64,000 nucleotides of DNA from the NCBI RefSeq assembly GCF_001975985.1, contig NZ_MTQF01000001.1, positions 828,943-892,942 on the forward strand. The letters are read 5' to 3'. Shown one piece after another: positions 1 through 64,000 of this stretch; within the stretch, counting starts at the first letter, position 1; every line of letters begins with the position of its first letter. The DNA is from [Flexibacter] sp. ATCC 35103. Lineage in GTDB: Bacteria; Bacteroidota; Bacteroidia; Flavobacteriales; Flavobacteriaceae. Both the position numbers and the translations under genes were made by a program. Below the pieces are notes generated by a model that saw only the letters and a program-made list of their open reading frames with translations, did no database searches and was not told the DNA's origin.

Positions 1-1241
1 CTGGCCGCGATATGATGGGAATTGCGCAAACCGGTACCGGTAAAACATTTGCTTACTTATTGCCCCTTTTAAAATTATATAAATTTACACCAACCAATAC
101 ACCTAAAATTGTAATTCTGGTTCCAACACGTGAACTAGTCGTTCAGGTGGTAGAAGAAGTAGAGAAATTGACCAAATACATGTCGGTTAAAACACTTGGT
201 ATTTTTGGTGGGGTAAATATCAATACACAAAAAAAAGCCGTTTATGAAGGTGTCGATATTTTAGTAGGAACACCAGGACGTACAATGGATTTAGCGCTTG
301 ATGCCGTAATTCGTTTTGATGAAACTCAAAAATTAGTAATCGATGAGTTTGACGAAATGCTGAATTTGGGATTCCGCACACAATTAACAGCGCTTTTGGC
401 GATGATGAAAACCAAACGTCAAAACATTCTTTTCTCTGCAACAATGACTGATGAAGTTGATGCTGTTTTGAATGACTTTTTTGATTTCCCGGAAGAAGTT
501 ACTCTTGCGGCTTCAGGTACTCCGCTTGAAAACATTACTCAGGTTACTTATAATGTTCCTAACTTTAATACAAAAGTAAATCTGTTAAAACATTTATTAG
601 AAACAAACGAAAGCATGGAACGTGTTTTGGTTTTTGTGAATAATAAAAAGATTTCGGATATGCTTCATACCAGAATCGAAGAGGATTTTGAAGGTCAGTT
701 TGGAGTAATTCACTCGAACAAATCTCAAAATTATCGTTTGAGTACAATGGCTGAATTCCAGGAAGGAAATCTTCGCGGATTAATCACGACTGATATTATG
801 GCGAGAGGTTTGGATATCTCGAATATCTCTCACGTCATCAACTTCGAGCTTCCTGAATTTCCTGAGCTATACATGCACAGAATTGGTCGTACAGGTCGTG
901 CAGATGCTACAGGAACCGCAATTAGCTTTATCACGCCTCGTGAAGAAGAGTTTAAGGTAGAAGTAGAAGTATTGATGAATCAGGAACTTGCAATTGCAGA
1001 TTTTCCTGAAGAAGTTGAAATTTCATCCAAATTAATCGAACCTGAAAAGGACAAACAACCGATTAAGTTTTTAATGAAAAAACAAAAACTGACAGGTGAC
1101 GGTGCTTTTCATGAAAAAGATAAAAAGAATAAAAAAGTGAATCTGGGCGGACCTTCTAAAACAAAAAAGAAAACCCACGGATCTGTCAATCGAAATATGT
1201 TGAAAACAAGAGATAAAAAGAGAAAAGATAAGAACAAGTAA
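1..1241 (+). CDS. DEAD-box type RNA helicase, 5' end outside the window
   Basis: ATP-dependent RNA helicase of superfamily 2, cytoplasmic, likely in RNA remodelling or ribosome assembly. The frame is open to the window edge (codons for GRD precede the first ATG at 12), so the Q motif and true start lie upstream. Visible motifs in order: I AQTGTGKT, Ia PTREL, Ib TPGR, II DEFD at 342-353 (not DEAD), III SAT, IV VFVNNK, V TTDIMARGLD, VI HRIGRTGR. The last ~60 residues are lysine-rich, a typical RNA-binding tail. Everything catalytic downstream of motif I is intact. The second helicase in this window (58851) has canonical DEAD, so the DEFD change is specific to this gene. A strong hairpin follows the stop codon. 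Confidence 0.93.
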   Translation, partial: GRDMMGIAQTGTGKTFAYLLPLLKLYKFTPTNTPKIVILVPTRELVVQVVEEVEKLTKYMSVKTLGIFGGVNINTQKKAVYEGVDILVGTPGRTMDLALDAVIRFDETQKLVIDEFDEMLNLGFRTQLTALLAMMKTKRQNILFSATMTDEVDAVLNDFFDFPEEVTLAASGTPLENITQVTYNVPNFNTKVNLLKHLLETNESMERVLVFVNNKKISDMLHTRIEEDFEGQFGVIHSNKSQNYRLSTMAEFQEGNLRGLITTDIMARGLDISNISHVINFELPEFPELYMHRIGRTGRADATGTAISFITPREEEFKVEVEVLMNQELAIADFPEEVEISSKLIEPEKDKQPIKFLMKKQKLTGDGAFHEKDKKNKKVNLGGPSKTKKKTHGSVNRNMLKTRDKKRKDKNK

Positions 1242-1261
1242 TCTCTAAAAATCTAATAAAA

Positions 1262-1308
1262 AAATCCAAATTCTAAGTTCAACAACTTGGAATTTGGATT
1301 TTTTTTGT
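1262..1308. terminator. Rho-independent terminator after the helicase
   Basis: An 18-bp stem (AAATCCAAATTCTAAGTT against AACTTGGAATTTGGATTT, one G-T pair) with a 4-nt loop is followed by eight or more T. The A-run on the left side could also stop minus-strand transcripts. The AAATTCCAAATT-type stem recurs near 6436, 32004 and 60796. Confidence 0.8.
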
Positions 1309-1375
1309 CTCAGTTTTCAGTTTCAGTTTTCAGTACTTCTAAGAAGCTGAAAACTGAGACCGAGACTGAAAACTA
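1307..1375. repeat. CAGTYT-type palindromic repeat, copy 1
   Basis: Left arm of repeated CAGTTT/CAGTCT units and a right arm of CTGAAAACT/CTGAGAC units fold into a hairpin (core CAGTTTTCAG-ta-CTTCT / AGAAG-c-TGAAAACTG). The same units recur at 6661, 9341, 12724, 37450, 62424 and 63824. The right end overlaps the stop codon of the convergent lactonase gene. Confidence 0.75.
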
Positions 1376-2485
1376 TATTTTGGTAAAAACAAGTCCAACC
1401 GGTGAACACAATTCGATCTTTTTTCCTGTTTTTTTAAGTTTTCCGGTTGCTTTATCTCTTTTAAAAATAATAATATCATTTGTATATTGATGCCCGACGA
1501 GAAGGTAATTTCCTGTTGGGTCAATAACAAAATCCCTTGGTCCTTTTCCTAAAGTACTTTCTTGCTCTACAAATTTAATACTTCCGTCTTTTAGAATTTG
1601 ATACACTGTAATAGCATTTACATCTCCACGATCTGAAACGTAAAGAAAGTTTCCGTCAGGCGAAATTTTTATTGCTGCAGAACTATTAGCACCTTTAAAA
1701 TCCTTCGGGATTATATTGGTTTCTTTTAAAAGCTTTAAACCTCCGGTTTTATTGTATGCAAAAGTTGTCAATGTACCATCTAATTCCTGAACTAAATACA
1801 CGAATTTACCATCTTTACTGAACACCAAATGCCTTGGGCCACTTCCTGATTTTACATCAACAGTTTCTTTTAGCGTAAGAACTTCATGTGCTGCACCCGG
1901 ATTGTATTTATAAATAAAAACTTTATCCTGACCCAGATCATTTGATAATACAAATTTCTTGTCCGGAGAAAAAACAACCTGATGCACATGTGCTTTTTCC
2001 TGACGTGCCGCATTTGGTCCTTTGCCTTCATGCTGAAGCAATTGTTGTCCTTCGGTTATACTTCCGTCAGCATTTTTCTTAAATACTGCAATACTACCGC
2101 CGGAATAATTGGCAACGATCACATTTTTATCATCGTTTATTAAATGACAAGGATCAGCTCCTAAAGAAGAGTTAGAATTTAACAGCTTAAGTTTACCCGT
2201 TTTTGAATCGTAAGTAAATGTACTTACAGCGCTTTGCGTTCCGTTTTCGTTTACTGCATAAATAAATTTATTATTTGCTGAAACTGATAAATAACTTGGA
2301 CTTATCACATTTTCAGATGAGTTTTTTAATTTAAAATCACCGGAAGCTGCATCAAACTCATAAACATATATTCCTTTACTATCGCAAGTGTTGGTATATG
2401 TTCCTACTAATAAATTAAATTTATTTTGTGCTTGCAGAGTTTGTAAAGCTAAAGCCGAAAAAAGCATTATATATAATCTCTTCAT
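1373..2485 (-). CDS. secreted lactonase-family seven-bladed beta-propeller (YkgB/6-phosphogluconolactonase-like)
   Basis: About 370 residues. A signal peptide (MKRLYIMLFSALALQTLQAQ) sends it to the periplasm or outside. The body consists of repeated propeller blades with signatures such as LLVGTYT near the start, SPDKKFVLSNDLGQDKV, and GPRHLVFSKDGKFVYLVQE, and ends in SPVGLVFTKI. This is the lactonase/3-carboxymuconate cyclase-like family; cytoplasmic relatives hydrolyse 6-phosphogluconolactone, but the substrate of exported bacteroidotal members is unknown. I chose the ATG at 2485 rather than the one 12 codons upstream because it starts directly at the signal peptide. It is monocistronic, convergent with the helicase, and its TAG stop lies in the edge of an intergenic repeat. 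Confidence 0.85.
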   Translation of the reverse strand: MKRLYIMLFSALALQTLQAQNKFNLLVGTYTNTCDSKGIYVYEFDAASGDFKLKNSSENVISPSYLSVSANNKFIYAVNENGTQSAVSTFTYDSKTGKLKLLNSNSSLGADPCHLINDDKNVIVANYSGGSIAVFKKNADGSITEGQQLLQHEGKGPNAARQEKAHVHQVVFSPDKKFVLSNDLGQDKVFIYKYNPGAAHEVLTLKETVDVKSGSGPRHLVFSKDGKFVYLVQELDGTLTTFAYNKTGGLKLLKETNIIPKDFKGANSSAAIKISPDGNFLYVSDRGDVNAITVYQILKDGSIKFVEQESTLGKGPRDFVIDPTGNYLLVGHQYTNDIIIFKRDKATGKLKKTGKKIELCSPVGLVFTKI

Positions 2486-2707
2486 ATTTTTTAATTGTTT
2501 TTTGAATGCTAAAATACTCAATAATATCTTTTAGAAGCTTATTTTTTGTTACAAATGAAATTGCAAAAGTTACATTTTTCAAACTCCGCTGTGTAATTTT
2601 CAAATCCTATAAGTAATGTAAGTTCATTTAACTTTTAGTATAATTTGAATCTCTTAGATTACTTATATGGTTTACTAAATATACCTATATGTTTGACGAA
2701 AAATTTG

Positions 2708-2715
2708 TATTTTTG
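2708..2715 (+). promoter_or_regulatory. candidate -7 element TATTTTTG before the BatA-domain gene
   Basis: Matches the Bacteroidota -7 consensus TAnnTTTG, 41 bp before the ATG. No TTTG sits at the ideal 17-23 bp upstream, so only the -7 half is supported. Confidence 0.35.
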
Positions 2716-2756
2716 ACCAGCATCTACAAAACGTAGTGAAATAAATCTAAGCCAGA

Positions 2757-4685
2757 ATGCATTTTAAACATCCCGAAATTCTATACTTTCTGTTTTTATT
2801 GATTGTTCCAATTTTGGTTCACTTATTTCAATTACGACGTTTTAAAACCTCTTACTTTACGAATGTTCGCTTCTTAAAAGAACTTTCGATCCAGACCCGC
2901 AAAAGTTCAAAAATTAAAAAAAGACTTTTATTAGCCACTCGTTTGCTATTGTTAACTTGCGTTATCCTGGCATTTGCCCAACCTTTTTTTGAAGCCAAAG
3001 ACAGCAAAAATGCCGCTAATGAAATGTATATTATCCTGGATAATTCCTTTAGTATGCAAGCCAAAGGAAAAAAAGGCGAATTATTAAAACGTGCTGTTCA
3101 GGAATTATTAGAAAATACTCCGGAAACCGCCCAGTTTTCTTTATTAACAAACACTGAAAATTACTGGAACACAGATATAAAATCATCCAAGGGTGCTTTG
3201 CAAAATCTAAAATACAGCGCAACACCTTTTGAGCTTCAGTCGATTATGGCAAAAATAAAAGCACATAAATCAGCTCATAAAAAAGATATCGTCATTATTA
3301 CAGATGCTGTTGGTCTCTCAGAAAAAGATGTGAAAAACATGGATACTGAAGAGAGACCTTATTTCATTATTCCTGAAGCTGAACAAAAAAACAACATTGC
3401 TATTGACAGCGTTTTTATCAACCAGACTTTAGAAAATTTCTATGAAATAAGCGTTAATTTATCTGCTTATGGAGAAGATTTCAAACCTGTTTCTATGGCT
3501 TTATACAATCAAAACAAACTGATTGCCAAAACAATTATCAATTTTGATACAAAGAAAAAGAAAATCAATTTTACAATTCCAAAAGAAGCTTTTCATGGAT
3601 ATGTAACTATTGAAGACAATGGTCTGACTTATGATAACAAACTTTATTTTAGTATTTCGAAAACTAAAAAAACAAATATTATTAGTATTGGAGAACCTGA
3701 AAAAAGCAATTTTTTATCGAGAATTTATACTTCGGCAGAATTCAATTATAATAACTATTCGATCAGCAGTTTAGATTATAATAGTTTAGACAAACAAAAT
3801 ACAATTATCCTGAACGAATTAATAGAAGTTCCACAGGCTTTACAAACGACCTTAAAAGCATTTGTTTCTAAAGGTGGAAACCTGGTTGTAATTCCTTCAG
3901 AAAAAAGTTCAATTTCTAATCTAAACACTTTCTTAGGGAATTTTGGAAAAGTTCAGTTTAAAAATTTAGAGAATAAAAGTAAATTAATTACCAAAATAAA
4001 TTTCGATCATCCTTTGTTTACAGGGGTTTTTGAAAACAAGATCACTAATTTTCAATATCCAAAAACAAATAGTTCATTTGATATTTCAAGTCCATATCCG
4101 GCCGTTTTATCTTATGAAGATCAAAGCGTATTTGTAACCGCGATTCAAAATCCGGTTTCTGGAATTACTATTTTTTCAGCTCCAATAAACACAACAAATT
4201 CAAACTTTCAGCAATCACCTTTAATTGTTCCGTTATTTTATAAAATGGGTCAAAACAATCAAAAAACCGGAGTCAATGCATTGACAATTGGCAATAACCA
4301 GCCTTATTTTGTGGATGTTTTATTGACAAAAGATGCAATTCTGGAAGTAAAAGGAATTGAAGATTCTTTTATTCCGATTCAGCAAATCCTGAATAATAAA
4401 GTAAAATTAACCTTTAATGACTTTCCTGAAACCGCAGGAAATTATAGTGTTTTTGATAAAAAAGAATGGGTTGAAAATCTGAGTTTCAATTACAAAAGAA
4501 GTGAAAGCGATTTAAGTCAGGTGAATACAAATATTATTTCGGATTTTAAAACTGCCGATACGATTTCTACCATTTTTAATACGCTGCAAACTGAGCGAAC
4601 CGACAGTCAAATTTGGAAATGGTTTGTTATCTTTGCACTGTTATTTTTAGCATTAGAAATGGCAATTATAAAATTTGTGAAGTAA
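2757..4685 (+). CDS. BatA-domain membrane protein with vWA-like region
   Basis: 642 residues. The N-terminus matches the aerotolerance-regulator BatA N-terminal domain: helix 1 at residues ~8-25, a basic loop (LRRFKTSYFTNVRFLKEL), helix 2 at ~57-77. A von Willebrand A-like segment follows, with a DxSxS metal-site motif (D95, S97, S99) in DNSFSM, and then a long beta-rich periplasmic region. A C-terminal helix (~620-640) re-anchors the chain. Bat proteins are linked to stress and cell-envelope physiology in Bacteroidota; the exact role of this class is unknown. It stands alone and is separated from the next gene by a 28-bp inverted repeat. Confidence 0.82.
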   Translation: MHFKHPEILYFLFLLIVPILVHLFQLRRFKTSYFTNVRFLKELSIQTRKSSKIKKRLLLATRLLLLTCVILAFAQPFFEAKDSKNAANEMYIILDNSFSMQAKGKKGELLKRAVQELLENTPETAQFSLLTNTENYWNTDIKSSKGALQNLKYSATPFELQSIMAKIKAHKSAHKKDIVIITDAVGLSEKDVKNMDTEERPYFIIPEAEQKNNIAIDSVFINQTLENFYEISVNLSAYGEDFKPVSMALYNQNKLIAKTIINFDTKKKKINFTIPKEAFHGYVTIEDNGLTYDNKLYFSISKTKKTNIISIGEPEKSNFLSRIYTSAEFNYNNYSISSLDYNSLDKQNTIILNELIEVPQALQTTLKAFVSKGGNLVVIPSEKSSISNLNTFLGNFGKVQFKNLENKSKLITKINFDHPLFTGVFENKITNFQYPKTNSSFDISSPYPAVLSYEDQSVFVTAIQNPVSGITIFSAPINTTNSNFQQSPLIVPLFYKMGQNNQKTGVNALTIGNNQPYFVDVLLTKDAILEVKGIEDSFIPIQQILNNKVKLTFNDFPETAGNYSVFDKKEWVENLSFNYKRSESDLSQVNTNIISDFKTADTISTIFNTLQTERTDSQIWKWFVIFALLFLALEMAIIKFVK

Positions 4686-4712
4686 AACGTAACGTTTCTT
4701 TCGTTTAGTTTT

Positions 4713-4800
4713 TGTCATTTCGACGAAGGAGAAATCACATAAAGTAAAGACACACAGTACGTCGCTCTCTGAATGTGATTTCTCCTTCGTCGAAATGACA
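4713..4800. repeat. perfect 28-bp inverted repeat (TGTCATTTCGACGAAGGAG type)
   Basis: The arms 4713-4740 and 4773-4800 are exact reverse complements over 28 bp, around a 32-nt loop. Left arm begins TGTCATTTCGACGAAGG and ends AAATCACAT. I recall this sequence as a repeat dispersed through flavobacterial genomes. A decayed half copy is visible at 12764-12790. There is no ORF inside and no T-run, so it is not a simple terminator. Confidence 0.9.
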
Positions 4801-4839
4801 AGCAAGAATCTGTAAATACAAAAATAAATTTATCTACAT

Positions 4840-6096
4840 ATGAAAATAATCATCAGAAGCGCCAAAATTATCGATTCAAAAAGTCCGTTTCATAATCAGA
4901 CCGTTGATCTTTTAATTGCAGATGGTTTAATAGAAAAAATAGGAACTTCGATTCTTGATATCGAGGATACAACCGAAGTTAAATTTGATAATCTACACCT
5001 TTCTCAAGGCTGGTTTGACAGCAGTGTTTCACTTGGTGAACCGGGTTATGAAGACAGGGAAACAATTGCAAACGGATTAAATGTTGCAGCAAAAAGTGGT
5101 TTTACGGCAATCGCTTTACAACCAAACTCTTTTCCTGTTATCGACAATCAATCTCAGGTAAATTTTGTAAAAAATAAAGCAAATGGTTTTGTTACAGAAC
5201 TTTTCCCAATTGGCGCATTGACCAAAGCCAGCGAAGGAAAAGATATGGCCGAATTATTTGATATGAAAAAATCCGGAGCGGTTGCTTTTGGAGATTATAA
5301 TAAAAGTATCGACAACGCCAACTTATTAAAAATCGCTTTACAATATGTACAGGATTTCGACGGATTGGTTATTACCTATTCTCAGGATCCAAACATAAAA
5401 GGAAATGGTGTTGCAAATGAAGGAATTGTTTCGACCAAATTAGGTTTAAAAGGAATCCCTAATTTAGCCGAAGAATTACAAGTAGCGAGAAATTTATACT
5501 TATTAGAATATACGGGTGGAAAACTTCACATTCCGACCATTTCTACAGCAAAATCGGTTGAGTTAATCAGAGAAGCCAAAGCAAAAGGATTACAAGTAAC
5601 TACTAGTGTTTCTGTGCATCATTTGGTTTTAACCGATGAAAAACTAGAAGGTTTCGATACCCGTTTTAAAGTTACACCGCCATTAAGAACTGAAACCGAC
5701 AGACAAGCTTTATTAAACGGGGTTACAGACGGAACAATCGATATGATTACGTCAGACCATAACCCAATGGATATTGAATTCAAGAAAATGGAATTTGATA
5801 CGGCAAAAAACGGAACTATTGGTCTTGAAAGTGCTTTTGGAGCTTTATTAACTGTTCTACCTCTGGAAACGGTAATTGAGAAATTAACTTTAGGAAAAGC
5901 TGTTTTCGGAATCGAAAATAGTCCAATAACTGAAGGATCTAAAGCCAACTTTACTTTCTTTACTCCGGAAGGAAAATCGACTTTTACAAAAGCAAATATT
6001 CTCTCGAAATCTAAAAATTCTGCTTTTTTAGGAACTGAAATAAAAGGTTCTGTCTACGGAATTTTAAATCAAAATCAACTTGTTACATCTAAATAA
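4840..6096 (+). CDS. dihydroorotase-like amidohydrolase lacking metal ligands
   Basis: 418 residues, full length for class I dihydroorotase, the third enzyme of pyrimidine synthesis. The fold is clear from PPLR, TDGTIDMITSDH and GLESAFG. However, the metal-binding DxHxHxREPG motif reads DSSVSLGEPG (residues 60-69), so both histidines are serines. The later HxxHxST site reads HIPTIST, and the TDHAPH site reads SDHNPMD. Catalysis therefore looks lost. Inactive dihydroorotases (PyrC' of Pseudomonas) serve as structural partners of aspartate transcarbamoylase, and such a role is a reasonable inference here. A 108-residue membrane protein follows after 5 bp in the same operon. Confidence 0.88.
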   Translation: MKIIIRSAKIIDSKSPFHNQTVDLLIADGLIEKIGTSILDIEDTTEVKFDNLHLSQGWFDSSVSLGEPGYEDRETIANGLNVAAKSGFTAIALQPNSFPVIDNQSQVNFVKNKANGFVTELFPIGALTKASEGKDMAELFDMKKSGAVAFGDYNKSIDNANLLKIALQYVQDFDGLVITYSQDPNIKGNGVANEGIVSTKLGLKGIPNLAEELQVARNLYLLEYTGGKLHIPTISTAKSVELIREAKAKGLQVTTSVSVHHLVLTDEKLEGFDTRFKVTPPLRTETDRQALLNGVTDGTIDMITSDHNPMDIEFKKMEFDTAKNGTIGLESAFGALLTVLPLETVIEKLTLGKAVFGIENSPITEGSKANFTFFTPEGKSTFTKANILSKSKNSAFLGTEIKGSVYGILNQNQLVTSK

Positions 6097-6101
6097 TTAC
6101 A

Positions 6102-6428
6102 ATGAATAATTCAATCGAGGAGGGAAAATCAATCGCCATTACCAGTTATATCTTAATTATTGGTGTTTTGATCGCGATGTCTATGAACTCTGAAAATAAA
6201 AATAGTTTTGCCTCATTCCATATTCGTCAGGCTTTAGGATTATCCCTTGCTTTTATTTCTTTTGGGGCAATTATTAGCAATTTTGACAGCTTTATGATTA
6301 CTTTCCCAATGTGGATTTGTATTTCTATCTTATGGACTTATGGGATTTTTAGCGCTATTCAGGGACAAACTAGACCAATACCATTAGTGGGGAATTTATT
6401 TCAAAAATGGTTTAAAAGTATCGGATAG
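6102..6428 (+). CDS. small membrane protein, DUF4870/Tic20-like
   Basis: 108 residues with three predicted membrane helices (~12-29, ~42-60, ~67-87). The sequence around FASFHIRQALGLSLAF resembles the DUF4870/Tic20-like group, where a histidine/arginine-containing loop precedes helix 2. It starts 5 bp after the dihydroorotase-like gene and is surely cotranscribed with it. The function is unknown; I rely on the topology and this one motif for the family call. Confidence 0.65.
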   Translation: MNNSIEEGKSIAITSYILIIGVLIAMSMNSENKNSFASFHIRQALGLSLAFISFGAIISNFDSFMITFPMWICISILWTYGIFSAIQGQTRPIPLVGNLFQKWFKSIG

Positions 6429-6435
6429 ATTAAAA

Positions 6436-6691
6436 CCAAATTCCAAATTTTGAAATTCCAAATTCCAATTAGAAAATAAAATTTAAAATTTAAAAAAAAA
6501 CCGTTGAAATCTGCGTTTTCGCTTTAGCGAATCTGTTTTATCAACGTATAAATTTTGAACACGGATGACGCAGATTTGCAAGCAAAAACGCGGATAAAAA
6601 CAGATTTCTTTATCATCCTAATTAAAGCTCAAAGCATAAAATATAACAAACTCGTAATTCAGCTGAAAACTGAGACTGCGACTGAAAACTA
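6436..6691. repeat. composite intergenic repeat block
   Basis: Three elements lie side by side. First, AAATTCCA units (6436-6471). Second, a degenerate inverted pair with GAAATCTGCG...AATCTG (6504-6546) against ACGGATGACGCAGATTT...AACGCGGAT (6561-6607), a sequence style I recognise as common in flavobacterial intergenic DNA. Third, a half copy of the CAGTYT family (6661-6691), which ends 5 bp before the next start codon. No coding potential. Confidence 0.65.
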
Positions 6692-6696
6692 AAAAA

Positions 6697-7341
6697 ATGA
6701 ATCTATCTCTAGAATATAAAATACAAGAACCTAAAGTTATCTTAGATAAAAACCCTGTTTTACTTTTATTACACGGATATGGCAGCAACGAAGCCGATTT
6801 ATTTTCGTTTGCGACTGAACTTCCTGATAATTACTATATTATTTCGGCAAGAGCGCCTTATGATTTGCAATACGGCGCATATGCGTGGTACGCAATAAAT
6901 TTTGATGCAGATCAGAATAAATTTTCAGATAACGAACAAGCTAAAACTTCTCGTGATTTAATAGCAACTTTTGTAGATGAATTGGTTGCCAATTATCCTA
7001 TTGATGCTAATAATGTGACTTTAATTGGTTTTAGCCAGGGTTCTATTTTGAGTTATTCGGTAGCACTTTCTTATCCTGAAAAAATTCAGAGAGTTGTCGC
7101 TATGAGCGGTTATTTCAACGACGAAATCATCAAGGAAGGTTACGAGAAAAACGATTTCAAAAACTTAAAAATATTTGCTTCTCACGGAACTGTAGATCAG
7201 GTTATTCCTATTGACTGGGCTAGAAAAACTCCTGCGATTCTGGAACAATTAAATATTCCTGTTACGTATAAAGAATATCCTGTTGGGCACGGTGTAGCTC
7301 CTCAAAATTTCTTTGATTTTAAGAATTGGCTGGCTGAGTAG
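6697..7341 (+). CDS. alpha/beta-hydrolase, phospholipase/carboxylesterase family
   Basis: 214 residues, the usual length for the cytoplasmic carboxylesterase/lysophospholipase (YpfH/Abhydrolase_2) family. The oxyanion-side motif HGYGSNEADLF is at 26-36. The nucleophile is S113 in GFSQGS, the acid D167 in HGTVDQVIP, and the base H198 in GHGV, so the triad is complete. No signal peptide. The start codon lies 5 bp after a half copy of a dispersed repeat, which may form part of the 5' leader. The physiological ester is not predictable. Confidence 0.88.
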   Translation: MNLSLEYKIQEPKVILDKNPVLLLLHGYGSNEADLFSFATELPDNYYIISARAPYDLQYGAYAWYAINFDADQNKFSDNEQAKTSRDLIATFVDELVANYPIDANNVTLIGFSQGSILSYSVALSYPEKIQRVVAMSGYFNDEIIKEGYEKNDFKNLKIFASHGTVDQVIPIDWARKTPAILEQLNIPVTYKEYPVGHGVAPQNFFDFKNWLAE

Positions 7342-7384
7342 TATTAATTAACAGAATAAATCAAAATCAAAAAAAGCAAACCAT

Positions 7385-7969
7385 ATGAAATTATTTCTTT
7401 CAATAGCTTTAATGTTACAAATATCAATATGCTTTTCCCAAACATATTATGGCCAAATAATTAACAATAAAAATGACACCATAAGTGTTCAGATCTTAAT
7501 TAAAGGAAATACGATCTTTAAAAATAATAAGATATTATCTATTCAAGAGAAAATTACCGTTATCGAAAATGGTATATCTAAAGATTATTATCCTGCTGAT
7601 TTAAAATCTTTCAAAATCAACATGAACAAAGAAGTAAAAACCTATGACAGCATAGATAATTCTACTTTTGCAGAAAGATTTTATTCTAACAAATTAAAAC
7701 TTTATTATAAATTAGTAAAAGTAGAGACCAAACAAAGTCCTTATTTTGCAATTTATAGGGTGTTTTTAATAAAAAAACCAAATCAGCAAGATATGACTAC
7801 ATTAATTCCAAACGGATTTAGTCGATTAATCACTCAAAATGAAATGCTTGAAAAAATTACTGATTGTGAAATCTCTGTAAATAAAATAAAAAATGATGAA
7901 GTAAAAATTAGTAACGAAGAAAAGTTAATTGATTTTGTAATAGACTATGAAAAAAATTGCTTCAATTAA
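7385..7969 (+). CDS. secreted protein of unknown function
   Basis: 194 residues with a signal peptide ending near CFSQ (residues 1-19). The mature part is lysine- and isoleucine-rich, alpha/beta in character, with no motif I recognise. The opening GQIINNKNDTISVQILIKG resembles the N-terminal beta-stranded start of several exported flavobacterial proteins that describe a transcript/config-like domain, but I cannot name it. It is the first of three small plus-strand genes (next after 32 bp) without known function. Confidence 0.65.
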   Translation: MKLFLSIALMLQISICFSQTYYGQIINNKNDTISVQILIKGNTIFKNNKILSIQEKITVIENGISKDYYPADLKSFKINMNKEVKTYDSIDNSTFAERFYSNKLKLYYKLVKVETKQSPYFAIYRVFLIKKPNQQDMTTLIPNGFSRLITQNEMLEKITDCEISVNKIKNDEVKISNEEKLIDFVIDYEKNCFN

Positions 7970-8001
7970 ACCAAAATTAATATCATAATTATCAATAAAA
8001 T

Positions 8002-8667
8002 ATGAATAAAAAATTACTCTTATTTTTCCTTTTTACTACTTCAATTGGATTCTCTCAGCAAATTGAATTTGGTCCAAATATTAGTTATGGATTTACAAAT
8101 ATTGCTAATTCAAGAGTAACAGAAGGACGTGCAGTAATTGGTGATGCATTGTGGAATATCAACGAAGGATTTTCAGTTTTATATTATTTTGGCAATCCAC
8201 ATCAAAAAGGTACAAACGGTATTCATTTTGAATTTGTAAATAGTAAAAGAGGCTCAAAAAGCGAATCTAATTCTGGATCAGAATATAACTTTGATTCTAA
8301 CTCTCTTAATTTAAATTACAGAAGAGCTGGTAGTTTAGGAAATAATTTTGGAATTTATGCAGATTTAGGTTTTGGTTATAATATCTTAGATAATAACAAT
8401 ATTTACAGTGGAAATATTGACGAACTTTCCGCTTTTAAAAAAGTAAACACAAATTTAACCATCAAAACTAACGAAATAACCTTTTTGTTTGCACTTGGAG
8501 TTGATAAACTTATTTTAAAAGATAATTTTGTTGTTTTCTTTGAACTTAATGGAGATGCCGGAATTACTAAAATAAACGAAGGTTCTGGCTCTTACAGAAC
8601 ACAATCTATGGGTTTTTCTACTGGAATTCGCTATATAATCAATGTAAAAAAGAAAGAATTAAATTAA
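8002..8667 (+). CDS. secreted outer-membrane beta-barrel-like protein
   Basis: 221 residues. Signal peptide MNKKLLLFFLFTTSIGFSQ, then alternating strands with aromatic and glycine residues (FGPNISYGFTN, GIYADLGFGYNIL, FSTGIRYIINVKKKELN). This pattern suits a small 8-10-strand barrel such as the OMP_b-brl group. It ends in a charged tail rather than the usual terminal aromatic, so membrane insertion is inferred. It lies 32 bp behind the preceding secreted protein. Confidence 0.65.
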   Translation: MNKKLLLFFLFTTSIGFSQQIEFGPNISYGFTNIANSRVTEGRAVIGDALWNINEGFSVLYYFGNPHQKGTNGIHFEFVNSKRGSKSESNSGSEYNFDSNSLNLNYRRAGSLGNNFGIYADLGFGYNILDNNNIYSGNIDELSAFKKVNTNLTIKTNEITFLFALGVDKLILKDNFVVFFELNGDAGITKINEGSGSYRTQSMGFSTGIRYIINVKKKELN

Positions 8668-8732
8668 ATTAAATTTAAGTTACCGTTTTCAATCTTATTC
8701 TCACATTATTCATTTATTTTAAATCATCAACA

Positions 8733-9326
8733 ATGAGTAATTTTCCAGACCTATTAACTGACGAAAAAATCAAGGATAGTAATAAAGACTTTAGAAATGC
8801 ATTATTTTCTTTAGATAAGAAATTTATTGATAAGGATAATTATGTTCATTTAACAAGGATTTATTCTGCTACGAAACAACTTGATATTAGAAACAAGATC
8901 CTGAGACTTTTATATGATTTTGATTTTCCGTACTTAAAAGATTTCTTTGATACTGCGTATAAAAAAGAGCGTTATCTGGATATGAAAATCTATGCATTGC
9001 GAGGACTTTCTCAGTTTGTAAGCGAAAAGGAAATCGAAAAATTATTAATAAAGTTCAATCTTACTTTACTAAAAAGGCAAGAAACAACGCCTTATAATTA
9101 TCAGGAATACGAACTTTTAAGAGGAAAAAATTCTTTGCCTTATTTAGTTCAAAAATACAATTACAATTGTTTCAAGGAAACCCTCAATCAGGTAAATGAG
9201 CAATATAATGCAATGCCTTATGCCTTTAAAGGACATTTTACAATAGATGAGAATGGTGAAGGAGTTTCATTAAGAAGTCCGGAAGAAAGTTCAAAAATGA
9301 TTAAGGATTTTTTTAATAAGCAATAA
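8733..9326 (+). CDS. cytoplasmic helical-repeat protein of unknown function
   Basis: 197 residues, no signal peptide, no membrane segment. Residues ~35-115 look like HEAT-type helical pairs (IRNKILRLLYDFDFPYLKDFFDTAYKK, DMKIYALRGLSQFVSEKEIEKLLIKF). The C-terminal part has a short beta segment (HFTIDENGEGVSLRSPEE). I do not recognise the family. It is the last gene of a three-gene run and ends just before a hairpin that serves the opposite strand. Confidence 0.6.
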   Translation: MSNFPDLLTDEKIKDSNKDFRNALFSLDKKFIDKDNYVHLTRIYSATKQLDIRNKILRLLYDFDFPYLKDFFDTAYKKERYLDMKIYALRGLSQFVSEKEIEKLLIKFNLTLLKRQETTPYNYQEYELLRGKNSLPYLVQKYNYNCFKETLNQVNEQYNAMPYAFKGHFTIDENGEGVSLRSPEESSKMIKDFFNKQ

Positions 9327-9370
9327 AAAAATCGCAGCCTTCAAACTGAAAACTGCGACTGTATACTATA
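9325..9370 (-). terminator. minus-strand terminator containing a CAGTYT fragment
   Basis: TCGCAG-cc-TTCA-aac-TGAA-aa-CTGCGA (9332-9358) forms a hairpin; read on the minus strand it is followed by seven T. It closes the three-gene operon that ends at 9376. The right side (AACTGCGACTG) is a remnant of the dispersed CAGTYT repeat. Confidence 0.7.
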
Positions 9371-9375
9371 AACTC

Positions 9376-9807
9376 TTATTGTCCTGTATAAATAATTTTA
9401 CCATTCTTTTTCAATACATAACCTTTCCAGGGAATTAGCTGGTAATCGTCTTTATTCCAGGAATCACCTTCGGATTTTCTTTCTAAAAGAATGGGCTCTT
9501 TTTGAGTGTCCAGAAAAAGTTCGGCTTTATTTCCGTCAAAAATTACGTATGCCACTGTCGAATATGTTTTTCCGTCTTCGGCATGGGATAACTTTGTACC
9601 TGTTTCAAAAAGACGTACACATTCTTTTTTAAGGCTTGACCAGATATAACCCGCAGAACCTTTACAACCATGAGCATCTGAATCTCCGCCAACCATTACT
9701 GCTGGTTTCGATTCTTGTTGTTTTGGGGCTTTATTTTCTTCTGAAACTTTTTTAGCACAAGAAAATGAAGTACCAATAATGAGCGAAAGTAAAAATATCT
9801 TTTTCAT
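9376..9807 (-). CDS. lipoprotein with an HGCKGSAGYIW-type motif
   Basis: 143 residues. Signal peptide with lipobox SFSC (Cys17), so likely lipid-anchored. The central motif DAHGCKGSAGYIWSSLKKEC, then VRLFE, recurs in many small bacteroidotal lipoproteins; its two cysteines may form a disulfide. The rest is a beta-sheet-like segment with alternating charge (AEDGKTYSTVAYVIFDGNKAEL). Function unknown. It is the last gene of an operon with a membrane-anchored protein and an MBL-fold hydrolase. Confidence 0.75.
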   Translation of the reverse strand: MKKIFLLSLIIGTSFSCAKKVSEENKAPKQQESKPAVMVGGDSDAHGCKGSAGYIWSSLKKECVRLFETGTKLSHAEDGKTYSTVAYVIFDGNKAELFLDTQKEPILLERKSEGDSWNKDDYQLIPWKGYVLKKNGKIIYTGQ

Positions 9808-9849
9808 ATATCCTATAATTTAGGTTGCAAAAAATAGGATTATACTTCC

Positions 9850-10353
9850 TTATTTTTGATACAACCAGGTTTGAATTACTTCAAAAGTAACACTTTCATC
9901 ATCAGCAACAAAGTATTTTAACAAGACTTCTCCCCATAATTCACCATTACTATAATCTGCAATGATCCATCTGTGGTTTAAAATCTTAGCTTTATTGATT
10001 ATAAATTTATTTGGACCTATTTTATCTTGTCCTGTATAAGGATTCCCATTTGGGTTTGCGTTTAGGTCTAATAATTTTTCTGTAACAACCGGAATTAGTT
10101 TTTCGTATAAAATCACTTTTCCACCAGATGCACTATTATCAAAATAGTTTTGCGCATTTTCATTATGTTCTAAAGAAAAATAATCTGATTCAGCTAATTT
10201 TGTTGTTACTGTATTGATGCTGTCTCTTAGCTTCTTAGTCGTTTTATCATATCGCTCTTCTCCAAATTTTACTTCTCTGCTGTAAAACATATAAGTAAAA
10301 ACATTCATAAGTATCGCAAGGATAAAAAGATAAAGCATTAAGGATTTTTTCAT
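9850..10353 (-). CDS. membrane-anchored protein of unknown function
   Basis: 167 residues. One N-terminal helix (~5-24) anchors it, followed by a short helical, lysine-rich neck and a globular region with conserved-looking GKVILYEKLIPVVTEKLL and NHRWIIADYSNGELWGEVLLKYFV. The topology suggests a periplasmic domain. It begins 12 bp after the MBL-fold gene and is followed after 42 bp by the lipoprotein, so the three are probably one transcript. I cannot assign a family. Confidence 0.65.
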   Translation of the reverse strand: MKKSLMLYLFILAILMNVFTYMFYSREVKFGEERYDKTTKKLRDSINTVTTKLAESDYFSLEHNENAQNYFDNSASGGKVILYEKLIPVVTEKLLDLNANPNGNPYTGQDKIGPNKFIINKAKILNHRWIIADYSNGELWGEVLLKYFVADDESVTFEVIQTWLYQK

Positions 10354-10365
10354 TTTGTGGTATAA

Positions 10366-11130
10366 TTAAATTGTAATTTCTAAATTATCATAAGCCAGAA
10401 AAACGTTTTCAGGCAATTGTTTTTGTACTTCTTCATGAAAGCCCAAAACGTGGCTGATATGCGTTAAATAAGCGACTTCAGGTTTTACTAAATTTATAAA
10501 ATCCAACGCTTCCTGTAAATTAAAGTGTGTATCGTGTGATTCTACCCTTAAAGCATTTACCACTAAAACCTTAAGGTTTTTTAGTTTTTCGATTTCGACT
10601 TCATCAATTGTCTTAACATCGGTTAGATAAGCAAAATCATCTATACGATAACCAAAAACCTGTAAGTCGCCATGCATGACATTTACCGGAATGGCAGTTT
10701 TATCACCAACGGCAAAGGATTGGTTATTGACTACTTCGATTGTTTTAACGCTCGGCGCTCCCGGATATTTGTTTACGGTTTCGAAAACATAATCAAAACG
10801 GCGTTTTAGATTATCAATAACACGTTTATGTGCATAAACGGGTATTTCGCCTTGTCTGAAATTAAACGGACGAATGTCGTCTAAACCGGCAGTATGATCT
10901 GCATGTTCGTGTGTAAATAAAATGGCATCGAGATGTCTGCAGCCACAGGAAAGCATTTGCTGCCTGAAATCAGGACCGCAATCGATAACATAAGAATGCT
11001 CGCCCCAGGTAATCCAGATGGATACGCGGAGCCTTTTGTCCTTAGCATCAGTGCTTTTACAAACGGGATGATCGACTCCGATTATCGGAATGCCTTGAGA
11101 AGTACCAGTACCTAAAAAATAGACCTTCAA
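10366..11130 (-). CDS. MBL-fold phosphodiesterase-type hydrolase (PhnP-like)
   Basis: 254 residues, cytoplasmic. The N-terminus KVYFLGTGTSQGIP and the metal motif HEHADH (H74, H76, D78, H79) are diagnostic of the metallo-beta-lactamase fold. Further ligands are D50-type (YVIDCGPD), the H in VMHGDLQVFGY and the H in THISHVLGFHEE. The overall layout matches the PhnP/lipoate-associated group that hydrolyses cyclic phosphodiesters. No phosphonate genes are nearby, so the substrate stays open. It is the first gene of a three-gene minus-strand operon. Confidence 0.85.
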   Translation of the reverse strand: MKVYFLGTGTSQGIPIIGVDHPVCKSTDAKDKRLRVSIWITWGEHSYVIDCGPDFRQQMLSCGCRHLDAILFTHEHADHTAGLDDIRPFNFRQGEIPVYAHKRVIDNLKRRFDYVFETVNKYPGAPSVKTIEVVNNQSFAVGDKTAIPVNVMHGDLQVFGYRIDDFAYLTDVKTIDEVEIEKLKNLKVLVVNALRVESHDTHFNLQEALDFINLVKPEVAYLTHISHVLGFHEEVQKQLPENVFLAYDNLEITI

Positions 11131-11190
11131 TTGAACTTAATTTTTTTACAAAAATAGGATTATTTCTCTTTCATTAGAAGCCTAATTTGC

Positions 11191-11198
11191 TAACTTTG
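11191..11198 (+). promoter_or_regulatory. candidate -7 element TAACTTTG
   Basis: Exact TAnnTTTG match 22 bp before the ATG at 11221, implying a short leader. No clear TTTG at -33. Confidence 0.4.
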
Positions 11199-11220
11199 TA
11201 ACAAATCTATTTAAAATAAA

Positions 11221-12681
11221 ATGGGTACAGAAATAAAACTCAAAGGTGACAAGGTCATCGAACAGATTCCTTCCATAAAAGACAAAGCGTTACGCATTAA
11301 TTTAAACGAGAATATTTACGGAACATTTGCTGAAATTGGCGCTGGACAAGAAACGGTTAGGCATTTTTTCAGGTCCGGAGGTTCATCGGGAACAATTGCA
11401 AAAGCAATGTCTGCCTATGACAAAGATTTCAGTGACGCCGTTTATGGAATTGAAAGAGATGGCCGCTACGTAACCGAAGAGCGATTAAAAAAAATGCTTA
11501 CTCTTGAAGGACAGATTATCGAAGAGCGCCTAAGCAGAGAAAAACATCCTACAAAACTTTTTTTTAGTTACGCCAATACTGTTGCTACAATAGATTTTGC
11601 AAAACAATTTAAAGGACATGGCTGGGTTGGAATCCGATACCAAATTGAACCTGATGAAGCTTATAACGAAATTATCCTGCACATTCGTTTTAAAGAAACT
11701 GATGCCCGACTACAACAAGAAACACTTGGGATTTTAGGTGTAAACTTAATTTACGGTGCTTTTTACAAATACAACGATCCAAAACGATTACTTCGTTATT
11801 TATACGATCACTTAGATAAAGACCAGCTCGAAATTGATACCATTAACTTCTCAGGACCTCGTTTTGCTGATGTTGATAATCGATTGATGAGTTTGCAATT
11901 GGTTAAAAACGGAATGACCGATGCCGTAATGTTTAATCCTGAAGGAAAAAACGTTTTGCCGGCTGCTATTTTATACAAAAAGAACCTTCTTGCTTTTAGA
12001 GGAAGTTTTCGCCCGGTTACGAATGTAAACCTTGATATGTACGAGAAATCCCTAAAGATGTTTCTCGAAGAAAATAAGGTTGAAAAAGACAATACATTAG
12101 TCGTTTTTGAAATCACACTTTCGAATTTGCGATCTGATGGTGAAATCGACGAGCGCGATTTTATGGACAGAGCAGAATTACTTTGTTCGTTAGGTCAAAC
12201 TGTAATGATCTCCAATTTCCAGGAATATTATAAAGTGGTTGAATATTTTGCTAATTATACCAAAGCAAGAATGGGATTAGCAATGGGTGTAAACAACTTA
12301 GTAGATATTTTTGACGAGAAATATTACCGTCATTTAAGTGGTGGAATCCTTGAAGCTTTCGGAAAATTATTCTATCGTGATATGAAGGTATTCTTATACC
12401 CAATGTTAGGCGACAATGGAGAAATTATTACTTCTGAAAACTTAAAAGTACATCCTAGAATGAAGGAATTATATAAATTCTTTAAATTCAACGGAAAAGT
12501 AGTTGATATTGTAGATTACAATCCAGATATATTAAATGTATTCTCACGTGAAGTATTAAAAATGATCAGCCAGGGAAAAACGGGCTGGGAACCAATGCTT
12601 CCGTCAGGAGTTGCCGAAATTATAAAAGAGCATCACCTTTTTGGATATCATCCTCAGAAGGAGCTGGAACAAAATGCTTAA
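11221..12681 (+). CDS. conserved cytoplasmic protein of unknown function (486 aa)
   Basis: 486 residues, no signal peptide or membrane helix. Highly ordered sequence with many motif-like stretches: NLNENIYGTFAEIGAGQETVRHFFRSGG near the start, SREKHPTKLFFSYANTVATIDFAKQFKGHGW, and ARMGLAMGVNNLVDIFDEKYY. It looks like a conserved globular enzyme, but I see no Walker, Rossmann or nucleotidyltransferase HxGH signature and cannot name its chemistry. It is monocistronic, with its own promoter-like element and a strong terminator, consistent with a core gene. Confidence 0.8.
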   Translation: MGTEIKLKGDKVIEQIPSIKDKALRINLNENIYGTFAEIGAGQETVRHFFRSGGSSGTIAKAMSAYDKDFSDAVYGIERDGRYVTEERLKKMLTLEGQIIEERLSREKHPTKLFFSYANTVATIDFAKQFKGHGWVGIRYQIEPDEAYNEIILHIRFKETDARLQQETLGILGVNLIYGAFYKYNDPKRLLRYLYDHLDKDQLEIDTINFSGPRFADVDNRLMSLQLVKNGMTDAVMFNPEGKNVLPAAILYKKNLLAFRGSFRPVTNVNLDMYEKSLKMFLEENKVEKDNTLVVFEITLSNLRSDGEIDERDFMDRAELLCSLGQTVMISNFQEYYKVVEYFANYTKARMGLAMGVNNLVDIFDEKYYRHLSGGILEAFGKLFYRDMKVFLYPMLGDNGEIITSENLKVHPRMKELYKFFKFNGKVVDIVDYNPDILNVFSREVLKMISQGKTGWEPMLPSGVAEIIKEHHLFGYHPQKELEQNA

Positions 12682-12683
12682 AA

Positions 12684-12726
12684 AAATCCCCGGAAAGAAA
12701 GTTTTCTTTTTGGGGATTTTTTTTTA
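12684..12726 (+). terminator. Rho-independent terminator
   Basis: AAATCCCCGGAAAGAAA pairs with TTTCTTTTTGGGGATTT and is followed by nine T. It begins 3 bp after the stop codon of the 486-aa gene. Confidence 0.85.
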
Positions 12727-12848
12727 GTTTTCAGTCTCAGTTAAGGTTTTCAGTTACTCCCAGAGTGATTTCTCATTATTCGAAATGGCAAAATACTCAT
12801 ACAGTGAAAACCTGAAACCTGAAACAAAATAAACCTGAAACAAAAAAG
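12724..12848. repeat. patchwork of decayed dispersed repeats
   Basis: Contains a half CAGTYT copy (TTTTCAGTCTCAG, 12728-12740), a decayed arm of the 28-bp repeat (GTGATTTCTC...TTCGAAATGGCA, 12764-12790), and CCTGAAAC units (12811-12841) that run up to the end of the bcp gene. No coding sequence. Confidence 0.55.
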
Positions 12849-12849
12849 A

Positions 12850-13302
12850 CTATTTCAAAATCTGTGCTGCGTGTTCTTTAGTTTTAACTTGTGAGATAAC
12901 CTCATCGATAATTCCGTTTTCATCTATTACAAAAGTTGTTCTGTGAATTCCGTCGTATTCTTTTCCCATGAATTTCTTTGGTCCCCAAACGCCAAATGCG
13001 TTGATTACAGATTTATCTTCATCGGCTAATAAAGGAAAAGGAAATTCGTATTTGTCTTTAAATTTTGCCTGCGCTTTCTGACTGTCGGCACTTACTCCCA
13101 ATAATTCGTAATTATTGGCTTTAAAACGCTCAAAATTATCTCTTAAATCACAAGCCTCGGCAGTACAGCCCGGTGTACTTGCTTTTGGGTAAAAGAATAC
13201 GACTAATTTTTTTCCGGCGTAATCTGCTAATTTATGTGTTTTTCCGTCCTGATCTGTTCCTGAAAAATTTGGTGCTTTGTCACCGGCTTTTAATGTTGTC
13301 AT
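12850..13302 (-). CDS. bcp: thioredoxin-dependent peroxiredoxin, Bcp/PrxQ type
   Basis: 150 residues, cytoplasmic. Reduces hydroperoxides through a peroxidatic cysteine C46 in STPGCTAEAC; C51, five residues later, is the resolving cysteine, which defines the PrxQ/Bcp class. The conserved FYPKASTPGCT, SADSQ and HRTTFVIDENG blocks are all present. Single gene; repeats crowd both flanks. Confidence 0.95.
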   Translation of the reverse strand: MTTLKAGDKAPNFSGTDQDGKTHKLADYAGKKLVVFFYPKASTPGCTAEACDLRDNFERFKANNYELLGVSADSQKAQAKFKDKYEFPFPLLADEDKSVINAFGVWGPKKFMGKEYDGIHRTTFVIDENGIIDEVISQVKTKEHAAQILK

Positions 13303-13442
13303 ATTTTTTATTTTAGATTTTTTATTTTAGATTTCTGATTTTAGAATGTCTAGCAAAGATTATAGAAAAAAGATTATAGAGCAAAGACTTAGATTCAAAA
13401 CTCATAATTTATAATTCATAATTTTTAACTCATAACTTTTTT
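13303..13442. other. AT-rich intergenic spacer
   Basis: Three copies of ATTTTAGAT (13310-13345) and runs of AATTCATAATT-like sequence. The same TTTTAGATT units appear at 35828-35855. The bcp promoter should lie here, but I see no clear TAnnTTTG on the minus strand. Confidence 0.4.
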
Positions 13443-13582
13443 GCCCCAGATTGTAGTGAAAACCCCGGAATTGTGAAAGTTTAAATTTTTTGCATTAAGA
13501 AAGCGACTGGAAGAAGCTCTTGTTAATGCTTAAAAATGTTACTTTGACAATGAGGAGTTGTAACGGAAAGCTGGATTAGGCA
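13443..13582 (+). ncRNA. long structured hairpin element, possible conserved RNA or mobile palindrome
   Basis: The outer stem GCCCCAG / CTGGATTAGGC encloses two similar single-stranded boxes (ATTGTAGTGAAAACC and GTTGTAACGGAAAG). A long imperfect stem follows: ATTGTGAAAGTTTAAATTTT then GCATTAA on the left, and TTAATGC then AAAATGTTACTTTGACAAT on the right. The apex carries AAGCGACTGGAAGAAGC. I remember elements with GATTGTAGYGGAAA and AGCGACCGAAGGAAGC boxes as recurrent in Flavobacteriia, but I cannot verify a family name. It lies 45 bp before endonuclease III and in the same orientation. Confidence 0.5.
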
Positions 13583-13626
13583 CATCATGAAATTTATGCT
13601 ATTTTTACATCAATAAAAATACGGAA

Positions 13627-14283
13627 ATGAATAAAGAAGCCCGCGTACAATTTGTTATAAATACGTTAAAAGAACTCTACCCTACTATACCTGTACCCTT
13701 GGATCATAAGGATCCGTATACCTTATTAATTGCTGTTTTACTTTCGGCGCAATGTACAGATGTACGTGTGAACCAGATTACGCCTATTCTTTTTGCGAAG
13801 GCTGATAATCCGTATGATATGATTAAAATGTCTTTAGAAGAAATCAAAGAAATTATTCGACCTTGTGGTTTATCACCTATGAAATCGAAAGGTATTCATG
13901 GTTTGTCGCATATTTTGATTGACAAATACGACGGGGAGGTACCACAGAGTTTTGAAGCTCTTGAATCTTTGCCTGCTGTTGGTCATAAAACGGCAAGTGT
14001 GGTGATGTCACAAGCTTTTGGTGTTCCGGCTTTTCCGGTTGATACGCATATTCACAGGCTTATGTTAAGATGGAATCTTTCGAACGGAAAAAATGTGGTG
14101 CAGACAGAAAAAGATGCTAAAAGGCTTTTTCCAAGAGAATTATGGAATGATCTTCATCTTCAGATTATTTGGTATGGTCGTGAATATTCTCCTGCAAGAG
14201 GCTGGGATTTAGAAAAGGATATTATTACCAGAACTATTGGTAAAAAATCATTGATAGAAGAAGCTACTAAAAAGAAAGTTTAG
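13627..14283 (+). CDS. nth: endonuclease III-type DNA glycosylase without Fe-S cluster
   Basis: 218 residues, base-excision repair of oxidised pyrimidines. The helix-hairpin-helix is SLPAVGHKTASVVM with catalytic K121, and the second catalytic residue is D139 in VDTHIHR. The family normally ends with a four-cysteine [4Fe-4S] loop. Here the equivalent region (IWYGREYSPARGWDLEKDI, from residue 181) has no cysteine, so this is a cluster-less variant. I believe this is common in flavobacteria but cannot check it here. The gene is preceded by a structured intergenic element. Confidence 0.93.
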   Translation: MNKEARVQFVINTLKELYPTIPVPLDHKDPYTLLIAVLLSAQCTDVRVNQITPILFAKADNPYDMIKMSLEEIKEIIRPCGLSPMKSKGIHGLSHILIDKYDGEVPQSFEALESLPAVGHKTASVVMSQAFGVPAFPVDTHIHRLMLRWNLSNGKNVVQTEKDAKRLFPRELWNDLHLQIIWYGREYSPARGWDLEKDIITRTIGKKSLIEEATKKKV

Positions 14284-14308
14284 TAGCTTCTCTCTATTTT
14301 TATACATT

Positions 14309-15370
14309 TTACATACTGCCTTTTAGCGAATTATATTCGTTTGTCATATTAAGCGATCTGTATATCCCTAAAAGTGATTTCATTGCACTTTCATTTTTAG
14401 GTTCAATGGTTAGTGCTTTTTTAAGATATGGAATTGCGCTTTTTATAACTTCGTCTTTTTTAGCATCGAGTATATCATATTCCTGCATTTCTTTGGTACT
14501 GTTTCCTAATGCTGCCATTTGATCTACTATTTGCTTTTTCTCCTGTATTTTTACATACACAAGATTGATGTAGCAGTCCATACATTTTTCATTGGTCTGT
14601 AATCCCTCTTCATAATATTTCTCAGCATTACAGAAATCATTTCTCTCTAAATAAGAATATCCTAATGAAGTTAAAATTTCTTCTTTTTTAGAAGGCGGAA
14701 ACACATTTCGAGGTTTTTCATAAAGGCCTTCTCTAACACTTAGTTCTCTGGCACTCATAGACGCGAAAGCTTCTTCTTCTTTCGTTTTTTTGTTTGTAGC
14801 ATAAAAAATCATTCCTTTTCCGGTATAATTTATTTTTTTAAGCTCTTCAAAATATTTGATTGAAGTAGTATAATCTTTAGCTGTTAAAGATGATGTTGCA
14901 GCGTTGTATAAGTTTAATGTGTCTTTTTTATCAAACAGGTATACTTCATAACTTTTATCTGCACTTTCTTTAAATTTGCCTTCTTTATAATCTTTATAAG
15001 CTCCATCTACAAGTTTAGATTTCATTTCTTTTAAAGCTGAACTTGCCTTGAAAGCATACCTGTAATTTCGGGACTCATTTTCGTATAAAAGAACATCCTG
15101 ATAGGCACTGGAAGCTATAGTAAAGTTTGCTGCAGCATCTATATTTTTGGTTGCTAATTCTTTGTGTACATTTCCTTTTGTAAAAAAATAGTCGGTTTTT
15201 ACCTCATCAGGAGCATTTATAATAAGATATTCTATTTTTTTTAAAATAGCTGCTGCTTCCTGAAGTTTCCCTTTAGAATAGTTGGTTTGGGCTTCTTTAA
15301 GTTCTTCTTTTTGAGCAAATGCGCTAACATTTACCAAAATCAAGAAGATTAAAATTTTAAGGTTTTTCAT
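14309..15370 (-). CDS. exported tetratricopeptide-repeat protein
   Basis: 353 residues. Signal peptide to ~19 (NVSAFAQ), then TPR-like helical pairs: EAQTNYSKGKLQEAAAILKK near 27-46, DYTTSIKYFEELKKINY, CNAEKYYEEGLQTNEKCMDCYINL, and a final AIPYLKKALTIEPKNESAMKSLLGIY. It is likely a periplasmic scaffold or assembly factor. It has no operon partner: the upstream 460 bp are non-coding and the downstream gene is convergent. Confidence 0.8.
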   Translation of the reverse strand: MKNLKILIFLILVNVSAFAQKEELKEAQTNYSKGKLQEAAAILKKIEYLIINAPDEVKTDYFFTKGNVHKELATKNIDAAANFTIASSAYQDVLLYENESRNYRYAFKASSALKEMKSKLVDGAYKDYKEGKFKESADKSYEVYLFDKKDTLNLYNAATSSLTAKDYTTSIKYFEELKKINYTGKGMIFYATNKKTKEEEAFASMSARELSVREGLYEKPRNVFPPSKKEEILTSLGYSYLERNDFCNAEKYYEEGLQTNEKCMDCYINLVYVKIQEKKQIVDQMAALGNSTKEMQEYDILDAKKDEVIKSAIPYLKKALTIEPKNESAMKSLLGIYRSLNMTNEYNSLKGSM

Positions 15371-15829
15371 TTTGGTTACGTTTTGGTTGTTAAATAAATC
15401 TTATGGTTATTTTTATGAGCTGGATTTATCGGGAAGATTCAAGCTAATTTTACTTAGATCATTTTTAACGAAATGGCTCTGGTATTTTTTATTCTTAAGA
15501 AGATTATAACAAACAAAACACAGTTGGGTAATTTTTCTCCATAAATTATCTAGTTATTTGATTAAACATTATTTTTAATTACTTATTGAAAGGTTTTTAA
15601 TACATAAATCTCCTCGTTTAATGAAATTCATTGAACAAATAATTAGTTTTTAACCAAAATAGAACTAATTATTGAATAAATAAACAAAAACAGATTAAAA
15701 TATAAAATTTTAACAGGATGAGTATAAAAATTACTACTAAAACACCCATTTTAGTGGATAAAAATAAATCAATAATTACAAATTTTAAAGCGACTGGAAA
15801 AAAATATTTGAGATAATTACATAAAAAAA
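15371..15829. other. 460-bp non-coding region
   Basis: AT-rich with two small palindromes: AATGAAATTCATT at ~15621-15633 and an 11-bp inverted repeat AATAATTAGTT / AACTAATTATT at 15638-15673. The string AGCGACTGGA at ~15789-15798 also occurs in the apex of the structured element at 13443. A 32-codon frame (15718-15816) is open but has no support. The promoter of the TPR gene must lie near 15371-15450; I see no clear consensus. Confidence 0.4.
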
Positions 15830-15861
15830 CTCACTAGTTGTATTTGCATACAAATAGTGAG
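15830..15861 (-). terminator. terminator of the sigma-factor operon
   Basis: CTCACTA-g-TTGTAT-ttgc-ATACAA-a-TAGTGAG is a near-perfect hairpin; on the minus strand it is followed by seven T. It ends the transcript that carries the sigma factor and the 47-residue protein. Confidence 0.8.
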
Positions 15862-15929
15862 CTTTTTAAACCAAAACGACCATTTGGTTTTCTTTCGAAA
15901 TAAACATCCGACAAATAATAGTGGGCTGT

Positions 15930-16073
15930 TTAATTAGCTATAATTTCAAAACTTTTATCTTCAATTTTCACAACTGTTAATGCTTGTGAATAATTAAGTA
16001 AAAAAGAAACAACTTCTTTTTTAGGTTTTAAATCTTTAGAAGCTAATGCTTTTTTAGAGTAAATTTTCGCCAT
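15930..16073 (-). CDS. 47-residue conserved small protein downstream of the sigma factor
   Basis: MAKIYSKKALASKDLKPKKE, then VVSFLLNYSQALTVVKIEDKSFEIIAN. Small, basic at the N-terminus, amphipathic at the C-terminus, no membrane segment. The ATG lies 50 bp after the sigma-factor stop, and a good terminator follows 68 bp after its own stop, so it sits inside that operon. I recall near-identical small proteins in other flavobacteria. A role as a sigma-factor partner is conceivable but purely positional inference. Confidence 0.7.
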   Translation of the reverse strand: MAKIYSKKALASKDLKPKKEVVSFLLNYSQALTVVKIEDKSFEIIAN

Positions 16074-16123
16074 ACTATCAAAATGTTTTATAATAGTATA
16101 ACGGGCAAATCTTCAAAATAGTA

Positions 16124-16708
16124 TTAGTTGGTTAAAATAATTTGATGTTTATCAATTATTTTTCTTAAATTCATTAGAGCATAGCGCATTCTGCCTAATG
16201 CGGTATTGATACTTACACCGGTAAGTTCAGAAATTTCTTTAAAACTCATATCCTGATACATACGCATTACCAAAACCTCTTTTTGATCATCTGGAAGTTC
16301 TTCGATTATCTTTTTTAAATCGACTTCTACCTGATCAAAAATCATTTTATTTTCTATGGTCAGGGAATCATCAGACATGACAGAAAAAATCGAAAACTCC
16401 TCGGTTTCTCTGTACATTGGCATTTTTTTGGTTTTACGAAAGTGATCCACAATCAAGTTGTGGGAAATACGCATTACCCAAGGCAAGAATTTACCTTCTT
16501 CGTTATATGAATTACTTTTAAGTGTTTTGATTACTTTAATAAAAGTATCTTGAAAAATATCGTTTGAAATATCTCTATCAGCAATCTTAGAATATATAAA
16601 TCCATATATCTTAGACTCGTGTCTCTTTATTAATGTTGCAAGTGCACCTTCGTTGCCTTCAACATAATTTTTCACTAATAGAGCGTCTGGAATATGCAGA
16701 TCAGCCAT
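16124..16708 (-). CDS. ECF-type RNA polymerase sigma factor
   Basis: 194 residues. Region 2 spans ~22-90, with KIYGFIYSKIADRDISNDIFQDTFIKV and LPWVMRISHNLIVDHFRKTKK (core binding and -10 recognition). Region 4 spans ~130-185, with ELPDDQKEVLVMRMYQDMSFKEISELTGVSINTALGRMRYALMNLRK, an intact helix-turn-helix. No adjacent membrane anti-sigma factor is encoded, unlike many ECF loci. It is followed by a 47-residue protein. An inverted repeat in the leader (16712-16765) may regulate it. Confidence 0.92.
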   Translation of the reverse strand: MADLHIPDALLVKNYVEGNEGALATLIKRHESKIYGFIYSKIADRDISNDIFQDTFIKVIKTLKSNSYNEEGKFLPWVMRISHNLIVDHFRKTKKMPMYRETEEFSIFSVMSDDSLTIENKMIFDQVEVDLKKIIEELPDDQKEVLVMRMYQDMSFKEISELTGVSINTALGRMRYALMNLRKIIDKHQIILTN

Positions 16709-16711
16709 AAT

Positions 16712-16765
16712 ACTACTTTTTTTAGTTCTGTTTTAAAATTGGAGTAATTTTATTAAAAAAGTAGT
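16712..16765. promoter_or_regulatory. leader inverted repeat upstream of the sigma factor
   Basis: ACTACTTTTTT (16712-16722) and AAAAAAGTAGT (16755-16765) are perfect 11-bp arms separated by 32 bp; the inner arm ends 3 bp before the start codon. It could hide the translation start or be an operator. No terminator activity is expected on the plus strand. Confidence 0.5.
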
Positions 16766-16942
16766 TTTATTGTATAGGCGTATCTTTATGAGTTATGTTA
16801 ATAATGTGACCAAATTTAACAAATATTTCTTTTAAAAAGCAAATAAAAAGAACAATAATTAACAATAAATTGTTAATTATTGCAGAAGAAACTTAATTTT
16901 AGTCTCAAATTGCTTTAAAAACGGGCAAAACAAGAGTTGAAT

Positions 16943-17006
16943 TTAACAAAAAAAATCAGATATAAATAGCTCATTACTAAACAATTAATAGATCTATATC
17001 TGATTT
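16943..17006 (-). terminator. terminator of the GH16/SusCD operon
   Basis: AAATCAGATATA (16953-16964) pairs with TATATCTGATTT (16995-17006); on the minus strand the stem is followed by eight T. It closes the polysaccharide-utilisation operon. Confidence 0.75.
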
Positions 17007-17034
17007 AAATATATTTTTTTTACGGTATTATTTT

Positions 17035-17793
17035 TTATTGATAAACACGTACATAATCGACATAAAACTTTTGAGGAAGTACTTTATCATCGACTTCAGG
17101 GCCTCCAAAATTTCCCCCTATGGCCAAATTTAGGATAATATAGAAGGGTTTATCAAAGGGCCAGGTGTCTTCGTTTTTAACCTCAGGATTAAAGGTATAA
17201 ACCAATGTTTTGTCTACAAAAAAATTCATTTTTTCTTTGGTCCATTCAATCGCAAAAACATGATAGCCTTCTTCAATATCCGGAAATGCGGTTCTTTTTG
17301 TATTAATTGTATTTCCGTGACTGTCTTGTGTGTGCAAAGTGGTATAAACCATATGTGGATCTCTCCCAATGTATTCCAGAATATCAATTTCGCCTGTCTT
17401 AGGCCATTTTACTTCGTCAATATTGGCACCCAACATCCAGAATGCCGGCCATAAACCATGACCAACAGGCAATTTTGCTCTTGCTTCTATTCGTCCGTAT
17501 TTAAATTCTTTTTTTCCTTTAGTGGTGATTTTTGTAGAGGTATATTTGTTTCCTTCTTTTCTGGCTTCGATAACTAAATTACCCTCTTTAATTTCATGGT
17601 TAGTTTTAGTATAAATCTGCCTTTCGTTATTTCCATAACCGCATAAATCAGGACAACCATCTCCAAGCTCAAAATTCCAGGCTTTTTCATTGATCTCTTT
17701 TTTATTGAAATCTTCTTCCCAAACAAGTTTTCGTTTTATTTCCTGTGCATAACAAAAACCGGAGATCATTATAAGTACAATTATTTTTTTCAT
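17035..17793 (-). CDS. secreted GH16 endo-beta-glucanase (laminarinase-like)
   Basis: 252 residues. Signal peptide to ~16 (GFCYAQ) without lipobox, so probably periplasmic or secreted. A single GH16 jelly-roll domain fills the protein. The catalytic motif is GEIDILEYIG with nucleophile E135, D137 and acid/base E140. Substrate-cleft motifs include YGRIEARAKLPVGHGLWPAFWML and the end LNLAIGGNFGGPEVDD...YVDYVRVYQ. The family cleaves beta-1,3 or mixed beta-1,3/1,4-glucans. It is the last gene of the SusCD operon, 81 bp after the larger GH16 protein. Confidence 0.93.
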   Translation of the reverse strand: MKKIIVLIMISGFCYAQEIKRKLVWEEDFNKKEINEKAWNFELGDGCPDLCGYGNNERQIYTKTNHEIKEGNLVIEARKEGNKYTSTKITTKGKKEFKYGRIEARAKLPVGHGLWPAFWMLGANIDEVKWPKTGEIDILEYIGRDPHMVYTTLHTQDSHGNTINTKRTAFPDIEEGYHVFAIEWTKEKMNFFVDKTLVYTFNPEVKNEDTWPFDKPFYIILNLAIGGNFGGPEVDDKVLPQKFYVDYVRVYQ

Positions 17794-17874
17794 TGTCTCT
17801 TTTTAAAATTACAAAAAATAAGAAGGCCAGCCTTGACTGACCTTCACATTCATTCTTACTAATTAATTTATAAT

Positions 17875-19533
17875 CTATTGATATACTCTTACGTAATCAA
17901 TCTCCATCGAAGATTGTGTAAAAGCAGGATCAATATTACCGCCCAGATTACCTCCCATTGCCACATTTAGAATTAAGAAAAAGTCGCTGTTAAAAGGTAA
18001 AGAACCCTCATTGGGAACTGAGTGAATTAACTGGTCATCTACAAAAGTTTGTACGGATGCCGGACTCCAAACTGTTTTATAAACATGAAATTCTGTTGAA
18101 ACATTTGGTATTGTCTTAGAACCTGAAACACCACTTCCGCCTGAATGACCCGGATAATGCAGTGTACTCAAAATAACATTTTGATTGTTACCTACATGTT
18201 CCATAATATCAATTTCGCCACATGCCGGCCAGGGTTTAGTAGCATAATTTTGTCCAAGCATCCAGATTGCCGGCCATGTTCCTGCACCAATTGGAAGTTT
18301 AGCCTTAATCTCGATTTTACCATAGGTAAAACTAAATTTGCCATCTGTTTTTAATCGGGACGAAGAATAATCTGCTCCTCCTGAAGCTTCTTTTTTAGCT
18401 GTAATTTTCAGACTTCCGCCTTGTACGATTACGTTTGTCGCTGAGTTGGTATAATTTTGTTTTTCATTATTACCCCAGCCATTATCTCCTTTACCTAAAT
18501 CATAATTCCATTTTGTGGCATCAGGAGCTCCGTCTGTATTAAACTCATCTGACCAAACCAGCTTTTTATAATCTGCCGCTGGCGCCTGAGTAGGCTTTGT
18601 AGTCGTAAATATGTGATACCATGCTAATGCCGGGTTACCGCCCATAACAGCTCTAACAACCATTCTGTTTGCCGTAAGAGATAATATTTCATAGGAACTC
18701 TGACCTATATAATAGCCCATAAATCCATTATCAGAAAAATTCATGGTCGTTCCTCTACTCTGTTTCGCATGATCCGGATTACCCATTACAACAGATTCTG
18801 AAGGACTTAATAATACTGTTTTTTTACTTCCTGTATTGTACGTTAAACATGCATCATCCGGTGAACTGCCTCCTGCAACGCTTGCAAAAGAAGCATTAAA
18901 GAATGTTGATCCGCCATTATCTAATTCATATTTTAATTGTCCTGCTTCAAGAGAGAAAGTCAGAACATTGTTGTATAAACAGCTGCTTGCAGGTGATGCT
19001 GCTTTCTCAAAAGCACCAGCTGAATAGTAATTTGGAAAATAATTTTTAGTGGCATCGCCGTCATTCTGACCCACACCCAAATGTCCTGGTTCAGAAGCTG
19101 ACCAATACCATTTTTTAGAAGTTCCGTCTGTTAAGAAATTAACTGCTTCATCATCACTAAAATTACTTAATACTGTAACGTCAACAGTGGTATTAGTAGC
19201 TACACCACCTCTTCCTGAAGCTATTACGGTTACTGTATAGGTATTTAAGCCTGTTTTGGTAAAACGTTTTGTAAAAACCCCGCTTGGAGCATTTTCTGTG
19301 GTACCGTCGCTAAAAGCATATTTATACGAAATGGTATTATCACCTGTTGCGGTAAATTTTACCATTCCTGATCCGTCTCCGTTAGGAGCAGCAGTAGTTT
19401 TACCAACAATTTCAGCGGTAACTTTTATATTTGCCGGGGCTGATAAATCTCCAAAGGAATGATCATCATTTTGACAGCTTATTGCCAGTAAAAATGCAAA
19501 AAGCAGTACGAAATATTTATTGTATTTTTTCAT
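17875..19533 (-). CDS. surface lipoprotein with PKD-like, central and GH16 domains
   Basis: 552 residues. Lipobox LAISC (Cys20) with a following QNDD-type acidic stretch suggests outer-surface export. A PKD-like module spans ~30-123, a central beta-rich region of ~190 residues spans ~125-312 (GTSKKWYWSASEPGHLGVGQ, then C185 and C229, NALWYHIF-type end), and the GH16 catalytic domain spans 320-552 with E440, D442 and E445 in GEIDIMEHVG. It would cut polymer at the cell surface before uptake by SusCD. I chose the ATG at 19533 because it begins at the signal peptide; an ATG 10 codons upstream exists. It lies 55 bp after the glycan-binding protein gene. Confidence 0.93.
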   Translation of the reverse strand: MKKYNKYFVLLFAFLLAISCQNDDHSFGDLSAPANIKVTAEIVGKTTAAPNGDGSGMVKFTATGDNTISYKYAFSDGTTENAPSGVFTKRFTKTGLNTYTVTVIASGRGGVATNTTVDVTVLSNFSDDEAVNFLTDGTSKKWYWSASEPGHLGVGQNDGDATKNYFPNYYSAGAFEKAASPASSCLYNNVLTFSLEAGQLKYELDNGGSTFFNASFASVAGGSSPDDACLTYNTGSKKTVLLSPSESVVMGNPDHAKQSRGTTMNFSDNGFMGYYIGQSSYEILSLTANRMVVRAVMGGNPALAWYHIFTTTKPTQAPAADYKKLVWSDEFNTDGAPDATKWNYDLGKGDNGWGNNEKQNYTNSATNVIVQGGSLKITAKKEASGGADYSSSRLKTDGKFSFTYGKIEIKAKLPIGAGTWPAIWMLGQNYATKPWPACGEIDIMEHVGNNQNVILSTLHYPGHSGGSGVSGSKTIPNVSTEFHVYKTVWSPASVQTFVDDQLIHSVPNEGSLPFNSDFFLILNVAMGGNLGGNIDPAFTQSSMEIDYVRVYQ

Positions 19534-19588
19534 TTTGTTCTTTTTTATAAAATGTAAATTCATTTTAATCTATTGACAGTTTCAATTT

Positions 19589-21193
19589 CTATTTATGAAA
19601 ATAAACGTTGTCAATATATATAGTATGCGATCCGCTTGGATTTCCTGAGAAAATAAGTTGTGCAATATGTCCACGAGTTGTTAATCCGGTAAATTCAGTT
19701 AAGGGTATATCAAGACTAACCCAGGTTCCTTTTGTGGGAGCGGTAAATTTAACTTCATGTTCTTTATCGTCTCCGCCTCCATTATAAACGCCATTTGGTC
19801 CAAAATCTACTAATTTTATTCTGAATTCAGTAAAATCAGCTGACCAAACGTCTACGTGAAAATGTGTCATGGCAGATGCATCAATTGTTGCTGTTGGTTC
19901 GATACCCACGAAGTTTAAATCTGAGTATTTTTTTACTGCATTTCCTGCCACAGCAGTTTCTTCTAGTGTTGCTGCAGACCAATCTGTACGCCAGGTAGCT
20001 ACAGGCACGTTTGTATAAGCATCGCTAAACATAGAAATAACATCTGTTGCTGCTTTAGTTGGTGTTGGTGCTGCGGTACTTAATGCTTCTCCATTTTTAT
20101 AAAAATAAATATTATCTATAAATATGTTTTTACCTGCCGGAGTTCCAACCAATTTCAATTGAAAAATATCTGCTACTGTAAATCCATCCTGACTTGTAAA
20201 TGCAGAAATCGGAATATCAATACTGGTCCATTGGTTTGCTATCAAGTCTTTTGAAACGGCTCTTTCTCCATTTATTTTCGTACTACTGATTAAGAAGATA
20301 TCTAATTTTGGCAAATCTGCTGTCCACACATCAAGGTGAATGTAATCCATAGCGGTAACATTTGCCGTTACGCCATCTGCAAAGGCAATTCCTTCATAAT
20401 TCAAGTTTGTATAATTCAGCATTTTGTCGCCATTAAGATCAAACTCTGAATATCCTGTTGATTGTCCCCAATTCGGGAAAAAGACTGTTCCTGCAAGATT
20501 GGTATATTTTGAACTGTAAACCGAAATAACATTTCCTGCCGGTCTGTTAGGAGGCGTTGGAGCCGAAGCTGTTGGGTTAAGCACTAATTTTGCGGTAACC
20601 TGTTCTGTGTATTCTGTTGTTTTTATAGCAGCACTTTTAGAAACTACACGCACCGTATAAACTCCAGCTTCTTTATAAGTATAAGAAACTGATTCGCCAT
20701 CGTTTACAGAAACAGGTTCCGGTTTTCCTGCTTCACCAAAATAAACATCGTAAAACAAAGCAAAATCTGCCGTTGCTTTTACCGTTATTTTTTTAGAAAT
20801 GGTAATATCATTTGTAATCACAACTTTTAAATTTTCCGGTGCCCTGAACGAAACGACAACTTCTTTTGTTATTTCGGTTGTTTTTCCGGTAATTCCCATT
20901 GCGGTAATTTTAGACTTGTAAACTCCTTCTTTATAAGTATGTGTTACATTAGCACCTGTCGAAAAATAACTAGATTCAGGGGTTCCGTCTCCATAATTGA
21001 CTTTGAATTGCGTAACACCCTCTCCTGTAGGTATAAATGTAACTTTACCTGAATTATCCTGGGTTACAGTGGTCAGTGCAGCTATATTTGCCGGTTCGCT
21101 CAAACCATCCAAATTAACGTTGCTGTCATCGCTTGAACACCCCATAAATAGGGTTAAAACGAAAAGACTTATAATAAAATGTATTTTTTTCAT
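19589..21193 (-). CDS. surface glycan-binding lipoprotein with two related C-terminal modules
   Basis: 534 residues. Lipobox LFMGC (Cys19), then two PKD/Ig-like modules (~30-205) rich in Thr and Val. Two homologous ~150-residue beta-sandwich modules follow, beginning VISVYSSKYTNLAG and VISMFSDAYTNVPV; each contains (H)xDVWTADL or VDVWSADF and ends IFIDNIYFYK or IYIDNVYFHK. These resemble carbohydrate-binding modules. Its place between SusD and GH16 makes it the second surface glycan-binding protein (SusE/F-like). It has no catalytic motif. 12 bp separate it from susD. Confidence 0.85.
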   Translation of the reverse strand: MKKIHFIISLFVLTLFMGCSSDDSNVNLDGLSEPANIAALTTVTQDNSGKVTFIPTGEGVTQFKVNYGDGTPESSYFSTGANVTHTYKEGVYKSKITAMGITGKTTEITKEVVVSFRAPENLKVVITNDITISKKITVKATADFALFYDVYFGEAGKPEPVSVNDGESVSYTYKEAGVYTVRVVSKSAAIKTTEYTEQVTAKLVLNPTASAPTPPNRPAGNVISVYSSKYTNLAGTVFFPNWGQSTGYSEFDLNGDKMLNYTNLNYEGIAFADGVTANVTAMDYIHLDVWTADLPKLDIFLISSTKINGERAVSKDLIANQWTSIDIPISAFTSQDGFTVADIFQLKLVGTPAGKNIFIDNIYFYKNGEALSTAAPTPTKAATDVISMFSDAYTNVPVATWRTDWSAATLEETAVAGNAVKKYSDLNFVGIEPTATIDASAMTHFHVDVWSADFTEFRIKLVDFGPNGVYNGGGDDKEHEVKFTAPTKGTWVSLDIPLTEFTGLTTRGHIAQLIFSGNPSGSHTIYIDNVYFHK

Positions 21194-21205
21194 GATCGTA
21201 TTTTT

Positions 21206-22684
21206 TTAATATCCAGGGTTTTGTTGCCAGTTTCCGTTTGCAAATTGAATCTCTTCAATTGGTAATGGAAATAATTCGTTTTTATTTGCCTTAAATCCCG
21301 GAATTTTTCCAGCTGCTTTTCCAGTTCTTACTAAATCGAAGAAACGATGTCCTTCTCCAAAAAGTTCGACTCTTCTTTCGGCTAAAATAAAGTCAGTCAA
21401 AGCGGCTCCCGTAACTGATATGTCGTGGTTATTATCTCCAAAAGCACGTCTTCTTACCTGATTCAGGTATGTTTTTGCTTTTGTATCATCTATAGCTCCG
21501 CGGTTGTAAGCTTCTGCTGCCATCAATAACACATCAGCATAACGTATCGCTCTGTAATTATTAGGATTTGTCAGGTTTAAATCTCCCTGAGCTTCAGCAC
21601 TTCTTTTTCTTGGCAGGTATTTTCTATTAAAGTAACCGGTATCTTCATTCCCTTTTCCATAACTTACTCCGGCGTTTGAAGCTGCCCACGCTGCGATATC
21701 AAGTATAGCAACATCTTTACGCTTATCTCCTGTTTCAAAAGCATCAGCACTTTCTTTGGTTGGAATATTAAAACTAAATCCGGAAGAAAAAAGTGGTCCT
21801 GTATAATTTCTGATTCCGCTAAAACCAACAGCTACGTTCCCTTCGCTACATTGCAAACAGGTAAAACCAGCTCCTTCAACATCTGTATATTGTACTTCAA
21901 AAACAGATTCCGGTCCGTTTTCTCCAGCCATTTCAAACATGGCATCATAATCTGATTGTAATGTATATTTTCCGGAATTTATTACTGCATCAAATGCAGA
22001 TGCTGCTTGTACAAATTTACCTTCATACAGATATGCTTTGCCTAGTAAGGCCTGAGCAGCTCCTTTTGTAACTCTTCCTTTTTGAGATGCTGTTGGAGAT
22101 AAATTAGCCGACGCAAAAATCAAATCAGCTTCGATAGAAGCATAAACTTCCTGAACTGATGAACGCGGTACTGTTTTTTCGTCTCCAACTTTAAATCTTG
22201 CATCTCCTTTCATCGGGATTCCACCAAACCATTTCACTAACTCAAATTGGTAATATGCTCTTAGAAAACGTGTTTCTGCAAGTAGTTGGGTCTTTCCTTC
22301 AAAATCTGTTTTATCCTTAAATTCAAGAATATAATTGGCTCTTTGTACTCCTGCAAACATCCAGTTCCAGATATCTCTTAAATTACTGTTTACCGGTGTA
22401 TGAATCATATCGTCTACTTGTTGCCAGCCAATTACGTCTGTAGGGCTTTCTCCTCCAGCCAATGTATTATCTGAGGCAATTTCGCCTAATAAAGCATTTG
22501 CATAAGTAGATTGCAGCAAATCATAAGCGGCAACTAATGCCTCATCATAATCTGATTTTGAATTAAAATAGTTTTCAGAATCTATCGAATATTCTGGTTT
22601 TGGGCTCACAAAGTCATCTGAACAAGAAATTATTGTCGAGAAGAGTGCCAGCATTATAATGGTTGTAAATAAATATTTTTTCAT
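21206..22684 (-). CDS. SusD-family outer-membrane glycan-binding lipoprotein
   Basis: 492 residues. Lipobox IISC (Cys21), then the RagB/SusD fold: N-terminal TPR helices (SENYFNSKSDYDEALVAAYDLL, AETRFLRAYYQFELVKWFGGIP, GAAQALLGKAYLYEGKFVQAA) and C-terminal NPNNYRAIRYADVLLMAAEAYNR with final FFDLVRTGKA...LFPLPIEEIQFANGNWQQNPGY. It captures oligosaccharide and acts as the lid of the SusC channel. It begins 11 bp after susC. Confidence 0.96.
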   Translation of the reverse strand: MKKYLFTTIIMLALFSTIISCSDDFVSPKPEYSIDSENYFNSKSDYDEALVAAYDLLQSTYANALLGEIASDNTLAGGESPTDVIGWQQVDDMIHTPVNSNLRDIWNWMFAGVQRANYILEFKDKTDFEGKTQLLAETRFLRAYYQFELVKWFGGIPMKGDARFKVGDEKTVPRSSVQEVYASIEADLIFASANLSPTASQKGRVTKGAAQALLGKAYLYEGKFVQAASAFDAVINSGKYTLQSDYDAMFEMAGENGPESVFEVQYTDVEGAGFTCLQCSEGNVAVGFSGIRNYTGPLFSSGFSFNIPTKESADAFETGDKRKDVAILDIAAWAASNAGVSYGKGNEDTGYFNRKYLPRKRSAEAQGDLNLTNPNNYRAIRYADVLLMAAEAYNRGAIDDTKAKTYLNQVRRRAFGDNNHDISVTGAALTDFILAERRVELFGEGHRFFDLVRTGKAAGKIPGFKANKNELFPLPIEEIQFANGNWQQNPGY

Positions 22685-22695
22685 TTTAATAGCAA

Positions 22696-25600
22696 TTAAA
22701 AATTAATGTTTAAACCTAACAGATAGGTTCTTGGCACAGGATAAAAACCGTAATCAATTCCGGCACCAATTGGCGATTGAGAAACCCCATCCTGATTTGT
22801 TGGTCCAAATGAAGCGCCCGGGTCAAAACCTTTGTATTTGGTAAAAGTGTATAGATTATTTACTCCGGTATAAAGTCTTAGTTTTGTAATTCCGGCTTTT
22901 TGAGTCACTTTAGGATTAATGGTATATCCTAATTGTATGTTCTGAATTCTAAAGTACGATGCATCTTCAACATAATAATCTGACAAAACATTATTTGCTG
23001 TTGCTCCGGTAGTTACTCTTGGTACAGAGTTACTTGTTCCTTCTCCTGTCCATCTGTCTAAAACATAATCAAGGCGGTTGGCATCAGAAAGTACTCTTTC
23101 GTAATTACGCACCATATCATTGCCTATCGATGCAAATGTATATACAGCAAAATCAAGGTTTTTATAATTTAATTGCAAATTGAATCCCATTGTAGCATCG
23201 GCAATCGGGTCACCAATATTTGTTCTGTCTTTGGTATCAATTACGCCATCGCCGTTTACATCTACATAACGAATATCTCCCGGCGAAGCATTTGCACCTA
23301 AAGCTAATTGCGAAGGATGTGCATTCACTTCTGCCTGATTCTGGAAAATTCCGTCTGTTTTGTATCCATAGAAATATCCAATTGGTTTTCCGGCTTCCAT
23401 ACGCGCTGCTGCAGGCTGTCCTACCCCAAAAGAACCCTGTTCTATAAATCCGGTTCCGTTATTCACTTCCAATACTTCATTTTTAAGGAAGGTCACGTTA
23501 TAACCAACAGTAAATGAAAATGAATCTGATAATTTCTCTTTATAATCTATAGCAAATTCTAATCCTGAATTTCTAACCGTACCTGCGTTCATTGTTGGAG
23601 CACTCGCACCCGGAGCACCAATTCCTACAATTCCTGAAACCGGAATATTTGGTATCAATAAATCTTTTCTGGTATCGATAAAATAATCAGCAACTACAGA
23701 AACTTTATCATTGAAAAGTCTTAAATCTAAACCAACGTCAAACTTTTTAGCTTCTTCCCATTTCAAATCCGGATTGGGTATTTGTCCTGTTGCAGCTCCG
23801 TTTACTAAAATACCGTCAAACACATAAGTTGCTTCACCATTTAGAATACTCAAAAATCCATTATTTGGGATTTGATCATTTCCTAAAGTTCCGTAACTCG
23901 CTCTGAATTTTAAAAAGTTAACTGTTTTTGATGTTCCAAAGAAACCTTCATCAGATACTACCCATCCTGCTGTAAAAGATGGAAAATATCCCACTTTAAA
24001 GCCCGGACCAAATTTTGTCGAAGAATCACGTCTGATCATTGCTGAAAAAAGATATTTTCCTTTATAATCGTATTGTGCTCTTCCAAAATAAGAAATTCTT
24101 CTTTGATCATACACATAACCTCCCGTATTTAAAGCACTTGGCAATCCTTTTGTTAAAGAAATATCTGCAAATTCCCATGAATTATTTGGTACATCATAAC
24201 CTGTTGCAACAGCTGAATTTCCCCATTGTTTATAAATGGTGTTTCCTAATGTTGCTGTAATATTATGATTTTCTGCAATTTTTGTATTATAAGTTCCGTA
24301 AATATCAAATGAATAATCGTTATCGTTTACTGTTCTTTGGGTTACTGAACTTCTTTGTACATCAAACACTTTTCCTCCGTAACTTATCTGCGGGCCAAAT
24401 ATTTTACTTTCGCTGTTTGCTGTATTAAAACCTATTGAACTTGATAATGTAAATCCTTTGAAAATTTTATAGTCTAAACCAAAATTTCCGTTTAGCTTTT
24501 TATAATTATAGTCATTATAAGTATTGTCAATTTGTGCCAGCGGATTTATAATTTCTGTTCCCAATCCTGTTGTACTTGGTACAAGAGTAAAATTGCCATT
24601 TGCATCATGCGTATTAAAAGTTGCCGGTACATTTAAGGCATTAAACAATACAGATCCTAATCCGTTTTCGTTAATTGTTTTTCTGTCAAAATACGTATAG
24701 ATTACATTTGTTTTCAGTTTGAATTTATCGCTTAAATCAGCTCCTAATCCTATTCTGGCAGTATTTCTTAAGTAACCGGATTTGTCACCGCCTACAATAC
24801 CTTCCTGATCCAGATGAGAACCACTGATAGAATATGTAATTTTATCAGATCCTCCAGAAATTGTCAAATCACTGTTTAATAAAGGTACGCCTGTACCTAA
24901 AACTTCTTTTTGCCAGTCTGTTCCTTTTCCTAAACCGCTTACATTTGGGTAAGGAAGTGCTTTGCCTCCATTAGCATAACTTTCATTTAGTAATAAAGCA
25001 TATTCAGTAGCGTTTAGAATTGGTAATTTTCTTGAAGCTTCCTGAAATCCGGTATAACTATTAAAGGAGATTTTTGTTTTTGAATTTTTCTTCCCCATTT
25101 TGGTCGTAATCAGGATGATTCCGTTTGCTCCAATAGTTCCATAAATTGCTGCTTGCGCATCTTTTAAAACCGTTACGGTTTCTATATCATTAGGGTTTAA
25201 AACATTTAAATCCCCAACATAACCATCAATAATAGTTGTTGGACCATTTTGTCCGTTTGTAGCAATACCACGAATACGAACATCTATAGGTGCGCCCGGA
25301 GCTCCGGATTGTGTTGTAACATTTACGCCCGAAATGGTTCCTTGTAATGCCTGTTCTATTCTTGACGGTTTAAGAATATCAAGCGTTTTACTGTCAAGTA
25401 CAGAAACTGCTCCTGTAACTTCTCTTTTCTTCTGGCTACCATAACCAATGACAACAACTTCATCCAGCGATCTTGTGTCATCACCCATTCTTACGGTGAC
25501 TTTGGTTCCGGAAACTACAACTTCCTGTGTTTTTAAACCAATGAAACTAAAAACAAGCGTAGTTCCTTTTGGGATTCCTAATAGTTTAAAAGATCCGTCG

Positions 25601-25764
25601 AAATCTGTTGAGGTTGCTTGCGACGAATTTTTAACTTTTACATTAACACCAGGCAGTGAAATTCCTGATGTGGCATCAAGTACTGTTCCGGTCACATCAA
25701 AAGACTGCGAAAACGCATACGATGTAAACAGCATTAATACGGTTAATAATAATTTGGATTTCAT
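22696..25764 (-). CDS. SusC-family TonB-dependent glycan transporter
   Basis: 1022 residues. Signal peptide (~1-19), then a carboxypeptidase-regulatory-like domain (VTGTVLDATSGISLPGVNV, with FDGSFKL, ~22-95), a TonB-box region and plug domain (SLDEVVVIGYGSQKKREVTGAVSVL; PTTIIDGYVGDLNVLNPNDIETVTVLKDAQAAIYG), and a 22-strand barrel ending in PVPRTYLLGLNINF with terminal Phe. It imports oligosaccharides using TonB-ExbBD. First gene of the five-gene minus-strand operon, with a leader carrying two GATAAATTTA repeats. Confidence 0.96.
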   Translation of the reverse strand: MKSKLLLTVLMLFTSYAFSQSFDVTGTVLDATSGISLPGVNVKVKNSSQATSTDFDGSFKLLGIPKGTTLVFSFIGLKTQEVVVSGTKVTVRMGDDTRSLDEVVVIGYGSQKKREVTGAVSVLDSKTLDILKPSRIEQALQGTISGVNVTTQSGAPGAPIDVRIRGIATNGQNGPTTIIDGYVGDLNVLNPNDIETVTVLKDAQAAIYGTIGANGIILITTKMGKKNSKTKISFNSYTGFQEASRKLPILNATEYALLLNESYANGGKALPYPNVSGLGKGTDWQKEVLGTGVPLLNSDLTISGGSDKITYSISGSHLDQEGIVGGDKSGYLRNTARIGLGADLSDKFKLKTNVIYTYFDRKTINENGLGSVLFNALNVPATFNTHDANGNFTLVPSTTGLGTEIINPLAQIDNTYNDYNYKKLNGNFGLDYKIFKGFTLSSSIGFNTANSESKIFGPQISYGGKVFDVQRSSVTQRTVNDNDYSFDIYGTYNTKIAENHNITATLGNTIYKQWGNSAVATGYDVPNNSWEFADISLTKGLPSALNTGGYVYDQRRISYFGRAQYDYKGKYLFSAMIRRDSSTKFGPGFKVGYFPSFTAGWVVSDEGFFGTSKTVNFLKFRASYGTLGNDQIPNNGFLSILNGEATYVFDGILVNGAATGQIPNPDLKWEEAKKFDVGLDLRLFNDKVSVVADYFIDTRKDLLIPNIPVSGIVGIGAPGASAPTMNAGTVRNSGLEFAIDYKEKLSDSFSFTVGYNVTFLKNEVLEVNNGTGFIEQGSFGVGQPAAARMEAGKPIGYFYGYKTDGIFQNQAEVNAHPSQLALGANASPGDIRYVDVNGDGVIDTKDRTNIGDPIADATMGFNLQLNYKNLDFAVYTFASIGNDMVRNYERVLSDANRLDYVLDRWTGEGTSNSVPRVTTGATANNVLSDYYVEDASYFRIQNIQLGYTINPKVTQKAGITKLRLYTGVNNLYTFTKYKGFDPGASFGPTNQDGVSQSPIGAGIDYGFYPVPRTYLLGLNINF

Positions 25765-25784
25765 AATTAGTTAGTTTTTATTGA

Positions 25785-25826
25785 AAGATAAATTTATCTT
25801 ATCCGTTTAGGAAAACGATAAATTTA
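25785..25826 (-). promoter_or_regulatory. candidate operator in the susC leader
   Basis: AAGATAAATTTATCTT (25785-25800) is a perfect 16-bp palindrome 20 bp before susC. Its GATAAATTTA half recurs at 25817-25826, exactly 30 bp (about three helical turns) away. Read on the minus strand the units also resemble a degenerate -7 element (TAAATTTA). Confidence 0.4.
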
Positions 25827-25946
25827 ACCTCAACAAAAAACATACATCATAAAAAAAACCTATATAAATTTAATATATCTTAAAATAGACCCTTATTTGA
25901 CTATAAAATCAGAATATTAATTTCTTTAACATAAAACCTCCGAAAT

Positions 25947-25969
25947 CACAACAAATCGTTAATGTTGTG
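25947..25969. promoter_or_regulatory. 7-9-7 palindrome between the regulator and susC
   Basis: CACAACA-(9 nt)-TGTTGTG is a perfect inverted repeat 37 bp after the regulator stop and about 180 bp before susC. No T-run follows on the minus strand, so it is more likely a protein-binding site or weak hairpin than a terminator. Confidence 0.4.
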
Positions 25970-26005
25970 GTAATGTATAGTTTTTTAAAGGCATTTTTTG
26001 ATGTA

Positions 26006-28807
26006 CTATACAGCCAGGATATATTCGACTAAACCGATTTCGTGCTGTAAATCCATTTTTTTACGCAAACGATATCTTTTTATCTCTACGCTTCGAACTG
26101 AGATATTAAATAAAGGAGCAATCTCTTTTGAAGAAAGATTCAATCGCAAATAAGCGCAAAGACGTAAATCGTTTGGCGTAAGTAACGGATGAAGCTGTTT
26201 TATTCTTTTAAGAAAGTCTTTGTCTGCATTGTCAAAAGCTGCTTTAAAAACATTCCAGGAATCTTCTTCCGTAATGTTTTTATTTATAGTGCTTATAACA
26301 GATTTTATATTAGTGCTGTCATTTTGATTGGTCTTTTTTAAATCTTCTTTTATAAAAGCCAAAAGCTCATTTTTGCTGTTTAAACTCATTGTAGAAACTG
26401 CGAGTTCGCGATTTTTATTATCTACATCCTGAGAAAGCTGTTCGTTACGAAGTTTCATAAGTTGCTGCTCGTTCTCCAGTTCCTTAATCTCGAGCAAAAG
26501 ATTATTTTCTTCTATTAATTTCTCTTTTTGCTTGTGGTAATAATTGAGATAGGCTTTATTTACAAAATAGACGAGAACCAACATTAAAAGAAAATAAATA
26601 AACCACGCCAGATTGGTTAAATACCACGGCTTTAATACAACAAAGGTGTAAGTTGCTGTATTTTGTAAAATTGTATTGGCGTATTTTGCCCTTACTTTAA
26701 AGGTGTATTTTCCGGGCGAAAGGTTTTTAAAATTAACGGTTGCCTTTGTACTCCATTCGCTCCAATCGTTTTGGAAACCTTCTAATAAATACTGATATTC
26801 TGAATTGATATATTTATTGTATTCCGGAACGGTATAGTTTAAGGTAATATTATTTTCTGATGATTTAAATTCTCCTTCGTTCTGAATTGCAACATTCTTC
26901 AGGGTTTCATTTTGTTTGTTTATGGTAATATCCGAAATAAAAACCGTGTAGTTCTTAAAACTTAAATCGTCAATATTCAACGTATAATAACCATCTGTGG
27001 TTCCTATTAAATAAGTAGATTTTGAAATTTGAGTAATATTCTCGAAACCTAACATCGAATTGGTCAAAGAGGACGGAATAGGGATTACATTTTGTTTTAA
27101 CTGATTGCTTAATTTACTCGCAGAGAAATAGTGAATGTAATTTTTAGAAAATAACCAGATTTTATTCGAGTTATCAACGATTAATTTACCTGATGTATAT
27201 TCATCTTTTTCAAAAATAGAGCTCAATAAAGCATCTTTTTCAAAAATTTTGGTGTTTTGGTTTAATTTAAAAATCCCTCCTTTATAAGCATAATAAATTT
27301 GATTATTGAATTTGGTTAAACTAGCATTTTTTCCTTTTTGAGGAGATTTATAAGTGTAGAATCCTTTTGTCTTTGATAAAGTTTTGTCTAATTTCAGCCT
27401 GAAAATCCCTTTATATTCATGGCTTACATAAACATCAAGATTATTTGTGATTTCAAAATATCGGGACGAATAATCAAAACCCTGAATTTTATTTTTGAAA
27501 CCCCATTGATTGTTTACTTTTTCTAAAACCGAAATTCCGTAATAATTTCCCTGAAGCAATTGATTTCCAGCATTGGGAACTGCTTCGAATTTCCAGGTTC
27601 CGGAGGCTGAGAATATGTTTCGTGCCGACTCATTATTGATGATAAAAGTTCCGGAGTCATGGCCGCAAAAAAGCGTGTTATCATATACAAAAAGCGACCA
27701 AACCTGCCCTTTTGTGCCGTTTATAAATTTAAACTCTGCATTACTTTGCATTTTTTTACAAAACAGGCCCTGATTTGTTCCCACATATAACAAACCATTA
27801 AAAGTTGCCGAGGCATAAACAGTCCCTAAAACTCCTGTATCATCTGTAAAGCTATGCACAGGCGAATTGATATTAATACAATTGATTCCGTTATCAAGAC
27901 CTGCCCATAAATTCTGGTCTTTATCTTCAAAAAGCGACAAAGCTGTATTATTGCTTAATCCTTTATTTTGAGAAATATGGTACTTTAATTTTCCTTTATC
28001 CGATAAAACAAAAATTCCGTTCGAAACTGTTCCCAAAGCAAAACTTCCGTCCTGCAAAAGCTGGCTGCTGTAAACAAAACTCGATTTTAACTCATCATCA
28101 ACATCTGTAGCAAAACGCGTGAGATTAGTACCGGACAACTTATATATTCCGTCTAATTGTGTCTGGACCAGCAAACCGTCTTCTGTACTAAAGACATTTG
28201 CAATCGTAAACTTTTTAAGAACAGGATTATCAGAAACCAACTTGGCTTTACCGCTTTCGATTTCAAAAAGTCCGCCTTTTATCGTCTGAAAATAGATCGC
28301 ATTTTTATGTGCGAAAGATTTAACAACACCATTTTTAGGCGCAATGATTTTAAATTTTCCCGTTTTGGTATCATAAATATAAATTCGGTTCAGGGATTGA
28401 AATAAAATCCATTGGTCGTATTTCAGAATGTTCCAAAATTGTTCATCGTCCAAAATTTTATCCTTAATGGTGTCACTTAGAGAAGTATATTTTAATTTAC
28501 CATTTGCCTGTCTGGTCCAGAAACCAAAATTCATATAACAGCCTGTATAAATTTTATTACCAATTACTTTTACAGATCGCATAATAGTTTCATTAGGCGT
28601 AGGATATAATTGCCAGCTTGTACCATTATATTCTAAGAGACCATCATTATTTGCAAAATATAAATAATTCTGATCGTCCTGAGAGATCATCCAACTCTGA
28701 TTTCCGGCACCATAAACAACAGATGAATATTTGACAATTGGCGGAAACTCCTGTGAAAAAAGGAGGAAACTTATCAAAGAAAGCAGTAAGGAAAATTTAG
28801 TTTTCAA
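26006..28807 (-). CDS. transmembrane sensor-regulator: beta-propellers, Y_Y_Y domain, LuxR-type HTH
   Basis: 933 residues. Signal peptide (~1-18), a long periplasmic region of propeller repeats (e.g. NTALSLFEDKDQNLWAGLDNGINCI), a Y_Y_Y domain at ~650-720 (YQYLLEGFQNDWSEWS, LSPGKYTFKVRAK), one membrane helix (~729-749), a coiled coil (~755-800), and a C-terminal LuxR/GerE-like helix-turn-helix (LTPNDLRLCAYLRLNLSSKE, then IAPLFNISVRSVEIKRYRLRKKM, ~875-925). It has no histidine kinase or receiver domain, so it is not a hybrid two-component system; it would bind DNA from the membrane. It directly precedes susC on the same strand (241 bp), so it is the likely local activator. Confidence 0.88.
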   Translation of the reverse strand: MKTKFSLLLSLISFLLFSQEFPPIVKYSSVVYGAGNQSWMISQDDQNYLYFANNDGLLEYNGTSWQLYPTPNETIMRSVKVIGNKIYTGCYMNFGFWTRQANGKLKYTSLSDTIKDKILDDEQFWNILKYDQWILFQSLNRIYIYDTKTGKFKIIAPKNGVVKSFAHKNAIYFQTIKGGLFEIESGKAKLVSDNPVLKKFTIANVFSTEDGLLVQTQLDGIYKLSGTNLTRFATDVDDELKSSFVYSSQLLQDGSFALGTVSNGIFVLSDKGKLKYHISQNKGLSNNTALSLFEDKDQNLWAGLDNGINCININSPVHSFTDDTGVLGTVYASATFNGLLYVGTNQGLFCKKMQSNAEFKFINGTKGQVWSLFVYDNTLFCGHDSGTFIINNESARNIFSASGTWKFEAVPNAGNQLLQGNYYGISVLEKVNNQWGFKNKIQGFDYSSRYFEITNNLDVYVSHEYKGIFRLKLDKTLSKTKGFYTYKSPQKGKNASLTKFNNQIYYAYKGGIFKLNQNTKIFEKDALLSSIFEKDEYTSGKLIVDNSNKIWLFSKNYIHYFSASKLSNQLKQNVIPIPSSLTNSMLGFENITQISKSTYLIGTTDGYYTLNIDDLSFKNYTVFISDITINKQNETLKNVAIQNEGEFKSSENNITLNYTVPEYNKYINSEYQYLLEGFQNDWSEWSTKATVNFKNLSPGKYTFKVRAKYANTILQNTATYTFVVLKPWYLTNLAWFIYFLLMLVLVYFVNKAYLNYYHKQKEKLIEENNLLLEIKELENEQQLMKLRNEQLSQDVDNKNRELAVSTMSLNSKNELLAFIKEDLKKTNQNDSTNIKSVISTINKNITEEDSWNVFKAAFDNADKDFLKRIKQLHPLLTPNDLRLCAYLRLNLSSKEIAPLFNISVRSVEIKRYRLRKKMDLQHEIGLVEYILAV

Positions 28808-28862
28808 ATTGAGCCGTGATATTAATTTAATGTAAAAACAGTCCTAAAATAGTGTTTTTTCT

Positions 28863-29018
28863 GCCACAGATTAAAATGATTTTTTTTCGCCACGAATTTC
28901 ACGAATTTCCTTTATTTTTTTTGTCGATTATTTCGTCAAATTAATTTGTGCTAATTCGTAAAATTCGTGGCAAAAAAGATTTGAAGAATGAATCCTTTTA
29001 ATGTGTGAAATCTGTGGC
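28863..29018. repeat. nested palindromic intergenic repeat
   Basis: Outer arms GCCACAGATT (28863-28872) and AATCTGTGGC (29009-29018) enclose inner arms GCCACGAATTT...ACGAATTT (28889-28908) and AATTCGTAAAATTCGTGGC (28953-28971). The whole can form a cruciform. The GCCACGAATTTCACGAATTT style is familiar to me from flavobacterial intergenic DNA. No ORF inside. Confidence 0.75.
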
Positions 29019-29112
29019 AAAAAAGAACTGGAGCAAATTTGAGTAATCTGTAACATGGAAATTAGTTAAAATTTGGAACAATCTCGTTAACAAAATTCAG
29101 TTCAAAATTGAT

Positions 29113-29120
29113 TACTTTTG
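29113..29120 (+). promoter_or_regulatory. candidate -7 element TACTTTTG before uvrA
   Basis: Exact TAnnTTTG match 18 bp before the chosen ATG at 29139. -33 element not evident. Confidence 0.4.
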
Positions 29121-29138
29121 TAAAAATTGACTTTTTTT

Positions 29139-31934
29139 ATGAAAATTGATCTTTCTACACTAGACCCAAAACATAATATTATAATTAAAGGAGCGCAGGT
29201 ACATAATTTAAAAAATGTAGATGTCGCTATTCCCAGAAATAAACTTGTTGTTATCACAGGTCTTTCAGGATCAGGTAAATCCAGTTTAGCTTTCGATACT
29301 TTGTATGCCGAAGGACAACGTCGTTATGTAGAGAGTTTATCCTCATATGCACGTCAGTTTTTAGGGCGTTTAGACAAGCCAAAAGTCGAATACATTAAGG
29401 GTATTGCTCCGGCAATTGCTATTGAGCAAAAAGTAAATACTACAAATGCGCGTTCGACGGTAGGAACTTCGACTGAAATATACGATTATGTAAAACTTTT
29501 GTTCGCCAGGATTGGTCGTACTTATTCGCCAATTTCCGGACAAGAAGTTAAAAAAAATACGGTTACAGATGTTGTTGCTGATGTAAAAAATCTGGAATTA
29601 GACAGTAAATGGATGCTTCTTGCCCCTATTCATCTCGAAGAAGGCAGAAAACTTGAAGATAAACTGAAGGTGCTTTTGCAACAAGGTTTTGCCCGTATAT
29701 TAGTCGAAAACGAAATGGTTCGTTTAGATGAATTTACCCCAACAGAAATTCATAAATTAGATAATAAAGATATCTTACTGATCATTGACAGGATTGTTGT
29801 CAAGGACGAAGAAGAATTTTATAATCGTCTGGCTGATGCTGTACAAACAGCCTTTTTTGAAGGAAAAGGAATTTGTTATCTACAGGAACTAAACTCAGAT
29901 AAAAGATTTACTTATTCGAATAATTTTGAACTTGACGGTATTACATTTCTGGAACCTAATGTTCATTTATTCAGTTTTAATAATCCTTACGGAGCTTGTC
30001 CGGTTTGCGAAGGATACGGAAATATTATTGGTATTGATGCTGATTTAGTAGTTCCCAATACTTCTTTATCTGTTTTCGAAAATGCTATTTATCCTTGGAG
30101 AGGTGACAGTATGAGCTGGTATAAGGATGAATTGATAAAACATGCTTATAAATTTGATTTCCCAATTCACAAACCTTATTTCGAACTTACAGAAGATCAA
30201 AAAGACTTAATCTGGAAAGGAAATAACTATTTTCAAGGTCTGAATGGTTTCTTTAAAGAACTGGAAGAAAAAAATTATAAGATTCAGAATCGTGTAATGT
30301 TATCTCGTTACCGCGGAAAAACTAAATGTCATGCGTGTCGCGGAAAACGTTTACGTGAAGAAGCTTCGTATGTAAAAATCAATGGTAAAACCGTTTCTGA
30401 TTTAGTTGATTTGCCTATAAAACATTTGGTTACTTTTTTCAAAAATATTGATCTTAATGTTTACGAACAGCAGATTGCAAAACGTTTGATGGTCGAAATC
30501 AACAATCGTTTGTCGTTTTTGACAGAAGTTGGTTTGGATTATCTTACCCTTAACAGAAATTCGGCTACGCTGTCAGGAGGAGAATCACAGCGTATTAATC
30601 TTGCCACTTCATTAGGAAGCAGCTTAGTAGGATCAATGTATATTCTTGATGAACCAAGTATAGGTTTACACCCCAAAGATTCTGAACGGCTTATAAAAGT
30701 ATTGCTTTCGCTTCGTGATTTAGGAAATACAGTTATCGTAGTTGAACATGATGAGGATATTATGAAAGCTGCAGACATGATTATTGATATTGGTCCTGAA
30801 GCAGGAACTTTTGGCGGACATTTGGTTGCACAGGGAACTTATGATGAAATTCTAAAATCAGATTCATTAACCGCTAAGTACCTAAATGGGGATTTAGAAA
30901 TTACGGTTCCTAAAAAGAGACGAAAATTCAAGAATCATATTGATATTATTGGTGCCAGAGAAAACAATCTAAAAAATATTAATGTTACTTTTCCGCTTGA
31001 TGTGTTAACTGTCATTACAGGAGTTTCAGGAAGTGGAAAAAGTACACTGATCAAAAAGATTTTATTTCCTGCCATGCAGAAAAAATTGGAAAACGCAGCC
31101 GAAAAAGCGGGTCAGTTTAGCGAAATAAAAGGATCTTTCTCTCAAATAAAACATATTGAATATGTGGACCAAAATCCTATAGGAAGAAGTTCAAGATCTA
31201 ATCCTGTAACTTATATTAAGGCTTATGATGAAATTCGTGAATTATATGCCAAAGAAAAATTATCAAAAATAAGAGGTTATCAGGCAAAACATTTTTCTTT
31301 TAACGTAGATGGCGGCCGATGTGAAACCTGTAAAGGAGAAGGTTCTATAAACGTCGAAATGGTCTTTATGGCAGATGTATCGTTACCATGTGAAACTTGT
31401 GGCGGAAAAAGATTTAAAAAAGAGGTTTTGGAAATCAATTTCGACGATAAAAACATCAACGATATACTAACCATGACGATCGATGATGCTATTGCCTTTT
31501 TCGATAAAAACAAACAAGCAAAAATTACACAAAAACTGCAGCCGCTTCAGGATGTTGGTTTAGGATATGTACAATTAGGGCAATCTTCTTCTACTCTTTC
31601 CGGTGGAGAAGCACAACGTATTAAGCTAGCTTCATTTTTAGTAAAAGGCGCTACAAAAGACAAAGCTTTATTTGTATTTGATGAACCTACAACTGGTTTG
31701 CATTTTCATGATATCAAAAAATTACTGGCTTCTTTTGATGCATTAATAGAAAAAGGACATTCGATAATTGTAATCGAACATAATCTTGATCTTATCAAAT
31801 GTGCCGACTGGATTATTGATCTGGGCCCTGAAGGAGGAGAAAATGGCGGACATTTATTAGCTGTGGGAACTCCTGAAGAGGTAGCAAAAGAGAAAAAATC
31901 TGTTACAGGAATTTATTTAAAAGATAAATTGTAA
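29139..31934 (+). CDS. uvrA: UvrA, excinuclease ABC subunit A
   Basis: 931 residues. Damage-recognition ATPase of nucleotide excision repair, working with UvrB. First ABC half: Walker A GLSGSGKSS (41-49), zinc motif beginning CPVCEGYGN, CHACRGKR, signature LSGGESQRI, Walker B MYILDEPSIGLH. Second half: Walker A GVSGSGKST, zinc module CETCKGEG...CETCGGKR, signature LSGGEAQRI, Walker B LFVFDEPTTGLH. All sites are intact. The ATG at 29139 is preferred over a TTG four codons upstream because relatives start MKID-like and the TTG lies close to the promoter element. Flavobacteria often have more than one UvrA; this one has TTNARSTVGT where E. coli has NPRSTVGT. Confidence 0.95.
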   Translation: MKIDLSTLDPKHNIIIKGAQVHNLKNVDVAIPRNKLVVITGLSGSGKSSLAFDTLYAEGQRRYVESLSSYARQFLGRLDKPKVEYIKGIAPAIAIEQKVNTTNARSTVGTSTEIYDYVKLLFARIGRTYSPISGQEVKKNTVTDVVADVKNLELDSKWMLLAPIHLEEGRKLEDKLKVLLQQGFARILVENEMVRLDEFTPTEIHKLDNKDILLIIDRIVVKDEEEFYNRLADAVQTAFFEGKGICYLQELNSDKRFTYSNNFELDGITFLEPNVHLFSFNNPYGACPVCEGYGNIIGIDADLVVPNTSLSVFENAIYPWRGDSMSWYKDELIKHAYKFDFPIHKPYFELTEDQKDLIWKGNNYFQGLNGFFKELEEKNYKIQNRVMLSRYRGKTKCHACRGKRLREEASYVKINGKTVSDLVDLPIKHLVTFFKNIDLNVYEQQIAKRLMVEINNRLSFLTEVGLDYLTLNRNSATLSGGESQRINLATSLGSSLVGSMYILDEPSIGLHPKDSERLIKVLLSLRDLGNTVIVVEHDEDIMKAADMIIDIGPEAGTFGGHLVAQGTYDEILKSDSLTAKYLNGDLEITVPKKRRKFKNHIDIIGARENNLKNINVTFPLDVLTVITGVSGSGKSTLIKKILFPAMQKKLENAAEKAGQFSEIKGSFSQIKHIEYVDQNPIGRSSRSNPVTYIKAYDEIRELYAKEKLSKIRGYQAKHFSFNVDGGRCETCKGEGSINVEMVFMADVSLPCETCGGKRFKKEVLEINFDDKNINDILTMTIDDAIAFFDKNKQAKITQKLQPLQDVGLGYVQLGQSSSTLSGGEAQRIKLASFLVKGATKDKALFVFDEPTTGLHFHDIKKLLASFDALIEKGHSIIVIEHNLDLIKCADWIIDLGPEGGENGGHLLAVGTPEEVAKEKKSVTGIYLKDKL

Positions 31935-31946
31935 AAAAAGGATATT

Positions 31947-31974
31947 GAGGCACTGAGTTGCTGAGGTTCTAAGT
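31947..31974. repeat. CTGAG-rich repeat fragment
   Basis: GAGGCACTGAGTTGCTGAGG followed by TTCTAAG. A pattern of CTGAG/CTAAG units that I recall as recurrent in flavobacterial intergenic DNA. It lies 13 bp after uvrA. Confidence 0.4.
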
Positions 31975-32003
31975 TTTAATAAAATATAAATTAAAAAAAA
32001 TGC

Positions 32004-32046
32004 AAATTCCAATGATTTCATTATCATTTTGGAATTTGGATTTTTT
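32004..32046 (+). terminator. terminator after uvrA
   Basis: AAATTCCAATGAT pairs with ATCATTTTGGAATTT (two-base bulge), followed by GGATTTTTT. Belongs to the AAATTCCAA stem type seen at 1262 and 60796. Confidence 0.65.
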
Positions 32047-32067
32047 AAATTTTGAGATTTAAATTTC

Positions 32068-32373
32068 TTACGCGACTAAACATCTTTCTTCAAAAGGCAA
32101 ACCATCTTCATCAATTGCAACTAGTACTTTTTTTTGTCTTGAGGCTTCGATTGTTAGATAAAGCCATGCAAATGACCACAGACCTAATGTTAAACAAAAA
32201 ATGATAAAATTCAAACCATGATTGACCACTTTTCCGCCTTTAGACAGGACCGCGAAAAGGAATTCATCATTTCTTTCTTCTAATGTAAATCCATTGTGAA
32301 CTTTGTTTGATATCATATTAGAAAATACTTGTAAGCTCTGTTCCTGACTCAGTCCATTCTTTTTCATAATCAT
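32068..32373 (-). CDS. small single-helix membrane protein of unknown function
   Basis: 101 residues. Helical N-terminal part (SQEQSLQVFSNMISNKVHNGF), then a glycine-containing beta-like stretch, a membrane helix at ~53-74 (LNFIIFCLTLGLWSFAWLYLTI) and a basic RQKK followed by an acidic tail. An alternative ATG lies two codons downstream (32367). I cannot assign a family. It stands alone between uvrA and the MscS gene. Confidence 0.6.
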   Translation of the reverse strand: MIMKKNGLSQEQSLQVFSNMISNKVHNGFTLEERNDEFLFAVLSKGGKVVNHGLNFIIFCLTLGLWSFAWLYLTIEASRQKKVLVAIDEDGLPFEERCLVA

Positions 32374-32604
32374 TCATTAAAATTAATCAAAATACTACTA
32401 CAATTATTTTACAAATTTATATTTCGTAAAAAGTATTACTATCTTAAGAACAGCAAAATGTCTGATTTTATTATCTTATCTAAGATATTTTTTCTCTTAA
32501 AAACCAAAGTGTTGCCAAATTCTCAGTTAAAGTTAATTTTTATAAAATTAACTTCAAAACAATTCACTGTTAATTTTTAAGATTAATAGCACATTATCAA
32601 AAGA
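32374..32604. other. 231-bp intergenic region
   Basis: AT-rich spacer between two minus-strand genes. I see no repeat of the families above, no hairpin with a T-run and no clear TAnnTTTG on the minus strand. Confidence 0.3.
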
Positions 32605-34257
32605 TTATCCTTTTTTATTGATATTAAAAGAAGGAGCTTCATAATCGTTTTTTAAATAATTTTCAGGAATTGTAGTTGTATTTCCATCACGTAATGCGTT
32701 ATAATGCGGCGACATGATTTCGATTCCGGCAGCATTAAATGAATCCTGAATATTTTGATGTAAAGAAGAATAAATCAATGGCTGCTTTGTAGGATGTTTG
32801 GTATATACATTAATTTGATAGGAAACATAAAAATCATCCAGACTGGTTTGCAAAACAAATGGTGACGGAGTTGGCTCTGTCATTTCTGTTTTTAGCGCCG
32901 CATCTATCAAGGCTTTATGAATTTCTTTCCATGGTACATCGTAACCAATTGTAACGGTCGTATGAATTAATAAACCATTATTAACCTGTTTTGTATTTGA
33001 AGAGTAATTTGTTGAAGTGCTCGATAAAACAGTGGCATTGGGTATTGTTATATCTTCAAATTTTGGTGTTCTGATTCGGGTAACCAAAGCTGTTTTTTCG
33101 ATAACTTCCCCACTTACGTCTCCTATTTTTATAAAATCCCCAATCTTAAACGGACGCATGTATGTAATTACTAATCCGGCAACCATGTTCGCAATAGCAT
33201 TTGATGAACCTAATGAAAACAGGATTCCAACGAATACAGAAACTCCTTTGAAAATTGGCGAATCTGAGCCGGGCAAATAAGGAAATATGATTACTAACAT
33301 AAATGCCAGCAATAAAAAACGGATAATATTGAATGTTGGCATTGCCCAATCATTGTAAAAACCATCAATCTTTATATTTTCTTTTTTAATTTCATCAAAA
33401 AAGAACTTTATAATCTTTATCGTGTATTTAAAAATGAAGATGATAACGATAATGGTGACCAAACTAGGCAAGAAATCTATAAATCCCATGATGGCCAATT
33501 TTGCAGGAGCAAGGATCCATCGCAATAATGTTGTTGTATATGCCTCTGTAGCCGGAAAAATACTGAACAACAATGGCAGCGAAAGATAAACTATCAAAAT
33601 CAAAGTGATACCTTTTATAAAGCTGTACAATCGCATCAATAAGGATTGCTGCTTTTGTGGAGAAAGGATATTAATATTGTTATAGTTGAAACCTTTAAAA
33701 TATTTATCGCTGTTTTTTAAAATGTGTAACCGAATCCTGTTAAAGATTTTACCAACAAAATATAAGATCAATCCAATAATTAAAATCAATAAAGCTGTAT
33801 ATCCAAGCCTTTTAGGAAGCATTGAATAGTTCTGATTTTGATAAATAATTGCTTTCTTAATTAGGTTTAAATTTCGTCTGGCGATAAAATCAGCTGTTTT
33901 ATTTTCTGCTTTTGCATCAATATCCAGAATAGACATAATTACGAAATCATTCTTGTACACGATATCCTGAGAAATATCTGAAGGAACAATTGCGATAGAA
34001 TCTTTTTCAAAAAAGGAATCTTCGTAGAGCTTTCTAATTTTTTCGGTAATGGCTTTTGCCCTGCTCTCTGCCGAGAAAGAACCTACTTTATTATACACAT
34101 AAAAAAGTGTATCCTTAAAAGGGCTTACAGGATATCGTTTTGGTTTTAATTGAGCAACAACTGTCTTTGATTTTTGCAGACTCTCTTTTTGAGCAAACAC
34201 AGTTGACGAAAACAAAACAATGAAAAACGTTAAAAAACAAATTAATATCTTTTTCAT
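32605..34257 (-). CDS. MscS-family mechanosensitive channel with periplasmic extension
   Basis: 550 residues. Signal peptide (~1-22), a ~120-residue periplasmic helical domain, then four or more membrane helices from ~148 on. The pore helix region GVSVFVGILFSLGSSNAIANM continues into the diagnostic ITYMRPFKIGDFIKIGDVSGEVIEKTALVTRIRTPKFEDITIPN beta domain. A C-terminal cytoplasmic cage extends to ~530. It releases osmolytes on hypo-osmotic shock. Monocistronic. Confidence 0.9.
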   Translation of the reverse strand: MKKILICFLTFFIVLFSSTVFAQKESLQKSKTVVAQLKPKRYPVSPFKDTLFYVYNKVGSFSAESRAKAITEKIRKLYEDSFFEKDSIAIVPSDISQDIVYKNDFVIMSILDIDAKAENKTADFIARRNLNLIKKAIIYQNQNYSMLPKRLGYTALLILIIGLILYFVGKIFNRIRLHILKNSDKYFKGFNYNNINILSPQKQQSLLMRLYSFIKGITLILIVYLSLPLLFSIFPATEAYTTTLLRWILAPAKLAIMGFIDFLPSLVTIIVIIFIFKYTIKIIKFFFDEIKKENIKIDGFYNDWAMPTFNIIRFLLLAFMLVIIFPYLPGSDSPIFKGVSVFVGILFSLGSSNAIANMVAGLVITYMRPFKIGDFIKIGDVSGEVIEKTALVTRIRTPKFEDITIPNATVLSSTSTNYSSNTKQVNNGLLIHTTVTIGYDVPWKEIHKALIDAALKTEMTEPTPSPFVLQTSLDDFYVSYQINVYTKHPTKQPLIYSSLHQNIQDSFNAAGIEIMSPHYNALRDGNTTTIPENYLKNDYEAPSFNINKKG

Positions 34258-34352
34258 ATTCTGTTAGCTATAAGTGGTTTATCCTACTAACAAATATAAA
34301 AACAAAATAGATTCAAATTTAAATTACTTTAGGTTTTCTCAATAAAATCGTA

Positions 34353-35822
34353 CTAAATTTTTATACCTACTTTTCTTAAAAGCATATCGATTACCTTATT
34401 AATATCCGGAGAAATATTAAACTTGTAATTTAAATAGATATAGACAATCGTAACCAGAATAGATTTTAAGGCAATACCAATTAAGGGATAAAAGGGAAAT
34501 TCCCAAAAATAAAACATTAAAAACAGAACTGTCGTAACACCCAAAGAATATAAATTTTGTATTGTAAACGGATACAAATCAAGTTTTTTTACTACAAAAA
34601 GCAGTTTCGCCAAACTATAGAAAGTAATCGATAATAGTGTAGCAAATGCAGAACCCATAATACCAAAATGTGGTATGAAAATTATATTTAACACAAATGT
34701 CAAAACAACTAATCCTAATCCTAAAAATAAAACTGTGCGATAATATTTTGTATTAAAAATGATCGCATTGTTATTTCCTAAAATCAAATCAAAATATTTT
34801 GATAAACCAATCATAAAAACAACCGGAATACCTCCTCTGTAATCTTTAGGAACTATTTCGTAAAGCTGATCAATATTGACGAAAATACACAACATTACAA
34901 AACCACCTACAATTTGAAGATTTATTGATGTTTTTTTGTATAAAATATTCAATTCATCATGTTTGTTTTCGTGCATTAATTTCGCCGTAATCGGATACAC
35001 GATTTGATGCATTGCACGACTTGGAACTGAAATAACCAAAGCAATATAGGTTGCCACGGAATAGTAGGCAATATTCTCAATTTCCATATATTGATTCAGT
35101 ATCAATTTATCGCCATCCAAAAGTAAATTGGCAACGCTTCCAGACAGAATAATAAAGAAAGTATATTCCATAACACTCTTTACATTCTCAGGTATTGTAA
35201 TCTGAAAATTAGGTTTCTTGATATAAAAGGCATAAAACATGGTAACCAAAAATGCTACAAAATAAATTCCTGCCGTAAAATAAACAAACTGAATAAGGGT
35301 CATCCATTTAAAATACAAACCTACCAAAGCGATAGTAGAAACCAATCTTAGTCCCACCTCTTTTATAAAATTTCCAAAAACAGAATGCATATGAACTCTT
35401 GCCCAAGCGTAGAAAATCTCAAAATACGCCATGCAAATTCCCACAAACGGAATTAAGAACATAAACTCTTTTACAACGGGGTTTTTCTTCGTTACAAATG
35501 CAGTTATATCATCAAAGAAAAAGATTCCAATAATACCTAACGGAATACACATCAGGATAGGAAATAATGCAGTAAAGGATAAAAATTGCTCTCTTTCTTC
35601 TTCGGTTTTATATTGGGAATAAAATTTGACCAGTGTATTTTGCATTCCTATAGCAAAGAGGGGCATAATAACATTTGCAGCAGAAAGAATGTAATTTGTT
35701 AATGCATAATACGTTGCACCCAGGTAAATTGGATACAAATAAAGTGTATTAATGGCTCCAATAGCGAAACCAATATAAGTTATAATTGTATTTTTGAAAG
35801 ACTGATTTAAAACAATACCCAT
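34353..35822 (-). CDS. polysaccharide flippase (MOP/Wzx superfamily)
   Basis: 489 residues with 12-14 predicted membrane helices. The N-terminus NTIITYIGFAIGAINTLYLYPIYLG and the GSAFATLLSITFYSLAKLLFV block near residue 400 are typical of the MATE-like polysaccharide/lipid-linked oligosaccharide exporters. It probably flips a lipid-linked glycan across the inner membrane. It is 45 bp behind a GT4 glycosyltransferase, with ATTTTAGATT repeats in the gap. Confidence 0.88.
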   Translation of the reverse strand: MGIVLNQSFKNTIITYIGFAIGAINTLYLYPIYLGATYYALTNYILSAANVIMPLFAIGMQNTLVKFYSQYKTEEEREQFLSFTALFPILMCIPLGIIGIFFFDDITAFVTKKNPVVKEFMFLIPFVGICMAYFEIFYAWARVHMHSVFGNFIKEVGLRLVSTIALVGLYFKWMTLIQFVYFTAGIYFVAFLVTMFYAFYIKKPNFQITIPENVKSVMEYTFFIILSGSVANLLLDGDKLILNQYMEIENIAYYSVATYIALVISVPSRAMHQIVYPITAKLMHENKHDELNILYKKTSINLQIVGGFVMLCIFVNIDQLYEIVPKDYRGGIPVVFMIGLSKYFDLILGNNNAIIFNTKYYRTVLFLGLGLVVLTFVLNIIFIPHFGIMGSAFATLLSITFYSLAKLLFVVKKLDLYPFTIQNLYSLGVTTVLFLMFYFWEFPFYPLIGIALKSILVTIVYIYLNYKFNISPDINKVIDMLLRKVGIKI

Positions 35823-35867
35823 GTTTGGATTTTAGATTTTAGATTATGATTTTAGATTATTGCAATC

Positions 35868-37157
35868 TTATGATTCACTAATCAATTGCGCCAATTGCTT
35901 AGTTAGGCTTTTTCTTGAATATTGTTGTAAACCAACGCCATGAGATTGTAATTTGCCTTCCAGAAATTGATTATAAAAGTCCAAAATTACACTTTTTAGC
36001 TTCGCTTTTTCAGAATAATCAAAAAATACTCCTGTATTAGTTTCTGTTACAATATCTGCAAAATCAGATCCATCCGGACCAATAGCAATTATTGGTCTGT
36101 TAGAGACCATATATTCGAACAATTTACCGGGAATAATACTTTTAGTATCTTCAGAATTTATCTCTATCAGAAGTAAAACCTGAGATTTTTTTTGATGTGC
36201 AATTGCTTCGTGATGCGAAACATATCCAAGGAGGTTTAAGTAATCCTTTAAATCAAATGCTGTAATAGAGTCTAAAACTTCCTGACTTACTGCTCCTATG
36301 AGTTTAATTTCCAGATGCGATTTAAAATCAGGAATTTCCTGAAGCAACTCTACCAGACATTCCCATAAAAAATTAGGATTTCTATCGGATAAAAAAGATC
36401 CGATATGGGCGAGCGTAAATTTAGTATCCAGAGTTTGTTTTTCTACATTTTCGATATCATAACCATTGGTAATTACCGAAATTGGCTTATTTGTAATTGC
36501 CTGAAATTCTACTTTAGTAGTTTTACTCGTTACAATAATAGTATCTGCAGTATTTAATACTTTATGCTCTAAACTTTTATGCTTTTTTGCAGCATAACCG
36601 GATAAACGTAATGCTTTATGATATCCTATTGTGGTCCAGGGATCGCGGAAATCAGCAAACCATTTTACGTCTAGCTTCTCTTTTAGCTCTAAACCTATTA
36701 AATGCAAACTATGTGGCGGCCCTGAAGTGACAATAGTATCAATATTGTTTTCCTTAATATATTTTTGAAGATAAGATACAGATGGTTTTACCCAAAAAAC
36801 ACGGGCATCAGGAATAAAAAGATTTCCGCGGACCCATAAAAAAGTTTTATCTAAAAAAGTCTGTTTTTTCTTGTGAGGAAAAATTCCGGAACTGATTTTC
36901 TTAGTTTTATTTTTCGAAAAGATGGATGCTAATTGATACGGTTCCCAAATTTTATTTTTAAGAACAATAACCTTATCAGAAATTTGATTTACCAATCCTT
37001 CATCAATAATGGGATAAGTTGGATTTTCCGGAACATAAACAATCGGCTGAACACCAAATTCAGGCAAATACTTTACAAATTTTAACCAGCGTTGCACACC
37101 AGGTCCTCCAGCAGGTGGAAAATAATAAGTAATGATTAAGAGTTTCTTTGGTTCCAA
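35868..37157 (-). CDS. GT4-family glycosyltransferase
   Basis: 429 residues. N-terminal Rossmann half with YYFPPAGGPGVQRWLKFVKYLPEFG, typical of GT4; GPPHSLHLIGLELK and WFADFRDPWT in the middle; C-terminal half with NGYDIENVE, HIGSFLSDRNP and the donor-site region IPGKLFEYMVSNRPIIAIGPDGSD. It transfers a sugar from a nucleotide donor to an envelope glycan. It sits between a small membrane protein and the flippase, so an O-antigen/exopolysaccharide role is inferred. Confidence 0.88.
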   Translation of the reverse strand: MEPKKLLIITYYFPPAGGPGVQRWLKFVKYLPEFGVQPIVYVPENPTYPIIDEGLVNQISDKVIVLKNKIWEPYQLASIFSKNKTKKISSGIFPHKKKQTFLDKTFLWVRGNLFIPDARVFWVKPSVSYLQKYIKENNIDTIVTSGPPHSLHLIGLELKEKLDVKWFADFRDPWTTIGYHKALRLSGYAAKKHKSLEHKVLNTADTIIVTSKTTKVEFQAITNKPISVITNGYDIENVEKQTLDTKFTLAHIGSFLSDRNPNFLWECLVELLQEIPDFKSHLEIKLIGAVSQEVLDSITAFDLKDYLNLLGYVSHHEAIAHQKKSQVLLLIEINSEDTKSIIPGKLFEYMVSNRPIIAIGPDGSDFADIVTETNTGVFFDYSEKAKLKSVILDFYNQFLEGKLQSHGVGLQQYSRKSLTKQLAQLISES

Positions 37158-37196
37158 GGAAAAATTGTTAATAGTTTAAAAGTGCAAATTTAGAAG

Positions 37197-37445
37197 TTAT
37201 TTTAAAGCAAATTTCTCATATCCTTTAAATAAAATATAGAACAAGAGAAAACAATTTAAGACTTGCCAAAAATTTAAAAAAATCCATACAATTTTAAATT
37301 TGGTTTCCATACTTGACAAACTAAAATATTTGCCTTGGCTTTCCTCATAAAAATCATCATATCCCATCAAATAAACTCCACAGAAAATATATACCGCTAA
37401 GTCTAAGAAAATAACAACAATAATTTTAATAAATTTCGAAAACAT
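37197..37445 (-). CDS. 82-residue membrane protein
   Basis: Two predicted helices (~8-28 and ~49-73) with a short periplasmic or cytoplasmic loop (DDFYEESQGKYFSLSSMETK). No recognisable family. It lies between YfhO and GT4 in the same direction, 24 bp after yfhO and 39 bp before GT4, so it belongs to the glycan operon. The gap to YfhO carries a dispersed repeat. Confidence 0.6.
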   Translation of the reverse strand: MFSKFIKIIVVIFLDLAVYIFCGVYLMGYDDFYEESQGKYFSLSSMETKFKIVWIFLNFWQVLNCFLLFYILFKGYEKFALK

Positions 37446-37449
37446 TCTT

Positions 37450-37482
37450 AAAACTGAGACTGAGACTGATTATCGCGACTGT
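37450..37482. repeat. CAGTYT-type repeat overlapping the yfhO 3' end
   Basis: AAACTGAGACTGAGACTG then ATTATCGCGACTG. On the minus strand it reads CAGTCGCGATAATCAGTC, then TCAGTCTCAG, and supplies the last codons (Q-S-R-stop) of the YfhO-like gene. Confidence 0.65.
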
Positions 37483-39908
37483 TCACCAGACTTCTTTCTT
37501 TCAAAATAAATCCCACCAATCAAAAGGAATAACATACCTATTGAACTGGCCAAAGTTATAGTGCTTCCGGTTTTTACCACCTGAGGTTCAAATTTAAATT
37601 CGATAATATGTGCTCCTCCCGGAACTTCCATTGCTCTTAAAACATAATCAACCGGGAAATGGTTCGTTAATTTACCATCAACATAAGCATTCCAGCCATT
37701 TTTATAATAGATCTCAGAGAAAACAGCTAAACCGTCTTTCTTATTATCCGTTTTGTACTTGATATAATTTGGCTTGTATTGCACCACTTTTATAGTTCCG
37801 GTTGTATCCCATTGTTTTTTTAAACGGGCACTTTTAAATTTTCCTTCATGCTCGCGAACATTGAAAACGGCCACTTTTTTAGTATCGATATGATCTAAAG
37901 CTTTCATGACATCGTCTGGTTTATTAACCAATGTTACGGTACTTACAAACCAGGCATTTCCGTTTGTATTCGGGTTTACGGTTGGGAATTCTTTTCCTTC
38001 TTTATCCGTTTGAATGATGTATTTTACATTTAACATATCCAGAACTTCCATATTATTTTTTGCAATTTGGTAGTCAAATAACTGTTGCATTCTTCTAGGT
38101 TTTGCTGCATGATATCCGCCAAGCGAATGGTGAAAATAAGATGCACGCGCACTGGACATATTTCCGCTTACTTCAAAAACCCTGTAATGAGTTGTATCTT
38201 TTAATATCTGCGCATCAGATGGTGTTTCCTGAAACGGAGATGCAATTTGTACCGGACTCACAAAATCTTTAGCCGAAACATATTTCTTATCCACAAAAAA
38301 TAAATCGAAAATCATTAAAATCCCAACGATAATCAAAGTGGTATTTTGAGCTAGTTTATTTTTAATAAATAACCATAATATTCCAAAAGTCAATACAATA
38401 AAGAAACCCGAACGCAACAAATCTGCAGAATATAAAGTCATTCTGTCTTCTTTTAATGCATCAACAAAAGCTGGTCCGTAGCTGTCTAAAAAATAGTTAT
38501 CACTGCTTCCTGTAAAATGGAACATACTTTTAGCAAATACCAAAATTATAATAACTCCTATACCAAAAACTCCTGTTTGTATTAATGCTTTCTGTTGTAA
38601 TTTTGGTTCATCCTTTGCTTTAAAGAAAGATTGTAATCCCATTATAGCCAAAACAGGAAAACACAATTCAAGAATAACCTGAATAGATGAAACTGCTCTG
38701 AACTTATCATACATAGGTACATAATCAATAAAGAAATCTGTTAATAACGAAAAGTTTTTTCCCCATGAAAGCACTAACGCTACTAATGCACCTGAAAGGA
38801 ATACATATTTTATTTTTCTATCATCTATAAACAATGCTAAAACTCCTAAAAAGAAAACGACAACTCCAATATATGCAGGAGCGGCAACAATAGGCTGATC
38901 TCCCCAATAGGTTGGCATTCCGGATACAAAATCCTGTGCTTGCTCTGATGGCACTCCCTGTTCAAGCATAAATGCATACATACGGCTATCAGTTCCAACA
39001 TTCTCATGATTGGAACCTCCAAAAAGCCTTGGAGCAATTAAGTTAAAACTTTCAGGAATTCCGTAACTGTATTCTGTAATATACTCACGGCTTAAAGCAT
39101 TTTCATTTACCTTTTTAGATCCGTCAGGATTAAAAGTCAGCTCACTATTGCTACGTGTACTAAATTTAGCATACTCACTGGTCGCCATTAAATTAGTAGC
39201 ATTGGCACCAATAGCAAAAATTCCGGCTACTGCCAAAACTCCAATAGCGGTTAACAGTGGTTTGTATTGTTTATCTTTAATAAAATTAAAAGCAAAATAA
39301 CCCGAAAGTATCAATAAGAATATCAATAAATAATAGGTCATTTGAAAGTGGTTCGCATTAATCTCTAACGCAACCGCAAACATGGTGAGCAAACCTCCCC
39401 AAATATATTTTTTTTGAAAAACCAGTATAAAACCGGCAATAACAAGTGGCATATAAGCAATTGCATGTGCTTTTGCATTATGGCCAACACCAAGTATAAT
39501 AATTAAATAGGTAGAGAAACCAAAGGCAATTGCACCAATAAATGCTTTTAAAGGATCCGTTTTTAAAACTAATAATAATCCGTAGAAACCTAAGAAATAT
39601 AAAAACAGGTAATCTGCCGGACGCGGTAAAAAACGCAAAGCATCGTCTATTTTACCTATATAATCGTTAGGATAATTTGCCCCTAATTGATAGGTTGGCA
39701 TACCACCAAATGCAGAATTTGTCCAATATGGCTCAGAATGTTCTGTAGCTCTAAAATCATTCTGTTCTTTTGCCATTCCGGTATATTGAGCAATATCCGA
39801 CTGGAAAATTTGTTTTCCTTGTAATACAGGATAAAAATAAATTAAAGAAACGAGAATAAAGCCCAATATAACAAGGGCGTGCGGATAGAACTTATTTACT
39901 ATTTTCAA
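37470..39908 (-). CDS. YfhO-family polytopic membrane protein
   Basis: 812 residues with about 13 predicted helices, starting ALVILGFILVSLIYFYPVLQGKQ. A large extracytoplasmic part follows helix 1 (AFGGMPTYQLGANYPNDY, resembling GT-C acceptor loops) and a C-terminal globular domain (YKPNYIKYKTDNKKDGLAVFSEIYYKNGWNAYVDGK) precedes the last helix. In Gram-positive bacteria YfhO relatives glycosylate teichoic acids; in Bacteroidota the acceptor is unknown. Its last residues are encoded by a dispersed repeat. It is followed in the operon by an 82-aa protein, GT4 and a flippase. Confidence 0.88.
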   Translation of the reverse strand: MKIVNKFYPHALVILGFILVSLIYFYPVLQGKQIFQSDIAQYTGMAKEQNDFRATEHSEPYWTNSAFGGMPTYQLGANYPNDYIGKIDDALRFLPRPADYLFLYFLGFYGLLLVLKTDPLKAFIGAIAFGFSTYLIIILGVGHNAKAHAIAYMPLVIAGFILVFQKKYIWGGLLTMFAVALEINANHFQMTYYLLIFLLILSGYFAFNFIKDKQYKPLLTAIGVLAVAGIFAIGANATNLMATSEYAKFSTRSNSELTFNPDGSKKVNENALSREYITEYSYGIPESFNLIAPRLFGGSNHENVGTDSRMYAFMLEQGVPSEQAQDFVSGMPTYWGDQPIVAAPAYIGVVVFFLGVLALFIDDRKIKYVFLSGALVALVLSWGKNFSLLTDFFIDYVPMYDKFRAVSSIQVILELCFPVLAIMGLQSFFKAKDEPKLQQKALIQTGVFGIGVIIILVFAKSMFHFTGSSDNYFLDSYGPAFVDALKEDRMTLYSADLLRSGFFIVLTFGILWLFIKNKLAQNTTLIIVGILMIFDLFFVDKKYVSAKDFVSPVQIASPFQETPSDAQILKDTTHYRVFEVSGNMSSARASYFHHSLGGYHAAKPRRMQQLFDYQIAKNNMEVLDMLNVKYIIQTDKEGKEFPTVNPNTNGNAWFVSTVTLVNKPDDVMKALDHIDTKKVAVFNVREHEGKFKSARLKKQWDTTGTIKVVQYKPNYIKYKTDNKKDGLAVFSEIYYKNGWNAYVDGKLTNHFPVDYVLRAMEVPGGAHIIEFKFEPQVVKTGSTITLASSIGMLFLLIGGIYFERKKSGEQSR

Positions 39909-39958
39909 TTTAGGCTGGTTTGGTTAAATGATGAATCCTGTAACTCTAGGTCACAAAC

Positions 39959-40243
39959 TTAATCTATTTCTTCGTAATCAACATAATCGCCGACTTTTTT
40001 GGTTTCGCGGGGATTTTTTGCATTAGCGGTATTTATAATGATTTCATCATTATTTGTACGCGTTTTTTGCCATGTATTATCCTGAGTATATTGTTGTTGT
40101 CTCTGAAAATTCTCACCAGCTTTCTCAACGGCTTTTTTTACTAATACCGGTAAAAAGATTTTGGCTAAAAATTTAAAAATATAATAAAACGCAATAATCC
40201 ACATTATCGTTTTAAACAAATTTGTAAAAGATGCTTCTTGCAT
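39959..40243 (-). CDS. small membrane protein, DUF4834-like
   Basis: About 94 residues from the ATG at 40243 (in-frame ATGs at 40249 and 40279 are alternatives). One N-terminal helix (FKTIMWIIAFYYIFKFLAKIFLPVLV), then a lysine/glutamine-rich cytoplasmic tail (EKAGENFQRQQQYTQ) ending in acidic GDYVDYEEID. This pattern matches the DUF4834 group of Bacteroidota. First gene of the YfhO operon, 50 bp upstream of yfhO, divergent from the outer-membrane protein at 40369. Confidence 0.72.
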   Translation of the reverse strand: MQEASFTNLFKTIMWIIAFYYIFKFLAKIFLPVLVKKAVEKAGENFQRQQQYTQDNTWQKTRTNNDEIIINTANAKNPRETKKVGDYVDYEEID

Positions 40244-40324
40244 GATCATATAATTTTTTTCCAAAATTAATAAATCCATTGTTTAAAATTAAAATATCAA
40301 TCTTAAATAAATAATAAAATATAG

Positions 40325-40332
40325 TACATTTG
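40325..40332 (+). promoter_or_regulatory. candidate -7 element TACATTTG
   Basis: Exact TAnnTTTG match 36 bp before the ATG at 40369. No TTTG at the right distance upstream. Confidence 0.4.
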
Positions 40333-40368
40333 AAATGCGTTATTACTTTTTAATCAAAAAAAACATTT

Positions 40369-41346
40369 ATGTTAAAAAATAAAAACTTTTTTATTACAGC
40401 TCTTTGTTTAGTTCCTCAATTTTTTTTCGCACAGTATACTGATGTAATCAACTCCAATCGTCCAGGCGAGACAATGTCTGCGTATGCAGTTGGTAAATCA
40501 GTTATTCAGGCAGAGCTTGGTGTTTACGGTATAAAAGAAAAACACGATTTATTAGATTATGACGGAAGTGGTTTTGGTACTGATTTAACCTTACGTTATG
40601 GTGCATTTCTAGAAAAACTGGAGTTTGTGCTTGATTTGCAATACCAAATGGAAAATTTCGACACTCCATATACAAGTTACAAAAAGAACAACTTTAGACA
40701 GACAGTTCTTGGAGCTAAATATCTGATCTACGATCCTTATAAAAACTACAAAAAAGAAGCTAATATTTACAGCTATAAAGCCAATCATAGTTTTAACTGG
40801 CATGAATTAATTCCTGCCGTATCCGTTTTTGCCGGAGCAAATTTTGTTGGTGCTGATAATCCATACTCATTCTCTCCTGAATCCAGTATATCTCCTAAAG
40901 TAATGTTGATTACACAAAATCTTTTTGGAGGCGGGAAATGGGTTTTTGTAACCAACATTATTGCCGATTATATCACAACAGATTACCCTAGTTATGGTTA
41001 TGTTTTAACTTTAACACACGGATTTAATGATAAATGGTCTGGCTTTGTTGAAAATCAAGGCTACAAAAGTGATTTTTACAGTGATGCCATTGTTCGTGGC
41101 GGAGCTGCTTATTTAATTAATCCTAATCTTCAGGTTGATGCCTCATTAAGTACCAACTTTAAAAATACACCTTCTATATTTTATGGAGGAGTTGGAGTTT
41201 CATGGCGTTATGACGCAAGTTATAAAGAGAAACAAATGGAATTTAAAGGTAAGGAAAAAGCAAAAAAGAATAAAGATAATCAGATGGAACAAAGAGAAAT
41301 CGATTATCAGGAAAAAGAACGAAAACGTAAATCTAAATACGAATAA
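40369..41346 (+). CDS. outer-membrane transporter-like protein (Phenol_MetA_deg-type barrel)
   Basis: 325 residues. Signal peptide ending FFFAQ (~21). Then INSNRPGETMSAYAVGKSVIQAELG, a start typical of the MetA-pathway/Phenol_MetA_deg beta-barrel group, with alternating strands to ~285. The last 40 residues (KEKQMEFKGKEKAKKNKDNQ, then MEQREIDYQEKERKRKSKYE) are highly charged and predicted helical, an unusual periplasmic tail for a barrel. The substrate is unknown. A GNAT-like gene follows after 50 bp. Confidence 0.75.
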   Translation: MLKNKNFFITALCLVPQFFFAQYTDVINSNRPGETMSAYAVGKSVIQAELGVYGIKEKHDLLDYDGSGFGTDLTLRYGAFLEKLEFVLDLQYQMENFDTPYTSYKKNNFRQTVLGAKYLIYDPYKNYKKEANIYSYKANHSFNWHELIPAVSVFAGANFVGADNPYSFSPESSISPKVMLITQNLFGGGKWVFVTNIIADYITTDYPSYGYVLTLTHGFNDKWSGFVENQGYKSDFYSDAIVRGGAAYLINPNLQVDASLSTNFKNTPSIFYGGVGVSWRYDASYKEKQMEFKGKEKAKKNKDNQMEQREIDYQEKERKRKSKYE

Positions 41347-41396
41347 TAATTAATAATAACCTCTCTAAATAAAGAGATATTTCATACACAATCTTG

Positions 41397-42515
41397 ATGA
41401 TTACAATTAAAGAAGCCAAAACAAAAAAGGAATTAACCGATTATATCAAATTTCCATTTTCACTCTATAAAGACAATCCATATTGGGTTCCGCCAATTAT
41501 TGCAGATGAACTTGAATCATTTGATAAAACAAAAAATCCTGCCTTTGATAATGCTGAAGCCTATTTTTATATGGCTTATAAAGACAATAAAATTGTTGGC
41601 AGAATTACGGCAATCATTAATTGGTCTGAAGTCAACAATCAGCATAAAAGAAAAGTTCGTTTCGGATGGTTTGATGTCATCGACGATATCGAAGTAACAA
41701 AAGCACTTTTAGAAAAAGTATATGAACTGGGCAGACAAAACAATCTTGAACACGTTGAAGGTCCAATGGGATTTTCTAATTTAGATAAAGTTGGTGTACT
41801 TACAGAAGGTTATGACCAAATGGGAACTATGATTACATGGTACAATAATCCTTATTATGTTACTCATTTTGAACAGTTAGGTTTTCAGGTAGAAAAGGAA
41901 TATATCGAAAGTGTTTTTCCGTTCTCAAATGTTAAACCTGAGTTTTTCCTTAAAGCACAGGAATTAATCAAAAAGAGATATGGCTTAAAATCGCTTACAT
42001 TCACTAAAACAAAAGATATTATGCCACATGTGGACAAAATGTTTGATTTGTTTAATGAATCGTATGCAAAATTAGCTTCGTTTGTAGCAATTTCAGATGT
42101 TCAGAAAGAATATTTCAAGAAGAAATACATCAGTTTTATAAATCCTGAATATATCAAATTTGTAGTTGATAAAGACGATAAATTAATCGCTTTTAGTATC
42201 GTAATGCCAAGTTTTTCTGAGGCATTGCAAAAAGCAAAAGGCAAACTGTTTCCGTTTGGGTTTCTTCATTTATTAAAAGCCCGAAAAAAGAGCAAAGATG
42301 TTGTTTTTTACCTCATCGGAGTACATCCGGATTATCAAAACAAAGGAGTTACGGCTATTATTTTTGACGAATATTACAAAACTTTCTCCGAAAAGGGAAT
42401 TCAGACTTGTATCAGAACTCCAGAACTGGCTGAAAATACTGCTATCCATTTATTATGGAAAAACTTTGACCCAAAAATTCATTGTCAGAGAAAGACTTAT
42501 CTGAAATATCTTTAA
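41397..42515 (+). CDS. GNAT-fold N-acetyltransferase-like protein
   Basis: 372 residues, cytoplasmic. N-terminal half carries KDNPYWVPPIIADE and EGPMGFSNLDKVGVLTEGYDQ, with FNNPYY-like YNNPYYVTHFEQLGF; these mark a YghO-like family. The C-terminal GNAT core includes FYLIGVHPDYQNKGVTAIIFDEYYKTF, a recognisable acetyl-CoA binding segment. The substrate is unknown. The ATG at 41397 is preferred over a TTG one codon upstream. A symmetrical terminator follows. Confidence 0.8.
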   Translation: MITIKEAKTKKELTDYIKFPFSLYKDNPYWVPPIIADELESFDKTKNPAFDNAEAYFYMAYKDNKIVGRITAIINWSEVNNQHKRKVRFGWFDVIDDIEVTKALLEKVYELGRQNNLEHVEGPMGFSNLDKVGVLTEGYDQMGTMITWYNNPYYVTHFEQLGFQVEKEYIESVFPFSNVKPEFFLKAQELIKKRYGLKSLTFTKTKDIMPHVDKMFDLFNESYAKLASFVAISDVQKEYFKKKYISFINPEYIKFVVDKDDKLIAFSIVMPSFSEALQKAKGKLFPFGFLHLLKARKKSKDVVFYLIGVHPDYQNKGVTAIIFDEYYKTFSEKGIQTCIRTPELAENTAIHLLWKNFDPKIHCQRKTYLKYL

Positions 42516-42535
42516 TTAAAATGATCAACAAAACT

Positions 42536-42569
42536 AAAAAATCCATTCTCCCCAAAGAATGGATTTTTT
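42536..42569. terminator. bidirectional terminator
   Basis: AAAAAATCCATTC and GAATGGATTTTTT form a perfect 13-bp stem with an 8-nt loop between convergent genes. The same ATCCATTC/GAATGGAT stem is used at 43116. Confidence 0.85.
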
Positions 42570-42591
42570 AATATAAATAATAACAGAAAAC

Positions 42592-43071
42592 TTATTCTGC
42601 TTTACAATCAACTTTTGTTAATGTATTTTTTTGATCAAATTTCAGTAGTTTTTTATCTTTAAAGGAAACTTTGCCATTTGCTTCTACAACATCACCATAT
42701 CCTTCATAAAGAATACCTTCTCTTTCAATAAAAGCAACCTCCCTAATAGATGAAACTCCTTCTGACATAAAAGTATAATCAGCAATTAAAGTATCACCTT
42801 TCATATTCCCTATCAAAGTTCCTTCATTTTTATCTTTCCCAGCTATGTTATAGCTTAATTTTCCATTTACTTCCTGATGCGAGTTTACATTATAACTTAG
42901 TTCAATTTTATTAGCACCAGTCGATGCATAACATTGATCTCCTGATGGCTCAAGGATTTGGGCTTCTTTTGGTGCTTTTGGTGTAATTTCTACCGGTTCT
43001 GCAACTTGATCTTTTTTACAAGAAGCAAAAACACTTAAAGTAATAATTGTAAAGGCCAGTATTTTCTTCAT
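42592..43071 (-). CDS. lipoprotein of unknown function
   Basis: 159 residues. Lipobox VFASC (Cys18), a proline-rich linker (AEPVEITPKAPKEAQ), then a beta-rich domain with GDQCYASTGANKIELSYNV, NGKLSYNIAGKDKNEGTLIG and C-terminal VDCKAE; the two cysteines (QCY and VDC) could form a disulfide. The repeated G-x-L-x-Y/G-x-M pattern suggests an up-and-down barrel. No family recognised. Monocistronic. Confidence 0.72.
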   Translation of the reverse strand: MKKILAFTIITLSVFASCKKDQVAEPVEITPKAPKEAQILEPSGDQCYASTGANKIELSYNVNSHQEVNGKLSYNIAGKDKNEGTLIGNMKGDTLIADYTFMSEGVSSIREVAFIEREGILYEGYGDVVEANGKVSFKDKKLLKFDQKNTLTKVDCKAE

Positions 43072-43115
43072 GTTCTTTTGTTTTTAAAATTAGTTGATAT
43101 AAAATTACTTTAAAT

Positions 43116-43151
43116 AAAAAAAATCCATTCGCATAACGAATGGATTTTTTT
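43116..43151 (-). terminator. terminator of the oxoamine synthase gene
   Basis: AAAAAAATCCATTC and GAATGGATTTTTTT form a perfect 14-bp stem; the loop is GCATAAC. Located 36 bp after the stop of the minus-strand gene at 43188. Confidence 0.85.
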
Positions 43152-43187
43152 ACATAATTCCCATATTAGGAATCTATTTTGAAGAAA

Positions 43188-44450
43188 TTAAGCGTCTAAA
43201 TCAACTTTAGTTCTGCTTGCAATTTCCTTATAAGTTCCATTTTCCAGTTTTTCACGAATTGCTTCAAATGCTACTAACGTTTCATCAATATCACTTAAAG
43301 TATGTGATGTTGTAGGGATCATTCTTAACAAAATAATTCCTTTTGGAATTACCGGATAGATGACAATAGACAAGAAAATACCGTAGTTTTCTCTTAAATC
43401 ATTCACCATAACCATTGCTTCAGGAACACTTCCTTCTAAATAAACTGGTGTTACACAAGTATTTGTGTCACCAATATTAAAGTTTCTTGAACGCAATCCG
43501 TTTTGTAATGCATTTACATTTTCCCAAAGTTTATCTTTCAATTCAGGGTGATTACGCAATAATTCTAAACGTTTCAATGAACCAATTGTCTGAATCATTG
43601 GTAATGCTTTTGCAAACATCTGAGAACGTAAATTATATTTCAAATAATCAATAATATCCTGATCACCAGCTACAAAAGCTCCAATATTAGCCATTGATTT
43701 TGCAAAAGTAGAGAAATAAACATCAATACCATCCTGAATTCCCTGCTCCTCACCTGCTCCGGCTCCTGTTTTACCAAGTGTACCAAAACCGTGTGCATCA
43801 TCTACTAATAAACGGAAATTATATTTTTCTTTTAAAGCAACAATTTCTTTCAATTTACCTTGTTGTCCTCTCATTCCAAAAACACCTTCGGTAATAAAAA
43901 GAATTCCACCACCTGTTTCTGTTGCCATTTTAGTAGCACGTTGCAGGTTTTTTTCCATACTTTCAAGATCATTGTGTTTGTATGTAAAACGTTTACCCAT
44001 GTGCAAACGAACACCATCAATAATACAAGCATGAGAATCTACATCATAAACAATAATGTCATTTTTAGTAACTAAAGCATCAATAGTAGATACCATTCCC
44101 TGATATCCAAAATTCAATAAATATGCTGCCGGTTTCATTACAAACTCAGCTAATTCATTTTCTAATTGCTCGTGGTATTTTGTATGACCTGACATCATAC
44201 GCGCTCCCATTGGGTAAGCTGCTCCAAATTGAGTTGCAGCATCAATATCGGCCTGACGTACTTCAGGATGATTTGCAAGTCCTAAATAGTCATTCAAACT
44301 CCAGTTTAAAATATTTTTTCCACCAAATTGCATTCTTGGACCAAGTTCTCCTTCTAATTTTGGGAATACAAAATACCCCTCAGCTTGTGAAGCCCATTTT
44401 CCTAATGGTCCTTTATTGTTCTGAATTCTTTCGAATAAATCTTTTACCAT
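43188..44450 (-). CDS. PLP-dependent alpha-oxoamine synthase (serine palmitoyltransferase/cysteate acyltransferase-like)
   Basis: 420 residues, fold-type I PLP enzyme. Cofactor residues visible: H140 in VDSHACIIDG, D217-D218-A-H220 in LLVDDAHGFGTLG, and the Schiff-base lysine K251 in YFSTFAKSMANIG. This is the family of 2-amino-3-ketobutyrate ligase, BioF and serine palmitoyltransferase. BioF-operon or threonine-catabolism neighbours are absent. In Flavobacterium this family includes the cysteate-fatty acyltransferase that makes the sulfonolipid base capnine, and that or sphingolipid synthesis are the best candidates. It diverges from nirK with a 293-bp shared upstream region. Confidence 0.85.
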   Translation of the reverse strand: MVKDLFERIQNNKGPLGKWASQAEGYFVFPKLEGELGPRMQFGGKNILNWSLNDYLGLANHPEVRQADIDAATQFGAAYPMGARMMSGHTKYHEQLENELAEFVMKPAAYLLNFGYQGMVSTIDALVTKNDIIVYDVDSHACIIDGVRLHMGKRFTYKHNDLESMEKNLQRATKMATETGGGILFITEGVFGMRGQQGKLKEIVALKEKYNFRLLVDDAHGFGTLGKTGAGAGEEQGIQDGIDVYFSTFAKSMANIGAFVAGDQDIIDYLKYNLRSQMFAKALPMIQTIGSLKRLELLRNHPELKDKLWENVNALQNGLRSRNFNIGDTNTCVTPVYLEGSVPEAMVMVNDLRENYGIFLSIVIYPVIPKGIILLRMIPTTSHTLSDIDETLVAFEAIREKLENGTYKEIASRTKVDLDA

Positions 44451-44680
44451 AAATATATTTTGAAGTAATAATTTTATTTTATACAGGGTGCAAAAATAAT
44501 GATTATTATTCTAAAATAGAGTCAGCCAATTATTTTTATTGAAAAATATTCTGAATCCCCATTTTCTGCCGTTTTTATTGTATAAACTTATCGTATTTAA
44601 CGTAAGGAATTATCAAATCAATATCCTTAAAACTGAATATAATCAATCAAAAGCAGCTGAAAAATGACTTTTATCATAAT
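44451..44680. other. divergent intergenic region before nirK
   Basis: Contains the upstream regions of the oxoamine synthase (minus) and nirK (plus). I see no FNR/DNR-type TTGAT-N4-ATCAA site; the notable element is the Rrf2-type box just downstream (44681). Confidence 0.4.
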
Positions 44681-44700
44681 AAAAGATAAAATTGTCTTTT
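44681..44700. promoter_or_regulatory. Rrf2/NsrR-type box upstream of nirK
   Basis: AAAAGATAA-AA-TTGTCTTTT, an inverted repeat matching in 8 of 9 positions, 43 bp before the nirK start. The same architecture occurs at 49695 (before ric) and 50798 (before rrf2). A degenerate -7 element (TAAAATTG) lies inside it. Confidence 0.7.
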
Positions 44701-44743
44701 AAATTTACTTCAGATTCAAAAACTAAAACAAAAACCATTTATT

Positions 44744-46177
44744 ATGAAAAAAAAGTATATTATTAAAATTAAAGCCTCTCTGTTTGTTCTGTTTTTCCTC
44801 TTGCTGATGTCATGTGAGAAAGAAAAAACTAATTATTCTGACATCGTAACTGAAGGAGAAATGCAAGCCGAATTAACCTCTCCTCCATTAGTACCTAAAC
44901 CAGTTGGAAACAGAACAGCGATGAAGCTAAAAATCAACATGGAAATTAAGGAGCAGGAAGCAACAATGACTGATGGTGTAACGTATACCTACTGGACATT
45001 TGGCGGATCTGTTCCCGGAAGTTTTATCAGGACAAGAGTTGGGGATGAAGTCGAATTTCATTTAAAAAACCATCCGGATAATAAATTGCCCCACAATATC
45101 GATTTGCATGCTGTTACAGGTCCTGGCGGTGGTGCAACCTCATCATTAGTAGCGCCTGGTCACGAAAAAGTATTTAGTTTTAAGGTAATTAATCCTGGCT
45201 TATATGTATATCATTGTGCAACTGCTCCTGTTGGAATGCATATTGCCAACGGAATGTACGGTTTGATTCTGGTTGAACCTGAAGGCGGATTACCTCCGGT
45301 TGACAAAGAATATTATGTAATGCAGGGTGATTTTTATACTCAAGGCGAATATGGAGCAAAGGGTCATCAGCCTTTTGATATGACTAAAGCTGTTAAAGAA
45401 ACTCCTGATTATGTTGTTTTTAACGGAAAAGTAGGTTCCCTTACTAACGGAAATGAGCTTACTGCAAAAGTGGGAGAAACGGTTCGTTTGTTTGTTGGAA
45501 ACGGTGGTCCAAATCTGGTCTCGTCTTTTCATGTCATTGGAGAAATCTTTGATAATGTTCATGTAGAAGGCGGTGCACTTATCAATAAAAATGTTCAAAC
45601 TACCTTAATCCCTGCCGGAGGTGCTGCGATTGTAGATTTTAAAGTAGAAACTCCCGGTAATTTCATTTTAGTTGATCACTCCATTTTTAGAGCATTCAAC
45701 AAAGGCGCTCTGGGAATCTTAAAAGTCGAAGGTGCTGAAAACAAAAATATTTATTCCGGAACAATTCAGGAAGGAATTTATTTGCCGGAAGGAGGAACAA
45801 TTCAAAACATGCCGGTAAGCGAGTCTTCAAAAACAATTACACCAAAAAGAACTGCAGCAGAAAGAATAAAAATTGGCAAAGAGATTTTTGGAACTACTTG
45901 CTTTGCCTGTCACCAATCTGAAGGGCAAGGAATTTCGAATAGTTTTCCTCCTCTTGCAAAATCAGATTATCTAAATGCAGATTCAAAAAGGGCAATCAAA
46001 ACAATATTGCATGGCTTAACTGGTGAAATTACAGTAAATGGTCAAAAATTTAATAACATAATGCCGAGCCAAAATTTATCTGATGATGAAATTGCAAATG
46101 TTATGACCTATATATATAACAGTTGGGGAAACAATAAAACAGTTGTTACACCAGAAATGGTAAAATCCCTGCGATAA
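44744..46177 (+). CDS. nirK: copper nitrite reductase fused to cytochrome c, lipoprotein
   Basis: 477 residues. Reduces nitrite to NO outside the inner membrane. Lipobox LLMSC (Cys24). Two cupredoxin domains (~55-330): type 1 Cu ligands H117, C158, H166, M171; type 2 ligands H122, H157, H312; catalytic D120 and H263. A C-terminal cytochrome c domain (~368-460) has C386-x-x-C389-H390 and candidate axial M440 in [10 protein letters not shown]. The fusion supplies its own electron-entry haem, alongside the separate azurin at 49765. nirV and a SCO gene follow at 11 and 15 bp. A 20-bp Rrf2-type palindrome lies in the promoter region. Confidence 0.96.
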
Positions 46178-46188
46178 TATCAACCAAT

Positions 46189-46959
46189 ATGTATAAAGGT
46201 ATTTTAATAGCGGTACTTTTCTTCGCTCTGACTGGATTGATGAGCGCACAGGAAAATAAAATGGTTCAAATACGAGAGGGATCTTTTATTCCTCTTTATG
46301 GAACTACTGCAAAAAAACCAGTAAACGTAAAAACCTTTTTTATAGATATCTATCCTGTTACAAATAGTGATTTTTTAATTTTCATAAAAAAGAACCCAGG
46401 TTTTAGCAAATCTAAAATAAAAGGAATTTTTGCAGACAAAAGTTATCTGTCTTATTGGGAAAGCGATTTTGATTTTGGAAATATAAATCCTAAATCACCG
46501 GTAACAGGCATTTCATGGTTTGCTGCTAAAAAATATTGCGAATGTCAGGGAAAACGGCTACCAACCATCGACGAATGGGAATATGTGGCGATGGCAGATG
46601 AAAAGAAAATTGATGCGAGAACTAAAACAGAATTCAATAAATACATTTTGTCATGGTATGAAAAATCTAAAACCTACGAAAATCCGGTTGGAAAAACTTT
46701 CAAAAATCACTGGGGAGTTTATGACATGCATGGTTTAGTCTGGGAATGGACAGCTGACTTTAACAGCATTTTTTTATCCGGAGAATCCAGAAAAGATAAA
46801 AGTGATGATAAAAACCTGTTTTGCGGCGGTGCATCTGTCAACGCTACAGACTTAATGAATTATGCCGCTTTTATGCGTTATGCTTTTAGAGGCAGTCTTA
46901 AAGCACAATATTCAACAAGAAATCTGGGGTTTAGATGTGCAGGCAACACAAAAAAATAA
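46189..46959 (+). CDS. nirV: NirV-like SUMF1/formylglycine-generating-enzyme-family protein
   Basis: 256 residues with a signal peptide (~1-21, LMSAQ). SUMF1 fold: MVQIREGSFIPLYG, FFIDIYPVTNSDFLIFI, SPVTGISWFAAKKYCECQGKRLPTIDEWEYVA, GVYDMHGLVWEWTADF, and the closing STRNLGFRCAG. Proteins of this type (NirV) are encoded next to nirK in other denitrifiers; the precise role is not settled. The cysteine pair used by true formylglycine-generating enzymes is not evident, so a structural or copper-site maturation role is more likely than sulfatase activation. Same operon as nirK (11-bp gap). Confidence 0.9.
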   Translation: MYKGILIAVLFFALTGLMSAQENKMVQIREGSFIPLYGTTAKKPVNVKTFFIDIYPVTNSDFLIFIKKNPGFSKSKIKGIFADKSYLSYWESDFDFGNINPKSPVTGISWFAAKKYCECQGKRLPTIDEWEYVAMADEKKIDARTKTEFNKYILSWYEKSKTYENPVGKTFKNHWGVYDMHGLVWEWTADFNSIFLSGESRKDKSDDKNLFCGGASVNATDLMNYAAFMRYAFRGSLKAQYSTRNLGFRCAGNTKK

Positions 46960-46974
46960 TTTTAAATATCTAAA

Positions 46975-47571
46975 ATGAAAAAAATAATACTGGCACTTTT
47001 TTTAATCGCTTTAAACCTGCAAAGTTGCAAAGAACCAAAAGTCACTGCCGCCGCATCAAAAGAAAAACCAATTACTGATTTATCAATCTACAATCTACCA
47101 TCAAAATGGACCAATCAGAACGGTAAAAACATTGAGCTAAAGAGCTTAAAAGGAAATGTTCTTGTTATGGTAATGATTTATACTTCGTGTAAAGCAGCCT
47201 GTCCCAGATTAGTAGCAGATATGAGAGCAATTGAGGAAAAACTGGATAAAGACACTAAAAAAAATGTAAAACTTATTTTAGTCAGTATTGATCCTGTAAC
47301 TGATACGCCACAGAAATTAAAATCATTTGCAATGGCCAATAAGCTCAATAACGATCCCTGGATTTTATTGCGTTCTACAGAAGATAATACAAGGGAATTT
47401 GCGGCAGTTTTAGCTGTTAATTACAAACAAATATCTCCTATGGAATTCTCTCATTCTAACATTATAAGTGTCTTTAATCCTGACGGAGAATTGATATACC
47501 AACAAGAAGGCCTGGCAGTAAATAATAAAAAAACAGTTGAAACAATAAATAAGGAAGCTAAAAAAATTTAA
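46975..47571 (+). CDS. SCO/SenC-type copper chaperone lipoprotein
   Basis: 198 residues. Lipobox LQSC (Cys18). Thioredoxin fold with copper ligands C72 and C76 (CKAAC) and H160 (FSHSNI), plus VSIDPVTDTPQKLKSFA, the typical SCO segment. It likely delivers copper to NirK (or another Cu enzyme) in the periplasm, in keeping with its place as the third gene of the nirK operon. A hairpin terminator follows. Confidence 0.93.
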   Translation: MKKIILALFLIALNLQSCKEPKVTAAASKEKPITDLSIYNLPSKWTNQNGKNIELKSLKGNVLVMVMIYTSCKAACPRLVADMRAIEEKLDKDTKKNVKLILVSIDPVTDTPQKLKSFAMANKLNNDPWILLRSTEDNTREFAAVLAVNYKQISPMEFSHSNIISVFNPDGELIYQQEGLAVNNKKTVETINKEAKKI

Positions 47572-47587
47572 ATAGGTTGATTAGTTC

Positions 47588-47627
47588 AAAACAAGAGTAG
47601 ATTTTAATAAATTGACTCTTGTTTTTT
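47588..47627. terminator. bidirectional terminator
   Basis: AAAACAAGAGT pairs with ACTCTTGTTTT, with T-runs on the plus strand. The right arm overlaps the last codons of the convergent membrane-protein gene. Confidence 0.75.
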
Positions 47628-48854
47628 ATTTAAAATTGAAATCATAATCAACATTATACTCACTACAATCAAAACTCCTGCAATAAATATTCCTTCAAAA
47701 TATCCGAAAAGCTTTCCCCAGCCTAAATAAAAAAGCCCGCCCTGAACAAAAAGTAAAAGTTCATTCATGCTGTATCCCAGAATAAAAGTTTTAATTCCGT
47801 AACGCAGTATTTTATATTTATTATCCAGTATTTTATTTTCAATTAATACTCCAAATAAAATTCCGGTAATAATACCAAGCGCAGTTAAGTGAATAAATCC
47901 AATTACAAAATTTCTGATTTGATGAGAAACTTCAGCAAGATCAGGCATTAAATTTAATAATTGAATACCTATTTTTAAAACTAACGAAAATAAAACCAGA
48001 CCATAAATATATTTTGTTGTTGTATTTAAATTGCTTTTAAAATAGGACAAATGAGGTTTAACCATTTTATAGAAATACACAAAAGCTAAAATTTGTAATA
48101 AAACTCCAAAAATATTAATCCATTTTAGCATTTCGTTTTTAACATACCAGCTTACTGGAAGCGCCATTGTTAAAAACGTTGATAGTATTAATAAAACAAA
48201 GAATTTATTAAACATCTCTTCTTTCAGGTTTCTTTTAGCTTGTTTTAAAAACAAAGCAAGAACAGCAAATAAAAACCATCCATTAAACTGAAAATGCAGA
48301 AAGAATTGAATTGCAATTTGATAAAATGCATTTTGTTGCCCCAGCATACTTAATGCCGGTCCTAAACACCAGACGCCAAAAGTTGAAAAAACCATGAATA
48401 AAATAGCAGCTGATAAAAGTTTACTTTCCGGAGTTTTCTCCTTGTAAGTATCTTTCCAGACCAATATGCAAAAAACATAACTTAATAAAATATGCGTTGT
48501 TGAAAATACAATCGAAAAAAAAGCATATCCTTGAAGAGGAAAAGAAATCATCATACCAATAACAGTCAACTCCGTTATCCAGAATAATTGATTGTAAATG
48601 GGTTTACACCTTTTATCTTTCGGGTTATCTTTCGGGATAAATAAGTAAACGATTAAAACATAAATTGTCATATAAACCCAACCTAGCATCGCTACATGTG
48701 AATGTGCATGAAGCAGGAAACTATAATTTATACTACTAAAATGAAATAGTGTTACAAATCGCATCAATAACCCCATAATTGAGGCTATTAAAAAATTGAA
48801 AAAACAACATAATACCCAACTTTCAACGGTGTTTATTTTAAATAAATCTCTCAT
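47604..48854 (-). CDS. polytopic membrane protein with conserved-looking histidines, haem-copper-oxidase-like
   Basis: 416 residues, about 12 helices. Histidines cluster in membrane segments: H49-A-H51-S-H53 in LLHAHSHVAMLGW, H121, H187 in FLHFQFNGW, H322 in FIHLTALG. The HAHxH...GW and HFQFNGW patterns resemble subunit I-like proteins of the haem-copper oxidase/NO reductase superfamily, but no Cu-site triad or full helix set for a true oxidase is evident. In this cluster it might bind haem, sense or handle NO, or help NirK. Its stop lies inside the nirK-operon terminator. It follows ric after a hairpin at 48869. Confidence 0.75.
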   Translation of the reverse strand: MRDLFKINTVESWVLCCFFNFLIASIMGLLMRFVTLFHFSSINYSFLLHAHSHVAMLGWVYMTIYVLIVYLFIPKDNPKDKRCKPIYNQLFWITELTVIGMMISFPLQGYAFFSIVFSTTHILLSYVFCILVWKDTYKEKTPESKLLSAAILFMVFSTFGVWCLGPALSMLGQQNAFYQIAIQFFLHFQFNGWFLFAVLALFLKQAKRNLKEEMFNKFFVLLILSTFLTMALPVSWYVKNEMLKWINIFGVLLQILAFVYFYKMVKPHLSYFKSNLNTTTKYIYGLVLFSLVLKIGIQLLNLMPDLAEVSHQIRNFVIGFIHLTALGIITGILFGVLIENKILDNKYKILRYGIKTFILGYSMNELLLFVQGGLFYLGWGKLFGYFEGIFIAGVLIVVSIMLIMISILNKKQESIY

Positions 48855-48868
48855 TTGTTTTTAAATAA

Positions 48869-48917
48869 AAATGCACCAACTACAATCCGTTTTTAGCATG
48901 ATTTAGTTAGTGCATTT
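48869..48917 (-). terminator. hairpin between ric and the membrane protein
   Basis: AAATGCACCAACTA (48869-48882) pairs with TAGTTAGTGCATTT (48904-48917), one mismatch, followed on the minus strand by TTTTATTT. It can end the ric transcript; since the next gene starts 15 bp on, it may also work as an attenuator. Confidence 0.65.
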
Positions 48918-48938
48918 ATTCTAAATTATTATTATTTC

Positions 48939-49661
48939 TTAAGCAAATTCTTCTTCCAGAACAACTGCTTTATTAAACAGAATATTATTTTCAAGATGAA
49001 TGTGTTTATGCAAATCTTCTTCAAATTCTTTTAGCATTGCAAAAGTTACTTTATAAGTCGTACATCCATCACTTGGTGCAGTATAATTATTGGTTATACT
49101 GGCAATTTCCCTAAAGCGATCTCCCTCATTATCATGCTCCTGCATCATCATCGCGATTGGGTTAGATACAGTACCAAAAGAAGGCTGAGTCAGGATTCCA
49201 TGTTCTTCTTTAGTTTTTACCATTCTTTTTATGAAAGGAAACAACATTAATTCCTCTTTTTTCATGTGCTGTGCCAATTCCCCGATACCTGCTGTAAAAA
49301 GTTCATTTATTCTGAATAATTCAGGATGAGCATCACCATGTACTTTGCAAAGTTTATCTAAAAACTGTTTCAGGATAATCGATTTATCTTCAACATAACG
49401 ATGATGTGTTTTTTCGATATAATCAACCAATAAATCTAATGGCCATGAATTAAAATCTATTCCGTTACTATTTTCAGATTCTAAAACATCAATCAGGTTT
49501 TGCACCAAAACATCTGAATCAATATTTTGTTTTTCACATACTTCGGTAAGGATCCTGTTTCCTTTACAGCAAAAATCAATTTGATATTTAGTAAATACTG
49601 CAGCTGTTCTAAAATCTTGTGCTACAAATGATCCAATTGTTTTATTTTTTAAATTTTCCAT
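48939..49661 (-). CDS. ric: Ric (YtfE/ScdA) di-iron repair protein
   Basis: 240 residues, cytoplasmic. N-terminal ScdA domain (TIGSFVAQDFRTAAVFTKYQIDFCCKGNRILTEVC), then a hemerythrin-like four-helix bundle with iron ligands from the HHRYVE, HGDAH, HMKKEE, MMMQEHDNEGDRF and HKHIHLENNILF motifs. It repairs iron-sulfur clusters damaged by NO or oxidants. It has its own Rrf2-type box 33 bp upstream and lies directly behind the azurin gene. Confidence 0.95.
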   Translation of the reverse strand: MENLKNKTIGSFVAQDFRTAAVFTKYQIDFCCKGNRILTEVCEKQNIDSDVLVQNLIDVLESENSNGIDFNSWPLDLLVDYIEKTHHRYVEDKSIILKQFLDKLCKVHGDAHPELFRINELFTAGIGELAQHMKKEELMLFPFIKRMVKTKEEHGILTQPSFGTVSNPIAMMMQEHDNEGDRFREIASITNNYTAPSDGCTTYKVTFAMLKEFEEDLHKHIHLENNILFNKAVVLEEEFA

Positions 49662-49694
49662 TTTTTTTTTAATTTATTATTATTCATTTTTAAT

Positions 49695-49714
49695 AAAAGA
49701 TAATTTTGTCTTTT
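49695..49714. promoter_or_regulatory. Rrf2/NsrR-type box upstream of ric
   Basis: AAAAGATAA-TT-TTGTCTTTT, an inverted repeat with 8 of 9 positions matching and the same 2-bp spacer as the boxes before nirK and rrf2. It is 33 bp before the ric start. Confidence 0.7.
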
Positions 49715-49764
49715 ATTTCTTCATTAAAAAACTCTAACCTGTAAACAGCATTAGAGCTTATTAT

Positions 49765-50280
49765 TTATTCAACAATTAATACACCTTTCATCATGGCTAC
49801 ATGCCCTGGAAAAGTACATAAAAAATTGTATGTCCCTTTTTTATCAATTGTAAACTGAATAGTATCCTCTTCTCCGCCTCCCAGTAATTTAGTATGAGCT
49901 ATAATCGAAACTTTTTCAGAAGCAGGAATATAATCTGTTTCTTTGGCTGTAATAGCTTTTGCAGCAAAAGCAGCTTCATCTGTTCCTTCTTGTAAAATAA
50001 CAAGATTATGCCCCATCGCTTCCTTTGGTATCTGACCAACATGTTTTAGCGTTAAGGTAATAGGTTTTCCGGCAGTAGCTCTTAATTCTGCTTTATTAAA
50101 TTGCATCTGGTCATTACCTTCAATAACCAAATCATTGCTGACAACTTCTGCCTGTGATTCAGAATCTTCTGTTTGATTAATTTCTGACGACTCAGTTGTA
50201 GTAGTATCTTTTTTTCCACACGATGTTATTGCTAACATTCCTAATAGTACAATAGCCGAAATTTTAACTTTTTTGTTCAT
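49765..50280 (-). CDS. azurin-family blue-copper lipoprotein
   Basis: 171 residues. Lipobox AITSC (Cys21), an acidic Thr/Ser-rich linker, then a cupredoxin domain. Copper ligands are H91 (AMGHNLVI), C155, H160 and M164 (FLCTFPGHVAMMKG), matching the azurin spacing. Likely electron donor to NirK or its cytochrome domain. It starts 24 bp after the rrf2 gene and is surely cotranscribed with it. Confidence 0.95.
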   Translation of the reverse strand: MNKKVKISAIVLLGMLAITSCGKKDTTTTESSEINQTEDSESQAEVVSNDLVIEGNDQMQFNKAELRATAGKPITLTLKHVGQIPKEAMGHNLVILQEGTDEAAFAAKAITAKETDYIPASEKVSIIAHTKLLGGGEEDTIQFTIDKKGTYNFLCTFPGHVAMMKGVLIVE

Positions 50281-50304
50281 TTCTACGTATTTAAATTATA
50301 ATAT

Positions 50305-50754
50305 TTATTCGTTTTTATTTAATATTTTCAAATGAAAATCTCCTGATTTTATGCTTAAAGCTAGTTCTTCCAGCGAAGTATTCGTTAACATTGCTACGAG
50401 TAATTCGCGTATTTTTTTAAATTCATGATGCACAGGACAAGGATGAACCTCAGAACATTCTTTTAACCCTATTCCGCAGCCTTTATAAATAGTATCTCCA
50501 TCGATGGCATCGACGATATTAATTAATTTTATAGACTTTAAGGCTTCTGTAGAAATTTCGAATCCTCCTCCTACTCCTTTTGCCGAACCTATAATATTGC
50601 TTTTCGTTAAAATCTGCATTATTTTGGCCGTAAAAGGTTCCGGAGAATCAATTTCTTTAGCTACATCTTTTATTCCTACCCTGATTCCTTTAGACGAATT
50701 AGCAGCAATAAATATAGAGGCTCGAATACCATATTCGCACGCTTTTGAAAACAT
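50305..50754 (-). CDS. NsrR-like Rrf2-family regulator with Fe-S cysteines
   Basis: 149 residues. N-terminal winged helix with EYGIRASIFIA and DVAKEIDSPEPFTAKIMQILTKSNIIGSAKGVGGGFEI (~1-70), a dimer helix, and three cysteines C93, C100, C106 in KGCGIGLKECSEVHPCPVHH that fit a [4Fe-4S] cluster. In NsrR, NO attack on the cluster relieves repression. Here it is followed by azurin and flanked by ric and nirK, so an NO-responsive role is the best inference. Its own promoter contains the same palindrome as those of nirK and ric. Confidence 0.92.
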   Translation of the reverse strand: MFSKACEYGIRASIFIAANSSKGIRVGIKDVAKEIDSPEPFTAKIMQILTKSNIIGSAKGVGGGFEISTEALKSIKLINIVDAIDGDTIYKGCGIGLKECSEVHPCPVHHEFKKIRELLVAMLTNTSLEELALSIKSGDFHLKILNKNE

Positions 50755-50797
50755 AACAATAGATTAAATTCATTACAAATGTATACAAACACATATT

Positions 50798-50817
50798 AAA
50801 AGACAAATTTATCCTTA
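50798..50817. promoter_or_regulatory. Rrf2/NsrR-type box upstream of rrf2
   Basis: AAAAGACAA-AT-TTATCCTTA, third copy of the motif, 43 bp before the rrf2 start. It covers the -7 element of the rrf2 promoter, as expected for autorepression. Confidence 0.7.
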
Positions 50818-50836
50818 ATTAATTTTACGTGACAAA
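50804..50836 (-). promoter_or_regulatory. Bacteroidota promoter of rrf2-azurin
   Basis: On the minus strand: TTTG (50833-50836), 21-bp spacer, TAAATTTG (50804-50811), an exact match to TTTG-N(17-23)-TAnnTTTG. The -7 element lies within the palindrome at 50798. Confidence 0.7.
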
Positions 50837-50934
50837 CTGCTTATTTATAACGAGAATAATTTAAATCTTAAAAAACATGAAATTATATATCAAGTGAATT
50901 TAAAACCAATTTTAGTTTTACCTTTGGTAGAATA

Positions 50935-50942
50935 TAATTTTG
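50935..50942 (+). promoter_or_regulatory. candidate -7 element TAATTTTG
   Basis: Exact TAnnTTTG match 13 bp before the ATG at 50956, implying a very short leader. No -33 element at suitable distance. Confidence 0.4.
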
Positions 50943-50955
50943 TAAAACCTAAAAA

Positions 50956-51738
50956 ATGCCTTTAAGCAACTCTAAAGATCTAAAACTCGCTGTTCTTATT
51001 GATGCCGATAATGTACCTTACAGTAATGTAAAAGGTATGATGGAAGAGATAACAAAATTTGGAACCCCAACCACTAAACGCATTTATGCGGATTGGACAA
51101 AACCAAATTCTAATGGATGGAAAGCCGTTTTATTAGAACACGCCATAACCCCAATTCAGCAATATAGTTACACCGTAGGTAAAAACTCATCAGATTCTGC
51201 CTTGATTATTGATGCTATGGATTTACTTTATTCAGGAAAACTGGATGGATTTTGTATTGTTTCGAGTGATAGTGATTTTACTCGTTTGGCTATTCGATTA
51301 AGAGAATCCGGCATGAAAGTAATTGGCATTGGAGAAAAGAAAACACCTAATTCTTTTATCGTTGCTTGTGACAGATTCATTTATATTGAGGTTTTAGACG
51401 GAGCAATCCAAAAGAAAAAACCAAAAACAACGACAACAACCGATGCTAAAAAACCTGTTGAAAAACCTGCTGAAAAAGCATTGCACAAAATAGACAAGCA
51501 AACCATTGATTTGATAGAAGCCACAATTGAAGACATTGAGGATGATGACGGATGGGCGTTTTTAGGAGATGTAGGAAACTTAATTGTAAAGAAAAAACCT
51601 GAATTTGACCCAAGAAATTATGGTTTCTCCAAACTTACACCAATGTTAAAATCGCTAACTGATATTCTTGAAATCGACGAAAGAGAATCAGACAAAAAAG
51701 GTATTAAGCATGTATATGTTCGCCTTCGGTTTAACTAA
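50956..51738 (+). CDS. NYN-domain putative RNase with C-terminal LOTUS domain
   Basis: 260 residues, cytoplasmic. N-terminal NYN/PIN-like domain (~10-150): LAVLIDADNVPYS (D16, D18), YADWTKPNSNGWKAVLLEHAI, SSDSALIIDAMDLLYSG, and SSDSDFTRLAIRLRESGMKVIGIG; these aspartates would hold metal for RNA cleavage. A K/T/P-rich linker (~155-175) joins an OST-HTH/LOTUS domain (~180-255; LIEATIEDIEDDDGWAFLGDVGNLIVKKKPEFDPRNYGFSKL). The architecture suggests RNA turnover or regulation. Monocistronic start, glutamate-synthase-like gene 34 bp downstream. Confidence 0.9.
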   Translation: MPLSNSKDLKLAVLIDADNVPYSNVKGMMEEITKFGTPTTKRIYADWTKPNSNGWKAVLLEHAITPIQQYSYTVGKNSSDSALIIDAMDLLYSGKLDGFCIVSSDSDFTRLAIRLRESGMKVIGIGEKKTPNSFIVACDRFIYIEVLDGAIQKKKPKTTTTTDAKKPVEKPAEKALHKIDKQTIDLIEATIEDIEDDDGWAFLGDVGNLIVKKKPEFDPRNYGFSKLTPMLKSLTDILEIDERESDKKGIKHVYVRLRFN

Positions 51739-51772
51739 TTATAAAAGTATTACATTTTAATTTTTCACGAAC

Positions 51773-53284
51773 ATGAGAAAAAAATTCTTCATCTACGGAT
51801 TCTTATTGCTTCTAATTGTTGCTACAATTTATTTTTATACGAAGCGTGGTTTCTTACTCGTTATTATTATTCCGATATTATTAGTTGTTGGGTTTTATAA
51901 CATCCTTCAAAAAAAACATGCCATTTTAAGAAATTTTCCTGTTTTGGGTTATTTCAGATATTTATTTGAAATGATTGCACCTGAAATTCAGCAATATTTT
52001 ATCGAAAGATCTACAGACGGAAGACCTTTTTCAAGAAATCAACGTTCTTTAGTGTATCAAAGGGCAAAAAACATCGATTCAAGTACCCCTTTTGGAACGC
52101 AGCAAAATCTAAACCACGATAGTTACGAAGGAATAAAACACTCTATTTTTCCGGCAGCAGTAAACGAAGAATTACCTCGTGTATTAGTAGGAGGAAAAGA
52201 TTGTAAACAGCCTTATTTAGCTTCTTTATTTAATGTTTCTGCGATGAGTTTTGGTTCATTAAGCGAAAATGCGGTTCGTGCCATAAATATTGGTGCTAAA
52301 AAAGGAAATTTCTATCAAAATACTGGAGAAGGCGGATTAACCGAATTTCATCTTGCCGGTGGTGGTGACATTACCTGGCAAATTGGTACCGGATATTTTG
52401 GATGCCGCGATGCGGAAGGAAATTTCAGTCCTGAAAAATTCTCAGAAAAAGCGAATCTTCCAAATGTTAAAATGATCGAAATTAAGCTTTCCCAAGGTGC
52501 AAAACCAGGTCACGGAGGTGTACTTCCGGCTGCTAAAAATACGGAACAAATTGCAAAAATAAGAGGCGTTGAACCACACACAATGATTCTTTCTCCTCCG
52601 GGACACCACGCTTTTTCAGATATTAAAGGACTTATCCATTTTATTGCGCAACTGCGTCAATTATCAAACGGAAAACCTATCGGATTTAAATTATGTATTG
52701 GGAATACCGCTGAATTTGAAGCTATTTGCCATGAGATGATCGCGGAGGATATTTATCCTGATTTTATAACTATCGATGGTGCTGAAGGCGGAACCGGAGC
52801 TGCACCTCTGGAATTTGCTGATGGTGTTGGAATGCCTTTTGAACCTGCCTTGATTTTTGTAAACAAAACCTTGATAGGCTTGAATATTCGTGATAAAATT
52901 CGAATCATTGGCAGCGGAAAAATCATATCAGGTTATTCAATTTTACATGCTATCGCGTTGGGTGCAGATATGTGTAACAGTGCTCGCGGTTTTATGTTTT
53001 CATTGGGTTGTATCCAGGCATTACGTTGTCATAATAACGAATGCCCAACCGGAGTTGCAACACAAAATAAAATGCTTATGAAAGGCTTGGTAGTTACTGA
53101 TAAATCAGATCGTGTTTATCATTTTCACAAAAATACTTTGCACTCTGCAAATGAACTTTTAGCAGCAGCAGGCAAGAAAAGTTTTGCTGATGTGGATAGT
53201 AATATCTTTATGCGCGGAGATGAATTTGGAAATTTATCCGATTCCTATTTTCCTGATATTTTAACAAATGTCACTAAACGATAA
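51773..53284 (+). CDS. membrane-anchored FMN-binding glutamate synthase-like protein
   Basis: 503 residues. Two N-terminal helices (~5-22, ~27-45), then a cytoplasmic glutamate-synthase central-like domain: SAMSFGSLSENAVRAINIGAKKG-type ammonia/FMN region, GAEGGTGAAPLEFADGVGMP, and a cysteine motif C413-x5-C419-x4-C424 (CHNNECPTGVATQ) matching the [3Fe-4S] site of glutamate synthase. It lacks the glutamine amidotransferase half. Its reaction is unproven; the family is widespread. Bidirectional terminator follows. Confidence 0.9.
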   Translation: MRKKFFIYGFLLLLIVATIYFYTKRGFLLVIIIPILLVVGFYNILQKKHAILRNFPVLGYFRYLFEMIAPEIQQYFIERSTDGRPFSRNQRSLVYQRAKNIDSSTPFGTQQNLNHDSYEGIKHSIFPAAVNEELPRVLVGGKDCKQPYLASLFNVSAMSFGSLSENAVRAINIGAKKGNFYQNTGEGGLTEFHLAGGGDITWQIGTGYFGCRDAEGNFSPEKFSEKANLPNVKMIEIKLSQGAKPGHGGVLPAAKNTEQIAKIRGVEPHTMILSPPGHHAFSDIKGLIHFIAQLRQLSNGKPIGFKLCIGNTAEFEAICHEMIAEDIYPDFITIDGAEGGTGAAPLEFADGVGMPFEPALIFVNKTLIGLNIRDKIRIIGSGKIISGYSILHAIALGADMCNSARGFMFSLGCIQALRCHNNECPTGVATQNKMLMKGLVVTDKSDRVYHFHKNTLHSANELLAAAGKKSFADVDSNIFMRGDEFGNLSDSYFPDILTNVTKR

Positions 53285-53330
53285 AAAAAAAGCCTCTTTG
53301 AAATTATACAAAGAGGCTTTTTTATTTTTT
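53284..53330. terminator. bidirectional terminator
   Basis: AAAAAAGCCTCTTTG and CAAAGAGGCTTTTTT form a perfect 15-bp stem with T-runs in both directions, between convergent genes. Confidence 0.9.
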
Positions 53331-53336
53331 CAAAAT

Positions 53337-53771
53337 TTAGAGTTTTGCGGTTACCTTTTCGTTGGCGTTTCCTGCATTTTCTAAAACTGCCAATTCTTCT
53401 TTATCTACTATTTGTTGTGCAAGAATGGCGTTATTATAGGCTAAGAAATACACATCAAACTTAACTCCTTCTTCAATTAGCTCTTTTGAAATTTGATCGT
53501 TCTTAATCATTTCTTTCAGCAAATCAGGAAATGAATCTTTGTAGGTTTGTTTATTAGTATCATTTTCTTCAAGATTAGTTTCTATCCTGATTTCAATTTT
53601 ATTGTCATTTAAAAATGCTTTCGCGGTTGTGCTCGTAATACCGGTACCTTTAATTGAGGAGGAATTATTATAAGAACTTACATGTTCCTGAATTTTTTGC
53701 TTGGTATTTTTACAGCTTACCAATAGCAGCATAACAACGACAGTAAATGCGATTTGGGTAATTTTTCTCAT
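53337..53771 (-). CDS. small lipoprotein, paralogue 1
   Basis: 144 residues. Lipobox LLVSC (Cys20) followed by KNTKQKIQEHVSSYNNSSS. Mature part has a TTAKAFLNDNKIEIRIETNLEEND block, then FPDLLKEMIKNDQISKELIEEGVKFDVYFLAYNNAILAQQIVDKEELA. It is clearly homologous to the neighbour at 54002 over its whole length, so this is a tandem duplication. Function unknown. A terminator separates it from its paralogue, so it may have its own promoter. Confidence 0.75.
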   Translation of the reverse strand: MRKITQIAFTVVVMLLLVSCKNTKQKIQEHVSSYNNSSSIKGTGITSTTAKAFLNDNKIEIRIETNLEENDTNKQTYKDSFPDLLKEMIKNDQISKELIEEGVKFDVYFLAYNNAILAQQIVDKEELAVLENAGNANEKVTAKL

Positions 53772-53945
53772 AAAATTTTAGGTTTTAGGTTATTTTTTAA
53801 CTCAAACATAATGAACTTTTCAAACAAAAACAACTTCAAACCACAAAAATAAAAAACTGTAATTATTTGGTTACAAATTGATTATAAGAAAATAAATCTC
53901 AAAAAAGAGGCTTCAATTTACCAAATTCATTACCTGTAAAAATTC

Positions 53946-53978
53946 AAAAAGCCGCTTTAAAAACGATTAAAGCGGCTT
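53946..53978 (-). terminator. terminator between the two lipoprotein paralogues
   Basis: AAGCCGCTTTAA pairs with TTAAAGCGGCTT; on the minus strand it is followed by TTT-rich sequence. It closes the GH88-lipoprotein transcript. Confidence 0.8.
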
Positions 53979-54001
53979 ATCACTGGGTTTAATTTCAGAT
54001 A

Positions 54002-54406
54002 TTATTTTAATATCTCAGCTATAGATTCTTTATTTATTATTTCTTTTACAAAAACTGTATTATCGTCAGCTAAAAAATAGGTATCAAACTGAACACCTTC
54101 TTCAACAAGCTCCTTAGGAATCTGATTTTTATTGATCATCTCTTTCAGTAGTAAACGAAAGGATGAATTTGCTTTTATTTTATTAGGTTCATTTTGTTCT
54201 AAATTGGTTTCGAACCTCAGTTCAATTTTGTTATCATTTATATAACCTCTTGCAGTTGTTAGCGTAACGTCATTAGCCTTAAAACTTGCAGCAGTACTAT
54301 TATAGGACGTTACATATTCCTGAAGCTTTTGCTTTGTGTTTTTACAACTTACCATAAATACCAGTAAAACCACAGTAAATGAGATTTGAATAATTTTTCT
54401 GACCAT
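54002..54406 (-). CDS. small lipoprotein, paralogue 2
   Basis: 134 residues. Lipobox FMVSC (Cys21), then KNTKQKLQEYVTSYNSTAA, TTARGYINDNKIELRFETNLEQNE, and LLKEMINKNQIPKELVEEGVQFDTYFLADDNTVFVKEIINKE. Parallel to paralogue 1 block by block. It starts 8 bp after the GH88 gene, so it belongs to the same transcript; whether it helps the hydrolase is unknown. Confidence 0.78.
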   Translation of the reverse strand: MVRKIIQISFTVVLLVFMVSCKNTKQKLQEYVTSYNSTAASFKANDVTLTTARGYINDNKIELRFETNLEQNEPNKIKANSSFRLLLKEMINKNQIPKELVEEGVQFDTYFLADDNTVFVKEIINKESIAEILK

Positions 54407-54414
54407 AATTTAAA

Positions 54415-55599
54415 TTATTTATTTTTTAATTTTTGAAATCTTAAAAGTGCTTCAAGATAATAATAATCTGCATAATTTATGGAACAATCTATTTCACTTC
54501 CTGCAGGTTTATGACCTGTTGAATGAAGCAAAAAAGCCGAATTTACATCATGACTCTGATAATGTTCTGACAGTGAAACAAGCATCTTTTTAGACTTTGC
54601 GAGATATTCTTTTTTTAGGTTTAAATCCTTTGTATACGAACTTAACTCCATAAGTGCAGATGATACAATTGCTGCCGCAGAAGCATCTCGCGGTTCATTC
54701 GGGATTCCCGGCGCATTAAAATCCCAATACGGAATTAAATCTTCGGTAGATAATCTATCTAAATAAACACGCGTTAATTTATGCGCGAAATCTAAAAACT
54801 TAGGATCTTTTGTTTCTCTGTAAACCATGGTAAATCCGTAAATAGCCCACGCCTGACCTCTTGCCCACATACTATCGTCACTATATCCCTGAGCAGTTCT
54901 TCCTTTTATTTTTTTACCTGTTTCATAATCATAAATAATAACATGATACGAACTATAATCAGGTCTAAAATGATTATTCATGGTTGTTTCGGCATGTTTT
55001 ACGGCAATGTCATACAACTTTTTATTTCCTCCATTTTTAGAAGCCCAAAAAAGCAGTTCTAAATTCATCATATTATCAATAATCGTATTATGACCGCCAT
55101 ATTTATTATGTGGCCAAGATTGAATAGTTCCTACTTTTGGATTAAAAAGCGTCGCTAAAGTATCTGCTGATTTTAGAATAATATCTTTATAACCCTCATT
55201 CTTAGTCAAACGATATCCGTTCCCGAAACTATTAAAAATCTGAAAACCCAGATCATGATCATTTGCTTTACTAACTGATAAGGGAGTTAAAAACCGACTG
55301 AATTTATCGGCTTCTTTTTCCCATTTTTTATCGCCTGTAGCTTCATATAAATACCACAATTCTCCTGGCCAGAAGCCACTTGTCCAATCTTTATAATTGA
55401 CAAACTTCCAGTCTTTACTTCCATTAGGAACTGTTCGCGGAGAAGTCCCGTCATTAGGAATTACTTTTAAGGTTTTCGAAGCTTGTTGTGCACAATATTC
55501 AAGTTGTTTTTTTACATTGAAAGAAGTCTCTTTTTGAGAATAACAATTATTTCCAAATACAAAAAGGGTTAAAATAAAAATAGTAAGTCTTGTAATCAT
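54415..55599 (-). CDS. GH88 unsaturated glucuronyl hydrolase
   Basis: 394 residues. Signal peptide to ~21 (NCYSQ). (alpha/alpha)6 barrel: KDWTSGFWPGELWYLYEATGD at the start, DHDLGFQIFNSFGNGYR with D116, GGHNTIIDNMMNLELLFWASK with D175, and GYSDDSMWARGQAWAIYGF. The two aspartates correspond to the catalytic pair of GH88. It removes 4,5-unsaturated uronic acids left by polysaccharide lyases. No lyase gene is in this window. A lipoprotein follows after 8 bp. Confidence 0.92.
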   Translation of the reverse strand: MITRLTIFILTLFVFGNNCYSQKETSFNVKKQLEYCAQQASKTLKVIPNDGTSPRTVPNGSKDWKFVNYKDWTSGFWPGELWYLYEATGDKKWEKEADKFSRFLTPLSVSKANDHDLGFQIFNSFGNGYRLTKNEGYKDIILKSADTLATLFNPKVGTIQSWPHNKYGGHNTIIDNMMNLELLFWASKNGGNKKLYDIAVKHAETTMNNHFRPDYSSYHVIIYDYETGKKIKGRTAQGYSDDSMWARGQAWAIYGFTMVYRETKDPKFLDFAHKLTRVYLDRLSTEDLIPYWDFNAPGIPNEPRDASAAAIVSSALMELSSYTKDLNLKKEYLAKSKKMLVSLSEHYQSHDVNSAFLLHSTGHKPAGSEIDCSINYADYYYLEALLRFQKLKNK

Positions 55600-55727
55600 G
55601 TGGTTATTTATTTAGACAGAAAGATTATTATGATTTTTACGAATTTATAAAATTAAGCAGACCTAAATCTATCTTTGTATTTTTGTCTACCTAAAAAAGT
55701 ACTAATGATCTCAAACAAAATCAAAAA

Positions 55728-56102
55728 TTGAAAAAATACAGGCTTTATTATTTCATTTTACTTTTATTGGTTATTTTTCTTGGAATCATGTCCAGAAAAA
55801 ATGATCTCATTCCTTTGTGTACCGGAGATTTTCTTTACGCTGTTATGATGTATGTGCTGATTAGAATAGTATTTATTGATAAAAAAGCATTTCAAATAAT
55901 AATTACTTCTTTATTGATTTGCTACGCAATTGAATTTTCTCAACTCTATCAGGCAAACTGGATCAATGAACTTAGAAACACGCTTTTAGGTCGATATACT
56001 TTGGGACAAGGTTTTTTATGGTCTGATATTCTAGCTTATACTTTTGGTATTGCTATTGCTTTTAATATTGAAAGAGCTGTTTTGAAACACAAATCTTTAT
56101 AG
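55728..56102 (+). CDS. DUF2809-family membrane protein, TTG start
   Basis: 124 residues, three or four helices. The pattern MSRKNDLIPLCTGDFLYAVMMYVLIRIV, then CYAIEFSQLYQANWINELRNTLLGRYTLGQGFLWSDILAYTFGI fits the DUF2809 (VanZ-like) group. No ATG is available upstream in frame, so I infer a TTG start at 55728; an internal ATG 23 codons later would drop helix 1. An 8-codon ORF (ATG at 55705) ends in a TGA that overlaps this TTG. A palindrome follows. Confidence 0.75.
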   Translation: MKKYRLYYFILLLLVIFLGIMSRKNDLIPLCTGDFLYAVMMYVLIRIVFIDKKAFQIIITSLLICYAIEFSQLYQANWINELRNTLLGRYTLGQGFLWSDILAYTFGIAIAFNIERAVLKHKSL

Positions 56103-56140
56103 AATATTAGCTTTTATATAAATTATTTACTTTCTCGTAA

Positions 56141-56169
56141 ACCCGACAGGTTTTAAAAACCTGTCGGGT
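56141..56169. repeat. perfect palindrome ACCCGACAGGTTT
   Basis: 13-bp arms ACCCGACAGGTTT / AAACCTGTCGGGT with a 3-nt loop, between convergent genes. I recall this sequence as widely repeated in bacteroidotal intergenic DNA. It could also act as a terminator, though the T-tract is poor. Confidence 0.75.
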
Positions 56170-56196
56170 CTCTTATCACAATAATCTTGAAGGCAA

Positions 56197-57975
56197 TTAA
56201 TCAAGCGTCTGAGTAATTTTATCAATATTAAGACTATTTGCCATCGCTGTAAATATTTTATAGTAAACAGATTTATTATCATACAATTCATCATGTGTTC
56301 CTACTTCTACACATTTTCCCTGCTCTAAAACTATAATATTGGCAGCATCGATAATTTGAGAAATACTATGCGAGATGATAATTACGGTTCTGTCTTTTTT
56401 AATAGCGTCTAATGATTTTTTTATTTGTTCTGTCGCTATTGCATCCAAACTTGCCGTAGGTTCATCCAGAAAAATAATAGGCGGATTCTTTAGAAACAAT
56501 CTTGCAATCGCAATGCGTTGTTGCTGACCTCCTGAAAGCAAATGCGCATCAGAATCATATCCTTTTGGTAGTTGTATAACTTGTTCATGGATATAAGCTT
56601 GTTTGGCAGCGTCTATGATTTCAGATTTTGATGCATCAGGTTTTCCATATAAAATATTTTCAGCAATTGTACCTTTAAAAATATGATTCTTCTGTAATAC
56701 TAATCCAATATTTTTGCGAAGAAAATCAGTATTATAATCATTCAAGTCTACACCATCGAGGTATATTTTTCCTGATGTTGGCAAATAAAATTTATCCAGT
56801 AAATTGATGATTGTACTTTTTCCTGCTCCGCTTAAACCAACTAATGCAGTCGTTTCGTTGGGTTTAATAGTGAAATTGATATCAAAAAGCGCTTTTGTTC
56901 CGTTTGGATAAGCAAAATCAACATTTTTAACTTCTATAAGTCCAATAATTTTCTCTGGAACATAATCTCCGCTGGTTTCTTTTTCATTTTCTGATTCTAA
57001 AATATCGAAGAATCCTTCAGAATAAATCAAGGCGTCGTTTACTTCATCATAAATACGATGTAATTGCCTGATTGGTGCAGATACATTATTAAACAACATA
57101 ATATGAAACATGATCGCACCAATTGTCATCGTATTATTCAGTACAAAATAAGCCGTTAGAATAATGATAATTACAACTCCTATTTGTTCTACAAAACCTT
57201 TTACACTTTCAAAAATAAAACTTGTCTTTCTGGTTTCAAGTTGATTCTCTGTCATTTCGAACTGAATGTCTTTATGACGATCTGCTTCCATTGGTTCACG
57301 AACAAACGATTTTATAACCGTTATCGATTCGATTAAACTGATGATACCGTTATTTTTCGTTTCGCGATAATTACGCATTCTTCGTCTAAAACCACTCAGT
57401 TTTGTGGCTTGCAACTGACTTATATAGAAATAGATCGGGATAATACATAAACTTACCAAACCCACATAAACATTCGCATAAAACATAATCCCCAGAGCCA
57501 CAAAAGCATTAGCAAAAAGTGGCAGAATATCAATGAAAAAATTCTGAACCAATCGTGTTAAGCTGCTAATTCCAAGATCGATTCTGGTTTGTAGTTTTCC
57601 GCTTTCATTTTCATTAGAAGTATAAAATTCCATTCGATAACTCAGGATTTTTTCGACAATCGCCTGAGATATATCGCGAGTTATAAAGATTCGCAGTTTT
57701 TCTCCATAAAATTTCTGACCAAATTGTACTACAGAATATATAAGCTCTTTAGAAAGTAATACAATACTAATAATTCCCAATAAATGAAAACCTTTCGATA
57801 AGGGTTCATGCGCCACCATTAGATCACTAATAGAATCTACGGTATACTTTAATATTAAGGCATTTACCTGAGCCGCAAACGATCCTAAAAAAGTAAGCAA
57901 CAAAGTAGCAATAACCATCTTTTTATAAGGCTTAACAAAAGGAGTTATTTTTTTATATAATACTGATATCTGCAT
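56197..57975 (-). CDS. ABC exporter (permease-ATPase half-transporter)
   Basis: 592 residues. Six membrane helices in ~15-325 followed by an ATPase: Walker A GLSGAGKST, Q-loop VLQKNHIFKGTIAEN, signature LLSGGQQQRIA, Walker B IIFLDEPTASLD, H-loop IIISHS. It functions as a homodimer or heterodimer, exporting lipid, drug or peptide; the substrate is not predictable. No partner half-transporter is nearby. Divergent from the NTP pyrophosphatase gene. Confidence 0.92.
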   Translation of the reverse strand: MQISVLYKKITPFVKPYKKMVIATLLLTFLGSFAAQVNALILKYTVDSISDLMVAHEPLSKGFHLLGIISIVLLSKELIYSVVQFGQKFYGEKLRIFITRDISQAIVEKILSYRMEFYTSNENESGKLQTRIDLGISSLTRLVQNFFIDILPLFANAFVALGIMFYANVYVGLVSLCIIPIYFYISQLQATKLSGFRRRMRNYRETKNNGIISLIESITVIKSFVREPMEADRHKDIQFEMTENQLETRKTSFIFESVKGFVEQIGVVIIIILTAYFVLNNTMTIGAIMFHIMLFNNVSAPIRQLHRIYDEVNDALIYSEGFFDILESENEKETSGDYVPEKIIGLIEVKNVDFAYPNGTKALFDINFTIKPNETTALVGLSGAGKSTIINLLDKFYLPTSGKIYLDGVDLNDYNTDFLRKNIGLVLQKNHIFKGTIAENILYGKPDASKSEIIDAAKQAYIHEQVIQLPKGYDSDAHLLSGGQQQRIAIARLFLKNPPIIFLDEPTASLDAIATEQIKKSLDAIKKDRTVIIISHSISQIIDAANIIVLEQGKCVEVGTHDELYDNKSVYYKIFTAMANSLNIDKITQTLD

Positions 57976-58014
57976 TTATTTTTATTTCATGTCGCATATC
58001 AAATATAAGAATTC

Positions 58015-58022
58015 TAAATTTG
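58015..58022 (+). promoter_or_regulatory. candidate -7 element TAAATTTG
   Basis: Exact TAnnTTTG match 45 bp before the ATG at 58068. Confidence 0.4.
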
Positions 58023-58067
58023 TGTTTTGGAATTACTCTAAAGAATCAACTTTAAAAATATATCGTC

Positions 58068-58646
58068 ATGCAATTGGTTTTCGCTTCAAACAATCTCAAT
58101 AAAATCAAGGAAATTCAAAGTATCCTGAAAGGATCTATTCAATTATTAAGTTTAGAAGAAATTGGCTGTCACGAAGAAATTCCGGAAACTGCTGATACTA
58201 TTGAAGGAAATGCGATTTTAAAAGCAAATTATGTAACTGAAAAATACGGTTATGACTGTTTTGCCGATGATACGGGTTTAGAAGTTACCGCTTTAAACGG
58301 AGAACCCGGCGTTTATTCGGCACGATATGCGGGAGAACAACGCAATGCCGATGATAATATGAACAAACTTCTTAAGGCTTTATCAAATAAAGAAGACCGA
58401 ACCGCTCAATTTAAGACTGTTATTGCTTTAAATTTAAAAGGAGAACAACACTTATTTACCGGAATTGCAAAAGGAAACATTATTCTTGAGAAAACAGGAA
58501 ATCATGGCTTTGGTTACGATCCTATTTTTCAACCTGAGAATTATACTGAGACTTTTGCTGAACTGGCTTCAGACATCAAAAATAAAATAAGTCATCGTGC
58601 AAAAGCAACTCACCAACTAATTGATTTTCTGAACGCAGCAAAATAA
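58068..58646 (+). CDS. rdgB: RdgB/HAM1-type non-canonical purine NTP pyrophosphatase
   Basis: 192 residues. Removes (d)ITP and XTP from the nucleotide pool. Motifs: [12 protein letters not shown] at the start, [44 protein letters not shown], and the closing [10 protein letters not shown]. All are canonical. The 204-bp gap to the next gene carries no repeat. Confidence 0.94.
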
Positions 58647-58821
58647 TTGTTTAGAATACAACATTTTAGAGTCCAAAATTTATATTTCACGACGTATTTT
58701 TGCCGAATTTTCCTGATGTACAGACAAAAATCATGCTACTATAAACATAACTTTTTGATAATCAAATCATAACAAATACATAATTCTTAAAATAGCATTA
58801 GTTTATCTGAATAATTAACAG

Positions 58822-58829
58822 TAATTTTG
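58822..58829 (+). promoter_or_regulatory. candidate -7 element TAATTTTG before the helicase
   Basis: Exact TAnnTTTG match, 21 bp before the ATG at 58851. It includes a TTG that would otherwise serve as an upstream start, supporting the ATG choice. Confidence 0.45.
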
Positions 58830-58850
58830 CACCCTATTTTAAAAATACAT

Positions 58851-60773
58851 ATGAATAAATTTGAACAATTAGGATTGAATGAATCGTTACTGAAGGCGAT
58901 TTTAGATCTAGGATTTGAGAATCCGTCAGAAGTACAGGAGAAAGCGATTCCCCTATTATTGGAAAAAGACACAGATATGGTTGCGTTGGCTCAGACAGGG
59001 ACAGGGAAAACGGCAGCTTTTGGTTTTCCGCTAATTCAAAAAATTGATGCTGACAACAAGAATACACAAGCATTAGTTTTATCGCCAACACGAGAACTTT
59101 GTTTACAGATTACCAACGAACTTAAAAACTACTCAAAATACGAGAAAGGTATTAATGTGGTAGCAGTTTACGGCGGGGCTAGTATTACAGAGCAAGCTAG
59201 GGACATTAAAAGAGGAGCACAAATTATTGTGGCTACTCCAGGAAGAATGCAAGACATGATCAACAGAGGTTTGGTTAACATTAAAAATATAGATTACTGT
59301 ATTCTTGATGAAGCTGATGAGATGTTGAACATGGGATTCTATGAAGACATCGTATCTATTTTATCAGATACTCCAGATCAAAAAAGTACATGGTTGTTCT
59401 CTGCAACTATGCCACAAGAGGTTGCCAGAATTGCAAAACAATTCATGAGCGAACCGGTTGAAATTACTGTTGGAGCTAAGAACTCAGGTTCTGCAACAGT
59501 TTCTCACGAATTTTACTTAGTAAATGCACGTGATCGTTACGAAGCTTTGAAACGTTTAGCCGATGCAAATCCAGATATATTTTCTGTGGTTTTCTGTCGT
59601 ACTAAAAGAGATACACAAGCTGTAGCTGAAAAATTAATTGAAGATGGATATAGCGCTGCTGCGTTGCACGGAGATTTATCTCAGGCGCAACGTGATGGTG
59701 TAATGAAATCTTTCCGTGGAAGACAAATTCAAATGCTTGTTGCTACTGACGTTGCTGCACGTGGTATTGACGTTGATAATATTACTCACGTAGTAAATTA
59801 CCAACTTCCTGACGAAATTGAAACATACAATCACCGTTCAGGACGTACAGGTAGAGCTGGAAAATTAGGAACTTCTATTGTTATTGTTACAAAAAGTGAG
59901 TTGCGTAAAATTTCTTCTATCGAAAGAATCATCAAACAAAAATTCGAAGAGAAATCTATTCCTTCTGGAATCGAAATCTGCGAAATTCAATTGTTGCACT
60001 TAGCAAACAAAATTAAAGATACTGAAGTTGATCACGAAATTGACAACTACTTACCAGCAATCAACAATGTTCTTGAAGGTTTATCCAAAGAAGAATTGAT
60101 TAAGAAAATGGTTTCAGTAGAATTTAACCGTTTTATTGCTTACTATAAAAAGAACAGAGATATTTCTACTCAATCTGGAGAAAGACGCGAAAGAACTGAT
60201 TCTGAGCCAAGAGAATTCAATAATAACGGAGCAGTTCGTTACTTTGTAAACATAGGTTCAAGAGATAATTTCGACTGGATGTCTCTTAAAGATTACTTGA
60301 AAGAAACATTAGACTTAGGTCGTGATGACGTTTTCAAAGTAGATGTGAAAGAAGGTTTCTCTTTCTTTAACACTGATCCTGAACACACTGATAAAGTAAT
60401 GGAAGTATTAAACAACGTACAATTAGAAGGACGTCGTATTAATGTTGAAATTTCCAAAAATGATGGTGGCGGAAGACGTGACCATAACGGTCGTAGCGGC
60501 GGAGGACGTAGTTCTGCTCCAAGACGCGAAGGTTCTGGTGGTGGAAGTTTCGGACCAAGACGTGAAGGTTCTGGCGGTGGTGGTTTTAGAAGCGACAGAA
60601 ACTCTGCTCCTAGAGAAGGTGGTTTCAGAAGCGACAGAAATTCATCTGCTCCAAAAAGAGAAGGTGGGTTTAGAAGCTCAGCTCCAAGAAGCGAAGGAAG
60701 TTCAGACAGAGCTCCAAGACGTTCTGAAAGCTTTGGTGATTCGCCAAGACCAAGAAGACCAAGAAGAGATTAA
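58851..60773 (+). CDS. DEAD-box RNA helicase with DbpA RNA-binding domain and RGG-like tail
   Basis: 640 residues. Q motif region (FEQLGLNESLLKAILDLGFENPSEVQ), I AQTGTGKT, PTREL, TPGR, II DEAD, SAT, VFCRTKRD, TDVAARGID, HRSGRTGR all canonical. A DbpA-like RRM sits at ~465-545 (RYFVNIGSRDNFDWMSLKDYLKETL) and a ~90-residue Gly/Arg/Ser-rich tail with repeated PRREGSGGG and FRSDRNSAP follows. Suggests cold-adaptive or ribosome-assembly function. The ATG at 58851 is preferred over the TTG at 58827, which lies in the promoter element. Confidence 0.95.
   Translation: MNKFEQLGLNESLLKAILDLGFENPSEVQEKAIPLLLEKDTDMVALAQTGTGKTAAFGFPLIQKIDADNKNTQALVLSPTRELCLQITNELKNYSKYEKGINVVAVYGGASITEQARDIKRGAQIIVATPGRMQDMINRGLVNIKNIDYCILDEADEMLNMGFYEDIVSILSDTPDQKSTWLFSATMPQEVARIAKQFMSEPVEITVGAKNSGSATVSHEFYLVNARDRYEALKRLADANPDIFSVVFCRTKRDTQAVAEKLIEDGYSAAALHGDLSQAQRDGVMKSFRGRQIQMLVATDVAARGIDVDNITHVVNYQLPDEIETYNHRSGRTGRAGKLGTSIVIVTKSELRKISSIERIIKQKFEEKSIPSGIEICEIQLLHLANKIKDTEVDHEIDNYLPAINNVLEGLSKEELIKKMVSVEFNRFIAYYKKNRDISTQSGERRERTDSEPREFNNNGAVRYFVNIGSRDNFDWMSLKDYLKETLDLGRDDVFKVDVKEGFSFFNTDPEHTDKVMEVLNNVQLEGRRINVEISKNDGGGRRDHNGRSGGGRSSAPRREGSGGGSFGPRREGSGGGGFRSDRNSAPREGGFRSDRNSSAPKREGGFRSSAPRSEGSSDRAPRRSESFGDSPRPRRPRRD
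60523..60750 (+). repeat. in-gene degenerate tandem repeats of the RGG-like tail
   Basis: Units encoding PRREGSGGG, FRSDRNSAP and APR(R)EGGFRS repeat within the last ~80 codons. Both protein and DNA are repetitive, so this stretch is prone to length change between strains. Confidence 0.7.
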
Positions 60774-60795
60774 TACTTTAATATCTTAAAATACA

Positions 60796-60838
60796 AAATC
60801 CCAGATTCCAGACATAATTGGAATTTGGGATTTTTTTT
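60796..60838 (+). terminator. terminator after the helicase
   Basis: AAATCCCAGATTCCA pairs with TGGAATTTGGGATTT (one mismatch) followed by eight T. Confidence 0.85.
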
Positions 60839-61012
60839 ACCTTAAAGAATCTTACTCTCTATAAATGAGTTTTGTATTTTAATCTTCCTTAACCCTTTTT
60901 ATTTAAATACTAAAAGCAACGCTGCTACCTTTGTTAATTTTCTGATAATTATATTCGAAGACTGCGAAATATTTAATCCCTATTTAGTACTTTTAGTGCT
61001 TTAAATCAGGAT

Positions 61013-61786
61013 ATGAAATATTTCGCAGTTTTCTTTTTTACACTACTATCAGCCATTGGTTTTGCACAAGACGTTGAGTCTACTGCACCACAAAGAGTTT
61101 CAGGTTATGTCATTAATGACAATACGAAACAACCTTTGCCAAACGTAAATATTATTAACACGAACAAGGTACGTGGTGCCAAGTCTGATGCTAAAGGATA
61201 TTTTGAGATAGATGTACAAGTTAATGACACGATCCACTTTTCGATTTTAGGATTTCAATCTTTAAGAATCAGGGTAACGAATGACTGGATAAAAAATAAA
61301 GTAACCAGAATTCAGCTTACTGAAAAAGCAATTGCTCTTGAAGAAGTAATTATCGCACCATTTAATCTAACCGGATATCTGGAAGTCGATTCTAAATTAA
61401 TTCCAACAAAAGAAAACTACCGTTACAGCATTTCCGGACTTACTCAAGGCTACGAAGCAGGAGAATATTCTCCAAATGCATTTGGAAAAGTATTAGGCTC
61501 CATTTTTAATCCTGCAGATGTTCTCTATAGTTTCTTTGGAAAAAATGCCAAAGAACTCAAGAAACTAAAAGAAATGAGAAAAGATGATACCGTTCGAAAT
61601 CTTCTTGAATCTAAATATGATCGTGAAACTGTTGCTGTACTTCTAGGCATTAGTAAAGACGAAATTCCTGAAATTTTACAGCGCTGCAATTATTCTGACT
61701 CCTTCATACAATCAGCAAATGATTTACAAATTATGGACGCCATCAATGGTTGCTATGAACAATATAAAGTATTAAAACGAAATTAA
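61013..61786 (+). CDS. secreted carboxypeptidase-regulatory-like-domain protein
   Basis: 257 residues. Signal peptide (IGFAQ, ~18), then a CarboxypepD_reg-like beta-sandwich (~28-105: VSGYVINDNTKQPLPNVNIINTNKVRGAKSDAKGYFEIDV, ITRIQLTEKAIALEEVII), and a ~110-residue helical C-terminal domain (VRNLLESKYDRETVAVLLGI, then EIPEILQRCNYSDSF). The N-terminal domain is the one found before many TonB receptors, but no barrel follows. Probably an envelope accessory protein. Terminator follows. Confidence 0.82.
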   Translation: MKYFAVFFFTLLSAIGFAQDVESTAPQRVSGYVINDNTKQPLPNVNIINTNKVRGAKSDAKGYFEIDVQVNDTIHFSILGFQSLRIRVTNDWIKNKVTRIQLTEKAIALEEVIIAPFNLTGYLEVDSKLIPTKENYRYSISGLTQGYEAGEYSPNAFGKVLGSIFNPADVLYSFFGKNAKELKKLKEMRKDDTVRNLLESKYDRETVAVLLGISKDEIPEILQRCNYSDSFIQSANDLQIMDAINGCYEQYKVLKRN

Positions 61787-61805
61787 TTCACTTTAAATAA
61801 AATTT

Positions 61806-61844
61806 AAAATCCTCATTTACAAATAGTAATTGAGGATTTTTTTT
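61806..61844 (+). terminator. terminator
   Basis: AAAATCCTCATTTAC pairs with GTAATTGAGGATTTT (one mismatch), 5-nt loop, then T-run. Confidence 0.8.
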
Positions 61845-61887
61845 ATTTAAAAACTTATATTTGATCATTAACAAACCAAAAGATATT

Positions 61888-62226
61888 ATGAATGAAATAC
61901 CTTTTCAAACAATCGACTGGAATCAAATTGCAAAAACCGAACATTCCGGAGAAACCGGAACCGCTTATTGGCAAACCCTGCAGTTAGGAGGTTTACGCAT
62001 TCGAAAAGTTACTTATTCTAAAAACTACATTGCTGATCATTGGTGTCAAAAAGGTCATATTGTTCATTGTCTTGAAGGAGATTTTATCAGCGAATTAGAA
62101 AATGGACAAAAATTTGAACTTTCAAAAGGAATGACATATGTAGTTACTGATGACATTAGTTCTCATAAATCATTAACCAATAATGGTGTTGAGTTACTAA
62201 TAATAGATGGTGATTTTTTAAAGTAA
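61888..62226 (+). CDS. DHCW-motif cupin-fold protein
   Basis: 112 residues, cytoplasmic. Double-stranded beta-helix with the diagnostic segment YIADHWCQKGHIVHCLEGDF and the later VVTDDISSHKSL, which place histidines at a possible metal site. I place it in the family that databases call DHCW-motif cupins. Substrate unknown. The ATG at 61888 is preferred over a TTG 9 codons upstream. A small lysine-rich gene follows. Confidence 0.85.
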   Translation: MNEIPFQTIDWNQIAKTEHSGETGTAYWQTLQLGGLRIRKVTYSKNYIADHWCQKGHIVHCLEGDFISELENGQKFELSKGMTYVVTDDISSHKSLTNNGVELLIIDGDFLK

Positions 62227-62307
62227 TAAAAGTAATATTTGAAGCAAATTAAAATATTATATCTACATTTACTTACATTCAAATAAAATTAATTAAATCA
62301 ACATATC

Positions 62308-62418
62308 ATGGCAAAAAGTCAAGACGCTAAAAAAACAGCAAAGAAAGAACCGTTAAAAACGGCTAAAGAAAAAAAAGAAGAAAAGAGAGAGAAGAAAAAT
62401 GCTCCTAAAAGAGATTAA
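62308..62418 (+). CDS. 36-residue lysine-rich small protein
   Basis: MAKSQDAKKTAKKEPLKTAK, then EKKEEKREKKNAPKRD. More than 40% Lys/Arg with alternating Glu, predicted to be disordered or helical. It starts 81 bp after the cupin gene and ends just before a palindromic repeat with a T-run. I recall very similar tiny proteins in other flavobacteria. A nucleic-acid- or ribosome-associated role would fit the composition but is not shown. Confidence 0.65.
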   Translation: MAKSQDAKKTAKKEPLKTAKEKKEEKREKKNAPKRD

Positions 62419-62423
62419 GTTTT

Positions 62424-62502
62424 AGTCTCAGTTTGCAGTCTCAGTTTGCAGTTTCTCGAAACTGAATACTGAGATTGCGACTTAATACTGAGTCTTTTTT
62501 TA
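62424..62502. repeat. CAGTYT-type palindromic repeat with terminal T-run
   Basis: AGTCTCAGTTTGCAGTCTCA then GTTTGCAGTTTC on the left and GAAACTGAATACTGAGATTG then CGACTTAATACTGAGTCT on the right, followed by TTTTTT. Can act as terminator for the small protein gene. Confidence 0.7.
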
Positions 62503-62545
62503 AATGCACAATTTTAGATATATCGATAATTTAAAATTAGAAGCA

Positions 62546-63820
62546 ATGCGAAAAAATTATATTTTAAAGATTACGCTTTTGCTATTTCTATTTTTCTTAA
62601 GCAGCAAAAGTTTCTCACAACATACTGACTTAGTAGACGATTCTCAAACTCAAATCTTAGCCGATTCTACTAAAAACTATATCATTCCTGATGCAACAAG
62701 CAAAGGAATGAAATGGTCGAGAACTGAGAATAAATGGTTCACAGCAAAATTAGGCTTCGCTCCTATTTTAGATTATAATGCCAACTTTCAAAATCAGGAC
62801 AGCAAAAATCAGGTAGGTAAACAAGAAAGCCGATTTGACATTAGAAGCGCCAGAGTTATGGTGAGCGGAAAAATAAACTTCAAAAACCCCTGGAAATACT
62901 TAATAAGTGTTGAATACAAAGGATTAGACAGACCTGACGACGCCAATAATTTTGGCATAACCGATTTTAAAATTGTTATACCATTATCTGAAAATAGTGA
63001 ACTCGATTTCGGAAAAGTCAAGGAAACTTTTGTTTATGAAATGGTTGGGGACGCCGCCAACTTACCGCAATTTGAACGATTATTAAATCCTTTTTTTAAT
63101 AGCAGAAATATTGGTGTAATTTATCGTCATTATCTATTAAACGACAGAATTTCTCTTTCAGGCGGAGTTTTTAAAAATTGGCCCGCAAGCGACAAAAGCT
63201 TTTCAAACACTGATAATACCTTTACAGCCAGAATTACCGGATTACCAAAATGGCAAAATGACGGAAAAGAATTTATGCATGTTGGAATTGGTTTGCGATA
63301 CGTAGATGCTAAAAATGACATTATAAGGTTAAAAAATAAAAATGAGTCAAATATCACTTCAGCTTATGTTGATACCGGAAATATGAATGCTTCACACCAG
63401 TTTAATTTAAGTATGGAGCAACTTTGGAGTTTAGATAATTTTTCGGTTCTAATGGAATATGTTCACAACTGGACTGCAACAAACGATTTAGGCACGCAGC
63501 AATTTAGTGGTTATTATGTAACAGGAAGTTATGTTTTAAGCGGAGAACAAAGGCCCTATGATCAGAAAGCCGCTTATGCCAGAAGAATAAAACCAACAGG
63601 TAAATATGGAGCTTGGGAAATCTTTGCGCGTGTTGGAGCAAATGATTTAGAAACCAAAGAAATTCACGGAGGAGTAAATAACCGTTATGACCTGGGACTG
63701 AATTGGTGGGCAACTCAATATTGGAAAGCTGGTTTGGTTTATGGAATTGGCAATCTTGAAAAAGACGGAATTACAGGAGTAACCAATAATTTACAATTCA
63801 GAATTCAATGGATATATTAG
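62546..63820 (+). CDS. phosphate-selective porin O/P-type outer-membrane protein
   Basis: 424 residues. Signal peptide ending SKSFSQ (~24), then porin O/P features: WFTAKLGFAPILDYNANFQN, SRFDIRSARVMVSGKINFKNPWKYLISVEYKG, GKVKETFVYEMVGDAANLPQFER, and the C-terminal YDLGLNWWATQYWKAGLVYGIGNLEKDGITGVTNNLQFRIQWIY with terminal aromatic. It probably passes phosphate or other anions. The ATG at 62546 starts directly at the signal peptide; an ATG 14 codons upstream gives an implausible extension. Confidence 0.88.
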   Translation: MRKNYILKITLLLFLFFLSSKSFSQHTDLVDDSQTQILADSTKNYIIPDATSKGMKWSRTENKWFTAKLGFAPILDYNANFQNQDSKNQVGKQESRFDIRSARVMVSGKINFKNPWKYLISVEYKGLDRPDDANNFGITDFKIVIPLSENSELDFGKVKETFVYEMVGDAANLPQFERLLNPFFNSRNIGVIYRHYLLNDRISLSGGVFKNWPASDKSFSNTDNTFTARITGLPKWQNDGKEFMHVGIGLRYVDAKNDIIRLKNKNESNITSAYVDTGNMNASHQFNLSMEQLWSLDNFSVLMEYVHNWTATNDLGTQQFSGYYVTGSYVLSGEQRPYDQKAAYARRIKPTGKYGAWEIFARVGANDLETKEIHGGVNNRYDLGLNWWATQYWKAGLVYGIGNLEKDGITGVTNNLQFRIQWIY

Positions 63821-63823
63821 AAA

Positions 63824-63929
63824 GTATTCAGTTGCAGTGTTCAGTCTTTAGTCGCAGTTTCAGTCTCAGTATTCAGTGATTGTAATACCGAAAACTGAGA
63901 CTGAAACTGCGACTGTAAACTGAGACTTA
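63824..63929. repeat. CAGTYT-type palindromic repeat, longest copy
   Basis: AGTCGCAGTTTCAGTCTCAG (63850-63869) is matched exactly by its complement ending at 63914; the full perfect stem is 21 bp (63850-63870 / 63894-63914) around a 23-nt loop, with further imperfect pairing outside. It lies between convergent genes. Confidence 0.8.
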
Positions 63930-64000
63930 TTATTTAACCGGAATATTAGAAAGAATCTCTAATACAAATTTCCAATATTTTTGAGCTGAAGAAATACTTG
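63930..64000 (-). CDS. 3' end of an unidentified gene running out of the window
   Basis: On the minus strand one frame is open from the window edge to a TAA at 63930-63932 and encodes SISSAQKYWKFVLEILSNIP, then VK. The helical, aromatic-bearing tail looks like a real C-terminus, and both other frames are interrupted. Too little is visible to name the protein. Confidence 0.5.
   Translation of the reverse strand, partial: SISSAQKYWKFVLEILSNIPVK

Follow-up and report, generated by a model that had tools for sequence, protein, structure and literature searches.

Three palindromic boxes precede nirK, ric and an rrf2 gene in the 64,000-nucleotide stretch of DNA analysed here (the window), and the factor behind them is, judging from sequence, most likely a nitric oxide (NO)-sensing repressor distinct from NsrR. 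The palindromes reported in the initial annotation are exact at 44681-44700, 49695-49714 and 50798-50817, and the distances from these 20-mers to the start codons (43 bp for nirK, 33 bp for ric and 43 bp for rrf2) agree with the range of 33-43 bp given there. The full box is 24 bp long with a 2-bp centre (consensus AATTARGAYAANNTTRTCYTAATT) and, with the 20-mers as cores and no strand assigned, occupies 44679..44702 before the nirK operon, 49693..49716 before ric and 50796..50819 before rrf2-azurin.

The first box is followed by nirK (44744..46177, strand +), whose product has a C-terminal cytochrome c domain, by an FGE/SUMF1-domain gene 11 bp further on (46189..46959, strand +), which we take to be NirV-like, and, after another 15 bp, by the gene for an SCO1/SenC copper protein (46975..47571, strand +). 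The ric gene (48939..49661, strand -) encodes a di-iron Fe-S cluster repair protein, and the gene of an unannotated membrane protein (47604..48854, strand -) lies 3' of ric in many relatives. The regulator gene, rrf2 (50305..50754, strand -), specifies 149 aa with Cys93-X6-Cys100-X5-Cys106, Glu7 and Arg11; azurin (49765..50280, strand -) starts 24 bp after it, has no box of its own and probably forms one operon with rrf2. A search for qNor gave no match in 9/10 genomes, including that of the window (G000), and was positive in G004; a cNor search, run without a positive control, gave no match in the window's genome.

Exact copies of the motif were not found at random frequency, be it in genome, genus or shuffle counts. 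AAAAGAYAANNTTRTCYTTW occurs only at the three places across the whole 5.68 Mb genome; the initial annotation had reported no further box in the parts of the window it covered. Likewise, WWWWRGAYAANNTTRTCYWWWW, a pattern derived from the consensus of other genera, matched exactly the three boxes in the window when ≤ 1 mismatch was allowed, and three such sites were reached in 0/100 shuffles of the window (shuffle mean 0.15). Looser genome matches (≤ 2 mismatches) are chance, because they were no more frequent than in the reversed control (75 versus 99 strand hits), and mismatch-tolerant counts were discarded as uninformative. A weight matrix was also built by aligning 32 rrf2 promoters from other genera on GAYAANNTTRTC; this core is exact in 19/32 training sites and was first noticed in the window sites, so that the matrix is not wholly independent of them. 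For training, 40 regions were taken from the 81 genomes of the family in which ric had been matched; eight of them yielded no site for want of a nearby rrf2 of at least 45% identity. The matrix ranked the window boxes 1, 2 and 3 (scores 16.2, 16.1 and 10.8); the nirK box taken alone is marginal by this measure, because the fourth-best position scores 10.7.

The box recurs in relatives before rrf2, ric and nirK, the three genes originally proposed, and additionally before the NO reductase genes qnor and norCB. Information per column in the 32 other genera was 1.14 bits within the box, compared with 0.13 upstream and 0.42 downstream. Within the genus, exact boxes were present at 23 places in 19/121 genomes (reversed control, 2), 22 of them at rrf2, ric, nor or nirK genes; the remaining one is inside a coding gene, presumably gpsA, of G065, a genome without an rrf2 orthologue. 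Upstream scores of ≥ 8 were obtained in 19/19 genus regions for norC (mostly from sites common to the divergent ric), 16/19 for qnor and 22/35 for nirK, for which 30/35 regions scored ≥ 5 and 5/35 less than 5. The score of ≥ 8 was found in 0/96 regions of gltB, GNAT, FGE and SCO together, and in 0/23 of azurin; kbl and NYN were unusable as controls because their intergenic regions are shared with nirK and rrf2. Among the best 80 of 234 loci in the matches listed, with each gene start set automatically to the closest ATG, a box preceded rrf2 in 64/79 named records (one was too short); in the 15 boxless records rrf2 follows nrdD-nrdG, with ric upstream in 14. A distant Rrf2 group (L239-L241), which has His for Glu at position 7, had no box within 150 bp before the gene. 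A degenerate pattern run on 120 family genomes gave 31 places versus 36 in the reversed control, i.e. no genome-wide excess, and 12 of its 28 places outside the window's own genome lie ≤ 10 kb from ric.

The Rrf2 protein passed the superfamily models (TIGR00738, 74.4 versus a cut-off of 73.3; Pfam PF02082, 74.6 versus 30), and its predicted structure is a winged-helix Rrf2 fold (mean pLDDT 90.6). It missed the NCBIfam equivalog cut-off of NsrR (21.2 bits versus 182), as well as those of IscR (40.8 versus 207.6), RirA (39.2 bits versus 193), CymR (25.9 versus 195) and the Xanthomonas-type SUF regulator (53.7 versus 110.7). VIA-align gave CymR as best structural match (Z 16.3), followed by IscR (14.5), RsrR (13.6) and NsrR (13.6), and Foldseek ranked RsrR first (E 6e-7), fold alone being no proof of membership. 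Cys93, Cys100 and Cys106 are invariant in 45 sequences, with Glu7 at ≥ 90%, and Glu7 and Arg11 are invariant in a 12-row Flavobacterium set; provided that helix 1 aligns gap-free, the latter two align to Asp8 and Arg12 of Streptomyces coelicolor NsrR (ScNsrR). The fourth ligand of the putative cluster is uncertain, because Cys6 is also nearly invariant. Of the NsrR-like cysteines described initially, all three are present, but their spacing is X6-X5 and not the X5-X5 of ScNsrR. The suggestion of a half-site unlike that of classical NsrR was borne out: the NsrR operator gATGyAT-N5-ATrCATc, searched across the window with ≤ 3 mismatches, gave six matches versus 9.6 expected, none of them at the boxed promoters. 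The protein would appear to work like NsrR, yet it stands outside the NsrR model.

These scores would also suit a protein that owns the boxes but responds to Fe-S supply, iron, O2 or redox in the manner of IscR, RirA or RsrR, NO acting indirectly. The models of the SUF regulator, IscR and RirA all score above that of NsrR, RsrR and CymR are the best structural matches (by Foldseek and VIA-align respectively), Cys6 could play the part proposed for an N-terminal cysteine in RirA, and the regulon includes azurin, SCO and the FGE-domain gene, and anaerobic ribonucleotide reductase in relatives. We nevertheless consider such a signal unlikely, given that the boxed genes make NO, reduce NO or repair NO damage, and that an acid-base pair occupies the position of Asp8-Arg12 in ScNsrR.

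To whom the boxes belong is indicated by their distribution. A box was present at the ric operon in 47/54 ric-bearing congeners with this rrf2, but in 0/7 without it (Fisher p 8e-6), and still in 8/11 genomes in which rrf2 lies on a different contig or at a distance of > 15 kb (p 0.004 against the rrf2-less 0/7); the genomes are related, and both p-values overstate their independence. G069, with a ric fragment, was left out of the presence table, and the box counted in L157 is common to nirK. No ric box was found in 7/54 rrf2-bearing genomes (G013, G040, G044, G057, G059, G062 and G119), among which G044 and G062 have rrf2 nearby. Several genomes with unlinked rrf2, e.g. L170, L172 and L174, had no box before rrf2 itself; autoregulation is not universal. 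The idea that the box simply travels with rrf2 was dropped, since elsewhere rrf2 is distant and the box remains at ric or norC. Two genomes do fit it: G013 and G119 have a box between norC and rrf2 and none at ric.

Box presence tracking rrf2, also where unlinked, and the recurrence of the ric box argue that this Rrf2 protein very probably has the box as its operator, and that its regulon is NO metabolism. We infer the binding, and the second motif described below implies a further regulator, if not more, at this locus; we give very little credit, however, to the view that another regulator reads the boxes and that their co-localization reflects only a denitrification island, as the box follows rrf2 irrespective of linkage. 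An origin of the palindromes as fortuitous AT-rich repeats, or as promoter or terminator parts with no operator role, might be suspected from the AT-rich window and from degenerate matches at control frequency, but the shuffles and a conservation over 32 genera far exceeding that of the flanks make this very unlikely. Nor is the rrf2 box an RNA hairpin, because it lies upstream of the predicted transcription start.

The boxes of rrf2 and nirK overlap predicted core promoters. At rrf2, the TTTG-N21-TAAATTTG put forward initially does exist, but it is not the conserved promoter and was rejected because its TTTG is kept in 0/32 other genera. The predicted promoter is TTTG-N20-TACATTTG, from 50807 down to 50776; its -33 element is the TTTG of the box (50804..50807, strand -), and its conserved -7 element TACATTTG (50776..50783, strand -) begins 24 bp past the box centre in 20/32 other genera. 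At nirK, a -7-like element, TAAATTTA, is found at 44700..44707 (strand +), with an exact TAnnTTTG in the same place in 14/30 genus loci. A CRP/FNR-like palindrome that was overlooked initially, ATGACTTTTATCAT (44664..44677, no strand assigned), has its centre 20 bp upstream of that of the nirK box. RTGAYNNNNRTCAY was present in 36/44 nirK upstream regions, where shuffles expect 0.09; kbl regions have a CRP/FNR-like site in 9/24, because kbl shares the intergenic region.

We therefore favour, as likely, a model in which the boxes are operators of an Rrf2 Fe-S repressor released by NO, with an activator input at nirK. The Rrf2 protein would repress, rather than activate, its own operon rrf2-azurin, ric and nirK-FGE-SCO. 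As long as the cluster is intact, the dimer would sit on AATTARGAYAANNTTRTCYTAATT-like boxes overlapping the core promoter (at rrf2 the -33 region, at nirK the DNA separating the activator site from the -7 element) and block RNA polymerase; NO would attack the cluster, the protein would leave the box, and the NO-linked genes would be made. The ATGAYNNNNRTCAT site and the box are the two nirK-promoter elements of this two-input model. The site 20 bp upstream would bind a candidate CRP/FNR-type activator as second input, so that nirK expression would depend on an activator signal as well as on relief by NO.

Partial denitrification pathways are frequent in flavobacteria. A defined box and regulator make the control of NO and N2O genes in these bacteria testable, and suggest that nirK, nor and ric can be placed under NO control by an Rrf2 protein that does not fit the NsrR model. 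We lean towards a separate Rrf2 subfamily as the Bacteroidota counterpart of NsrR. Found across Flavobacteriaceae and reaching into further families of the same class, it would use an operator of its own and particular cluster ligands (C-X6-C-X5-C plus Glu7 or Cys6) and, together with a CRP/FNR-type activator 20 bp away, form a two-input nirK switch. The literature searched, in listings and in excerpts of PMC6264515, PMC8510549 and PMC13404960, contained neither this box nor any operator or NO-responsive regulon of flavobacteria. For its Flavobacteriales genome, PMC8510549 offers predictions of MalR alone in the part seen, PMC13404960 deals with a Lachnospiraceae Rrf2 protein, and the main text of a paper on Flavobacterium psychrophilum promoters (PMC9723704) does not name Rrf2, nirK, nitrite or Crp.

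Already in print, according to the accessible part of PMC6264515, are Rrf2 genes adjoining clade II nos genes on Flavobacteriales metagenome scaffolds; that part gives no operator or regulon for them, and describes Rrf2 control as known only from Proteobacteria and Firmicutes. What they share with the present case is an Rrf2 regulator close to genes of denitrification, and the bacterial order, but the neighbour is nosZ rather than nirK, nor or ric, and the subfamily may differ. RirA likewise has three cysteines and, as excerpted, a conserved N-terminal Cys (PMC5863699), but its model cut-off was missed and the boxed genes here are not iron-uptake genes. IscR and the Xanthomonas-type SUF regulator share the Rrf2 fold and have models scoring above that of NsrR; those scores are far under the cut-offs, however, and the linkage here is to NO genes. 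RsrR, a [2Fe-2S] redox switch and the best Foldseek match, also binds inverted repeats, in the excerpted account (PMC5015018), but these are 11-3-11 repeats in contrast to a 24-bp box with a 2-bp centre, its targets concern NAD(P)H or glutamate, and sequence identity is ∼20%. NsrR of E. coli, Neisseria, Bacillus and Streptomyces, the hallmark of which is a [4Fe-4S] cluster reactive towards NO, shares the Rrf2 fold, three Cys and an acidic residue in helix 1. Its regulon, in the portions of the sources seen, comprises NO genes such as nirK, norB and dnrN and, in S. coelicolor, also nsrR (PMC1274295, PMC5411485, PMC9338935), and the boxes before nirK, qnor, norC and ric suggest a similar regulation here; unlike NsrR, this protein has C-X6-C-X5-C rather than the X5-X5 of ScNsrR, and its box is AATTARGAYAANNTTRTCYTAATT instead of gATGyAT-N5-ATrCATc.

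The three palindromic boxes of the initial annotation, with 20-mer cores at 44681-44700, 49695-49714 and 50798-50817 before nirK, ric (di-iron Fe-S cluster repair protein) and rrf2 (predicted regulator, 50305-50754, minus strand), were exact in sequence and position. No other box had been seen in the parts of the window checked then, and this holds for the whole 5.68 Mb genome, in which the exact pattern occurs at only these three places. When the window was scanned with a matrix built on rrf2 promoters from other genera of Flavobacteriaceae (32 promoters), the boxes took ranks 1 to 3, the nirK box surpassing rank 4 by a narrow margin. The matrix alignment was anchored on the core GAYAANNTTRTC, i.e. 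its inner part was seeded and the six outer positions on each side were not. None of 100 window shuffles contained three matches to the other-genera consensus.

The genes concerned are arranged as nirK-FGE-SCO on the plus strand, and as rrf2-azurin, ric and a membrane protein gene on the minus strand. NirK, which has a C-terminal cytochrome c domain, passes its NCBIfam model (352 versus 296 bits), as do Ric and azurin with their own models. The membrane protein (47604-48854) is without Pfam or NCBIfam match, and its relatives lie near ric in many genomes (∼30-85% identity). The FGE/SUMF1-domain gene flanked by nirK and SCO (46189-46959) is retained in other genera and is probably NirV-like.

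We examined 121 Flavobacterium genomes, 62 of which encode Ric. The exact palindrome was found at 23 places in 19 of the 121, the reversed pattern at two. The expected conservation before orthologues was borne out, as rrf2, ric, nor and nirK genes account for 22 of the 23 sites; the remaining site is within a coding gene of a genome lacking this rrf2 type. Many species carry a quinol-dependent NO reductase gene (qnor), preceded by the box, between azurin and ric, while in another group the box separates the divergent operons norCB and ric-nrdD-nrdG...rrf2. The window's genome has nirK and no detected quinol-type NO reductase, nor any match to a cNor query (a search run without positive control); thus, the box predicted to drive qnor-ric in sister species would here drive ric with no NO reductase. 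The putative anaerobic ribonucleotide reductase genes nrdD and nrdG, located after ric in one species group (L072:10662-13672 and similar loci), may belong to the same regulon as ric.

The rrf2 and ric genes of other genera are adjacent in most cases, with AATTARGAYAANNTTRTCYTAATT as the box before rrf2. Among the best 80 of 234 loci, that of Flavobacterium aquidurense RC62 encodes an Rrf2 protein 97% identical to the one in the window; outside the family but within its order and class, these 80 include loci with a box before rrf2 (L224, L225, L229, L230, L232, L233), with a weak box (L231, L237) and with none (L234-L236, L238-L241). Some Flavobacterium genomes (L184, L185, L186, L187) have a further rrf2 and ric pair with variant boxes such as ATAATGGACAAATTTGTCCATTAT, which may represent a second specificity.

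Box presence followed rrf2. Rrf2 profile scores in the genus fell into two groups (≥ 149 or < 55 bits). Across the 62 ric genomes minus one fragment (G069), the ric operon carried a box in 47 of 54 genomes with upper-group rrf2 versus 0 of 7 without (Fisher p = 8e-6). Linkage alone does not explain this co-occurrence, because the box is retained at ric in 8 of 11 genomes in which rrf2 is > 15 kb from ric or on a different contig (G009, G012, G023, G031, G032, G067, G080, G084; p = 0.004 against the same 0/7, several genomes being closely related). Two genomes (G013, G119) have the box between norC and rrf2 and none at ric, and G057 kept it at rrf2; in G040, G044, G059 and G062, rrf2 is near ric, yet ric has no box. 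Predicted autoregulation is not universal, since rrf2 itself is without a box in some unlinked genomes (L170, L172, L174).

Sigma-A promoters of F. psychrophilum are described as having TAnnTTTG at -12 to -5 (excerpts of PMC9723704). This element starts 24 bp past the box centre at rrf2 (20/32 loci of other genera and 21/22 Flavobacterium loci), so that the box spans approximately -48 to -25 of the predicted promoter; where it reads TTTG (22 of the 32 other-genera loci), it would double as the predicted -33 element. The -7 element of nirK begins 9 bp past the box centre (exact in 14/30), placing the box at approximately -33 to -10. Both positions are consistent with repression by polymerase blocking.

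A second motif, RTGAYNNNNRTCAY, which we take to be of CRP/FNR type, lies ≤ 200 bp from nirK in 36 of 44 loci (0.09 in shuffles), and in 25 of the 44 its centre is exactly 20 bp upstream of that of the best-matching box. It also precedes norC (13/21), ric (29/104) and, in a region common to nirK, kbl (9/24), but was found upstream of rrf2 in only 6/93 loci and never upstream of qnor (0/22), FGE (0/30), SCO (0/32) or gltB (0/23). The window's sole such site, the palindrome ATGACTTTTATCAT (44664-44677) before nirK, would lie near -41, the usual spot for a polymerase-touching activator.

The AlphaFold model of the regulator has a confident Rrf2 fold (mean pLDDT 90.6). Its nearest match is RsrR according to Foldseek and CymR according to VIA-align; IscR and NsrR follow closely. 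The regulator's three cysteines are invariant in 45 aligned sequences, and their C-X6-C-X5-C spacing recurs in all 56 Rrf2 proteins listed. NsrR of Streptomyces coelicolor uses Cys93, Cys99 and Cys105 together with Asp8 from its partner subunit, and Arg12 bridges Asp8 (PMC5411485, in part). Profile position 4 of our regulator aligned with NsrR residue 5 as start; if helix 1 is gapless, this would put Glu7 at Asp8 and Arg11 at Arg12. Both residues are invariant in the Flavobacterium alignment; residue 11 is often Lys in the wider protein set. Cys6 is an alternative candidate for the fourth ligand, an N-terminal cysteine having been suggested for RirA (passages of PMC5863699).

With respect to known systems, the regulator passes the curated model of the Rrf2 superfamily only and misses those of NsrR, IscR, RirA and CymR by a wide margin. 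The predicted operator is, as initially proposed, unlike the proteobacterial box: the NsrR consensus, as excerpted from PMC1274295, was not found at these promoters. The main text of that paper names neither Cytophaga nor Flavobacter, and Bacteroides only for HcpR2, FNR-like regulators that adjoin hcp there. We found no operator for flavobacterial Rrf2 regulators in the open-access literature searched. A connection between flavobacterial denitrification and Rrf2 genes has already been published: an enrichment in Rrf2 regulators is reported for clade II nos scaffolds, many of which were assigned to Flavobacteriales (PMC6264515, in part). We class the protein as an Rrf2 regulator predicted to work like NsrR.
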